Assembly: GCA_028704415.1 (NCBI GenBank) | Contig: JAQWFM010000024.1 | Span: 1 to 34,172 of the forward strand | DNA from: Oscillospiraceae bacterium | GTDB lineage: Bacteria; Bacillota; Clostridia; Saccharofermentanales; Fastidiosipilaceae | Length of the DNA stretch: 34,172 bases | Direction of reading: 5' to 3' | Shown: positions 1 to 34,172 of the stretch, one piece after another | Layout: every line of letters starts with the position of its first letter | Numbering within the stretch: position 1 is the first letter of the stretch | Translations under genes and position numbers: made by a program | The notes under the pieces: model-generated | What the model was told of the DNA's origin: nothing | Database searches by the model: none | What the model saw: only the letters and a program-made list of their open reading frames with translations

Positions 1-774
1 GCCGGATACCTCCAGCACCTGCCCGGTAATATAACCGGCCTCGGCGGACAGCAAAAAAGCGGCGGCAGCGGCAATATCTTCAGGCTTGCCAAAGCGTTTT
101 AAGGCAATTTGCTTTAGGATCGCCTCTCGGTTTTTTTCCGGCAGGGCCTGCGTCATGTCCGTTTGGATAAAGCCCGGCGCAATGGCGTTGCAGGTAATAC
201 CGCGGGAGGCCGTCTCCTTGGCTACAGAGCGGGTCAGACCCAGGATACCCGCCTTGGCGGCGGCGTAGTTAGCCTGGCCGGCATTGCCGTACAGGCCGCT
301 GACGGAGCTGATATTGACAATGCGGCCGGCCCGGTTGTGCAGCAGCAGCGGCAGGCAGGCTTTGATCATAAACATGGGACCCAGCAGATCCGTCCTGATC
401 ACGGCCTCCATGTCCTCGGCCTTCATCCGCAGCAGCAGGCCGTCACGGTTAATGCCGGCATTATTGACCAGGCCCCACAGCTCGTTGCCAAAGTGGGCCT
501 GCCCTGCCGCAACCGTGGCCTGACAGCAGGCTTCCTGGCTGACATCCGCCTGCCAAGGCAGCAGCCTGGCGGCCGGCAGTTCCTGCTGCAGGTCTGTCAC
601 AAAGGCTTCGGCCTCTTCGGCCCGGCTGCGGTAGGTAAATAAGATGCCAAAGCCCGCCTGAGCCAGGCGTCTGGCACAAGCCTGGCCAATGCCGCGGCTG
701 GCGCCGGTCACAATGACCCAGGGATGTGGGGGCTGCGGTTGGGCGGTCGGTCCTGTGGGGACGGTCTTAGTCAT
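1..774 (-). CDS. fabG: 3-oxoacyl-ACP reductase FabG (3' end cut by window edge)
   Basis: Cytosolic short-chain dehydrogenase that reduces 3-oxoacyl-ACP to 3-hydroxyacyl-ACP with NADPH in type II fatty-acid synthesis. Translating leftward from the ATG at 774 gives 258 codons, still open at base 1. The Rossmann motif TGASRGIG lies at residues 23-30, NNAG at about 104-107, and the catalytic Ser157, Tyr170 and Lys174 fall in the ISSVSG and YAAAK motifs with the family spacing. The last visible residues match the conserved FabG C-terminus, so only about five residues are missing. The start has AAAGGA upstream. The N-terminus carries about 14 extra Pro/Thr/Gln-rich residues compared with ordinary FabG. 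It follows fabK by 33 bp in a leftward fabH-fabK-fabG operon. Confidence 0.93.
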   Translation of the reverse strand, partial: MTKTVPTGPTAQPQPPHPWVIVTGASRGIGQACARRLAQAGFGILFTYRSRAEEAEAFVTDLQQELPAARLLPWQADVSQEACCQATVAAGQAHFGNELWGLVNNAGINRDGLLLRMKAEDMEAVIRTDLLGPMFMIKACLPLLLHNRAGRIVNISSVSGLYGNAGQANYAAAKAGILGLTRSVAKETASRGITCNAIAPGFIQTDMTQALPEKNREAILKQIALKRFGKPEDIAAAAAFLLSAEAGYITGQVLEVSG

Positions 775-807
775 ATGTGTGCAATCTTCCTTTCACTTGG
801 CCTAAAC

Positions 808-1761
808 CTAGTCTGCCCAGGCCTGACAGGCCGTACTGGTCTGGCTTAAGACCTGGCTGGCTTCCTTAAACATAGCCGGAATAATCTCCGCGCAGGGCTT
901 GATATCCTTGATCAGGCCGGCTGACTGTCCGGCCATAAATGACCCTTCATTAAGATCGCCGTCCAGTACGGCTTTTCTGAGCGAGCCGACGCTGATGGCC
1001 TCCAGTTCTTCAAATGTCGCGCCATTCTTTTCCAGCTTGAGCAGTTCCCGCTCCAGCCTGGTCTTGAGGGCGCGCACCGGATGCCCGCCGCTGCGGCCGG
1101 TAACCACAGTATCAATATCCCTGGCCTTGACCACTAAGTCCTTATAATTCTGGTTGACCCAGCACTCGGCAGAAGCCAGAAAGCGCGTCCCCAGCTGCAC
1201 GCCTTCACAGCCCAGCGCGAACGCCGCGGCAATCCCCCGGCCATCGGCAATCCCACCGGCGCCGATCACCGGGATGCTGACTGCCTGGGCCACGGCGTTC
1301 CACAAAACCACGCTGCTGAGCTCGCCAATGTGCCCGCCGGCCTCCTGACCTTCACAGACCACGGCATCCGCGCCCAGATTTTCCATCCGCTTGGCCTGTC
1401 CGGCTGAAGCTACTACCGGCACCACAATCAGGCCGGCCTTGTGCCAGGCAGCCAAAAATTTGCCCGGGGAGCCCGCGCCGGTGGTGACCACCGGCACATG
1501 CTCTTCAATCAGCAGCTGGGCCAGCTCAGCTGCGGCCGGATTCATCAGCATGATGTTCACGCCGAAATTATGGTCCGTTAACTGACGCGCGCGCCGAATC
1601 TGGGGGCGAAGAAGCTCTGCTGTCATGGCGCCGGAGCCAATCAGGCCCAGGCCGCCGGCATTGGAGACGGCGGCGGCCAGTTCAGCCGTGGCCGCCCAGG
1701 CCATACCGCCCTGGATCAGGGGGTATTCAGTTTTAAACAAGTCACAGATACGGTTGTTCAT
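808..1761 (-). CDS. fabK: Enoyl-ACP reductase II FabK (FMN-dependent)
   Basis: Flavoenzyme of the nitronate monooxygenase-like TIM-barrel family that performs the last reductive step of fatty-acid elongation, replacing FabI in many Bacillota. The 317-residue length is normal. The N-terminal YPLIQGGMAW stretch (13-22), the QEAGGHIGE motif (139-147) with the His144 typical of FabK, and the phosphate-binding IGAGGIADGRG region are all visible. It sits 25 bp after fabH and 33 bp before fabG, so it is almost certainly cotranscribed. A GAGGAG element lies about 12 bases before the ATG, slightly far for an optimal ribosome binding site. A nitronate monooxygenase is the alternative within the same fold, but the fab neighbours decide for FabK. 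FabK use predicts reduced sensitivity to FabI-specific inhibitors. Confidence 0.93.
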   Translation of the reverse strand: MNNRICDLFKTEYPLIQGGMAWAATAELAAAVSNAGGLGLIGSGAMTAELLRPQIRRARQLTDHNFGVNIMLMNPAAAELAQLLIEEHVPVVTTGAGSPGKFLAAWHKAGLIVVPVVASAGQAKRMENLGADAVVCEGQEAGGHIGELSSVVLWNAVAQAVSIPVIGAGGIADGRGIAAAFALGCEGVQLGTRFLASAECWVNQNYKDLVVKARDIDTVVTGRSGGHPVRALKTRLERELLKLEKNGATFEELEAISVGSLRKAVLDGDLNEGSFMAGQSAGLIKDIKPCAEIIPAMFKEASQVLSQTSTACQAWAD

Positions 1762-1786
1762 CTTTTATCTGGCTCCTCTCAAGCGA

Positions 1787-2812
1787 TCAGATTTTCAGTA
1801 AGACGGTTCCGTGGGTCAGGCCGCCGCCAAAGCCGCTGAAGGCTACCAGTTGCCCGCCCTGCAGTAAGCCTTGCTGCCGGCAGCGATCCAGAGCGATGCC
1901 GACACTGGAAGAGCTGGTGTTACCAATCTCATCCAGGCAGCTGTACACCTTGTCCATCGGCAGGTTCAGCCGTTTGGCCGCGGCTTCCAAAATCCGGTTA
2001 TTAGCCTGGTGCGGGATCAGCCAGTCCAGCTGCTCCACCTGATATCCGGCGGACGCCGTCACGGCTCTGATGCCCTGTTCAATCGCACCGACCGCAAAGC
2101 GGTAGACTTCACGGCCGTCCATATGAATAAACGGGGTGGCCTGCGGAAAACGCAGCGCCATCCGGTCTTTGCCTGCCGGCGGCGTCGCCAAAGAGGCCGG
2201 CGCCGCCCCAAACGGATGATTGCGGTCCGGATAACAGGCGGTGAGCGCCTGCGCCTGACGGCCGTCCGCCTTAAGGCAGCAGGCCAGCTCTTCCCCCGGC
2301 CCGTTCGCTGTCAGGACGACCGCGGCGGCCCCGTCACCAAAGAGCACACAGGTGGAACGGTCGGTAAAGTCAGTCACGCGGGACAACTTTTCCGAAGCCA
2401 CCAGCAGGACATGGCGGATAGACGGATCCTGCAAATAGCGGGCGGCCAGATCCAGGCCATAAACAAAGCCCGAGCAAGCGACATTTATGTCCAGGGCAAA
2501 GGCCTGCGCTGCGCCAAGATAGCCCTGCAGCAGGCAGGAAACGGTAGGTGTGACATAGTCCGGGGTAACAGAGGACACTAGGATCAGATCCAGCTCACTT
2601 GCGGCCAGCTTAGCGTCAGCCAAAGCTTTTTCAGCCGCTTTGACGCCCATTTCAACCGTCAGCTCGCCGTCACTGAAATGGCGGCGGAAAATCCCGGTCC
2701 GGCTGCGGATCCACTCGTCAGAGGTGTCAACAATCCGGGTGAAGTCACGATTTTCCACGGTGGTGGGCGGCAGGTAACTGCCGCTGCCGGCAATAGTCAG
2801 TTTCATTTGCAT
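1787..2812 (-). CDS. fabH: Beta-ketoacyl-ACP synthase III FabH
   Basis: Condenses a short acyl-CoA with malonyl-ACP to start fatty-acid synthesis. The 341-residue protein shows the thiolase-fold catalytic triad: Cys113 in VACSGF, His268 in IPHQANNR and Asn298 in GNTSSSS. The glycine-rich GFGGGLTHG stretch near the C-terminus is also typical. The first ATG (2812) is preferred over the one two codons later, because AGAGGAG is five bases upstream. It is the first gene of the leftward fabH-fabK-fabG unit, facing fabD across a 234-bp divergent spacer. No gene for the fab acyl carrier protein or FabF is visible here; they may lie left of the window. Confidence 0.95.
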   Translation of the reverse strand: MQMKLTIAGSGSYLPPTTVENRDFTRIVDTSDEWIRSRTGIFRRHFSDGELTVEMGVKAAEKALADAKLAASELDLILVSSVTPDYVTPTVSCLLQGYLGAAQAFALDINVACSGFVYGLDLAARYLQDPSIRHVLLVASEKLSRVTDFTDRSTCVLFGDGAAAVVLTANGPGEELACCLKADGRQAQALTACYPDRNHPFGAAPASLATPPAGKDRMALRFPQATPFIHMDGREVYRFAVGAIEQGIRAVTASAGYQVEQLDWLIPHQANNRILEAAAKRLNLPMDKVYSCLDEIGNTSSSSVGIALDRCRQQGLLQGGQLVAFSGFGGGLTHGTVLLKI

Positions 2813-3046
2813 CTGCTCTCCTCTTTGCTGTGAGTTCTATGCTTAATTAAGCTGGGACGGTTCACAGCATCTGTCGCGACAGCCTGCCGGCCACCGTCAG
2901 GCTGCTTCATACTTTGATTTTCTATCTGTTTGATTTACAATTATTTTGTACCTCAAAACATTATCAGTTTAAACACCCGATCAAGCCTAGTCAAGTCCTG
3001 TACAATAGGAGATGCCATCAGTAGGAAAGCCAGGAGGATTTTTACG
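2813..3046. promoter_or_regulatory. Divergent fabH / fabD control region
   Basis: This 234-bp spacer separates the leftward fabHKG unit from rightward fabD and must hold both promoters. Its right half is AT-rich. A direct repeat TTTGATTT occurs at 2913-2920 and 2929-2936, 16 bp apart. Each copy resembles a half of the FabT-type operator (TTTGAnTATCAAA), but the matching inverted half is absent. TACAAT at 3001-3006 is a possible -10 for fabD without a convincing -35. AGGAGG at 3033-3037 sits at proper distance from the fabD ATG at 3047. Assignment to any regulator is speculative. Confidence 0.4.
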
Positions 3047-4009
3047 ATGAAAACAGCCTTTATATTTTCCGGACAGGGGGCTCAGTATCCCGGTATGGGC
3101 CAGGAGCTGGCCGCTCACGCCCCCGGCGCGGCCCGCTGGTTTCAGTTAGCCACACAGGCCAGCGGCGGGCTGGAGCTGCTGGGCTTAACCAGGGAAGAGC
3201 TGGCTGACACCCGTAAAGCGCAGTTAGCTACCGTTGCCGTCAGCCTGGCCGCGTTCACTACGCTGCAAGACGCCCTTGCGCCTGATTTATGGCAACAGCT
3301 GGAGGCTGATGCTGCGGTTGCCGGCTTTTCGTTAGGTGAATACAGTGCTCTGGCCGCGGCCGGCGTTATTGCGGCCGGGGACCTCTTCCCTCTGATTGAC
3401 GCCCGCGGCCAGGCTATGGCGGAGGCCTGTCGGCAGCAGCCCGGCGCCATGGCCGCAGTGCTGGGGATGGAGGACATCCAGATCCTGAGCCTGTTAAGTG
3501 AGGATGAATTTATTGACCGGGTCTTTCCGGCCAACTATAACTGTCCGGGCCAGCTGGTGATTGCCGGGTATGAGCCCGATACGCTGAAAGCCTGTGCCAG
3601 GCTGCAGGCAGCCGGCGCCAGGCGCTGTCTGCGGCTGAAAGTAGCCGGCGCTTTTCATACCCCCCTGATGGACCCGGCCCGGCCGGCTTTGATCAGGCAG
3701 GCGGAGTGCTATACCTACCGGGAGCCCCGATATGCGGTCTTTTCCAATTTCAGCGGTGATCTGTTAAGCGGGGTGAGCTCGCTGCCTCAATATATGGGAC
3801 AGCATATGTGCAATCCGGTCCGCTGGACCGCGGAAATAAAAAGTCTGGAGCGCCGCGGCTATACCGATGTCATTGAGTTTGGCCCCGGCAAAGTGTTGTG
3901 CGGCCTGGTGCAAAAGATCTCTGAGCAGCTGGAAACCCATCATGTGGAAGATCTGGCTTCGCTGGAGAGCACTGTCAGGCGGCTGCAGGAAAAATTGCAG
4001 CAGGACTGA
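3047..4009 (+). CDS. fabD: Malonyl-CoA:ACP transacylase FabD
   Basis: Loads malonyl groups from malonyl-CoA onto acyl carrier protein for fatty-acid synthesis. The 320 residues begin with the family hallmark FIFSGQGAQYPGMG (6-19). The nucleophile is Ser95 in GFSLGE (usually GHSLGE; the His-to-Phe change occurs in the acyltransferase fold but is notable), and the catalytic His204 is in GAFHTPLM. The frame is open further upstream to 2930, but the ATG at 3047 follows AGGAGG and begins exactly at the family N-terminus, so the longer start is rejected. It is transcribed away from fabHKG instead of inside that operon. No other fab gene follows. Confidence 0.94.
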   Translation: MKTAFIFSGQGAQYPGMGQELAAHAPGAARWFQLATQASGGLELLGLTREELADTRKAQLATVAVSLAAFTTLQDALAPDLWQQLEADAAVAGFSLGEYSALAAAGVIAAGDLFPLIDARGQAMAEACRQQPGAMAAVLGMEDIQILSLLSEDEFIDRVFPANYNCPGQLVIAGYEPDTLKACARLQAAGARRCLRLKVAGAFHTPLMDPARPALIRQAECYTYREPRYAVFSNFSGDLLSGVSSLPQYMGQHMCNPVRWTAEIKSLERRGYTDVIEFGPGKVLCGLVQKISEQLETHHVEDLASLESTVRRLQEKLQQD

Positions 4010-4068
4010 GCGCCGGCAGCTTTGTCATCAAACTGTCAGCCAGCTGCAACCGGCCCGTAATACAGCAA

Positions 4069-4133
4069 TACGGACGTGCAATGCCATTTGATTACTATTT
4101 TAAGTAGCTGGCTTTATGGTCGGCACGTCCGTA
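4069..4133. repeat. 11-bp perfect inverted repeat before the coiled-coil operon
   Basis: TACGGACGTGC at 4069-4079 is repeated as its exact reverse complement GCACGTCCGTA at 4123-4133, with 43 bp between. The right arm ends 19 bp before the start codon at 4153. There is no T-run after either arm, so it is not a normal intrinsic terminator. It could be a pair of operator half-sites or a long-loop hairpin in the leader of the following gene. Confidence 0.6.
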
Positions 4134-4152
4134 CAGATGAGGAGATGTCATT

Positions 4153-5958
4153 ATGGCTGCTTTTGTTTTTGCCGCTGCCGCTAAGCCCCTGTCCCTGCCG
4201 CTAGGCGCTGCGGCATTGTTGTTTATGCCCCTGCTGCTGATCGCCTGGATTGTGTTAATCGGCGGTTCGCTGCTGTTTTATTTCCTGCGCGGCCGGTTGC
4301 TGACCCGTCTGGAACAGACCCTGCTGGGACTTACAGAGCAGGTCACCGGTTTAGAGGGACGGTCCATGGACAACCGGGAGGCCGTCAGGGAGGCCTTTGC
4401 TCAATGCAACTGGGAGCTGCTGAAAGAGCGGTTTTACCGTTGGGATGAGGACAGTCAGGCGCTGTATCAGGGCCGCTGGTTTTCGCCCTTACTTAATGAC
4501 GCTGTCCGGCAGGCCTTGCTCACTGCCGCGGACCGGCGGCTGCTGGGGGCAGATATTCCGCTGACCCTGCTGCTGCTCGCCTTTTTATTTTCACTGGTTC
4601 TGACTTTGCTGCCCGGCACGGAGACCAGCTTACTGACACCCTGGCTGCCTACCTTTTTTGCCGTCATTGCAGCCTTGTTTTTAAGCTGGCAGGGGCAGGA
4701 AGGCAACCAGCGGCTGGAGCAGGCGCTGGGGCAGCTACGACAGGCGCTGGCCCGCCGGCTCCCGGTTTTCAGCAGCGACAGCAGTTCCGCGCTGCTGGTC
4801 GAAGAATGCAAACGCTATGACCGTGACATGGCTGGCGAAATCAGCCGGCTGCAGGCCAGTGTTCAGGCCCTGGCAGACCATCAGCTCAGTCAGGCGGTCG
4901 CAGCCAGTGTCCGGGAGGTCATGCGCCAGGATGTGGTGCCGGACCTGGCGGACAGCAGTCGGAAGCTCAGCGACGCCGCGGCCAATTTGGCTAAGCAGCA
5001 GTATGAAGGGATCAGCCAGGTAACCGCGGATTTTTCCGCCCAGTTAGCCAACCAGCTGCGGCACAGTCTGGAGCCGCTGTACCGGGATAGTCAGCAGCTG
5101 ACCGCGGCCTTAACTGAAAGTCAGCAGTTGCTGCAGCAAGCCTCACAGCAGCTGGACCAGGGGCGCGAGCAAAGCCTGTTACTGCAGCAGCAGGCAGCCG
5201 GCACGCTGGAACAGGCGCGGCAGGCCGCGGAGCAGTTTGCCCAGGCCAGCCGGCAGGCGCTGAGCAGCTGGCAAAATTTAACCGAGCAAAGCCGTAAAGT
5301 CTGGCAGGAAGACGCGCGAGCTCAACACGCCATGTGGCTGGAAGAAGATGAACGCAATAAAGCCTTCTGGCAGGCCAGCGCCGGGACCTGGCAAGAGACG
5401 CTGAGACAATTTGCCCAGTCCGCCCAGCAACTGCAGACCAGTCAGTCCGCCTGGGCCGGGGACCAGCAGGTCCAGGCACAACAGCTGGCGGCCGGGCTGG
5501 AGCAATTCCGGGCTGACCTAAACCAAACCGCCGCGGCCCTGCGCGAGCTGCAGGAAAAAACCGCCCGCTACCTCAATAACAGCGGGGAGGTCCAGACAAG
5601 GCTGCTGCAAGATTATCAGACCCTGAGCCAAAATATGACCGTCGCCGCCGCGCAGCTGCAGGATAACAGCGCCCGGCTGGCCAGAGTGGTGCACCAGCTA
5701 AATGACAGGCTGGAACACTCCGTTTCCACCTTCAGCGGGCAGCTGCAGGACGGGGTAGCCGGTTCGCTCAAAGAGCTGGATCAAGCCCTGGCAGAAATCA
5801 GTCTCCGTATCTCCGCCAATGTGCGGGAAGTTCAGGACGCCATGAACCAGGCGGCAGACACGCTGGACAACAGCGGCAACCGCCAGCCAGCCGGTCTGGC
5901 TCAGGCCGTACCACCGCAGCCGGACTTTGCGCCGGAAGCCGGAGGCAGCCGGACATGA
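4153..5958 (+). CDS. Three-TM membrane protein with long coiled-coil tail (MotA/ZorA-like architecture)
   Basis: I do not recognise a named family with certainty. The 601 residues hold one hydrophobic helix at about 17-45, a roughly 90-residue polar segment containing NWELLKERFYRWDED (86-100), then two further helices at about 135-153 and 160-180. After that comes an uninterrupted Gln/Ala/Leu-rich coiled coil from about 220 to 580, and a Pro-rich end. TM, cytosolic loop, TM, TM, long helical tail is the layout of MotA/TolQ/ExbB-type channel subunits, and especially of ZorA from Zorya anti-phage systems. No MotB/ZorB-type partner with an OmpA domain is in the window. The start has GGAG nine bases upstream. 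The stop overlaps the next start by four bases (ATGA), so the two proteins are very likely coexpressed and functionally linked. A structural or envelope-stress coiled-coil protein is an alternative. Confidence 0.6.
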   Translation: MAAFVFAAAAKPLSLPLGAAALLFMPLLLIAWIVLIGGSLLFYFLRGRLLTRLEQTLLGLTEQVTGLEGRSMDNREAVREAFAQCNWELLKERFYRWDEDSQALYQGRWFSPLLNDAVRQALLTAADRRLLGADIPLTLLLLAFLFSLVLTLLPGTETSLLTPWLPTFFAVIAALFLSWQGQEGNQRLEQALGQLRQALARRLPVFSSDSSSALLVEECKRYDRDMAGEISRLQASVQALADHQLSQAVAASVREVMRQDVVPDLADSSRKLSDAAANLAKQQYEGISQVTADFSAQLANQLRHSLEPLYRDSQQLTAALTESQQLLQQASQQLDQGREQSLLLQQQAAGTLEQARQAAEQFAQASRQALSSWQNLTEQSRKVWQEDARAQHAMWLEEDERNKAFWQASAGTWQETLRQFAQSAQQLQTSQSAWAGDQQVQAQQLAAGLEQFRADLNQTAAALRELQEKTARYLNNSGEVQTRLLQDYQTLSQNMTVAAAQLQDNSARLARVVHQLNDRLEHSVSTFSGQLQDGVAGSLKELDQALAEISLRISANVREVQDAMNQAADTLDNSGNRQPAGLAQAVPPQPDFAPEAGGSRT

Positions 5959-7181
5959 TTCAGGTCAGCCAACCGTTGCCGGCGCCGCAGGAACTCAATG
6001 CCGCTTTGCAGCAGGTGCGCGGCGGGCTCCGGCTCCCGGCAGACCGCCTCCCAGAGCTCAATGCTCAGGCGCGGGAACTGGCACACACCTTTCAGGCAGA
6101 CCCGCCGGCTACCAGCCTGCGGCTGACTGGCGAGCCTAGGTCTGCCGGCCACCGGCTCAGGCTCAGCCGCCTGCTCCCCTTTATATATCCCTATACCCCG
6201 GCTGCGCTGTGGCCCAGACTGGATCAGCTGATGCGGACATATGCCAGCTGGACGCTTTATGAATACTGCTGGTATGCCTTTCAGACCTGTTATCCCCACA
6301 GTGGCTTGCAAAAGGCACTGGCGTCTTTGCACCGCCGGCTGAGAGAAAATATTCAGCGCTATGGATCGCCCCCCCACAGCAGCGGTTTATTACTGCCGGA
6401 TCAGGTTTCCTTTTACCTGAAAGAGCCTGATCTACTGAAGGCAGCCGCAACCTGGCTGGCGGGGGATCTGCAACCGCCGCAGACCGCGCTGAGCAAACGC
6501 TGGCAGGAACGCTATGATCTGATCCCGGACGCCGGTTTCAGCCAGGCTTTGTTATGGCAGCTGCTGAAACAATTGCCGGACTGGCAGCTGCCATTGTATC
6601 AGGACTTATTACTGAATTCAGCCACGCCCTGGTCGGATCAGGCGTTAGGTCCGCTGCTGCTGCTGCTGATCAGCAACGCTCAGTTAAGCCAGGATGATTT
6701 GAGCCGTCTGGTCCGGCATCTGACCGCCCCGCTCAATACCCCCGCGGCTTATGACCGAATCCGCGGCCGGCTGACGCGGCCAGGCCGCCGCATTCTGGAT
6801 CGTTTTCTGGTACTGGATTGTCTCAGGCGCTGTTACGCGGCTAAGCCTGGCAAACAGCGGGTGTTGCTGGATTTACAGGCTGAGGCGGAAACAGTCTACG
6901 AGCTGAGGCCTGATTTAATCATCTGGCGCTTCCCGGGATTTTGCCTGCTGGACCAACTCACAGATCCGGAAAGTGCCTATTATTATCGTAATGAACGGCT
7001 CCAGGAGCTGAGCCGGCAGGGGCTGGGCTGGCCGCAGCTGCTTCCGCCGGTCTTTCCGTACCGGCAGTTGTATCCCGGCAGCGATCCTGAGCTGGCCGAC
7101 GGCGTAGTCAAATTGCAGTTCAGCGGTAATCAGCTGGCGGTGACCCAGCGATTTTTGGCCGCTAAGCTGCGCCGTCCATAG
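5955..7181 (+). CDS. Uncharacterised soluble partner of the coiled-coil membrane protein
   Basis: Not recognised. The 408-residue protein has no signal peptide or membrane helix and is rich in Leu, Gln, Arg, Tyr and Trp. It looks helical (repeated LL/LP turns, for example around 205-260), with an aromatic stretch LYEYCWYAFQTCYP at about 98-111 and a C-terminal segment LIIWRFPGFCLLDQL followed by SAYYYRNERL (about 320-348). That last region loosely recalls the EH-signature part of ZorC proteins, but I could not establish the match. Its ATG overlaps the preceding stop, and GGAGG lies nine bases upstream inside the previous gene. Its end is convergent with the amylase gene 134 bp away. Translational coupling argues that it works with the membrane protein. 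Confidence 0.75.
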   Translation: MIQVSQPLPAPQELNAALQQVRGGLRLPADRLPELNAQARELAHTFQADPPATSLRLTGEPRSAGHRLRLSRLLPFIYPYTPAALWPRLDQLMRTYASWTLYEYCWYAFQTCYPHSGLQKALASLHRRLRENIQRYGSPPHSSGLLLPDQVSFYLKEPDLLKAAATWLAGDLQPPQTALSKRWQERYDLIPDAGFSQALLWQLLKQLPDWQLPLYQDLLLNSATPWSDQALGPLLLLLISNAQLSQDDLSRLVRHLTAPLNTPAAYDRIRGRLTRPGRRILDRFLVLDCLRRCYAAKPGKQRVLLDLQAEAETVYELRPDLIIWRFPGFCLLDQLTDPESAYYYRNERLQELSRQGLGWPQLLPPVFPYRQLYPGSDPELADGVVKLQFSGNQLAVTQRFLAAKLRRP

Positions 7182-7223
7182 CTGCCCGCCTCTGTGTTTC
7201 CTGACTGCCGCCTCACCAGGACA

Positions 7224-7263
7224 GGCGCTGAGGCAGCGCTGCGCATAAAACCGCTTCAGCGCC
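7224..7263. terminator. Hairpin between convergent genes, possible bidirectional terminator
   Basis: GGCGCTGA at 7224-7231 pairs with TCAGCGCC at 7256-7263, and the loop contains a smaller GCAGCGCTGC palindrome. It sits in the 134-bp gap where the two-gene coiled-coil operon and the alpha-amylase gene converge. Neither side has a strong T-run directly after the stem (TTTTATT occurs about 20 bases to the right), so the terminator call is tentative. Confidence 0.35.
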
Positions 7264-7315
7264 CGGCTTAGCCAGCCGCCGACCTTTTATTGACTGCCGC
7301 AGCAGAACCGTCAGA

Positions 7316-8872
7316 TCAGGTCTGGTCTAAAGCCGCCTCATCAGCTGCCGGTTCCGCAGTCTTGGCCGCGGCCGTCGGTTTCGCCTCATACAGGTACGGC
7401 AGCGGGGGCTGATCCAGGGCCAGCGGCAGTCCGTCCGGCAGCCAGCAGCTGACCGAGCGGGACTGAACCGGGAATTCCGCCCAGCCTTCCTCATCAATTG
7501 TCACTTTAGCGTGACTGTTGCCCAGATAATCCGCAAACACTTCCCCCGCCAGCCTGGCTCCGACCGCCATCCGAAGCGTGGTCGCTTCCTTGTTGGTCAA
7601 CACGACCACCAACGGGGCCGGGTGCTCGCCTTCGCCGGCGCGGACCCAGCCGATCGCCTGCGCTTCACTAAAATAGTCCGTCTGCTCGCCATAGCTGAAC
7701 CGGCGCCGCAGCGCCATCAGCCGGTCCAGGACCTCCCGCTGGGCGGGGATGGAACCATTGGCGGAGCCATAGTAGTCAGCCATAAAGACACAAGGATAGC
7801 CGGACTCCCGCAGCAGGATCAGGGCATAAGCCAGCGGCTTAAACCAGGGCTCTACAGTTGATTCCAGGGACTGCCCGGGCTGGCTGTCATGATTATCGAC
7901 AAAGGTCACCGCGTTCAGCGGGTTATTATGTACCTCTGTCCCTTCAAAAATCTGGCGCAGGTCATAGGCTTCACCGGTTTGGCCTGCTTCAAAGAAATGG
8001 TAGTGCAAAACCACGTCAAATAAGCGCAGGCGGTGCTCCGTGCGGTCCAGATAACCGGACAGCTCCTCCGGATTATTCTGCCAGTATTCGCTGACAAAAA
8101 AGAAATCCGGGCCCTGCGTTTCGTGCACATGGGTCACAAAGTCTTTCATAAACAGCGCGCTGATATGCTTAACGGCATCCATCCGGAAGCCATCCACCCC
8201 GGTTTCCCGGACAAACCAGTCCGACCAGCGCAGGATCTCCTGGCGGGAGGAAGGATTGGCGTAATCAATATCGGCATACATGAGATAGTCAAAATTGCCG
8301 TTCTCCTGCGAGACATCCGTGGACCAGACCTTGTTGTCCCCGGTAAACATATAGATGCCCTTTTGTCCGCTGCGCTGATCAAAATCCGTGCCGCTGAAGT
8401 TTTGCCAGTGCCATTCATAGTCAGAGTACTTCCCCTGCCGTCCTGGAAAATTGAAACCGGTCCAGGCTTCAATCTCATGGGGCTCGGACTGGCGCTCCAT
8501 CCGGTTGGCCGGATTGACCAGACAAGCCTCTACGGTCTCGGTAAAATCGGCGCCGGCTTTATGATTCAGCACCACGTCGGCATATACCTGGATGCCAACG
8601 TCATGGAAGCGCCGGATTAACTGAAGCAGCTCCGCCTTTGTGCCGTATTTGGTCCGGACGGTGCCTTTTTGGTCGAATTCGCCCAGATCATAGAGATCAT
8701 AGATGCCATACCCCACATCCTGATCAGATGTCCCCTTGCAGACCGGGGGCAGCCATATAGCTGTCACCCCCCGCCGCCGCAAGGCTTCTGCCGTATCTGC
8801 CATTTGTCGGTAATAGTTGCCGTCCGCCGGCAAATACCATTCAAAGCCCTGAAACATGATACCGTTTTCCAT
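7316..8872 (-). CDS. Cytoplasmic alpha-amylase, glycoside hydrolase family 13
   Basis: Hydrolyses alpha-1,4 glucosidic bonds in starch, glycogen or maltodextrins. The 518-residue product has no signal peptide, so it acts on internal or imported glucans. The GH13 regions are clear: DVVLNH at 99-104, GFRMDAVKH with nucleophile Asp232, the acid/base Glu262 in SEYW, and FVDNHDSQ with Asp329. The opening NGIMFQGFEWYLPADG is typical of the bacterial cytoplasmic (GH13_5-like) amylases. The ATG at 8872 is chosen because GGAGG stands eight bases upstream; the frame is open 19 codons further but that extension is not family-like. The C-terminus adds an Ala/Glu-rich tail of about 20 residues. It is monocistronic and faces the two-gene operon on its 3' side. 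Confidence 0.93.
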   Translation of the reverse strand: MENGIMFQGFEWYLPADGNYYRQMADTAEALRRRGVTAIWLPPVCKGTSDQDVGYGIYDLYDLGEFDQKGTVRTKYGTKAELLQLIRRFHDVGIQVYADVVLNHKAGADFTETVEACLVNPANRMERQSEPHEIEAWTGFNFPGRQGKYSDYEWHWQNFSGTDFDQRSGQKGIYMFTGDNKVWSTDVSQENGNFDYLMYADIDYANPSSRQEILRWSDWFVRETGVDGFRMDAVKHISALFMKDFVTHVHETQGPDFFFVSEYWQNNPEELSGYLDRTEHRLRLFDVVLHYHFFEAGQTGEAYDLRQIFEGTEVHNNPLNAVTFVDNHDSQPGQSLESTVEPWFKPLAYALILLRESGYPCVFMADYYGSANGSIPAQREVLDRLMALRRRFSYGEQTDYFSEAQAIGWVRAGEGEHPAPLVVVLTNKEATTLRMAVGARLAGEVFADYLGNSHAKVTIDEEGWAEFPVQSRSVSCWLPDGLPLALDQPPLPYLYEAKPTAAAKTAEPAADEAALDQT

Positions 8873-9096
8873 ATTATCAACCTCCGTCAGACCCCCGCAG
8901 TGGAGCAGGCCGCCTGCAGCCAGTAGCAATAGTCAAGGTAAAGTGATTTTGAAGCAAAAAACCGGTGACCTTAACCACCAGACTAAACCGTCAGGCAACG
9001 GATGGTCCTAATGATTATCTCACCGGCTTTGCATTAATCTAGCAGATTTGCGGTTTCCCGTCTGTCTGTATGGTTACGATGGCCGCGGAAGAAAAG

Positions 9097-9674
9097 TTAA
9101 CGTTTCATTTCCCAGGCTGAATCTCTGAGGTTAGCTTTTATATAGACTGCCGCCCCGCCCAGGCAAAGGATAAACATCAGGACGGACAGAGCCGCCGCTC
9201 TTTGATAGTCAAGATAAGTTGCGACTTGCTGGTACAGCAGGATACCCAGCATTTTGGGATTATTGGGTCCGGTTAAATACGGTATGGTGAATGCGCCAAT
9301 CTGGCCCATAAAAACAAAGGTCGCGCACACAATCATACACCGCCAGAAGTAATGAGGTCACAATGGATTGCACCAACTTCCGCTTGATTAAGACGTAATC
9401 CCACCATTTTAAAGCTGAAGGATTCAGGTATGATGCCCGGAAACTGATAGGTCCCCGCAAAAGAAAGCAGGGTCATATTAAGCAGTGGCCCGTAAAAGAA
9501 CAAAATAAACAGCGCAAACAGGATATACTCCCAAAACTGTTTTTTACCCAGCGAATAATACAAGCGCTTCACTTTTGCCGTTCCCCGTGTTCTTTTAAAA
9601 AGCACGGGAGAACATTGGGCTGATAACAGCCAGTCGGTCACTATTCCTTGCAGCTTGATTTCGGTTGATTTCAT
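9097..9674 (-). pseudogene. Decayed PotB/ThiP-type ABC permease, frameshifted and internally deleted
   Basis: Remnant of a binding-protein-dependent inner-membrane permease of the spermidine/iron type. The N-terminal part reads from 9674 through a first membrane helix (about WEYILFALFILFFYGPLLNM). A one-base slip in an A-run near 9408 moves the frame to WWDYVLIKRKLVQS. Near 9340 the frame changes again, straight into the C-terminal signature GAFTIPYLTGP and the last helix, ending at 9097. About 100-130 residues that normally lie between, including the EAA loop contacting the ATPase, are absent, so the product cannot be a working permease. It is joined in frame at its 5' side to the DUF4127 remnant. 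No ATPase or binding protein of the same system is nearby. Confidence 0.8.
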
Positions 9675-10924
9675 TTTGGCATCGGGGCTGTCTGAGAAGC
9701 CTTTGTAATAAGCGGCAATCACCGTATAGGCCAGCACGGTGCCGATGGTATTCCGGACGGTGTTCCAGCTGCCGATGCTCTCCACTTCCTCATCGGTTTT
9801 GGCAAGTCTCACCAGATCCATAAACTCATTTTCGCACCCCTTGCACGCCGATACCTCGTCTAGCCCCACCGACCGGTTAAACGTTTCGGAAAAATAACAG
9901 ATATACTGCAACAGCTCGTGCATGTTGATATAGCTCGAAAACGTGATGTCCTTGGCGGCCTGATCCTCCGACTCGATCATGTGCTTTCCGGGGGAATTCA
10001 CGGCCAGCAGGCAGTCGGCCTGTCCGGCACTTTCCACCAAAACGCCCCCAGAGAGGTGATCTGCGACTTAACGCCCGCATGAAGCGGTCTGTCTTCGTTT
10101 TTCGGCACGATCTGCGGCCCCACTACGGAGGAACAGTGAACCAAAACGCGGGGACGGGAATTTTTGATAAGGCAGAACATGCGGGCAAACAGAACGCTGC
10201 CGACCTCGTCGGCGCCGGGATAAACCAGTACCCAGTTCATCATCTCCCTCACCCGCTCCGCTATTGCCGCCTGATCCATGGCGGAAAAGCCGTACTCCGC
10301 CATATCGCCCTTGGGAACGGTAAGAATATCGAATACTCCCTCCTCCCCAAAATCCACGCAGGTAAGATTGACGTATCGGTTGATTTTTCTCCGGTTGAGG
10401 AAGTCTTCCATATTAGCAGGAATTTTTCTTTGCAGCTTTTCCATTTTCCTCGGCTTCAGCCTCATTGCCGTGCTCTTATTCCAGCTTGTTCTTCAGGTAA
10501 GTAATCCGCCAGATATCGTACCCGTGGTCTTTCCAATAATCCGGGTCTTCCGCACTGCTGTTGTATGCCGCAACCCGGGCCGCAAGATTAAAGCCGTGAA
10601 TTTTAAGGAAAGAATATTTCTGCTTTAAGATTCTGAAATTCTCGAGAAGGCTTTGGCATTCCAGCAGGTTTTTATGATGCATCCGGGAATTGATAATGTT
10701 GCCGTAAACCAGCGTATCCATCGAAAAAACGGCATATTCGCAGTCTTCGACCCTCTAAAAATCCAGTCGCAGAGTTTTTGCGTGTCGGCGGGAACTTTTT
10801 TCATTCCCATAAGAGAAAAAGGCGGAGTCAAAAGCTGGATATCTTCGTTCAACTCGGCAAGACCGGCAGGAAAAGCAAAGTTTCAGTCTCGCTCGTCAAG
10901 AGGAATGTAAAATATTTTCGTCAT
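9675..10924 (-). pseudogene. Decayed DUF4127 family gene (one nonsense, three frameshifts, 3' truncation)
   Basis: Starting at the ATG at 10924 the reading is MTKIFYIPLDERD, then TGA at 10883-10885, then NFAFP in the same frame. This is the DUF4127 opening, which usually reads PLDERPCN or similar, so the TGA stands near a usual Cys/Val position. The frame slips near 10760 (to VEDCEYAVFSMDTLVYGN), near 10485 (to MRLKPRKMEKL) and in a G-run near 10045 (to VLVESAGQADCLL). Conserved-looking stretches such as MNWVLVYPGADEVGS and ESIGSWNTVRNTIGTVLAY survive. The family's C-terminal part is missing where the sequence passes in frame into an ABC permease remnant at about 9674. DUF4127 function is unknown. 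It lies just downstream of a sugar permease pair and was probably the last gene of that operon. Confidence 0.8.
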
Positions 10925-11005
10925 ATTTTTCCTCGTTCTTAATGCCCGCAGACAAAATGGAAAGGGCAGCGTCTTTGGGGCCTTTATATAGTTACAGTCG
11001 TATGA

Positions 11006-11932
11006 TCATCCCTTTACCGCTCCGACCGTAAGCCCGGAAACAAAGTAGCGCTGAAAGAAAGGATAAGCGCAAGCAATAGGGAGCACGATTACCATAACGA
11101 TCGCCATTCGGGCTGTTTCGGAAGGGATATTGGACGTATCCACATACCCCGACAAATTCGGGTTTTGAGAAATAAAATCAATATTGTTTTGAATGCTGAC
11201 TAACACATATTGAAGTGGATAAAGATCCTGATGTTTGGAATTGATGTATAGCATGGCCTGGAACCAGTCGTTCCAGTAAAGAAACGTTAAAAACAGGCCG
11301 ATGGTGGCAAGCACAGGCAGAGAAATAGGCAAAACAATGCGCGCAAAAATAACCAGCTGCGAAGCGCCGTCGATTTTCGCGGATTCTATCAGGGAATCAG
11401 GAACCGAGGTGCGGAAAAAGGTATTGAGTATCATAATATACCAGGTGGAAACGGCCAGAGGAAGAATCAAGCTCCATATGCTGTTTTTAAGCCCCAGCAT
11501 CTGGGTGTTGATCATATAAGAGGAAACCATGCCGCCCTGAAAGAGCATGGGAATAATAATAAATATTGTAAGCGCCTTTTTGAGCTTATACCCGTTTCTG
11601 GAGATGGCGTAAGCTAAAGACGTATTGAGAATAAGACCGATTCCGGTGCCCACCACCGTAATAAAAAACGAAACCAGAAAGGCGTTTCCGATGGTGGAGC
11701 GCTGCTCCCAGAGAAACACGTACGCGTCCAGCGACCATTCGGAAGGAATAAACCGGTAACCGTTTTGGGCGATGGAGGTTTCGGAAGAGAGTGAGATAAT
11801 GAAGCAGAAGGCCGTGGGAATGACGGAGATTAAGGCCAATATAATAAATAAAAGGGATATCACCAGATTGGCGGGCTTTGAGATCTGCATATATGCGGGC
11901 GTTTTATTTTGTTCGTTCGCCTTATTTTTCAT
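11006..11932 (-). CDS. Carbohydrate ABC transporter permease, LplC/MalG type
   Basis: Second permease subunit of a CUT1-like sugar importer in the cytoplasmic membrane. The 308 residues contain about six hydrophobic segments, beginning with VISLLFIILALISVIPTAF. The EAA loop, which docks the ATPase, reads ESAKIDGASQLVIFARIVLPIS. The end FFQRYFVSGLTVGAVKG is the classic C-terminus of this permease class. The ATG at 11932 has GGAGGT six bases upstream and is preferred over an upstream in-frame start. It lies 32 bp after its LplB-like partner. No ABC ATPase is present in the window, as is common for these importers, which share an MsmK/UgpC-type ATPase encoded elsewhere. Confidence 0.92.
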   Translation of the reverse strand: MKNKANEQNKTPAYMQISKPANLVISLLFIILALISVIPTAFCFIISLSSETSIAQNGYRFIPSEWSLDAYVFLWEQRSTIGNAFLVSFFITVVGTGIGLILNTSLAYAISRNGYKLKKALTIFIIIPMLFQGGMVSSYMINTQMLGLKNSIWSLILPLAVSTWYIMILNTFFRTSVPDSLIESAKIDGASQLVIFARIVLPISLPVLATIGLFLTFLYWNDWFQAMLYINSKHQDLYPLQYVLVSIQNNIDFISQNPNLSGYVDTSNIPSETARMAIVMVIVLPIACAYPFFQRYFVSGLTVGAVKG

Positions 11933-11964
11933 AAGAATACCTCCATTTTCTGTTGGTCGCTTTG

Positions 11965-12936
11965 TCAAAACAAAGAACTGTCCGGATCAATTTTACGAAC
12001 AACAAAATTGGCAAGCGTAATCATAACGCATCCCACAACAGACTGTAAGGCCGAGGCAGCGGAGGAAAAGCCGATATTGTTCAGCTTCATCAGCGCGGTA
12101 TAAACATAGGTGTCGATGGTCTGGCGGTAATCGGTAATCTGCCCCGAAGCACGGGTGGCCTGATAAAACAGCCCGAAATCCGAGTTGAATATGCGACCCA
12201 TGGCAAGGATCAGAAGGATTACGATAACAGGCTTGAGCTGAGGCAGCGTAACGGAACGCGCTTGCTGCCATTTTGTGGCGCCGTCGATTACGGCCGCCTC
12301 GTAAAAAGAATGATCGATTCCCGCGATGGACGCCAGATAAATGACCATGCTGTATCCGACGGTTTTCCATGTATTTAAAAACACAAGGATGTACGGCCAG
12401 TATTTTCCTTCGGCATACCAATTGACGGGTTCCGTTCCCAAAGAAATCAAAATCTGATTGGCGATTCCTTTATCATAGCTTAAAAAAGAAAACACAAAGT
12501 AGGCCACCACGACCCAGGAAAGAAAATGGGGCAGAAACATAGCCGTCTGGCTGATCTTGCGAAGCCTGTCCGAAATCAGCTGGCTCATCAGAATAGCAAG
12601 TGTGACGGGCAGAAACATTTCGATAACGATAAAGGCAAAGTTGTAAAGCAGTGTATTGCGGACCATGATCCAGGCGTCGGCGGTTAAAAACATAAATCGA
12701 AAATTCTTGAACCCCACCCAATCGCTTTGGATCAGAGAGGACAAAAACCCCTCGCCGGGAATCATGCGGTAATTTTTAAAGGCAATAACAATACCGAACA
12801 TGGGCAGATAAGAAAACAGGACGAACCATATGATGGTTGGGAGGGAAAGGAGCGTTAATTCTCCGTCGTCCCGGGTAAAAAGCTTCTTTTTGCGCGAAGC
12901 GGGTTTTTTCTTTATGGCGGCGTCTTTTGCGGGCAT
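11965..12936 (-). CDS. Carbohydrate ABC transporter permease, LplB type
   Basis: First permease subunit of the same importer; 323 residues after a basic N-terminal segment (KKKPASRKKKLF). Hydrophobic helices start with LPTIIWFVLFSYLPMFGIVIAF. The EAA loop is YEAAVIDGATKWQQARSVTLPQ. The N-terminal layout and the motif VGFKNFRFMF match the LplB/YteP branch, which usually imports complex oligosaccharides such as pectin or mannan fragments; that substrate range is family knowledge, not read from this sequence. The ATG at 12936 has GGAG eight bases upstream. It is followed by the LplC-like permease and preceded by a PHP hydrolase, 38 bp away, in one leftward operon. Confidence 0.92.
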   Translation of the reverse strand: MPAKDAAIKKKPASRKKKLFTRDDGELTLLSLPTIIWFVLFSYLPMFGIVIAFKNYRMIPGEGFLSSLIQSDWVGFKNFRFMFLTADAWIMVRNTLLYNFAFIVIEMFLPVTLAILMSQLISDRLRKISQTAMFLPHFLSWVVVAYFVFSFLSYDKGIANQILISLGTEPVNWYAEGKYWPYILVFLNTWKTVGYSMVIYLASIAGIDHSFYEAAVIDGATKWQQARSVTLPQLKPVIVILLILAMGRIFNSDFGLFYQATRASGQITDYRQTIDTYVYTALMKLNNIGFSSAASALQSVVGCVMITLANFVVRKIDPDSSLF

Positions 12937-12974
12937 AAAACTTTCTCCTATCACGTGAATTCAGGCAGGGATAC

Positions 12975-13760
12975 TTATTGGGGAATATGATAGACACAGC
13001 TTTCGGTCAGATTCAGTGCCTCAGCAACCGGCTCCAGCCGGGATTTTACCTCCAGCTCTTCCTTTTTGTGCGCATCAGATCCGAAATAAACCCGGCAGCC
13101 GGCTTCCAGCGCAATGCGATAGGGGCGGTAAAGCGATTCCTTCGGCTCGTTTGCGGGAAAAGCGCAGGCGTTGAGCTCGATTCCTGTGCCTTCTCTGGCA
13201 AAGAAGCGGAAAATATCCCGCAGGCGGCTTTGCGGCATGGAATCAAAAACCTCGGCCAGACTGCGGTTTAATCGGGTGGTGGTGCAGGTAAAATGGGCGA
13301 TCCCGACTTTTTTCCACGGCAGAGGGAGCCGCTGCAGCTCTTCCAGGCGTTTCATCATCAGGCGGGCGATATCGCCGGGCGCGGTGATTTCGGACGGGCG
13401 GGTAAAATCCGTCATATGAAAATGGTTGACGGGAACGATAATAAAATCAAACCGGTCGTAAGATGCGGGTGCAATGCCGATCTTCTCTCCCCCGCAGTAT
13501 TCCGTTTCGCAGCCGAAGCAGAACCGGACGCCAGGGGCTTTGGGCAACGGAAGGCTTTTTGTGACATGCTCGGTGTTCTGCGGAATATACCAGTCGTCGG
13601 CACCGGGAGCCAGCGTGTCCCAGTAATGGTCGGTGATGCAGATGGTGTCGTATCCGGATTTCACTGCGTGTTCCAGCATGGTTTGCGGCGTCATTTGCGG
13701 GTCGCGACAGCAATCGGATAAAATGGAATGCTGATGGAGGTCGTGCTTTATTTCCACCAT
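12975..13760 (-). CDS. PHP-domain metal-dependent phosphoesterase
   Basis: The 261-residue protein has the PHP metal-binding pattern: HDLHQHSILSD near the N-terminus (first two metal His), CITDHYWD, an acidic CETEY region, GIAHFT, and the closing FGSDAH. These residues hold a two- or three-metal centre in histidinol-phosphatase-like and polymerase-associated PHP enzymes. It is cytosolic. Its place between a sugar-binding lipoprotein and two sugar permeases suggests that it dephosphorylates or hydrolyses an imported compound, but the substrate cannot be read from sequence. A classic HisK histidinol phosphatase is an alternative; no his genes are nearby. GAGGA lies about ten bases before the ATG. 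Confidence 0.85.
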   Translation of the reverse strand: MVEIKHDLHQHSILSDCCRDPQMTPQTMLEHAVKSGYDTICITDHYWDTLAPGADDWYIPQNTEHVTKSLPLPKAPGVRFCFGCETEYCGGEKIGIAPASYDRFDFIIVPVNHFHMTDFTRPSEITAPGDIARLMMKRLEELQRLPLPWKKVGIAHFTCTTTRLNRSLAEVFDSMPQSRLRDIFRFFAREGTGIELNACAFPANEPKESLYRPYRIALEAGCRVYFGSDAHKKEELEVKSRLEPVAEALNLTESCVYHIPQ

Positions 13761-13785
13761 GATCTTTATTCCTCGCTTTTTGATT

Positions 13786-13819
13786 GGAAAACGCCCGCCT
13801 GGTTTTCCAAAGCGGGCGC
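13786..13819 (-). terminator. Intrinsic terminator / attenuator after the binding-protein gene
   Basis: Read leftward, CGCCCGC (13818-13812) pairs with GCGGGCG (13798-13792), with an inner TGG/CCA pairing around an AAAA loop, followed directly by TTTTCC. It lies between the solute-binding protein gene and the PHP/permease genes of the same operon. Such partial terminators are common after binding-protein genes and let the lipoprotein be made in excess over the permeases. A T-run also follows on the other strand after a few bases. Confidence 0.65.
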
Positions 13820-13842
13820 TCTCACTTTTTTAATGGACAGTC

Positions 13843-15315
13843 TTAAGAATTGGCGGCTACGTAGGCATCAAGCTGGCTCTGACACTCGGCGATGATGGTA
13901 CGGTAACCAGCGCTCTCCAGCTCGGCGAGCATTTTGGGCACTTCCACGGTAGAATCGGTGGAACCGGTGCGGAGCTCGTCCATATATTTATCGAAGATCG
14001 TGGTGCAGGCGGCTACCTCAGCCTCTACAGGAGTAATGTCAAAGGTAAAGCCGATGGTCTGGGAATTGGCTTCCGCCGCGGCCGTATCGTTTTCTTCTTT
14101 TAATTCCTCGATCAGTTCAGCGGTGGTGGGGGCGGACGGAGTCATAGAATAAAGGGAGGCCTGCGCCCAGATCCAAGGCTGATAATTGGAATTGAGCACA
14201 TTTACCTGGGTTTTGTCGCTGGTGTATTCAAAATTCGTGCCCTCTACGCCGTAAGCGAGAATATCACGGGCGGTGGTGTTGGTGTTTACAAACTCCATAA
14301 ACTTCAGCGATTCGTCCACATAGTTGGAAGCGGCGTTGACCGCGTTCATGGCACCGCGGATGGAGCCTGTGGTAAGAGTGGGTCCGTAATATTTGGTGCT
14401 TACAATGTCAAATCCGTAGGAATCGCTCCACTCGGCGTCCGCACCGGGATAACCCTGCTGATTTAAAACAATCAGTTCGGTGGGGTAATCGTTCAAAGTG
14501 GGGGCATCGGGATTAATGTATCCCTTATTGAACCATTCGTGAACCAGCTGCAGGCGGTCCAGATAATCCTGGTCGTCAAACACACTCACGACCGTGGTAT
14601 CTTTCGCGGCGTAATCCAGCCCAATATACAAAGAGGAATTGAGAATGTCGAATTCGTTGTCCAGAGCACGGATACCAAAACGGGAAACGTTGATAGGATA
14701 TTTGTCCGGATAGGCGGTTTTGTAGGCTTCCAGAACTTCCTCGACGGAATCAAAGGTGTTGTATTTGGTGTAGTCCAGGCCAAGCTCGTCCACAACGACT
14801 TCCTTATTGAACTGCCAATACAGAGAGCCGGCGGTATCTTTGTATACGGGAACCGCATACAGCTTTCCGTTTACCTTGGAGCCTTTCCAAACCAGCTCGG
14901 GAATAGAGGAGTACAGGTCGGGGGTAACGGTTTGGATTTTGTCGGTAATATCCGCGAACACGCCTTTGTTGGACTGAGTGGCGTAATTGTTCCACCAGGA
15001 ACAGGTAAATACGATATCATAGTAATCGCCCGCGTTTATGGAAAGCTGAACCTCATCGCTGGACATATACAGGATATCCACGGTAACTCCGATTTCATCG
15101 GAGGACAGGGCATTCAGCTTTTCTTCCATCGCGTCATTATCTGTGGGAACCGTTCCTGGGTTAGCCATAATCCAGGTAAGATTTACCGGTTCCGAGGATG
15201 TGCCGGATGTTGCGCCGGAAGCAGTCTGAGACGATGAGCTGCTGCCGGAGCTGCAGGATGTCAAAGTAGATACGAGTAAAACACTGGATAAAAAAATTGC
15301 CAAGTTTTTTTTCAT
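13843..15315 (-). CDS. Extracellular solute-binding lipoprotein of a sugar ABC importer (family 1)
   Basis: Captures the ligand outside the cell and delivers it to the LplB/LplC permeases. The 490 residues begin with a lipoprotein signal (MKKNLAIFLSSVLLVSTLTSC) with lipobox LTSC and acylated Cys21, then a Ser/Thr/Gly linker. The mature part has the family pattern ITDKIQTVTPDLYSSIPELVW and LDYTKYNTFDSVEEVLEAY. The ATG at 15315 is chosen because AAGGA is seven bases upstream and it starts the signal peptide; the frame remains open to 15549, but that extension is Cys/Arg/Ser-rich and would bury the signal. Composition is more AT-rich than the flanking chromosome. An intrinsic terminator follows. 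Confidence 0.93.
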   Translation of the reverse strand: MKKNLAIFLSSVLLVSTLTSCSSGSSSSSQTASGATSGTSSEPVNLTWIMANPGTVPTDNDAMEEKLNALSSDEIGVTVDILYMSSDEVQLSINAGDYYDIVFTCSWWNNYATQSNKGVFADITDKIQTVTPDLYSSIPELVWKGSKVNGKLYAVPVYKDTAGSLYWQFNKEVVVDELGLDYTKYNTFDSVEEVLEAYKTAYPDKYPINVSRFGIRALDNEFDILNSSLYIGLDYAAKDTTVVSVFDDQDYLDRLQLVHEWFNKGYINPDAPTLNDYPTELIVLNQQGYPGADAEWSDSYGFDIVSTKYYGPTLTTGSIRGAMNAVNAASNYVDESLKFMEFVNTNTTARDILAYGVEGTNFEYTSDKTQVNVLNSNYQPWIWAQASLYSMTPSAPTTAELIEELKEENDTAAAEANSQTIGFTFDITPVEAEVAACTTIFDKYMDELRTGSTDSTVEVPKMLAELESAGYRTIIAECQSQLDAYVAANS

Positions 15316-15342
15316 TTTCAATCCTTCTTTTTTTTGAATACG

Positions 15343-15356
15343 AGTAACCGGTTTCA
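15343..15356 (-). promoter_or_regulatory. cre-like / LacI-family operator candidate
   Basis: Read leftward, TGAAACCGGTTACT matches the catabolite-responsive element consensus TGWAARCGYTWNCW at 12 of 14 positions, and its core AACCGGTT is a perfect palindrome. It lies 28-41 bases before the start codon of the sugar-binding protein, suited for repression by CcpA or by a local LacI-family regulator. No regulator gene is present in the window. Confidence 0.45.
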
Positions 15357-15368
15357 TACAAATTGGCT

Positions 15369-15533
15369 CTAGTCGGTTTTTTCGGCGTGCGCATCGCCGC
15401 GTATAAAACAGAAAACCTTGAAGCCGGGATGAAGCAGATGAGCAGCATGCCGGTCCGCAATGAAGCCCTTGGAAAAAAGCCTGGTTACGGGATGTTGATG
15501 CCTGGTTGGAGAGATGTTTTTGGTCATGGTCAT
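15369..15533 (-). CDS. Possible 54-codon leader ORF
   Basis: ATG at 15533, with AAAGGA just upstream, opens a frame of 54 codons ending in TAG at 15369-15371, 53 bp before the binding-protein start. The peptide begins MTMTKNISPTRHQHPVTRLF and contains GFIADRHAAHLLHPGFKVF. I do not recognise it and see no signal peptide or membrane helix. It reads more protein-like than the competing frame. It may be a leader peptide, a gene remnant or chance. Confidence 0.25.
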   Translation of the reverse strand: MTMTKNISPTRHQHPVTRLFSKGFIADRHAAHLLHPGFKVFCFIRGDAHAEKTD

Positions 15534-15573
15534 CTGTCCTTTCGCTCAATTTGATACGAGTAGGTTTTCGCTA

Positions 15574-15901
15574 CAGGGAAATCCTAGCAGTGGCTAAAAG
15601 AAGGTAATAGACGGTCCGGCTAAAATCCGTGTTAGATTTTAAAGAAGTCCCGAAACAACCAGCGGCCGGTTTGCGCAGACTTGAGTTTCTTAGCCCATCT
15701 AACAACATTTACTTCACATTCAGGGTGAAAATATGCCTCGCTGGCACGATTGGGGCCCGCCTGTCAGCCGAATTTTTTCCGCCTTAATGGCTGGCTGTGT
15801 TTAGCTTTTGTGTCTTTGCCTTGCCAGGTAATCTTTACTGTTTTAATATCCGGTTAAGCCTTAGCTTCTTTATAAGGGAAGGAGGAGCTGTTTACAGTAG
15901 C
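15574..15901. other. Intergenic stretch without a recognised gene
   Basis: Between the sugar-operon leader and the thiT promoter. The only structure seen is an inverted repeat TAAAATC (15621-15627) / GATTTTA (15635-15641) with a 7-bp spacer, possibly an operator or part of the sugar-operon promoter. No convincing promoter hexamers for the leftward operon could be fixed. Several T-rich tracts but no terminator-like stem was found. Confidence 0.5.
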
Positions 15902-15930
15902 TTGCAATACGCTGAGCTAGCGCTTATACT
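15902..15930 (+). promoter_or_regulatory. Sigma-A type promoter of thiT
   Basis: TTGCAA at 15902-15907 (-35) and TATACT at 15925-15930 (-10) are separated by exactly 17 bp. The predicted start near 15937 falls immediately before the TPP riboswitch, as expected for its leader RNA. Confidence 0.75.
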
Positions 15931-15939
15931 ACAGATAAT

Positions 15940-16035
15940 TCAATCGGGGAGCTGATGGTAATCGGCTGAGAGGGTACTGTACCGTACCGACCCTGGTAAC
16001 CTGATCCGGATAATGCCGGCGGAGGGAAGCTCAAG
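15940..16035 (+). ncRNA. TPP (thiamine pyrophosphate) riboswitch
   Basis: All conserved blocks of the THI element are present in order: GGGGAGC near 15946, GGCTGAGA at 15964-15971, a variable P3 arm closing at GACCC, ACCTGAT at 15999-16005, GGATAATGCC at 16008-16017 and GGAGGGAAGC at 16021-16030. These form the aptamer that binds thiamine pyrophosphate. It lies between a good promoter and an intrinsic terminator, then thiT. TPP binding should favour the terminator and shut off thiamine uptake when the coenzyme is plentiful. Confidence 0.95.
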
Positions 16036-16047
16036 ATCACGTTAAAG

Positions 16048-16084
16048 AGCGTCTGTCGTCATATCCCGACAGGCGCTTTTATTT
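16048..16084 (+). terminator. Riboswitch expression-platform terminator
   Basis: AGCGTCTGTCG (16048-16058) pairs with CGACAGGCGCT (16067-16077), 11 bp including one G-T pair and an 8-base loop, followed by TTTATTT. It stands 12 bases after the TPP aptamer and about 50 bases before the thiT start, which indicates control by premature transcription termination. Confidence 0.85.
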
Positions 16085-16133
16085 AGCGATCCGGCCACCG
16101 TCCAAGCGGCTGTAATAAAGAAAGGATATGAAC

Positions 16134-16760
16134 ATGAGTACAATCACCCCTGAACTGTCAACCCGTAAAAACCGGGAAACCCTGCTGACCTTAACCACCG
16201 GAGGCGTCTGTATCGCACTGGCCACAATCCTGTCCATGATTAAACTGTGGCAGGCGCCGATGGGCGGCAGCGTCACCCCCGGGTCTATGCTGCCCCTGCT
16301 CATCTGCGGCTTTGCTTTTGGCCCCGTGTGGGGCTGCGGGATCGGCGTCGTTTACGGTATTCTCCAGTATATCCTTGATCCCTTCCCCTTAACGGTTTTC
16401 AGTTTTCTGCTGGATTATCCCCTGGCCTTTGGTGCTTTAGGCCTCGCAGGCTTATTTGCCACCCCTAAACTGCAGCGGCTGGCCCAGCGCAATATTTTAC
16501 GCCGGGTAGGCCTGGTAAGGTTTCCCCGCCTGCTGCTGGGCTCTGTCATCGCCGTGCTGGCCCGCGCCTGTTTTCATTTCTTGAGCGGCTTCATTTTTTA
16601 TGGCTCCTACGCCGCGGATTATGGCTACAGCAGTCCGGTATTGTATTCCTTAGTATATCAGGCACAGTATATCCTGCCTGAGTTAGCCATTTTAATTGTG
16701 CTGCTGGTTGTGATTAAGCGGATTTTTTACGGACAGACTGCCCGCAACAAAGCTGCCTGA
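16134..16760 (+). CDS. thiT: ECF-type thiamine transporter substrate-binding subunit ThiT
   Basis: Membrane S-component that binds thiamine and works with the shared ECF energising module (EcfA, EcfA', EcfT), which is not in this window. The 208 residues hold about six hydrophobic segments. The ThiT signature region is clear: MGGSVTPGSMLPLLICGFAFGP followed by YGILQYILDPFP, and later FHFLSGFIFYGSYA. These segments provide the thiamine-binding pocket in the family. The ATG at 16134 is preferred to the one at 16128 because AAGGA then stands seven bases upstream rather than one. Expression is controlled by the TPP riboswitch just before it. The gene stands alone and is closed by a strong hairpin. 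Confidence 0.94.
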   Translation: MSTITPELSTRKNRETLLTLTTGGVCIALATILSMIKLWQAPMGGSVTPGSMLPLLICGFAFGPVWGCGIGVVYGILQYILDPFPLTVFSFLLDYPLAFGALGLAGLFATPKLQRLAQRNILRRVGLVRFPRLLLGSVIAVLARACFHFLSGFIFYGSYAADYGYSSPVLYSLVYQAQYILPELAILIVLLVVIKRIFYGQTARNKAA

Positions 16761-16830
16761 ACGATCAGGTAACTTAAATCCGGCCCGCGCTCAGCTGAAC
16801 CGTTTGTCCGCCGGGAGACAAGCATGAAGC

Positions 16831-16861
16831 AGCCCCCCTTTACTGCCAGTAAAGGGGGGCT
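16831..16861. terminator. Strong bidirectional hairpin between thiT and the Gfo/Idh gene
   Basis: AGCCCCCCTTTACTG (16831-16845) and CAGTAAAGGGGGGCT (16847-16861) are perfect reverse complements of 15 bases around a single base; the central pairs will open to form a loop. TTTGCT follows on the plus side. It lies in the gap where thiT and the leftward rnf-HAD-oxidoreductase operon converge, so it probably ends both transcripts, although the T-tracts are short. Confidence 0.75.
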
Positions 16862-16899
16862 TTGCTATAAGTCACTGCGGCTGCCGGTTCAGGTAAGCC

Positions 16900-17880
16900 T
16901 CAGTTAGCGGCGCCGGCGGCCGGACGGCTGGCCAGGATATGATCAAATAATCTGGCACAGCTCAGCGTATCGGCCTGCGGGATGATCTTGCTCTCATACT
17001 GACCTGCCGTCACACAACGGCGCGCCTCCTCAATCTCATAAGTAAAGCCGTTGATAGTCTGCTGATCGGTAAAGTGCTCGCTTACCTTGCCCTCCAGATC
17101 ATAGAGGAACGCCTCTGTCGCCATATGCGGATGCGGAATGACAAGCCGGCCCCGGCTGCCGTAAAGCACCAGTTTTTCCTCAACAGGATTAAGAAAGGTA
17201 GCAGACAGTTGGGCCAGGCAGTGGTCAAAGCGTAAATTTACGGTGTCAGCCGCATCGACGCCGCTATCCGACCACAGCGCCTGAGCCTGCATAGCTTCAG
17301 GTTCCCGGCGCAGGAAAAACAACGCCAGTTCATAGGCGTACACTGTTAAATCATAGGCAGCCCCGCCGCCCAGTTCAGGATTAAAATAACGGTTGCGGGC
17401 ATCCGGCTGGGCTGCAAAGCCTAACTGAATATGAAGATAAGTCGGGGTCCCGATCCGGCCTTCTTCCAGCCAGGTTCTGGCCCGGAGATTCGCCGGCAGA
17501 TAACGCGACCACATGGCTTCCATAGCCAGGATGCCTTCTGACCTGGCTCGGCCCAGCGCGCTCCTGGCCTCCTGGCTGTTGCGGAACATGGCTTTTTCAC
17601 AGAGCACCGGCACTTTATGACTCAGGCAAAGCATGGTCAGATCATAGTGAGCGTTGGTGGTAGCAGCAATGTAAACGCAGTCCGGCCTGGCCGCCTCCAG
17701 CATCGCTTCATAGTCGTCAAAGGCCAGCGCCAGCTGTGCATTGTCAGCAAAGGCCTGCGCTCTGGTCTGGGATTTGCTGGCTACCGCGACAAGCTCACAG
17801 CCAGGCACCAGTTTAACTGCTTCCGCAAATTTGCGGGCAATCCCGCCAGCTCCCATGATAGCAAATCGAAATGGTCTCAT
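16900..17880 (-). CDS. Gfo/Idh/MocA family NAD(P)-dependent oxidoreductase
   Basis: Cytosolic two-domain oxidoreductase of 326 residues. The Rossmann motif MGAGGIARKFA lies at 9-19. The segment VLCEKAM (about 91-97) carries the catalytic-type lysine of the usual EKP motif, with Pro replaced by Ala. The C-terminal alpha/beta domain shows GGGAAYDLTVYAYELALFF, as in dihydrodiol-dehydrogenase-like members. Substrates in the family are mostly sugars, inositols or dihydrodiols; none can be assigned here. GAGGAGG is six bases before the ATG. It is the last gene after rnfCDGEA and a HAD phosphatase, 11 bp from the latter, so it is likely cotranscribed with the Rnf-like complex. Its NAD(P)H could link to RnfC, which is inference only. 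Confidence 0.88.
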   Translation of the reverse strand: MRPFRFAIMGAGGIARKFAEAVKLVPGCELVAVASKSQTRAQAFADNAQLALAFDDYEAMLEAARPDCVYIAATTNAHYDLTMLCLSHKVPVLCEKAMFRNSQEARSALGRARSEGILAMEAMWSRYLPANLRARTWLEEGRIGTPTYLHIQLGFAAQPDARNRYFNPELGGGAAYDLTVYAYELALFFLRREPEAMQAQALWSDSGVDAADTVNLRFDHCLAQLSATFLNPVEEKLVLYGSRGRLVIPHPHMATEAFLYDLEGKVSEHFTDQQTINGFTYEIEEARRCVTAGQYESKIIPQADTLSCARLFDHILASRPAAGAAN

Positions 17881-17891
17881 ACGTCCCTCCT

Positions 17892-18647
17892 CTAGGGCAG
17901 CAGCTCATTTGCCGCGGCTCCAGCCGCGGCGCACGCGCGGACCGCGGCGGCGCGTCCGGTGGTCGCAGGTCTGCCAGGAGTCGCGGTTTCAGCCGCGGCC
18001 GCCGGCGCCAAAAGTTCAGTCAGGCTTTGATGGTATTCGTCCGCCAGCGCCAAAAGCTCGGCTGAGGGCGGCGGATAGACCGCGTCTTGCACTAATACGG
18101 TATAAAAACCCGCGGCAGCGGCGGTGGTCAGGGCATGCGGCGCGTCCTCAAACACCACTGCCTCCTGATTTTGCGCCGCACCCAGCCGGCGCGCCGCAAT
18201 TTCATAGACATCCGGATGGTCCTTACTGACGCCAATATCAAAGGTACTCAGCAAAAAGCTGAAATCAGCGATAAGACCCAGGCGCTCCAGGCAGGCTGTC
18301 GCCAGGTCTCTGGGCGTGGCAGTGACAACCGCCAGCCGGCAGTGCTGCGCCTGCAGCTTCTGCAAATAGGCTTTAACCCCAGGCTTAACCGTAACGTCAG
18401 TCGCATAGTGACGGCGCATCAAATCAAAAAAGCTTTGCAGAATAACGGCTTCGCTCTCCGCAAAGTGGTAATGTGCCTTGATAAACGCCGCCACCTGAGG
18501 CATCCGCATCTTTAAGGTCAGGGCGATCAGGTCTGCAGGCGCACTGATGCCGCGGGTTTGCAGATATTCACTGCTTAAGCCGCGCCAAAAGCGCATAGAG
18601 TCTATCAAGGTACCATCCATATCAAACAAGGCAATGTGTCGGTTCAT
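17892..18647 (-). CDS. HAD-superfamily hydrolase, beta-phosphoglucomutase-like
   Basis: The 251-residue protein opens with the HAD motif I FDMDGTLIDS (nucleophile Asp). Motif II is VVTATPRDLA, and motifs III/IV are at SKDHPDVYEIA and VVFEDAPHALTTA. An alpha-helical cap lies between motifs I and II. This is the phosphatase/phosphomutase group acting on small sugar phosphates or related compounds in the cytosol. The ATG at 18647 has GGAG five bases upstream and gives the family start. The last about 40 residues form an Ala/Thr-rich tail (from about AAAAETATPGRP) not usual in this family, possibly from extension of a GC-rich 3' end. It begins 26 bp after rnfA, exactly where rnfB is expected in a canonical operon. 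Confidence 0.88.
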   Translation of the reverse strand: MNRHIALFDMDGTLIDSMRFWRGLSSEYLQTRGISAPADLIALTLKMRMPQVAAFIKAHYHFAESEAVILQSFFDLMRRHYATDVTVKPGVKAYLQKLQAQHCRLAVVTATPRDLATACLERLGLIADFSFLLSTFDIGVSKDHPDVYEIAARRLGAAQNQEAVVFEDAPHALTTAAAAGFYTVLVQDAVYPPPSAELLALADEYHQSLTELLAPAAAAETATPGRPATTGRAAAVRACAAAGAAANELLP

Positions 18648-18673
18648 CTTTTCTCCTGTCATGTTTATAAGCT

Positions 18674-19261
18674 TTAGAAAATCATACCATTAAAGCCCAT
18701 AAAAGCCAGGCAGATCAGACCGGCGGCAATCAGGAGCGAAGGCAGTCCCCGCAGCGCGCGGGGTTGACTGGCCCGGGCTTGTTCCATCCGCTCATTCAGG
18801 CCGCTGTAAATCAACATCAGGAGCATAAAACCCAGGCCGGAGGCCGCAGCCTGGCCAAGCGCGGCGCCAAAGCTTAGGGTCTGGCTCTGACTGTAAATTA
18901 ATCCGATACCCAGCACCGCTGACGAAACCAGCAAACTGGGGGACCAGGTCTGCACTAAGGCTGACAAGCCAGGGCTGAGCCTGCCGCAGAGCAACCTGAT
19001 CAAGCTAAGCCAGAGGATGGTCAGGACCAGGGTGGTCAGCAAATTCAGCACGGTCAGATCAAGCCGGACCCAAAGCAGATTCACCGCATAGGCTGAAGCC
19101 GCGGTCAAGACCGACAGCACCATCATGATCAGACCTAGGGTAAAGGCAGCCCTGGGTTTAGCCGGCGAATACAGGGCCAGGTCCGTGCCGAGCATCCGGA
19201 CCGTCACCACATTTTCAATAAAGACAGCCGCGATAAACGCGGTCAAAACAGCCTCAATCAT
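18674..19261 (-). CDS. rnfA: Divergent RnfA-like membrane subunit lacking the [2Fe-2S] cysteines
   Basis: Integral membrane subunit of an Rnf/Nqr-type redox pump, 195 residues with about six helices. Family identity is secured by FIENVVTVRMLG (14-25), SSAVLGIGL (113-121), GFMLLMLIYSGLNERM and the C-terminal AFMGFNGMIF. In canonical RnfA, the segments LGLCPF and TNCAVLG supply cysteines that bind a [2Fe-2S] cluster between RnfA and RnfE. Here they read LGTDLA (Asp27) and VSSAVLG (Ser114), so both ligands are gone. The two remaining cysteines (92 and 184) are not at ligand positions. AAGGAG precedes the ATG at 19261, which overlaps the end of rnfE by eight bases. No rnfB follows; a HAD gene does. 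NqrE would be the paralogous alternative. Confidence 0.88.
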   Translation of the reverse strand: MIEAVLTAFIAAVFIENVVTVRMLGTDLALYSPAKPRAAFTLGLIMMVLSVLTAASAYAVNLLWVRLDLTVLNLLTTLVLTILWLSLIRLLCGRLSPGLSALVQTWSPSLLVSSAVLGIGLIYSQSQTLSFGAALGQAAASGLGFMLLMLIYSGLNERMEQARASQPRALRGLPSLLIAAGLICLAFMGFNGMIF

Positions 19262-19910
19262 GCTGATTCTCCTTTTCCGGACGAACATACTGGGCTAAAG
19301 CTGCCAGCAGGCCTAATAGGATAAAGGCCCCGGACGGCAAGAGCAGCAAGAGCAGGGGCCGGGCCTGACTGTCACTGAACGCTTTACCCAGCAAGGTCCC
19401 GGCGCCCAAAACTTCCCGGATCAGGCCCAGCACGACCAGGAGAGCCCACATAAAGAGCAGCCGTTTCAGCCAGAGTTTCCAGGTGAAAGCAACTGAGGGG
19501 ACACTTTCCTCAACCGTACCGGCGCTAAGCTGCGGATGCAGCAACAACACCACTGCGGCAGCGGACAAAGGAATATAAAGGCCAAACGTCGCCGCCGCCG
19601 CGGGCAGATATGCCCGGAGCAGCAATTCTGCCACGGTAGCGCTGAAGCCCGCCGCTACCAGGGTCTGGGCCCACAGTGCATATTGGGAGCGTGAAGGAGC
19701 CAGGCGCTGCAGCAGGCGCAGAACAGCCAAGGTTACCAGGGTTTCCCCTGCAATCAGCAGACCCACCAGCGCGCCCTGGATGGTCGACAAGACGACCGCG
19801 GCAGGCAAAGCCGCGGCCAAAAAGACCGGCGTGGCCAGACTATTTTGATATGACGGTTTTGAAGTGGCAGCTAAAGATTGGCTTTCGGTGTTACTCTCAC
19901 TGGATTTCAT
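19254..19910 (-). CDS. rnfE: Divergent RnfE-like membrane subunit without any cysteine
   Basis: Partner of RnfA in the membrane core, 218 residues, about six helices. It aligns with RnfE through NSLATPVFLAAALPAAVVLST (24-44), FGLYIPLSAAAVV (about 109-121), LGLIREVLGAGTL and LLLPSGAFILLGLLAAL near the C-terminus. In canonical RnfE the motifs LGLCPLLAVT and IPLIVTNC each supply a cluster-binding cysteine; here the equivalent stretches read LAAALPAAVV and IPLSAAAV, and the whole protein contains no cysteine at all. It therefore cannot ligate the intramembrane [2Fe-2S] centre. Its ATG overlaps the rnfG stop by four bases (ATGA). The N-terminal 20 residues are polar and Ser-rich. Confidence 0.88.
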   Translation of the reverse strand: MKSSESNTESQSLAATSKPSYQNSLATPVFLAAALPAAVVLSTIQGALVGLLIAGETLVTLAVLRLLQRLAPSRSQYALWAQTLVAAGFSATVAELLLRAYLPAAAATFGLYIPLSAAAVVLLLHPQLSAGTVEESVPSVAFTWKLWLKRLLFMWALLVVLGLIREVLGAGTLLGKAFSDSQARPLLLLLLPSGAFILLGLLAALAQYVRPEKENQHD

Positions 19911-20821
19911 TTTAACCAGCCCCCCTCCTTCAGGATATCGGCAGCGTTCAGACAGGCGTTTATGGCCCGAACCAGCGCTTTACTGCTGACGGTCGCCTGT
20001 GATAAGGCTTCTACCGGCACGAGTGTCTGGCTGGCGTTGTCAGTGTTAGTGGCAGCGCTGTCAGCATCCGCCGCAGTCTCGCCGCCGGCTTCTCCGGCCG
20101 TGGTTTCTTCCGGCGTAGCGCTGCTGGCCCCGTCGGCTCCGGCGGTGGTCTCCTCTGAGGCCGCGTCACCGGCCGTGGTCTCCTCCGGCGTGGCGCTGCT
20201 GGCCCCGTCGGCTCCGGCGGTGGTTTCCTCTGAGGCCGCGTCACCGGCCGTGGTCTCCTCCGGCGTGGCGCTGCTCTCCCCGTCAGCTCCGGCGGTGGTT
20301 TCCTCTGAGGCCGCGTCACCGGCCGTGGTCTCCTCCGGCAAATCACCGGCCGCATAAACCTGCAATTGCGAATCAGGCCCGCCCAGTCCCACAAATTGCT
20401 GATAATAGGCGGGATCGCTCAAGCCATCGCCCAAACCCAGGGTTTCGTCGCTTTCAGTCACCCTGACGCCGGTCAGGGTCAGAGTCTGGGCATCTACCCC
20501 GATTAACGCAACGATGGGGCCTTCATGACCGGAGTCTTCAGCCTGAAACAAAATACCGATCGTTTGTCCGTCTTGTTTTGCCAGATAAATAGCGTCAACT
20601 TTATCACTGATGCCGCTGCCGGCTGCGCTGAGGTCAACCGGCTCAAAGCTGTCCGCGCCCGGCACCACCTGCTGTCTCAGCTCCAGTAAACTGCTGGCTT
20701 CCTGAGCCTTAACTTTATCTTTCAGGCCCGTATACAAACCGGTAATAACCAGGCCGGCAGCGACCACAAAAGCTGCCGGAACCAGCCACCGGCCAGTCTT
20801 GCCTTTCACCTTATTTTGCAT
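19907..20821 (-). CDS. rnfG: RnfG-like FMN-binding subunit with a Thr-rich repeat insertion
   Basis: Single-span protein whose FMN-binding domain faces outside in Rnf complexes. Of 304 residues, 13-31 form the membrane anchor. The first part of the FMN domain runs from about 70 to 150, with GHEGPIVALIGVD and the TESDETLGLGDG region matching the usual HxETPGLG area. Residues 163-237 are three 25-residue repeats of EETTAGDAAS plus EETTAGADG(E/A)SSATP, followed by more acidic, Thr/Ala-rich sequence. The flavin attachment motif comes only after this insertion: ALSQATVSS with Thr277, where the family has (S/T)GAT; the Gly is replaced by Gln and the preceding Asp by Glu. ApbE-dependent flavinylation is possible but not assured. 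GGAGG supports the ATG at 20821. It overlaps both neighbours. Confidence 0.88.
   Translation of the reverse strand: MQNKVKGKTGRWLVPAAFVVAAGLVITGLYTGLKDKVKAQEASSLLELRQQVVPGADSFEPVDLSAAGSGISDKVDAIYLAKQDGQTIGILFQAEDSGHEGPIVALIGVDAQTLTLTGVRVTESDETLGLGDGLSDPAYYQQFVGLGGPDSQLQVYAAGDLPEETTAGDAASEETTAGADGESSATPEETTAGDAASEETTAGADGASSATPEETTAGDAASEETTAGADGASSATPEETTAGEAGGETAADADSAATNTDNASQTLVPVEALSQATVSSKALVRAINACLNAADILKEGGWLK
20093..20335 (-). repeat. Three 75-bp tandem repeats (plus partial) within rnfG
   Basis: Positions 20335-20111 consist of three consecutive 75-bp units that are nearly identical at DNA level, and the first 18 bp of a fourth unit extend to 20093. Each unit encodes 25 residues containing two EETTAG cores. 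The length is a multiple of three, so copy-number changes would keep the reading frame and alter only the length of an extracytoplasmic linker. Near-identity suggests recent expansion by replication slippage or recombination. Confidence 0.9.
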
Positions 20822-21773
20822 GTTTCTTCCTCCCAAAGCTTGCAGGGACTAAAGCCCGGTCCAGCAGCGGTGTCAACAGGTTCATCAGCAGAATGGCAAA
20901 AGTCACCCCTTCAGGGTAAGCACCAAAACGGCGGATCAGGATGGTCAAAAAGCCTGCTCCGGCCGCAAAAATCCACTGACCGCTGCGCCGCATAGGGGTG
21001 GAGGTATAGTCAGTCACCATAAAGACTGCGGCAAAAATCACACCGCCGTTTAAAAGCTGGTATAAGACATTGCCGGTAAACCAGCCATCCGATCCCCAGA
21101 ACCAGGCAAACAAAGCAAAGACAGCCAGGTAGATCAGCGGGACCTCCCAATGGATCACTCGCCTGACGATCAGATAGGCAAAGCCCAAAATAATCGCCAG
21201 GATGCAGACTTCGCCGATTGAACCAGCTTTATTGCCTAAAAACGAGTCCAGCAACGACGGGACCGTCCCCGACCATTTGGCGGCTGGCAGCGGCGTCGCT
21301 CCGCTGATCAGATCCAGCGATTCAGCACCTGCCTGGGGATTCATAAACTGAATCATCTGCCTGGGAAAGGAAATAAGCAGGAAGGCCCGGGCCGCCAAAG
21401 CCGGGTTCATAAAGTTACGCCCGATGCCCCCAAACAGCAGCTTAACCAGCAGCACCGCAAACACGCTGCCCAGCATAGCCAGCCACCAGGGCAGTAACGG
21501 CGTGACGCTTAACCCCAGCAGCAGGCCGGTCACAGCAGCGCTCAAATCAGCGCCGGTCACGGTTTGGTGCAGCAGTTTTTCATAGATATATTCGGTCAGT
21601 ACAGCCGAGCCGGTGCTCACCACCAAAACCAGCAAAGCCCGCCAGCCGTAAAGTACACAGCCGGCTGCCGCCAGCGGCAGGAGCGCAATCAATACATCCC
21701 GCATCACGGCGGTGGTACTGCGTCCGCTGTGAATTTGCGGACTGGCCGTTTTTGCTATGCCTGTTGTCATCAT
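20811..21773 (-). CDS. rnfD: RnfD-like membrane flavoprotein subunit
   Basis: Integral membrane subunit (320 residues, about nine helices) that carries covalent FMN and conducts electrons and ions in Rnf/Nqr. The flavinylation motif is intact: DLISGATPLP with Thr160. Other family stretches are GIGRNFMNPALAARAFL (116-132), VFMVTDYTSTPMR, and FGAYPEGVTFAILLMN near the end. The first of two consecutive ATG codons (21773) is nine bases after GGAGG and overlaps the rnfC stop. The C-terminus overlaps rnfG by 11 bp. Unlike RnfA, E and G here, its functional motif shows no obvious damage. NqrB is the paralogue, but RnfC next door has the FeS clusters of Rnf. Confidence 0.93.
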   Translation of the reverse strand: MMTTGIAKTASPQIHSGRSTTAVMRDVLIALLPLAAAGCVLYGWRALLVLVVSTGSAVLTEYIYEKLLHQTVTGADLSAAVTGLLLGLSVTPLLPWWLAMLGSVFAVLLVKLLFGGIGRNFMNPALAARAFLLISFPRQMIQFMNPQAGAESLDLISGATPLPAAKWSGTVPSLLDSFLGNKAGSIGEVCILAIILGFAYLIVRRVIHWEVPLIYLAVFALFAWFWGSDGWFTGNVLYQLLNGGVIFAAVFMVTDYTSTPMRRSGQWIFAAGAGFLTILIRRFGAYPEGVTFAILLMNLLTPLLDRALVPASFGRKKHAK

Positions 21774-23149
21774 TGGGCCTGACCTCCCTGTGTTGCCTGC
21801 CGCTGCGCCAGTTTAAGCTGTTGTTTACCGTATACAAAAGACTGGGTCAACAGGCGGTAAGCCGGGCAGATATAGCTGCAGCAGCCGCATTCAATGCAAT
21901 CTTTCATATAGTAGCGGTCGGCTGCTTCCTGATAGCGGCCCAGCAGCACTAATTGATTCATCTCGCTGGGCTGCAGGCTCATGGGACAGACCTCCGCGCA
22001 CAAGCCGCAGCGGATACAGGCCTGCTCTGCCTGTTTTTGAGTTTGCGCGGCCGTCAGGCCCAGCAGCAGGTTTGTCTGCTTTAAGGTCCCCGCTTCATAG
22101 TCTTCCACTAATCGTCCCATCATGGGGCCGCCTTGAATGAGGCTGGCCGCCGCTCCGTGCAAGCCGCCGACATAAGTCAGGATCTGGCTGACGGGGGTGC
22201 CCACCGGCACCATCAGATTACGCGGTCGGTCAAAAGCCGGGCCGGTTACGGTAATGCGACGCTGCGTCAGCGGCTGCCCCGTTTTGAGATAAACCGCAAT
22301 AGCGGCCAGGGAGCTGACATTCATAACCAGGGCACCTGCCGCGGACGGCAAAGCGCCGCCGGCAATCCTGCGGCCGCTGACGGCATAGACCAGCTGTTTT
22401 TCACCGCCCTGGGGATACCGCCGGGGCAAAACCCGCACACGGATCCGCTCATCCGCCGCAGCCAGTTCACTAAGATGCCGGATGGCATCAGGCTTGTTGC
22501 CCTCAATCCCAATAATGGCCTGACCAATCTGAGCGTAATCCAGGACCGCGCGGATCCCCGCAATAATCTCAGCGCCGTTTTCAAGCATGTCCCGCGCGTC
22601 TGAAGCTGAATATGGTTCACATTCAGAACCGTTGGCCACCAGTAAATCTATGCTCTGGCCGGGCGCGCTGCCCAGTTTAAAAAAGGCCGGGAAGCCGGCG
22701 CCGCCCAGGCCCACGACGCCTGAGGCTCTGACCGCCTGCCTGAAGCTGGCAAAATCAGTTACAGCGGGGACCTGCAACTGCTCCCACTGGGTTTGCCGGC
22801 CATCTGAGGCAATAACAACCACCGGACAGCGCTGGCCATTAAGGTTAGTCGCTTCATCAACAGACAGTACCCGACCGGACACGGAAGCATGTACCGGCAC
22901 AGACATCAGGTCGACCGGACTGGCCACGGGCTGACCTACCGCCACTAAATCGCCCGGCCTGACCAGCAGCCGGCAACCGGCGGGCGTGACTGAAGTAACG
23001 GCCAGCTTCACTTGCGCGGGCAGTGGTAATGTTTCCGTGGCGACAGCCTGGGCGGCCTTCTGGTCATCCGGATGAACCCCGCCGACCGGGCGCCGGACGG
23101 CTTTACTGAGGCGTTTGGACCAGGTGGCCGAGGTTATGTGTTTTGCCAT
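21770..23149 (-). CDS. rnfC: RnfC, NADH-side FMN/FeS subunit
   Basis: Cytosolic peripheral subunit that exchanges electrons with NAD(H). The 459 residues show the Rnf N-terminal GGVHPDDQK (23-31), the glycine-rich nucleotide-binding GLGGAGFP (147-154) and NGSECEPY (173-180). Two complete 4Fe-4S motifs follow: CIRCGLCAEVCP (Cys378/381/384/388) and CIECGCCSYICP (Cys418/421/424/428). A C-terminal extension past the clusters is short, so there is no fused RnfB. It is the first gene of the leftward operon; GGGG stands eight bases before the ATG, and a promoter is visible at 23249-23221. Presence of both clusters excludes NqrA. Confidence 0.94.
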   Translation of the reverse strand: MAKHITSATWSKRLSKAVRRPVGGVHPDDQKAAQAVATETLPLPAQVKLAVTSVTPAGCRLLVRPGDLVAVGQPVASPVDLMSVPVHASVSGRVLSVDEATNLNGQRCPVVVIASDGRQTQWEQLQVPAVTDFASFRQAVRASGVVGLGGAGFPAFFKLGSAPGQSIDLLVANGSECEPYSASDARDMLENGAEIIAGIRAVLDYAQIGQAIIGIEGNKPDAIRHLSELAAADERIRVRVLPRRYPQGGEKQLVYAVSGRRIAGGALPSAAGALVMNVSSLAAIAVYLKTGQPLTQRRITVTGPAFDRPRNLMVPVGTPVSQILTYVGGLHGAAASLIQGGPMMGRLVEDYEAGTLKQTNLLLGLTAAQTQKQAEQACIRCGLCAEVCPMSLQPSEMNQLVLLGRYQEAADRYYMKDCIECGCCSYICPAYRLLTQSFVYGKQQLKLAQRQATQGGQAQ

Positions 23150-23220
23150 TTGGATCCCCTTCTTGGCCGCGGATTCCTGCCTTTGCCGGCAGGGGGTATC
23201 GCGGCTTTTATATCCCTTCT

Positions 23221-23249
23221 ATTGTACAAAAATAATCAATTCGCTGCAA
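23221..23249 (-). promoter_or_regulatory. Promoter of the rnf-like operon
   Basis: Read leftward, TTGCAG (23249-23244, -35) and TACAAT (23226-23221, -10) are separated by exactly 17 bp. The start would lie about 65 bp before the rnfC ATG. The spacer and -35 overlap the palindrome described at 23235-23254, so a protein bound there should block RNA polymerase. Confidence 0.65.
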
Positions 23250-23297
23250 TTGATAATTGCTTCAGAATGCACAATTATCCTGCTGGTATTTTGTACA
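23222..23297. promoter_or_regulatory. Nested inverted repeats, probable operator cluster
   Basis: Three inverted repeats crowd the rnfC upstream region. ATCAATT (23235-23241) pairs with AATTGAT (23248-23254). GATAATTG (23252-23259) pairs with CAATTATC (23272-23279). TGTACAAAA (23223-23231) pairs with TTTTGTACA (23289-23297). The first overlaps the rnf -35 box. None fits the Rex consensus well. They may serve one regulator with several sites for the divergent rnf and adenylation-enzyme operons. Confidence 0.5.
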
Positions 23298-23404
23298 GCT
23301 TTTTTTGCGCCCCGCGCGCAGGCAACCCTGCGGCGATTATTTTTAAGGAAACATTAAATTCATGCGCCACCCCCGCTTTTAACCCTTCCTCCCGCTTTAC
23401 CGGC

Positions 23405-23434
23405 TTGACAAGCCCGGGGGGCCCTTCCTATGCT
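23405..23434 (+). promoter_or_regulatory. Promoter of the adenylation/MBOAT operon
   Basis: A consensus -35 TTGACA at 23405-23410 is followed after 18 bp by TATGCT at 23429-23434. The -35 is embedded in a short palindrome GGCTT-GAC-AAGCC (23402-23414), possibly an operator. The coding start lies 45 bp further on at 23479. Confidence 0.6.
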
Positions 23435-23478
23435 TAGAAAGGATATTTCAAGAGTTATGCATAAGGGAGATGACTATT

Positions 23479-25050
23479 ATGTGGCTGGTTCAGTCTTATC
23501 TGAAACGGGCTGTAGCGCGTTATCCCAACCATCCGGCTGTGGTAGATCCGGAGCAAAGCTTCAGCTACAGTCAGCTGGCCGACAAACTAAATCACCTGAC
23601 CTCCGCGTTGCTGGCTGGGGGGGTCAGTCATCGCCAACCGGTTCCTGTTCTGTTGCCTAAATCCTGCCTCAGCGTGGCAGTCCTGCTTAGTGTGGCCCAG
23701 GCCGGCGCTTTTTACGTGCCACTAAATCCTGACCAGCCACCGGCCCGCTTGGGTCATTTACTGCAGCGCCTGAACGCAGCCCTGGTGATCAGTGACGCCC
23801 AGGGCCAGCAGATTTTGTCTACAGCCGGCTTCGCGGGCCAGGTTTGGGTGGCAGAAGACCTGTTGCAGCAGCCGCTGCAGCCGGAGCTGATGGCGCGGCG
23901 GCAACACCTGCTGCTGGATACGGATCCGCTATATTGTAATTTTACCTCCGGTTCTACCGGTGAGCCCAAGGGCGTCCTGATCTCCCAGCGTTCAGTCGTG
24001 GATTTTATAGAAGCCTTTGTCCCCCTGGCAGGCCTGAGTCACACCTCCGTCATTGGCAATCAGGCCCCCTATGATTTTGATGTTTTTGTCAAAGATCTGT
24101 ACGGCAGTCTATGCTGCGGCGCCACCCTGGTCTTGATTCCGACGCCCTACTTCACGCAACCCGCCCGCTTGCTGGATTATATTTGTGACCAGCAGGTTGA
24201 TACCCTGATCTGGGCCGTTTCAGCCCTGTGCCTGATCAGTATGCTTAAGGGCTTCAGCTACCGGGTGCCGCGGCAGCTGCGCCAGGTGCTGTTCAGCGGC
24301 GAGCCCATGCCCCTGAAGCAATTAAAAATCTGGATGGATCATCTGCCTCAGACCCGGTTTATCAACCTTTACGGACCTACAGAAATCACCTGTAACTGCA
24401 CTTACTTTGAAGTACCCGGCCCGCAGGCGCTGTCAGCCCCTTTGCCCATCGGCCGGCCCTTTGCCAATGAAGCGGTGTTTTTGCTGGATGACCGCGATCA
24501 GCAGATCACAGCGCCTGAACAAGAAGGTCAGCTCTGCGTGGCCGGCACCTGCCTGGCTTTAGGCTATTATATGGATCCGGTCCGCACGGCCGAGCATTTC
24601 ACGCTCAATCCGCTCAATCCAGCCTTTCCTGAACGGATATACCGGACAGGGGATATGGCCTATTACCGGCCGGACGGTAACCTGATGTTTACCGGCCGGC
24701 GCGACGGCCAGATTAAGCTGATGGGCCACCGCATTGAGCTGGGCGAAATTGAGGCCGCACTGGAGCTGCAACCGGCAGTGGAACGGGCCTGCTGTATTTT
24801 TGACCGACGGCGGCAGCGGCTACTGGCCTTTGCGGTGCCGCAGCCACAATTGGTGGCTTTGTTGCCCCTGGACCTTCCTGTGCGGGCTCAGAAAATCAGT
24901 GTGACTGAGCAGCAGCTGCAAGAGGCGCTACGCGCCCTCTTGCCCCATTATATGGTGCCGCAGCGTATTTACTGGTATCGCACGCTGCCGCTTAACCCCC
25001 ACGGCAAGCTGGATCGCGCCAGCTTAAGCAAGCGTTATGAGGAGGCCTGA
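23479..25050 (+). CDS. Amino-acid adenylation enzyme, DltA/NRPS A-domain type
   Basis: Stand-alone adenylating enzyme (523 residues) that should activate an amino acid with ATP and load it as a thioester on the carrier protein encoded two genes downstream. Core motifs are complete: A3 FTSGSTGEPKGV (155-166), A4 PYDFDVFV with Asp201, which in amino-acid-activating enzymes binds the substrate amine, A5 NLYGPTE (296-302), A7 YRTGD (388-392), A8 GRRDGQIKLMGHRIELGEIE (406-425) and A10 with Lys510 in GKLDR. The size and gene context are like DltA (D-alanine:carrier ligase), but the substrate pocket around TLIWAVSAL (242-250) cannot be read confidently as D-alanine. The ATG at 23479 is preferred to 23470, because GGGAG abuts the latter but stands nine bases before the former. 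The next gene begins two bases after the stop. Confidence 0.9.
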   Translation: MWLVQSYLKRAVARYPNHPAVVDPEQSFSYSQLADKLNHLTSALLAGGVSHRQPVPVLLPKSCLSVAVLLSVAQAGAFYVPLNPDQPPARLGHLLQRLNAALVISDAQGQQILSTAGFAGQVWVAEDLLQQPLQPELMARRQHLLLDTDPLYCNFTSGSTGEPKGVLISQRSVVDFIEAFVPLAGLSHTSVIGNQAPYDFDVFVKDLYGSLCCGATLVLIPTPYFTQPARLLDYICDQQVDTLIWAVSALCLISMLKGFSYRVPRQLRQVLFSGEPMPLKQLKIWMDHLPQTRFINLYGPTEITCNCTYFEVPGPQALSAPLPIGRPFANEAVFLLDDRDQQITAPEQEGQLCVAGTCLALGYYMDPVRTAEHFTLNPLNPAFPERIYRTGDMAYYRPDGNLMFTGRRDGQIKLMGHRIELGEIEAALELQPAVERACCIFDRRRQRLLAFAVPQPQLVALLPLDLPVRAQKISVTEQQLQEALRALLPHYMVPQRIYWYRTLPLNPHGKLDRASLSKRYEEA

Positions 25051-25051
25051 G

Positions 25052-26320
25052 ATGCTGTCTGATAAGCTCTGCCAAACTGCTGCGGCAGCTTTCGGCACCC
25101 CGGTTTACTTGTTTGATCTGGATCGGCTGAAGCAGCAGGTTGAACTGGTCCGGACGCAATTGCCCCAGGCTCGGCTCTGCTTTGCGGTCAAGGCCAATCC
25201 GTTTCTGATTCCGGCGCTGAGCCAGTGGCTGGACCGGTTTGAACTGTGTTCTCCCGGGGAATGGTCCCTCACCCAAAAGCTGAAGCTGCCTCAGGACCAT
25301 CTGGTCATATCCGGGGTTTATAAAAGTGCGGCTGATCTGGCCGCCATCTTTGACCAATCGGGAGACAGCTTGCCTGAGATCAGCCTGGAATCAGCCGAAC
25401 AACTGGCCTTACTGAATCAGCAGGCTCAGCGGCAGCAGCGCCCGGTGTCCGTGCTGCTGCGCCTGAGCAGCGGCAACCAGTTTGGCATGGATGAGGCAGC
25501 GCTGCGCGCCATCCTGGCCCGGCGGCAAGCATACCCTTACCTTAAGCTGACCGGTCTTCAGTTTTATTCCGGTACCCAGAAACATAGCGCCAAAATCACG
25601 GCTGAAGTTGCCGGGCTGGAAAAGCTATGCCGCTCCCTGGAGCAGGATTTTAACCTGCCCCCTTTAGCCCTTGAATATGGTCCGGGGTTGGCGGTTCGCT
25701 ACTTTATCGATAGCGGCCAATCCGCAGCAACAGCCGATCTGGATGGATCAGATCTGGCTCAGTTACAGGTTCTTAGTCAAGCTTTGACCCAAGCCGGTTG
25801 TCAGCGGCCGCTGACGCTGGAAATGGGACGTTTTTTAACAGCTGCCTGCGGCAGCTATCTGACTCAGATCGTTGATCTGAAAACAACCCGGTCAGATCAT
25901 TATTGCCTTACAGACGGCGGCATCCATCATTTGGCCTATTACGGACAGATGCTGGGGATGAAGCAGCCGCCGGTCCGCCTGATAAAAGCAGGTCCGGGCT
26001 TAAAGCCAGGCAACCTGACCGGCCGCGCGGCCAGCCCCAAAGCTGCTTCTGCAGCGGCCGCAAACTGGACGGTCTGCGGGGCGCTGTGCACCGTAAATGA
26101 CGTCTTGCTGCGCTGCATCAGTCTGCCTGACCCGCAGCCAGGTGATTGGCTGTGCTTTGACCGCTGCGGCGCGTATTCTGTAACCGAAGGTCTGGCCTTG
26201 TTTCTCAGCCGGGCCTTACCGGCAGTGGCCGCCTGCAGCAAGGCCGACGGCTTGCAGTGCCTGCGGCCGTCTACCGCGTCCTGGCCGCTAAACCAGCCGC
26301 AAATTCAGCCGAATAATTAG
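25052..26320 (+). CDS. Fold-type III PLP-dependent amino-acid decarboxylase
   Basis: Member of the diaminopimelate/ornithine decarboxylase group (422 residues), which also includes BtrK, a decarboxylase acting on a carrier-bound glutamyl thioester in butirosin synthesis. The PLP lysine is Lys47 in CFAVKANP. Further markers are GLQFYSGTQKHS (168-179), LEYGPGLAVRYF (207-218) as phosphate-binding region, EMGR (257-260), DGGIHH (288-293), CTVND with Cys346 and GAYS (373-376). These fit the less studied branch with GTQ and GPG motifs rather than classic LysA. GAGGAGG six bases upstream supports the ATG at 25052. A Ser/Pro/Gln-rich tail of about 25 residues follows the barrel domain. Its position between adenylation enzyme and carrier protein suggests it modifies the activated amino acid or its precursor. 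An alanine racemase role is less likely. Confidence 0.87.
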   Translation: MLSDKLCQTAAAAFGTPVYLFDLDRLKQQVELVRTQLPQARLCFAVKANPFLIPALSQWLDRFELCSPGEWSLTQKLKLPQDHLVISGVYKSAADLAAIFDQSGDSLPEISLESAEQLALLNQQAQRQQRPVSVLLRLSSGNQFGMDEAALRAILARRQAYPYLKLTGLQFYSGTQKHSAKITAEVAGLEKLCRSLEQDFNLPPLALEYGPGLAVRYFIDSGQSAATADLDGSDLAQLQVLSQALTQAGCQRPLTLEMGRFLTAACGSYLTQIVDLKTTRSDHYCLTDGGIHHLAYYGQMLGMKQPPVRLIKAGPGLKPGNLTGRAASPKAASAAAANWTVCGALCTVNDVLLRCISLPDPQPGDWLCFDRCGAYSVTEGLALFLSRALPAVAACSKADGLQCLRPSTASWPLNQPQIQPNN

Positions 26321-26450
26321 GGATCAATATTGTTATCTGAATTTATTGGAATATTCGCTTACTTTGCCATGATTCTTAATAAATTATTGCAACATTTTTT
26401 ATGCGAATCATTTATTACTATACCGGATCAAAAAAAGTGAGGTAAAGATT
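26321..26450 (+). promoter_or_regulatory. AT-rich leader of the carrier-protein gene, possible internal promoter
   Basis: This 130-bp gap is much richer in A+T than its surroundings. TTGCAA (26387-26392) and TTTATT (26411-26416) at 18-bp spacing form a weak promoter candidate, and ATTCGC / GCGAAT around 26353-26407 form a loose inverted repeat. An internal promoter would allow the carrier protein and transferase genes to be expressed apart from the adenylation enzyme and decarboxylase. Confidence 0.3.
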
Positions 26451-26681
26451 ATGGATGAAATTATTACGATCTTAACTGATGTTCAGCCCGGTGAAGATTA
26501 CAGCCATCTGGAAGGTTTAGTCGATAAACGGATCCTGGATTCGCTGTCCATTATTTCTCTGGTATCAGAACTGGAAGATCATTTTGACATTGATATCGCG
26601 CCGGTAGATATTGTCCCCGCTAATTTTAATTCCGCCGCTGCCATCTGGCAGCTGGTACAAAAGCTTCAGGATGACGCGTGA
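26451..26681 (+). CDS. Acyl/aminoacyl carrier protein (DltC-like)
   Basis: Small acidic four-helix carrier of 76 residues. Phosphopantetheine would attach to Ser31 in LDSLSIISL. The following SELEDHFDIDI and ANFNSAAAIWQLV resemble the helix II/III region of DltC and other stand-alone aminoacyl carriers more than fatty-acid AcpP, which has GADSLD at this site. GAGG lies nine bases upstream. It sits between the PLP decarboxylase and the MBOAT transferase, so it most likely shuttles the activated (amino)acyl group from the adenylation enzyme to the membrane acyltransferase. Its codon composition is more AT-rich than its neighbours. Confidence 0.92.
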   Translation: MDEIITILTDVQPGEDYSHLEGLVDKRILDSLSIISLVSELEDHFDIDIAPVDIVPANFNSAAAIWQLVQKLQDDA

Positions 26682-26781
26682 TCGCCGTTGTTATTGACTT
26701 GCTGCGGATTGATGTCTGAAGCCTGAGGCGCAGGTTTTATCCCGGGCTTGCGCTCACCTTTATAGTCAGGAAAACTAAGCC

Positions 26782-28362
26782 ATGTCATATAATGCGCCGT
26801 TATTTCTTTTTGTGTTTTTACCGCTCTCCTGGGGGGTGACCAGACTGATCCCCCGGCGTGGGCAGTGGCTGTCCCTGCTGTTGTTCAGTTGGGTTTATTA
26901 TCTGTCTTTCAGCCCCAGAATGCTTTTGGTGCTCGTCTTCACTATCTGCTGTACCTATTTGTCTGGCTTGATTTTGGAACGGTTATTCAAACGGGCAGAC
27001 CGGCTGGCCAGGCAAACAGCTGACCGGCAGGACCGCAAAGCCGTCAAGGCCCGGGTAAAGCGGCAGGCAAGGCTGGTATTGGCTGCGGCGATTGTGATCA
27101 TATTAGGCGAGCTGATCCTGTTTAAGTACCTGAGTTTTTTTACCACCAATCTCAATCTGCTGCTGAGTTTAGTGTCAGCTCCTAAAAGCCTGCCACTGCT
27201 GAAACTGGGCGAACCATTGGGAATATCCTTTTTTACCCTGCAATCCCTGTCCTACCTGATTGATGTATTTCGCCGCAAGTATCCGGCTGAACGCCACTGG
27301 GGCCGGCTGGCACTGTGGCTTTCCTTTTTTCCCCAAATCATGGAAGGACCGATCTGCCGCTATGACCAGACGGCAGCTTCATTGTTTGCCGGGCACAGCC
27401 TTAAGCTTGCTGATCTGACCAGCGGCGGCCAGCGAATCATCTGGGGGCTATTTAAAAAAGTTGTCATAGCCGATCGCCTCAATCCCCTGGTGACAGCCGT
27501 GTTTGACCACCCGCAGCAACAAGCCGGCCTAACGGTTTTAGTTGGCGCTTTTTGCTATACCATGCAGCTTTATGCTGATTTTTCCGGCTCTATTGATATT
27601 GTGATTGGCAGTGCCCGCCTGTTTGGCATAGCGTTACCCGAAAACTTTAACCGTCCCTTCTTTTCCCGCAGCGCTTCAGAATTCTGGCGCCGCTGGCATA
27701 TCTCCCTGGGAGCCTGGCTGCGAGACTACGTTTTTTATACCATCTCTTTCAGCCACCGGATGAAGCAGTGGGACAAAAAGCACCGGGGGGACTGGCTGTA
27801 TTTTTTCCCGCTGGCCATTGCGCTGGCAGCAGTGTGGCTCTGTAACGGCTTGTGGCATGGCGCCGGTTGGCAATATATTTTTTTCGGATTGTATTATTAT
27901 GTACTGATTCTGGGCGGTAACCTGCTGGAGCCGGTATACCGGCAAATCTTTACCGGGCTCGGCTGGTCCCGCCAAAGCCGTGGCTGGCAGGTTTTTCAGA
28001 TCGCCAGGACCTTCCTGCTGGTCATTTTGGGCGAATTGATTTTCCGCTCGCCGTCGCTGGGACAGGCCTTCGGCCTGATCGCCCGCGGCTTCAGCCGGTT
28101 CAGCCTGACAACCCTGCAGGACGGCAGCCTCTTAAAACTGGGCCTGGATAAAGCCGATTGGATCGTCGTTGCCCTGGGATTAGTGCTGCTTTTCAGCGTT
28201 GAAAGCATCCAGGAGGCAGGCCTGAATTTTTCCCTCCGTCTCAGCCAGCTGCCACGAGCAGGGCGCTGGGCGCTTTATTTGGGTCTGATTTTTGTCATTG
28301 TTATTGCCGGCGCCTATGGTCGTAATTATGGCGTAGTCCCCTTGATTTACGCCGGGTTCTAA
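26782..28362 (+). CDS. MBOAT-family O-acyltransferase, AlgI-like
   Basis: Polytopic membrane protein (526 residues, about 11 hydrophobic segments) that passes an acyl group from inside donors to an extracytoplasmic acceptor. The N-terminal APLFLFVFLPLSWG, the SGSIDIVIGSARLFG region and the hallmark EFWRRWHISLGAWLRDYVF (300-318) are AlgI/PatA-like. The MBOAT active-site histidine is His359 in NGLWHGAGW. At over 500 residues it is longer than DltB (about 400) and closer to polysaccharide O-acetyltransferases. It nevertheless lies in an operon with an aminoacyl-carrier loading system, which suggests a carrier-bound aminoacyl donor. AGGA is ten bases before the ATG; 100 bp separate it from the carrier gene. 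Confidence 0.93.
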   Translation: MSYNAPLFLFVFLPLSWGVTRLIPRRGQWLSLLLFSWVYYLSFSPRMLLVLVFTICCTYLSGLILERLFKRADRLARQTADRQDRKAVKARVKRQARLVLAAAIVIILGELILFKYLSFFTTNLNLLLSLVSAPKSLPLLKLGEPLGISFFTLQSLSYLIDVFRRKYPAERHWGRLALWLSFFPQIMEGPICRYDQTAASLFAGHSLKLADLTSGGQRIIWGLFKKVVIADRLNPLVTAVFDHPQQQAGLTVLVGAFCYTMQLYADFSGSIDIVIGSARLFGIALPENFNRPFFSRSASEFWRRWHISLGAWLRDYVFYTISFSHRMKQWDKKHRGDWLYFFPLAIALAAVWLCNGLWHGAGWQYIFFGLYYYVLILGGNLLEPVYRQIFTGLGWSRQSRGWQVFQIARTFLLVILGELIFRSPSLGQAFGLIARGFSRFSLTTLQDGSLLKLGLDKADWIVVALGLVLLFSVESIQEAGLNFSLRLSQLPRAGRWALYLGLIFVIVIAGAYGRNYGVVPLIYAGF

Positions 28363-28383
28363 CGTTACATTGAGGTATTATAC

Positions 28384-29532
28384 ATGAAGCGTCTCATAAG
28401 GCATCCCATAAAGCATCCCACAGTTCTGGAAAATCCAGGTTTATTGCCAGCTGTAACCTTATTCAGCCGACCGGTCCAGGTGATGCTTAAGATCGGTGTG
28501 TTTGCCGGGCTTCTGCTGGCTTTACTGCTATTGCTTTCTTGGCTTTTAACCCCGCTGCAGCCAGGTGAACGCTGGTCAGTCCACCCGGAACAGGATTTTC
28601 CCATTAAAGCCGAGACGCCGGACAGTGTGGATGCGGTCATGTTGGGCGACAGTCTGGGGTACGGAGATTTTGTACCAGCTTTATTATGGAATCAATATGG
28701 TTACACGACCTATGTCTGCAGTCAGTCGGCGCAGCCTTTGGAAGAGGCCTGGGCACAGCTGCAAGCAACTTTAGAGGAACAATCACCCAAACTGGTTATG
28801 CTGGAAACTGATCAGTTTTACCGATCCAGTACCCTGGCTTCAGATATCAGCCGGGCACTGTTGTTTGAGGCGGGGCAGCGTCTGCCCATTTTTAGATTTC
28901 ATGATCAGTGGAAGCAATTATTAGGCCTTAAGCAGACCCCCGCACTCAAGGCCCTGCAGCAGACCCAGCTGAAAGGCTACCGGTTTTCCAAGCTTACCCA
29001 GGGCTATAATGGCACCGCCTATATGAACGACAGCGGAACCTTAAAAGTACAGCCAGTTACGGCTTATTATCTGAACAAAATTGTGTCACTGTGTCAGGAA
29101 CGTGGTATCAATCTCTTGTTTATCAGCATGCCTTCGCCCAAAAACTACAGCATGAAGCGGCATAACGGGATTGCGCTGCTGGCTGAGCATTACAGCATTC
29201 CTTATCTGGATCTAAATCTTGATGCCCAGCAGTGCGGGATTGACTGGGCTCAAGATACCAGAGACAAGGGGGATCACCTCAATTACCGGGGGGCTCAAAA
29301 GGCCACTTTAGCCATTGGCAGCTACTTGTCCGAGCATTATCAGCTACCTGACCGGCGCGGGAGCGATATTGCCGCCAGCTGGGATGAGACGTGGGCGGCT
29401 TACCAGCAGCTATGCCAGGATGCGGAAAATCCCGATACCGGAGGAGACAGCTCCCATATCGGGGTAACTGAACCGGCCTATCTGCCGGCCAGTCCTGAGC
29501 TGATGGCAGCCCAGGCCACCACGGAAAACTAA
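28384..29532 (+). CDS. Membrane-anchored SGNH/DltD-like protein
   Basis: The 382-residue protein has a basic N-terminus, one membrane helix at about 32-56 and an extracytoplasmic SGNH-type domain. The nucleophile motif is MLGDSLGYGD with Ser90, and the C-terminal Asp/His pair falls in KGDHLNYRGAQ (Asp297, His298). Such proteins (DltD, AlgX/AlgJ, PatB) complete transfer of the acyl group handed over by the MBOAT partner. It follows the MBOAT gene by 21 bp, with GAGGT eight bases before the ATG, and ends the operon. The last about 40 residues are polar and low-complexity. DltD and AlgJ-like assignments cannot be separated by eye. Confidence 0.85.
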   Translation: MKRLIRHPIKHPTVLENPGLLPAVTLFSRPVQVMLKIGVFAGLLLALLLLLSWLLTPLQPGERWSVHPEQDFPIKAETPDSVDAVMLGDSLGYGDFVPALLWNQYGYTTYVCSQSAQPLEEAWAQLQATLEEQSPKLVMLETDQFYRSSTLASDISRALLFEAGQRLPIFRFHDQWKQLLGLKQTPALKALQQTQLKGYRFSKLTQGYNGTAYMNDSGTLKVQPVTAYYLNKIVSLCQERGINLLFISMPSPKNYSMKRHNGIALLAEHYSIPYLDLNLDAQQCGIDWAQDTRDKGDHLNYRGAQKATLAIGSYLSEHYQLPDRRGSDIAASWDETWAAYQQLCQDAENPDTGGDSSHIGVTEPAYLPASPELMAAQATTEN

Positions 29533-29551
29533 GTTATAAGAGCCAGGGGGC

Positions 29552-31123
29552 TCAGTTACTTTGCTTGACTTCACTCATGTAGGCAGAAACCCAGGCGGCG
29601 GCCTCATTTAAAGTCGGATGCGGCACGATAGATTCATCCAGTAGCTGCAGGCTGGCCGGCGCAAGCTGGCGTTCAGGCCCGGCGGCCCGCCAGGCTTTAG
29701 TATCAGCGCTGCCAAGGTCAGGATTATGGGGTGTAAACGGCTGCGGTCCGGCATACATCAGGTCAACAAAAGGTTGCAGCAGCAAAGCCGCTTCGTGACC
29801 TATAATGTGTGCGCCTAAAAACATGCCGGCCGGATCAGTCAGCAGCTTGACCAGTCCGTCGCCCTGACGGGCGGTCTCTTCATAACCCAGGGCATAGCCT
29901 TTACCCGTCTGATAGTAGTGATGGTAGCCAACCCGGTAGGGTTGCCGGCTGCGTACCAAATCCGCTTCCGTGCGGCCGATATGGGCAACCTCCGGATAGG
30001 CATACGTTACATAGGGGATCAGATCATATCTGGCCCAGCGGCGCTCCGCCCAGCTAACCGGGCCACCGGCTTCACCGCCAAAGAGGTTATGCGCCAGTAT
30101 CTCCGCTTCATAATTGGCCTTATGCCTGAATTGCGCGCCGCCGTTGCAGTCGCCCAGCGCGTAAACGCCCGGAGCGCTGGTCTCAAGCAGCTCGTTAGTC
30201 CGGATCCAGCCGCGCTCATCCAGGCTGATCCCGGCAAGCTCCGGATGTAAATCCTGATGAGGAACAATACCGGCGGCAATCAGCAGCACGTCAACCTCAA
30301 GGCTGGTGTCACGGCCGGCCGGCTCTGTCTCGGCCTTATGCGGCTGCAGTTGCAGCCGCAGTCTGGCGGCGGACGGGTCCTGGTCCGCCGGATGTTCCAC
30401 CTGGCGGATCACCGTGTTCAGGCTAACGTCAATCCCCAGACTGGTCATGCTATCCAACAGAATCTGACTGATTTCCGGGTCCTCATGCGGCAGCAGTCTG
30501 ACATTGCGCTGAATCAAATGGACCTCACTGCCGGCCGACGACAGGACATGGGCAAACTCGGTGCCGATGGGGCCGCCGCCTAAAATTGCCACCCGGCGCC
30601 AGGGTTTAGCCGGATAACGGCTGCCAAAAAAGCTTTCGCTGGTAATATAGTCTTCGGCCCGCAAGCCTGCAATCGCCTCCGTCCGGCTGTGGCCGCCGGT
30701 GGCGATCACAATTTTATCCGCGGTCAGCAGCTCGCTGTCCCCCCCGCCATTCAGCTTTACTTTCAGCTGACCGGGAGCGGTAAAGCTGGCGCTGCCTTCA
30801 TATACGTCCAGGTTAGCTTCAGCCTGATACTCTGCTCTGATTGACTGATTCTCATCAATCTTTTGCCAGACCCGGCGGCTGATCACCGGCCAGTCAAGCC
30901 GGGCCTGCTCAGTATGCACGCCAATGGCCTCAGCCTTTTGGATATCCCGCAGCAAATTGGCGGCGGTAACTAAGACCTTGCTGGGCAGACAGCCGCGGTT
31001 CAGGCACGTACCGCCAAATTTACCTTTTTCAATCAAAGCGCAGTGCAGGCCCTGTTCCAGCCCGGCATCCAGGACAATATTCCCCGCGCCGCTGCCGATC
31101 AGGATCAAATCATAATGTTTCAT
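29552..31123 (-). CDS. Pyridine nucleotide-disulfide oxidoreductase (dihydrolipoamide dehydrogenase-like)
   Basis: FAD enzyme using NAD(P)H and a redox-active disulfide, 523 residues. The FAD motif IGSGAGN (9-15), the disulfide GGTCLNRGCLPSK (Cys40, Cys45), the NAD motif ILGGGPIGTEFA, the second FAD motif GVYALGDCNG and the C-terminal HPTLNEA (His-Glu pair) are all present. Length exceeds the usual 450-470: the interior carries a charged insertion with EHPADQDPSAA and a QPHKAETEPAGRD loop, and the dimer domain has extra residues around LMYAGPQPFTPHNPD. GGAGGT five bases upstream fixes the ATG at 31123. No lipoyl-dependent 2-oxoacid dehydrogenase genes are near, so a mycothione/mercuric-reductase-like or unknown disulfide substrate is possible. 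Confidence 0.9.
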   Translation of the reverse strand: MKHYDLILIGSGAGNIVLDAGLEQGLHCALIEKGKFGGTCLNRGCLPSKVLVTAANLLRDIQKAEAIGVHTEQARLDWPVISRRVWQKIDENQSIRAEYQAEANLDVYEGSASFTAPGQLKVKLNGGGDSELLTADKIVIATGGHSRTEAIAGLRAEDYITSESFFGSRYPAKPWRRVAILGGGPIGTEFAHVLSSAGSEVHLIQRNVRLLPHEDPEISQILLDSMTSLGIDVSLNTVIRQVEHPADQDPSAARLRLQLQPHKAETEPAGRDTSLEVDVLLIAAGIVPHQDLHPELAGISLDERGWIRTNELLETSAPGVYALGDCNGGAQFRHKANYEAEILAHNLFGGEAGGPVSWAERRWARYDLIPYVTYAYPEVAHIGRTEADLVRSRQPYRVGYHHYYQTGKGYALGYEETARQGDGLVKLLTDPAGMFLGAHIIGHEAALLLQPFVDLMYAGPQPFTPHNPDLGSADTKAWRAAGPERQLAPASLQLLDESIVPHPTLNEAAAWVSAYMSEVKQSN

Positions 31124-31327
31124 GGTTACCTCCAAGGGGATTTGTAACTGCTACAATATAGGCAAAGCCCGTCCGCGACCGGAACCAGCTCATGCATATA
31201 GTTAAATATACTGGCCTGGAGCCTGGTCATACGAGCAAATGTTACAGCGGCGCGCCCTGAGGCTTAGGGCCCCAGGCGATGTCGTTTGCCCCGGCGGCGG
31301 ATGCCGGGAGATAAGCAGGAGGTAATC

Positions 31328-31912
31328 ATGACAGATAAAAAAGCTATGATCTTACTGGCAGATGGTTTTGAAGAGGTGGAGGCCTTATCGGTGGTGGATT
31401 GTCTGCGCCGGGCAGACATCACGATTGATCTGGTGGCGGTCAGTAACCGGGACTGGGTGCTCAGTTCGCATCAAGTTAAAATAGCCGCGGACCGGCATCT
31501 GGCGGAGGTAGGCCCGGGCACTGAGTATCAGGCTGTCATCACGCCGGGCGGCCTGCCCGGCGCGCGGACCCTGCAGTCAGATCCGGCGGTGCAGCAACTG
31601 CTGGCGCACTTTGACCAGCAGGGCAAAATTGTGGCCGCCATCTGCGCTTCTCCGATTGCCCTGGAGACAGCCGGCGTGGCCGGGCGGCACAGCGGAACCA
31701 TCTTCCCCGGTATGGAAGAGCAAGTCCGGTATCAGACTTTCAGCCAGGACCTGGTCGTCAGGGACGGCAATCTGATCACCTCCCGCGGTCCGGCTACCGC
31801 CTTCTTATTTGGTCTGGAGCTGGTCCGGCAGCTGGCTGGCGAAGCGGCCTGGGCCAAAGTCCGCCGCGCCTTGCTGATTCCGCAGCTACAGGAACAAATT
31901 GCGCAATACTGA
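31328..31912 (+). CDS. DJ-1/PfpI family protein
   Basis: Cytosolic 194-residue protein of the DJ-1/ThiJ/PfpI superfamily, comprising glyoxalases, deglycase-like enzymes and oxidative-stress proteins. The opening LLADGFEEVEALSVVDCLRRA with Glu15/Glu16 and the nucleophile-elbow Cys106 in AAICASPIALE are the DJ-1 signature, as is ITSRGPATAFLFGLELV near the end. GGAGG is seven bases before the ATG at 31328; the frame is open earlier but without a ribosome binding site. It is divergent from the disulfide oxidoreductase gene and overlaps the start of the acyltransferase gene by 14 bp, suggesting coupled translation with it. Confidence 0.92.
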   Translation: MTDKKAMILLADGFEEVEALSVVDCLRRADITIDLVAVSNRDWVLSSHQVKIAADRHLAEVGPGTEYQAVITPGGLPGARTLQSDPAVQQLLAHFDQQGKIVAAICASPIALETAGVAGRHSGTIFPGMEEQVRYQTFSQDLVVRDGNLITSRGPATAFLFGLELVRQLAGEAAWAKVRRALLIPQLQEQIAQY

Positions 31913-33320
31913 CCGGGGAAGCGGCAACCGGCCGGATCCTGTCTTGTACAGCCGGCTTAAGCGCCTGGCCGCGCCGCTGTTCAAAGCGCTGTTCAGGTTT
32001 CAGCCCCGGATTGATCCGGCGCTTTGGGCCTATCAGGGCCCGGCTGTTGTGGCGGCTAATCACTGTACGTTTATGGACCCGGTTTTGGTCGCCTTATCCC
32101 TGCCCCAGCCGGTCAGCTTTGTTGGGATGAAGGCCCTGACCAGATTCAAGCCGCTGCAGCCATTTTTTAATCATATGGGGCTGATCCCCAAGCAGCAGTT
32201 TACCCTTGATCTGCCCGCTCTCAAGGCCATGCTCCGGCTTCTGCGCCAGGGCGGCTGGCTGGGGGTGTTCCCGGAGGCGCAGCGCAGTCTGGATGGTTCG
32301 GCCTTGCCTTTTGACAGCAGCCTGATTCACCTGGCCAGACGCAGCCACGCGGCTATCATTACCGTCCGGATCAGTGGCGCATATATGGCCTGGCCCCGCT
32401 GGCAAAGAGGCGGCTTCCACCCTGGTCAGATTGAGGCCGAGGCCAGACTGCTCCTGACCCCGCAACAATTGCAGCAATGGCCGGTTGAAGTTTGTCAGGC
32501 GCAGCTGGTGCGGGAGCTGGCTGTAAGCTTTGCCGCCTGGCAGCGCCACCAAACGATACCGGTCCGTTACCGTCAGTTGTGGCCCAACCGGCACCTAAGC
32601 GACTTATTGGAGCAGTGTCCGCGCTGTCACCGGCACGCGGCCATGCGCGCCAGCGGGCGGGACGGGCTGACTTGCCGTTTTTGTCATTACAGAGTCCGGC
32701 TGCGGACGGATGGGTTGCTCTATCAGGTCCCCGCGCCGGCCAGGCAGCAGCAGCGGCAAACATCAGGGGCAGCCCGGCCTTTTAGTGATCTGGAGCAATG
32801 GCATCAGTGGCAGATTGCGCAATGGCGGCAGCAACTTTTAGCGGCCCGCCTGCCGGTAACCCCAGCGCCGCCTGCGGCCGCCGGTAAACAGGCTGTCTCA
32901 GGCCGGGGCAGCCCGCTAAAGGTCTGGCCGGTCAAAGTCAAAGCCCTGGAGTCTGAGGCTGACCGCAACCGCAAGCAACCCTGGCTCGCGTGTTCCGGCG
33001 CCTGGCAGCGCGGGCTTCTGGCGGCTTTTCCGGACGGGCTGCGGTTTTCTCCGCAGGAGCACCAGGTCGGGCTCCGGAGCCGGCAGCCCAAGCCGCTCTT
33101 TTTTCCGCTTTCCGCTGCTAATGCCCACCTGGTCTGCCGCACCGGGCTGGAGCTGCGGCTGCAGGCTGGGACGGGCCCGCTATGGCGCTGTCGGCCCCGG
33201 CGGCGTCAGGCCGTCATCCAGCTGGTTGATTTTGCCGCGGCGTTCAGCCCGGGACCAGTCCCTCCTGCGCCTAGTGAGGCTGTTGCCGTTTTAAAGCCGC
33301 CTCCCGTTGCTCCGGGTTAA
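31899..33320 (+). CDS. plsC: PlsC-type 1-acyl-glycerol-3-phosphate acyltransferase with C-terminal zinc ribbon
   Basis: The N-terminal half is a lysophosphatidate-acyltransferase domain: NHCTFMD (His55, Asp60) and GVFPEAQRS, the counterpart of the family's FPEGTRS. It would add the second acyl chain in phospholipid synthesis at the membrane. About residues 238-265 form a zinc ribbon CPRC-CRFC not found in ordinary PlsC, and 473 residues is about twice the usual length. The remaining 200 residues are Arg/Gln/Pro-rich and unrecognised. The start is a TTG overlapping the DJ-1 gene, with AGGA five bases upstream; a later TTG is possible. The 3' end overlaps the convergent cation transporter gene by 50 bp. 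The tail may be a regulatory or nucleic-acid/protein-binding appendage. Confidence 0.82.
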   Translation: MRNTDRGSGNRPDPVLYSRLKRLAAPLFKALFRFQPRIDPALWAYQGPAVVAANHCTFMDPVLVALSLPQPVSFVGMKALTRFKPLQPFFNHMGLIPKQQFTLDLPALKAMLRLLRQGGWLGVFPEAQRSLDGSALPFDSSLIHLARRSHAAIITVRISGAYMAWPRWQRGGFHPGQIEAEARLLLTPQQLQQWPVEVCQAQLVRELAVSFAAWQRHQTIPVRYRQLWPNRHLSDLLEQCPRCHRHAAMRASGRDGLTCRFCHYRVRLRTDGLLYQVPAPARQQQRQTSGAARPFSDLEQWHQWQIAQWRQQLLAARLPVTPAPPAAAGKQAVSGRGSPLKVWPVKVKALESEADRNRKQPWLACSGAWQRGLLAAFPDGLRFSPQEHQVGLRSRQPKPLFFPLSAANAHLVCRTGLELRLQAGTGPLWRCRPRRRQAVIQLVDFAAAFSPGPVPPAPSEAVAVLKPPPVAPG

Positions 33321-34172
33321 GCTGTTCCTCTGCTGTCACGGTCCCCCGGTCGATCGTTAGCCTGATCTCACAGTCAGGATGCCGCAGCCGCAATTCCCGG
33401 GTAATTTGCTCCCGCAATGCCTCATCTGACAGACTCAGCTCATAGGGCGCCAGGATGTCAAAGGTATAAAGCAGTCTGCCCGCCACCGTTTCCGCTCTGA
33501 AATCATGCATGGTCAGACTGGGATCTATCTTGGTCAGCAATTCCACCGCCCGGCGGCGGCGTTTTTCATAGACAGGGTCATTGATGGTAACCGGATCAAG
33601 GTGAATGACCGTCTTCAGGCCATACGCTTGGTTTAACGCCCGCTCAATCTCATCAATCACCTGGTGGCTGGCCAGCAGATCGGCCGCGGCATCCATTTCT
33701 ACATGCAGCGACACATAAATCATACCCGGACCGTAGCTATGGATGAGCAGATCATGGACTGCCAGCACCTGAGGGTAAGCCATTACCCGGCGCTCAATTT
33801 CCTGCACCAACTGGGGTGACGGCGACTGGCCCAGGACCTTGTCAGCTGTAGTCCGCAGGATACCCACACCCTGATAGCCAATGTAGCAAGCCACCAGCAG
33901 GCCCGCATAGCCGTCCAGCTGAAAGCCTAAACGGGGCGAAAGCAGCAGGGACAACAGAACCGTAGCCGACGCCAGCACATCGCTCAAGGCATCCGCAGCC
34001 GTTGCCGCCAGCAAAGTGGATTGGTTGCGGCGGGCCAGACGGTAGTTAAGGCGGTAGAGCCCCAGCTTCACCCCCATCGATAAAAGCAGCACCAGGACGG
34101 CCGGCAGACTCAGCTCCGGCTGATCCGGCCTGATAATTTTGCTGACTGAGCTTTGGCCCAGCTGCAGGGCGA
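33271..34172 (-). CDS. Cation diffusion facilitator transporter (5' end cut by window edge)
   Basis: Divalent metal exporter of the CDF family; the frame is open to the right edge, so the N-terminal helices are missing. Visible are the membrane segment with TAADALSDVLASATVLLS, matching the CDF metal-site helix with (H/D)xxxD, then LDGYAGLLVACYIGYQGVGILR, and the cytosolic ferredoxin-like domain (about VQEIERRVMAYPQVLAVHDLLIHSYG). The C-terminal domain continues unusually long: after VIHLDPV come about 100 more residues (from about YEKRRRRAVELL) predicted as a second alpha/beta domain. Metal specificity (Zn, Mn, Fe) cannot be stated. The 3' end overlaps the plsC-like gene by 50 bp tail to tail. 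Confidence 0.88.
   Translation of the reverse strand, partial: ALQLGQSSVSKIIRPDQPELSLPAVLVLLLSMGVKLGLYRLNYRLARRNQSTLLAATAADALSDVLASATVLLSLLLSPRLGFQLDGYAGLLVACYIGYQGVGILRTTADKVLGQSPSPQLVQEIERRVMAYPQVLAVHDLLIHSYGPGMIYVSLHVEMDAAADLLASHQVIDEIERALNQAYGLKTVIHLDPVTINDPVYEKRRRRAVELLTKIDPSLTMHDFRAETVAGRLLYTFDILAPYELSLSDEALREQITRELRLRHPDCEIRLTIDRGTVTAEEQLNPEQREAALKRQQPH

Follow-up and report, generated by a model that had tools for sequence, protein, structure and literature searches.

An Rnf-type gene cluster lacking rnfB and the RnfA/RnfE [2Fe-2S] ligands is conserved in two species and may form an NADH-to-flavin conduit

The window, by which we mean the whole stretch of 34,172 nucleotides that was analysed, carries the Rnf-type genes rnfC-D-G-E-A, in which rnfB is missing and the four cysteines that hold the [2Fe-2S] centre of RnfA/RnfE are all replaced. 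The evidence comes from two species, related digester bacteria of one genus: the source genome and the isolate Oscillospiraceae bacterium HV4-5-C5C (DSM 103941, a deposited pure culture), which carries this cluster too and shows every one of these losses. Judging from these sequence patterns, we consider it probable that the complex acts as half of an Rnf, that is as a one-way conduit from NADH to a flavin on the outer face, in which RnfA and RnfE would serve as a scaffold devoid of the cluster and Na+ would not be pumped in the manner of Rnf.

All five genes are encoded on the minus strand, are contiguous and overlap. The gene rnfC (21770..23149) encodes the NADH/FMN subunit with two [4Fe-4S] motifs (TIGR01945, 414.6 bits; A. 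woodii 9ERI_C, E=1.5e-86) and rnfD (20811..21773) the membrane flavin subunit (TIGR01946, 297.5 bits; 9ERI_D, E=1.6e-70). They are followed by rnfG (19907..20821, with its ATG at 20821) for the outer-face FMN subunit (PF04205 above cut-off; TIGR01947, 66.9 bits), by an rnfE homologue without any cysteine (19254..19910; PF02508, 45.3 bits; 9ERI_E, E=4.4e-14) and by an rnfA homologue (18674..19261; PF02508, 62.3 bits; 9ERI_A, E=8.2e-18). The scores for RnfC and RnfD (rounded, 415 and 298 bits) are above the TIGR cut-offs, whereas those for RnfG, RnfE and RnfA (67, 49 and 85 bits) fall far below the cut-offs of the Rnf models (102, 213 and 229). RnfG does match FMN_bind above the Pfam cut-off, as RnfE and RnfA do for Rnf-Nqr. 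Where relatives carry rnfB, 3' of rnfA, there is a gene for a HAD hydrolase (17892..18662, minus strand; PF13419, 82.5 bits), which starts 11 bases past the rnfA stop and occupies the same position in the sister species (L026:8921-9694). The same run continues with a Gfo/Idh/MocA oxidoreductase gene (16900..17880, minus strand; PF01408 and PF22725 above cut-off), also found in the sister (L026:9707-10693). The first-pass annotation had described overlapping rnfC, D, G, E and A genes with a HAD gene in place of rnfB, and both the coordinates and the family models confirmed this. The hydrolase has no redox motif; we rejected it as a substitute for RnfB and regard it as a mere neighbour. No NqrF-like gene was detected among the neighbouring genes examined, and no gene for an extracellular reductase adjoins the rnf genes.

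We mapped the residues of RnfA and RnfE onto the Rnf structure of Acetobacterium woodii (9ERI), with the ligand identities taken from PMC11889175. In RnfA the ligands C25 and C113 correspond to Asp27 and Ser114; in RnfE C25 corresponds to Ala34 (Leu35 in an alternative alignment) and C108 to Val120. RnfE has no cysteine at all and RnfA has none at the ligand positions, just as had been noticed on first reading, and all four ligands are replaced in both species. Substitute metal ligands had been named as a finding that would speak against a lost centre. We found none: the RnfE side supplies only Ala or Leu and Val, so on this alignment the [2Fe-2S] site cannot be rebuilt from substitute residues. 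The changes extend to the Na+ site, where the pair R67/E115 of A. woodii corresponds to Gln76/Gln127 in RnfE and T110, T111, N112, L108 and K32 (A. woodii numbering) are likewise substituted. AlphaFold models of RnfE and RnfA from two-row alignments reached a pLDDT of 48-49, which is too low for use.

The subunits on the NADH side kept their motifs. In RnfC we observed GLGGAGFP, SECEPY, YPQGGEKQL, CIRCGLCAEVCP and CIECGCCSYICP intact, and both copies of the CxxCxxCxxxCP motif are present. RnfD aligned with 9ERI_D shows the flavinylation motif DLISGATPL with Thr160 as acceptor and retains the riboflavin residues Asn123 and Asp255. Both sites had been reported as kept in the first-pass annotation, and the alignments bear this out. 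PF03116 is the only Pfam match of RnfD; there is no fused NqrF-type NAD-binding domain (PF00175).

RnfG retains the flavin-acceptor Thr in SQATVSS, though its attachment motif reads SQAT where other RnfG proteins have S-G/A/S-A-T. As the second residue varies (G, A or S) in RnfG and the Thr is retained, we do not take SQAT as proof of a dead site. Both species have a His at the position of A. woodii Tyr113, which is Tyr or Phe in every other RnfG compared; A. woodii needs this Tyr, as its Y113A variant was inactive. The flavin domain is split by an EETTA-rich insert, which is encoded by a 75-bp tandem repeat of 3.3 copies (20094..20339, TRF) and is longer in the sister species; the PF04205 match extends across it. 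Because of the His for Tyr, the changed attachment motif and the large insert, the flavin site of RnfG may itself be altered. The repeat expansion, the SQAT motif and the His substitution had not been remarked on in the first-pass annotation.

An rnfB elsewhere in the genome had been named as a finding that would refute a lost ferredoxin branch. Searches of both whole genomes with TIGR01944 gave no match above the cut-off, and the sole Rnf-Nqr pair in either genome is the one described here, which leaves no second rnf locus. By comparison, all 7 genomes of the family that have a canonical Rnf encode RnfB. The matches below the cut-off cover only the ferredoxin part of RnfB and belong to ferredoxin domains of other proteins, with HydB and HydA from a hydrogenase of the bifurcating type in the first two places; nothing similar to the N-terminus of RnfB was found in the genus.

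No other cluster-less case occurred in 188 genomes of the order, where three odd weak matches were fragments at contig edges; independent cases may exist in unsampled clades. Across 391 genomes of the class, the best 19 non-self matches to a model of the cysteine-less RnfE all have the GxC motif. We inspected 17 further rnf loci and found cysteines in both subunits throughout, with one RnfA showing TC instead of NC. A contig search for the cluster returned only the sister, and in both known cases (two species of one genus) the loss of the cysteines goes together with the absence of RnfB. A literature search for an rnfB-less Rnf gave no relevant match.

The history of the cluster can be read from its better conserved subunits. 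In a tree of RnfC and RnfD the genus stands beside g7 within its own family, among RnfB-bearing relatives (support 100/99). This rules out a horizontal origin of RnfC/D and shows that the cluster derives from a canonical six-gene Rnf. We then counted how many of the near-invariant columns of canonical Rnf were kept: 58/64 (91%) in RnfC, 56/59 (95%) in RnfD and 70% in RnfG, compared to only 19/50 (38%) in RnfE and 16/46 (35%) in RnfA (RnfA and RnfE against RnfC and RnfD, Fisher p = 2e-19). On a fixed tree the stem branch of the genus carries 0.94, 0.58, 1.63, 5.75 and 3.49 changes per column for C, D, G, E and A, respectively. The change in RnfE and RnfA thus occurred in one burst on this stem, and since the two species split, A and E have changed at nearly the pace of C and D. 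Purifying selection now acts on each of the five genes, with dN/dS between the two species of 0.10 (C), 0.08 (D), 0.11 (G), 0.18 (E) and 0.13 (A) at a dS of 0.6-1.1. Most of the loss thus falls on those subunits that lie on the ferredoxin side of the electron path. Together with the absence of RnfB and the unrepairable site this supports the earlier proposal that the ferredoxin branch was removed along with its wiring.

We propose the following course of events. The ancestor of the genus would have lost rnfB from a canonical rnfCDGEAB operon, and the RnfA/E [2Fe-2S] centre, the link between RnfB and RnfG, would have been lost too; either loss may have come first. The remaining wire would run from NADH to RnfC (FMN, two [4Fe-4S]), on to RnfD (riboflavin, covalent FMN) and to RnfG, whose covalent FMN on the outer face would pass electrons to extracytosolic flavin acceptors, while RnfA/E would stay in the membrane as a scaffold without a cluster. 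In A. woodii the removal of the cluster cysteines abolishes Fd:NAD+ activity (PMC11889175). ApbE, the flavin-attaching enzyme, is retained in a single copy, and its gene adjoins a heptaprenyl-diphosphate-synthase-I-like (ECF-type) gene and a lipoprotein gene. A plausible electron acceptor is an FMN-domain lipoprotein, which shares the SQAT attachment motif with RnfG and whose gene in both species ends a ferric-siderophore uptake operon (substrate-binding protein, two FecCD permeases, ATPase). The link is circumstantial, since no reductase gene adjoins rnf and the lipoprotein operon sits on a different contig. We ruled out that the losses reflect a missing ferredoxin metabolism: PFOR and two [FeFe] hydrogenases are encoded and reduced ferredoxin is therefore made. 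The conduit model meets one difficulty, namely that RnfA/E were retained rather than deleted; this implies some role, which the model labels merely as scaffolding. More tentatively, the complex could be an Rnf re-purposed as a dedicated exporter from NADH to extracellular flavin, in which RnfA/E form a cluster-free device of new function, either a scaffold or a cluster-independent ion path.

Two functions had been suggested at the outset, electron flow from NADH to an outer flavin or other external acceptor and ion pumping with a new redox couple. We favour the first. The second is disfavoured because the cluster whose reduction drives Na+ binding and the inward/outward switch in A. woodii (PMC11889175) is gone and most residues of the Na+ site are replaced. 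It is accordingly unlikely that RnfA/E kept or regained ion transport, with the flow from NADH to flavin through RnfD/RnfG driving a cluster-independent coupling, even though both proteins were retained with overlapping genes and are constrained after their burst of change. In A. woodii RnfG docks alternately on RnfA/E and RnfD, which would suit such a coupling, as might the Tyr to His change in the flavin pocket here. However, RnfD of that organism is reported not to translocate Na+ (PMC11889175).

Another reading is that the complex became useless after the loss of rnfB and that RnfA/E/G are a decaying relic held by polar or structural constraint. The disappearance of ∼63% of the near-invariant residues from RnfE and RnfA, their scores below the Rnf cut-offs and the lack of any Rnf-Nqr match in three other genomes of the family are compatible with decay. 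We nevertheless regard it as quite improbable, as the frames are open, the purifying selection on five genes in two species is strong, RnfC and RnfD are nearly unchanged and A and E did not go on changing fast after the split. Furthermore, ApbE was retained here and is missing in two near-complete Rnf-less members of the family (G002 and G003).

It is very unlikely that ferredoxin still feeds electrons into the complex through a protein that replaces RnfB, is encoded at another locus and escaped recognition, with the electrons reaching RnfG or RnfD by another route. Reduced ferredoxin is available and the ferredoxin part of RnfB does find loose matches, but these are the domains of other proteins described above and none extends to the N-terminus. 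Without the RnfA/E cluster the sole known route from the cytosolic face to RnfG leads via RnfD. An assembly or annotation artefact, with rnfB in a contig gap or the cysteines hidden by frameshifts, is hardly credible: the source genome is a draft of 141 contigs with 93.9% completeness, but the rnf genes are internal to one contig and flanked by 11-18 kb in either direction. Gene order and residues are the same in HV4-5-C5C, an isolate with 2,457x sequence coverage (PMC7330241), so that chance or artefact is excluded as the origin of the losses.

Compared to canonical Rnf (Acetobacterium woodii 9ERI, Clostridium tetanomorphum 7ZC6 and Azotobacter vinelandii 8AHX) the cluster shares the order C-D-G-E-A, homologous subunits, the cofactor motifs of RnfC and RnfD and the ApbE-type attachment Thr in RnfD and RnfG. 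It differs in having no RnfB and no RnfA/E [2Fe-2S] ligands, in a mostly changed Na+ site, and in the Tyr to His change and repeat insert of RnfG. Na+-NQR is likewise an rnf descendant without rnfB and has been proposed to originate from the loss of rnfB in a duplicated rnf operon (PMC4014512). However, Nqr has the NqrD/E cluster, gained NqrF for NADH and has an NqrA without the RnfC cofactors, whereas here the cluster is gone, the RnfC cofactor motifs are intact and the gene cluster holds no NqrF-like gene. The two-subunit Nqr/Rnf-like complexes, for which one-way export from NAD(P)H to extracytosolic acceptors has been proposed, also have only the half path from NAD(P)H to an outer flavin, and in both systems the one-way conduit is deduced from anatomy (PMC8238504, PMC11334425). 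They consist of an RnfD-NqrF fusion and an RnfG-like subunit, occur mainly in Actinobacteria and CPR, and lack RnfC/A/E as well as the RnfD flavinylation site (PMC8238504, PMC11334425). In our cluster, by contrast, RnfC provides the NADH site, the RnfD flavinylation motif is present and cluster-less RnfA/E remain. The neighbourhood of ApbE resembles Listeria-type extracellular electron transfer, with ApbE beside an ECF-type heptaprenyl-diphosphate-synthase-I-like gene and a lipoprotein gene; the difference is that NADH would enter here through Rnf subunits. Listeria-type transfer is flavin-based and uses lipoproteins flavinylated by ApbE.

In the Rnf/Nqr ion pump the membrane [2Fe-2S] centre of RnfA/E is held to be the core. 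A naturally cluster-less Rnf that is still under selection separates electron transfer from pumping and offers a probe of what RnfA/E do without the cluster, and the DSM 103941 culture makes these questions directly testable. The genus provides a living example of the loss of rnfB, the proposed first step toward Nqr, with the opposite outcome. If the conduit model is true, the complex would be a counterpart of Nqr in which the same event was resolved the other way.

The genes rnfC (21770–23149), rnfD (20811–21773), rnfG (19907–20821), rnfE (19254–19910) and rnfA (18674–19261) lie consecutively on the minus strand of the window. As the first-pass annotation had described, neighbouring genes overlap (by 4–11 bases) and a HAD hydrolase gene (17892–18662, minus strand) comes next, with no rnfB. 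The run continues with a Gfo/Idh/MocA oxidoreductase gene (16900–17880, minus strand), and 11-base gaps lie on either side of the HAD hydrolase gene. RnfC and RnfD passed the curated models of their Rnf families. The other three subunits, RnfG, RnfE and RnfA, scored far under theirs and passed the broader Pfam families.

We searched the window's own genome for a separate rnfB or a second rnf locus and found neither: it holds a single pair of Rnf-Nqr proteins and zero RnfB above cut-off, in agreement with the proposed loss. The sister species, Oscillospiraceae bacterium HV4-5-C5C (genome G001), is a pure culture from a cellulose enrichment of a grass-fed acidogenic leach-bed digester, deposited as DSM 103941 (PMC7330241). 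It carries the same cluster, HAD and Gfo genes included, and its genome likewise has neither RnfB nor another rnf locus. The rnf cluster with its losses is real and common to both species; HV4-5-C5C is the sole other species of the genus examined and the evidence comes from two species of one genus, in a class that was sampled and with cysteines read in the best matches. Among the 12 genomes of the family, RnfB was above cut-off in all seven with canonical RnfA/RnfE.

The ligands of the [2Fe-2S] cluster in Acetobacterium woodii RnfA and RnfE were taken from PMC11889175, and we aligned the window proteins to the solved complex (9ERI). In RnfA, C25 is replaced by Asp27 and C113 by Ser114. In RnfE, C25 becomes Ala34 (Leu35 in an alternative alignment) and C108 becomes Val120, and the window protein contains zero cysteines; the alignment thus bore out what had been read from the sequence. 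We also looked for substitute metal ligands at the cluster positions. The RnfE side offers only Ala/Leu and Val and therefore RnfA and RnfE cannot hold the cluster in the usual manner. In A. woodii, Na+ binding depends on reduction of the cluster and involves the RnfE R67–E115 pair together with RnfA and RnfE residues surrounding the cluster (PMC11889175). The window's RnfE has Gln76 in place of R67 (Arg in the sister) and Gln127 in place of E115, and RnfA shows T110 to Leu, T111 to Val, N112 to Ser, L108 to Ser and K32 to Ala. Given these replacements, ion pumping via the published mechanism is unlikely.

Judged by its motifs, the NADH side of the complex is intact. RnfC has GxGGAGFP, ECEPY, YPQG and, as first annotated, both [4Fe-4S] motifs. 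RnfD keeps its flavinylation site (Thr160 within SGAT), also as first annotated, together with the riboflavin residues Asn123 and Asp255. RnfG retains the FMN-acceptor Thr in SQATVSS, but in the column of A. woodii Tyr113 both species carry His, where 22/22 others have Tyr or Phe. Its flavin domain is interrupted by an EETTA-rich insert encoded by a 75-bp tandem repeat. This repeat (20094–20339) is fast-changing in an otherwise constrained gene and is ∼50 residues longer in the rnfG of the sister's locus (L026). Each of the two species has one copy of ApbE, which is absent from the two near-complete family members without Rnf. The ApbE operon (L077:6574–9923; L079:6314–9405) consists of a heptaprenyl-diphosphate-synthase-I-like (ECF-type) gene, a lipoprotein gene and then ApbE. 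The lipoprotein (∼390–400 aa, with two similar stretches each ending LS(T/S)VTI) had no Pfam or NCBIfam match above cut-off; it could be a divergent protein of flavin-binding or cell-wall shuttle type.

In a tree of RnfC and RnfD from 24 loci, the genus pairs with a relative (g7) within its own family (support 100/99), which shows that the cluster derives from a canonical Rnf. On this fixed topology the genus stem branch measured 0.94 for RnfC, 0.58 for RnfD, 1.63 for RnfG, 5.75 for RnfE and 3.49 for RnfA, the last two being large rather than exact values from alignments of 22–33% identity. Of the columns near-invariant across 22 canonical loci, RnfC kept 91%, RnfD 95%, RnfG 70%, RnfE 38% and RnfA 35% (A and E versus C and D: Fisher p 2e-19). 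Since the split of the two species, change in RnfA and RnfE has been near that in RnfC and RnfD, and dN/dS lies at 0.08–0.18 across all five genes. The anatomy of the complex and the selection on it are observed, and a burst of change followed by renewed constraint suggests a role change rather than decay.

A candidate acceptor is an FMN-domain lipoprotein (L076:8403–8768; L069:1375–1743). In both species its gene is the last of a ferric-siderophore ABC operon, preceded by genes for a siderophore-type substrate-binding protein, two FecCD permeases and an ABC ATPase. By reading, its lipobox-like cysteine lies in VGAC in one species and AVGC in the other. The attachment motif is DGISQATVTS; SQAT is shared with the RnfG of both species and occurs in 0 other RnfGs compared, a hint that one ApbE may serve both proteins. 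Iron assimilation has been linked elsewhere to flavinylated proteins (PMC8238504), and the FMN-domain proteins of two relatives sit amid ABC-transporter genes. Adjoining the iron operon in both species, 3' of a TetR gene, is a ∼1,055-aa membrane protein of mostly SSGASQL-type repeats (L076:9620–12787; L078:7685–10855; YhgE/Pip-like by reading).

Beside the rnf genes lies a Dlt-like set (23470–29532, plus strand). A DltA-like amino-acid adenylation enzyme and a PLP decarboxylase of LysA/ornithine type, both checked against family models, are followed by a small acyl-carrier-like protein (26451–26681), an MBOAT-like membrane protein (26782–28362) and a DltD/SGNH-like protein (28384–29532), assigned by reading. 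It is unusual for a decarboxylase gene to separate the DltA-like gene from the carrier gene, and the set may load an amine instead of D-alanine.

Most likely, electrons would pass from NADH to RnfC, RnfD and RnfG and on to an outside flavin or Fe(III), with RnfA/RnfE not pumping; flavinylation, electron direction, acceptor and absent pumping are what we infer. Nqr/Rnf-like half complexes (PMC8238504, PMC11334425) follow the same logic, but the genus uses RnfC where those have an NqrF-type domain, has an RnfD with a flavinylation motif and retains cluster-less RnfA/RnfE. Nqr itself has been proposed to originate via rnfB loss (PMC4014512); there the cluster was kept and the RnfC cofactors were lost, and the genus complex is its counterpart. 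The cluster is an rnf descendant that should not be named Rnf ferredoxin:NAD+ oxidoreductase, because two of the defining features proved absent on testing. PFOR and a HydABC-type [FeFe] hydrogenase are present, which indicates that the cells produce reduced ferredoxin and that the hydrogenase can consume it. With this outlet, Rnf may have been able to do without its ferredoxin branch.

Follow-up and report, generated by a model that had tools for sequence, protein, structure and literature searches.

Among the closest described relatives of the cassette analysed here is the dlt operon (DltA-DltC-DltB-DltX-DltD), in which an amino acid is activated and loaded onto a carrier, crosses the membrane through an MBOAT protein and is handed over to a polymer by an SGNH protein. 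Chemistry of a different kind on carrier-bound amino acids is found in natural-product assembly. In the butirosin side-chain pathway (BtrI-BtrJ-BtrK), BtrK decarboxylates a carrier-bound glutamyl thioester, and the group so formed ends up on an aminoglycoside; BtrJ is not known to be an adenylation enzyme of the NRPS type. We consider the VinN-VinL-VinO (vicenistatin) and FlvN-type (fluvirucin B2) systems the closer precedent by analogy, because in them (3-methyl)aspartate is put onto a carrier by a stand-alone adenylation enzyme and then undergoes PLP-dependent decarboxylation on that carrier; these systems were compared by published description. VinN loads 3-methylaspartate and VinO decarboxylates the carrier thioester, FlvN takes aspartate, leading to a beta-alanine starter, and a conserved Asp of VinN/FlvN-type enzymes binds the beta-amino group (PMC11284099). 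Two further systems share parts of the same plan: MBOAT-SGNH pairs of the PatA-PatB/AlgI type, in which the MBOAT bears an FxYxxF-like C-terminal acyl-Tyr shuttle and has a separate SGNH partner, and exosortase-A loci, in which an AMP-forming ligase (TIGR03098) is paired with a related PLP decarboxylase (TIGR03099).

A five-gene cassette in the window

The window, that is, the whole 34,172-nucleotide stretch analysed, has Oscillospiraceae bacterium HV4-5-C5C as its nearest named relative and carries the following features.

23405..23434, + strand: promoter-like site TTGACA-18 nt-TATGCT, 5' of the cassette, predicted by consensus scan alone
23470..25050, + strand: stand-alone amino-acid adenylation enzyme (AA-adenyl-dom TIGR01733, 337 bits, above cut-off)
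25037..26320, + strand: fold-III PLP decarboxylase, BtrK-like (Pfam PF00278, PF02784 and PF01168 above cut-off)
26451..26681, + strand: stand-alone carrier protein, attachment Ser31 in LDSL (PP-binding PF00550, just above cut-off)
26782..28362, + strand: MBOAT with His306 and His359 and the C-terminal hexapeptide LIYAGF (PF03062 above cut-off)
28384..29532, + strand: membrane-anchored SGNH protein, DltD/PatB-like role (weak by Pfam/NCBIfam; fold from a structure model)

All five open reading frames of the set described in the first-pass annotation are thus present on the plus strand (23470-29532). Position 23405, which had been given as the operon start, is not the first codon (23470), but it does coincide with the promoter-like site. 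The adenylation and decarboxylase reading frames overlap by 14 nt, and the neighbours of the cassette, both on the minus strand, are an Rnf operon and a gene for a pyridine-nucleotide-disulphide oxidoreductase.

Unlike dlt, the cassette has a different adenylation pocket, an extra PLP decarboxylase and family scores well below the dlt cut-offs; its MBOAT bears its own C-terminal Tyr shuttle, whereas dlt uses DltX and DltB has no Tyr motif. It also differs from the VinN and FlvN systems, whose product feeds a polyketide synthase, in continuing with an MBOAT and an SGNH protein, and from the PatA-PatB/AlgI-type pairs, which use acyl-CoA donors, in having a carrier and an adenylation enzyme. Judged from its genes, it appears to be a carrier-fed pathway joined to a shuttle-fused MBOAT, and it looks like a variant of MBOAT-SGNH aminoacylation related to teichoic-acid D-alanylation. 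No earlier description of the cassette, or of beta-alanyl or GABA wall esters, was found in the open-access literature.

Three other places in the window were noted. The RnfG-like gene (19907-20836) contains a 75-bp tandem repeat of 3.3 copies (20094-20339), in which an EETTAG-type stretch is expanded in frame. Between a glycosidase gene and sugar ABC permease genes lie broken and overlapping reading frames with an apparent permease fragment (9333-10465), which may be the remains of a gene or mark a join in the assembly. A PlsC-like acyltransferase (31899-33320) has a C-terminal extension with a zinc-ribbon-like CxxC...CxxC motif.

Recurrence of the cassette

When the decarboxylase alone was used as the query against 84,980 genomes, 80 loci were retained, mainly from Lachnospiraceae and other Clostridia. 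All five genes occurred together in 64 of these 80 loci; in nine more the SGNH gene alone was not recognised, and contig ends interrupt most of the others. Because so many complete sets were recovered with only the decarboxylase as query, the linkage is not chance synteny, and the five-gene neighbourhood suggested by the first-pass annotation is borne out across genomes. Gene order varies between loci (MBOAT-SGNH may lie 5' of the adenylation gene, or the carrier 5' of the decarboxylase) and the set stays intact. The commonest flanking genes encode a response regulator and a histidine kinase, each at about 24 of the 80 loci, mostly upstream and on the same strand. Among sampled genomes of the phylum, the decarboxylase family was found in 4 of 398, with its closest adenylation relatives adjoining it in each. 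A plasmid search returned only matches that were NRPS-type or unannotated.

Classical dlt is itself rare in the phylum: DltA exceeded its cut-off in 1 of 149 sampled genomes, and no DltA over the cut-off was found in the genome of the window. Surface-charge tuning in these gut Clostridia is therefore a live question, and a cassette that decorates the envelope with another amino-acyl group would bear on resistance to antimicrobial peptides and on interaction with the host.

In L174 (8713-12057, minus strand) the decarboxylase forms the N-terminal part of a 1114-residue open reading frame that continues with a transmembrane helix, Ig-like/Rib domains and a transglutaminase-like domain. An apparent decarboxylase-carrier fusion in L027 was given no weight: it comes from a metagenome assembly, the sequence of its linker includes a start Met and what resembles a Shine-Dalgarno site, and it may reflect a lost stop codon.

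Active-site and pocket signatures of the five proteins

The kinship of the decarboxylase with BtrK, asserted in the first-pass annotation, was confirmed: its top PDB matches are BtrK structures (2j66, 7ru7; 93 bits), followed by the SbnH-type structure 6knh and, at no more than 67 bits, by diaminopimelate (DAP) decarboxylases. It has the PLP lysine K52, a QFGMDE motif common to the cassette family and BtrK, and CT352xxD355, in which T352 stands where all ten LysA-type sequences aligned with the family have Glu (CT..D versus CE..D); this Thr is present in 99% of the 80 cassette decarboxylases. The RPxLY motif is absent, having been lost in the cassette family by a three-residue deletion in the same alignment. 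Its LysA family score is 115 bits against a cut-off of 298, and the genome has a separate LysA-like gene elsewhere (283 bits against the same cut-off). The scores, motif losses and separate LysA-like gene therefore rule out an ordinary lysine-pathway LysA, the outcome that would have overturned the earlier annotation. By closest homology and by its CT..D and QFGMDE motifs the enzyme is predicted to be of BtrK type, and it thus resembles an enzyme acting on a carrier-bound acidic residue. The exosortase-A families were rejected: TIGR03099 is the decarboxylase's best named family, yet it scores 143 bits against 478 at the cut-off, and TIGR03098 is related to the adenylation enzyme, yet it scores 191 against 592.

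The adenylation enzyme (structure model pLDDT 92) scores 256 bits against the DltA family TIGR01734, whose cut-off is 560. Its pocket code, read by alignment at ten positions, is DVKWLSLCNK (D204, V205, K208, W248, L274, S276, L300, C308, N309 and K513), whereas the same columns read DLMSLCTVAK in a DltA over the cut-off and DLLSLCLVAK in one just under it. Codes across the cassette family are near-identical to DVKWLSLCNK, with one small subgroup reading IARWCSQASK; D204 and K208 are invariant in the DVKW group, which was set beside VinN and FlvN by published description. A fold search with the model does not discriminate, as NRPS, DltA, VinM and HitB structures rank together. D-alanine is an unlikely substrate, because the pocket differs from that of DltA, the comparison proposed in the earlier annotation, and has Lys at position 239.

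To guard against circularity, 72 adenylation enzymes were gathered by adenylation similarity alone and their neighbourhoods were then read. A decarboxylase lay within 5 kb of 25 of 30 enzymes with DVKW/DIKW pockets versus 3 of 42 with other pockets (Fisher p 2e-11, ignoring shared ancestry). Lys or Arg was found at position 239 in all 28 decarboxylase-linked enzymes, and in 36 of 36 linked to a decarboxylase or racemase versus 14 of 36 others (p 4e-9, likewise ignoring shared ancestry). A tree built without the pocket columns resolved three supported clades, named here DVKW, IARW and DAKW. A decarboxylase accompanies 33 of the 36 rows in the DVKW clade and 4 of the 5 in the IARW clade; of the 12 rows in the DAKW clade, 8 have a racemase and 1 has a decarboxylase. 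A second DVKW group, of four rows with one decarboxylase, stands apart in the tree. Since Lys/Arg-239 tracks the decarboxylase and the DAKW sister clade adjoins an Asp/Glu-type racemase, the likeliest substrate of the Lys-239 pocket is a dicarboxylic amino acid or a comparable acidic one; Lys-239 together with Asp-235 is also how an ordinary alpha-loading Glu pocket may look.

The carrier has the conserved Ser31 of its family, scores 29.7 bits against DltC (NF003464), below the cut-off, and has cispentacin AmcB as its best family match, also below the cut-off. The PDB matches of the MBOAT are DltB only (6bug/8jem), although it scores 159 bits against DltB TIGR04091, whose cut-off is 375. The label 'AlgI-type' given to it earlier therefore holds for architecture, the fused C-terminal Tyr shuttle being of PatA/AlgI type, and not for closest sequence, which is DltB. 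His306 and His359 are conserved in the family, and the shuttle motif (LIYAGF in the window) occurs in every full-length MBOAT homologue listed and, by strict pattern, in at least 47 of 51 sister MBOATs, the others being near-matches or truncated. No separate small DltX-like reading frame bearing this motif was recognised in the operon among those of at least 70 aa; it is the MBOAT that carries it. The SGNH protein has a transmembrane helix at about residues 29-55 and Ser90, Asp294 and His298, and G88, S90, D294 and H298 are conserved in its family. Its profile match is weak; its model (pLDDT 84) supports the SGNH fold named in the first-pass annotation, matching TesA-type SGNH proteins first, with PatB at Z 12.3 and DltD at E 2.7e-4. 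With the MBOAT His residues, the C-terminal Tyr shuttle and the SGNH Ser-His-Asp, the two proteins have the residues expected of an MBOAT-SGNH acyltransferase pair.

Proposed mechanism, its rivals and sister cassettes

We propose, with moderate confidence, that the locus is a Dlt-like envelope aminoacylation cassette with decarboxylation on the carrier. In this scheme an acidic amino acid, most likely L-Asp and failing that L-Glu, would be activated by the adenylation enzyme at its side-chain carboxylate and loaded onto the carrier; in the pocket, Asp204 would bind the amino group, and Lys208 would pair with the alpha-carboxylate left free. That alpha-carboxylate would be removed on the carrier by the PLP decarboxylase, giving beta-alanyl-S-carrier (or GABA-S-carrier). 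The MBOAT would take the acyl group through the membrane and attach it to the Tyr in its C-terminal LIYAGF, from which the SGNH protein would transfer it to a hydroxyl outside the cell; the probable acceptor is a teichoic acid or another glycopolymer of the wall. The product would be an omega-amino ester, adding positive charge. One candidate for an LTA-synthase-type enzyme is encoded in the genome, a 769-residue membrane protein of the sulfatase family. The reading of on-carrier decarboxylation followed by export, first put forward in the earlier annotation, finds support as an analogy in the BtrK-like decarboxylase and the Lys-239 pocket. Within the family, aspartate to beta-alanine is our first choice for the DVKW group because D204 is kept, and the IARW group, which has lost the pocket Asp, may use glutamate. 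Such a cassette would join natural-product carrier chemistry to wall modification, with pocket codes that predict the substrate.

PLP decarboxylation requires a free carboxylate beside the amine. Loading of a residue through its alpha-carboxylate would block decarboxylation at that position; therefore, either the side chain is loaded or decarboxylation comes first. The second course, in which free beta-alanine, GABA or some other amine is first made by the PLP enzyme and then loaded by the adenylation enzyme, is unlikely but has points in its favour: SbnH, which shares the BtrK-like Thr (CT..D), uses a free substrate, and same-pocket cassettes without a decarboxylase would be easily explained by free beta-alanine or GABA from elsewhere. 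However, the Lys/Arg-239 present in all decarboxylase-linked enzymes would be needless for a substrate without a second carboxylate, and a basic pocket residue kept for that carboxylate fits side-chain loading. The decarboxylase is, moreover, nearest to the carrier-acting BtrK, and in the vicenistatin pathway the residue is decarboxylated only once it has been loaded (PMC11284099).

We consider it improbable that the product is a secreted small molecule or lipid-linked compound rather than a wall-polymer modification. Stand-alone adenylation enzyme and carrier pairs are frequent in natural-product clusters, and the AmcB match of the carrier points the same way; however, a Tyr-shuttle MBOAT with an anchored SGNH protein is typical of envelope polymer acylation (PMC12148441), and no conserved natural-product tailoring genes were found in the flanks of the 80 loci. 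Still less probable is carrier-bound meso-DAP, loaded via its L-centre, decarboxylated on the carrier at its D-centre and exported as a lysyl group. Fold-III relatives (LysA) do decarboxylate the D-centre of DAP, and the family-invariant Lys208 could hold the distal carboxylate, but the CE..D Glu is replaced and the RP of RPxLY deleted in the cassette decarboxylases, and the pocket code has no second acidic residue for the distal amine. An ordinary dlt D-alanylation operon with a LysA gene inserted by chance is hardly credible: the MBOAT, carrier and adenylation enzyme each have Dlt relatives, yet the pocket and the DltA, DltB and DltC scores rule out a true dlt operon, and the decarboxylase, without LysA motifs, is kept in the cassette while a LysA-like gene lies elsewhere.

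The cassette, for which on-carrier decarboxylation remains our preferred reading, belongs to a varied set in which several pocket codes and different accessory enzymes occur. In the DAKW sister group, a PF01177/TIGR00035 racemase, also above the cysteate racemase cut-off, adjoins 8 of 14 enzymes among the 72, which suggests that these cassettes load D-Asp, D-Glu or D-cysteate and gives an independent hint at an acidic substrate. In L127, L169, L171-L173 and L176-L178 the code is DAKW[AC]GLGMK and the Asp/Glu-type racemase gene lies directly beside the adenylation gene. The DVKW pocket can also work without a decarboxylase, a usual but not obligatory partner, since five DVKW cassettes have none nearby; in two of these five genomes no decarboxylase was found at all. 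Relatives with DNLW, DIFW or DLQW pockets (L128, L130-L132, L134, L221 and L225) adjoin one or two carriers, with no MBOAT found nearby, and possibly represent another product class.

Tentatively, and with some doubt, we suggest that Clostridia have a broad class of 'programmable' Dlt-like cassettes for envelope aminoacylation, whose pocket and accessory enzyme (PLP decarboxylase, Asp/Glu racemase or formyltransferase) would set the surface group as beta-alanyl/GABA, D-Asp/D-Glu or formylated esters. If so, cassettes of the decarboxylase class would decorate a bacterial wall polymer with omega-amino acid esters, a modification without precedent in what we found. In one DVKW-pocket cassette, L185, the decarboxylase is replaced by a formyltransferase-domain gene (PF00551; 6422-7303, minus strand).
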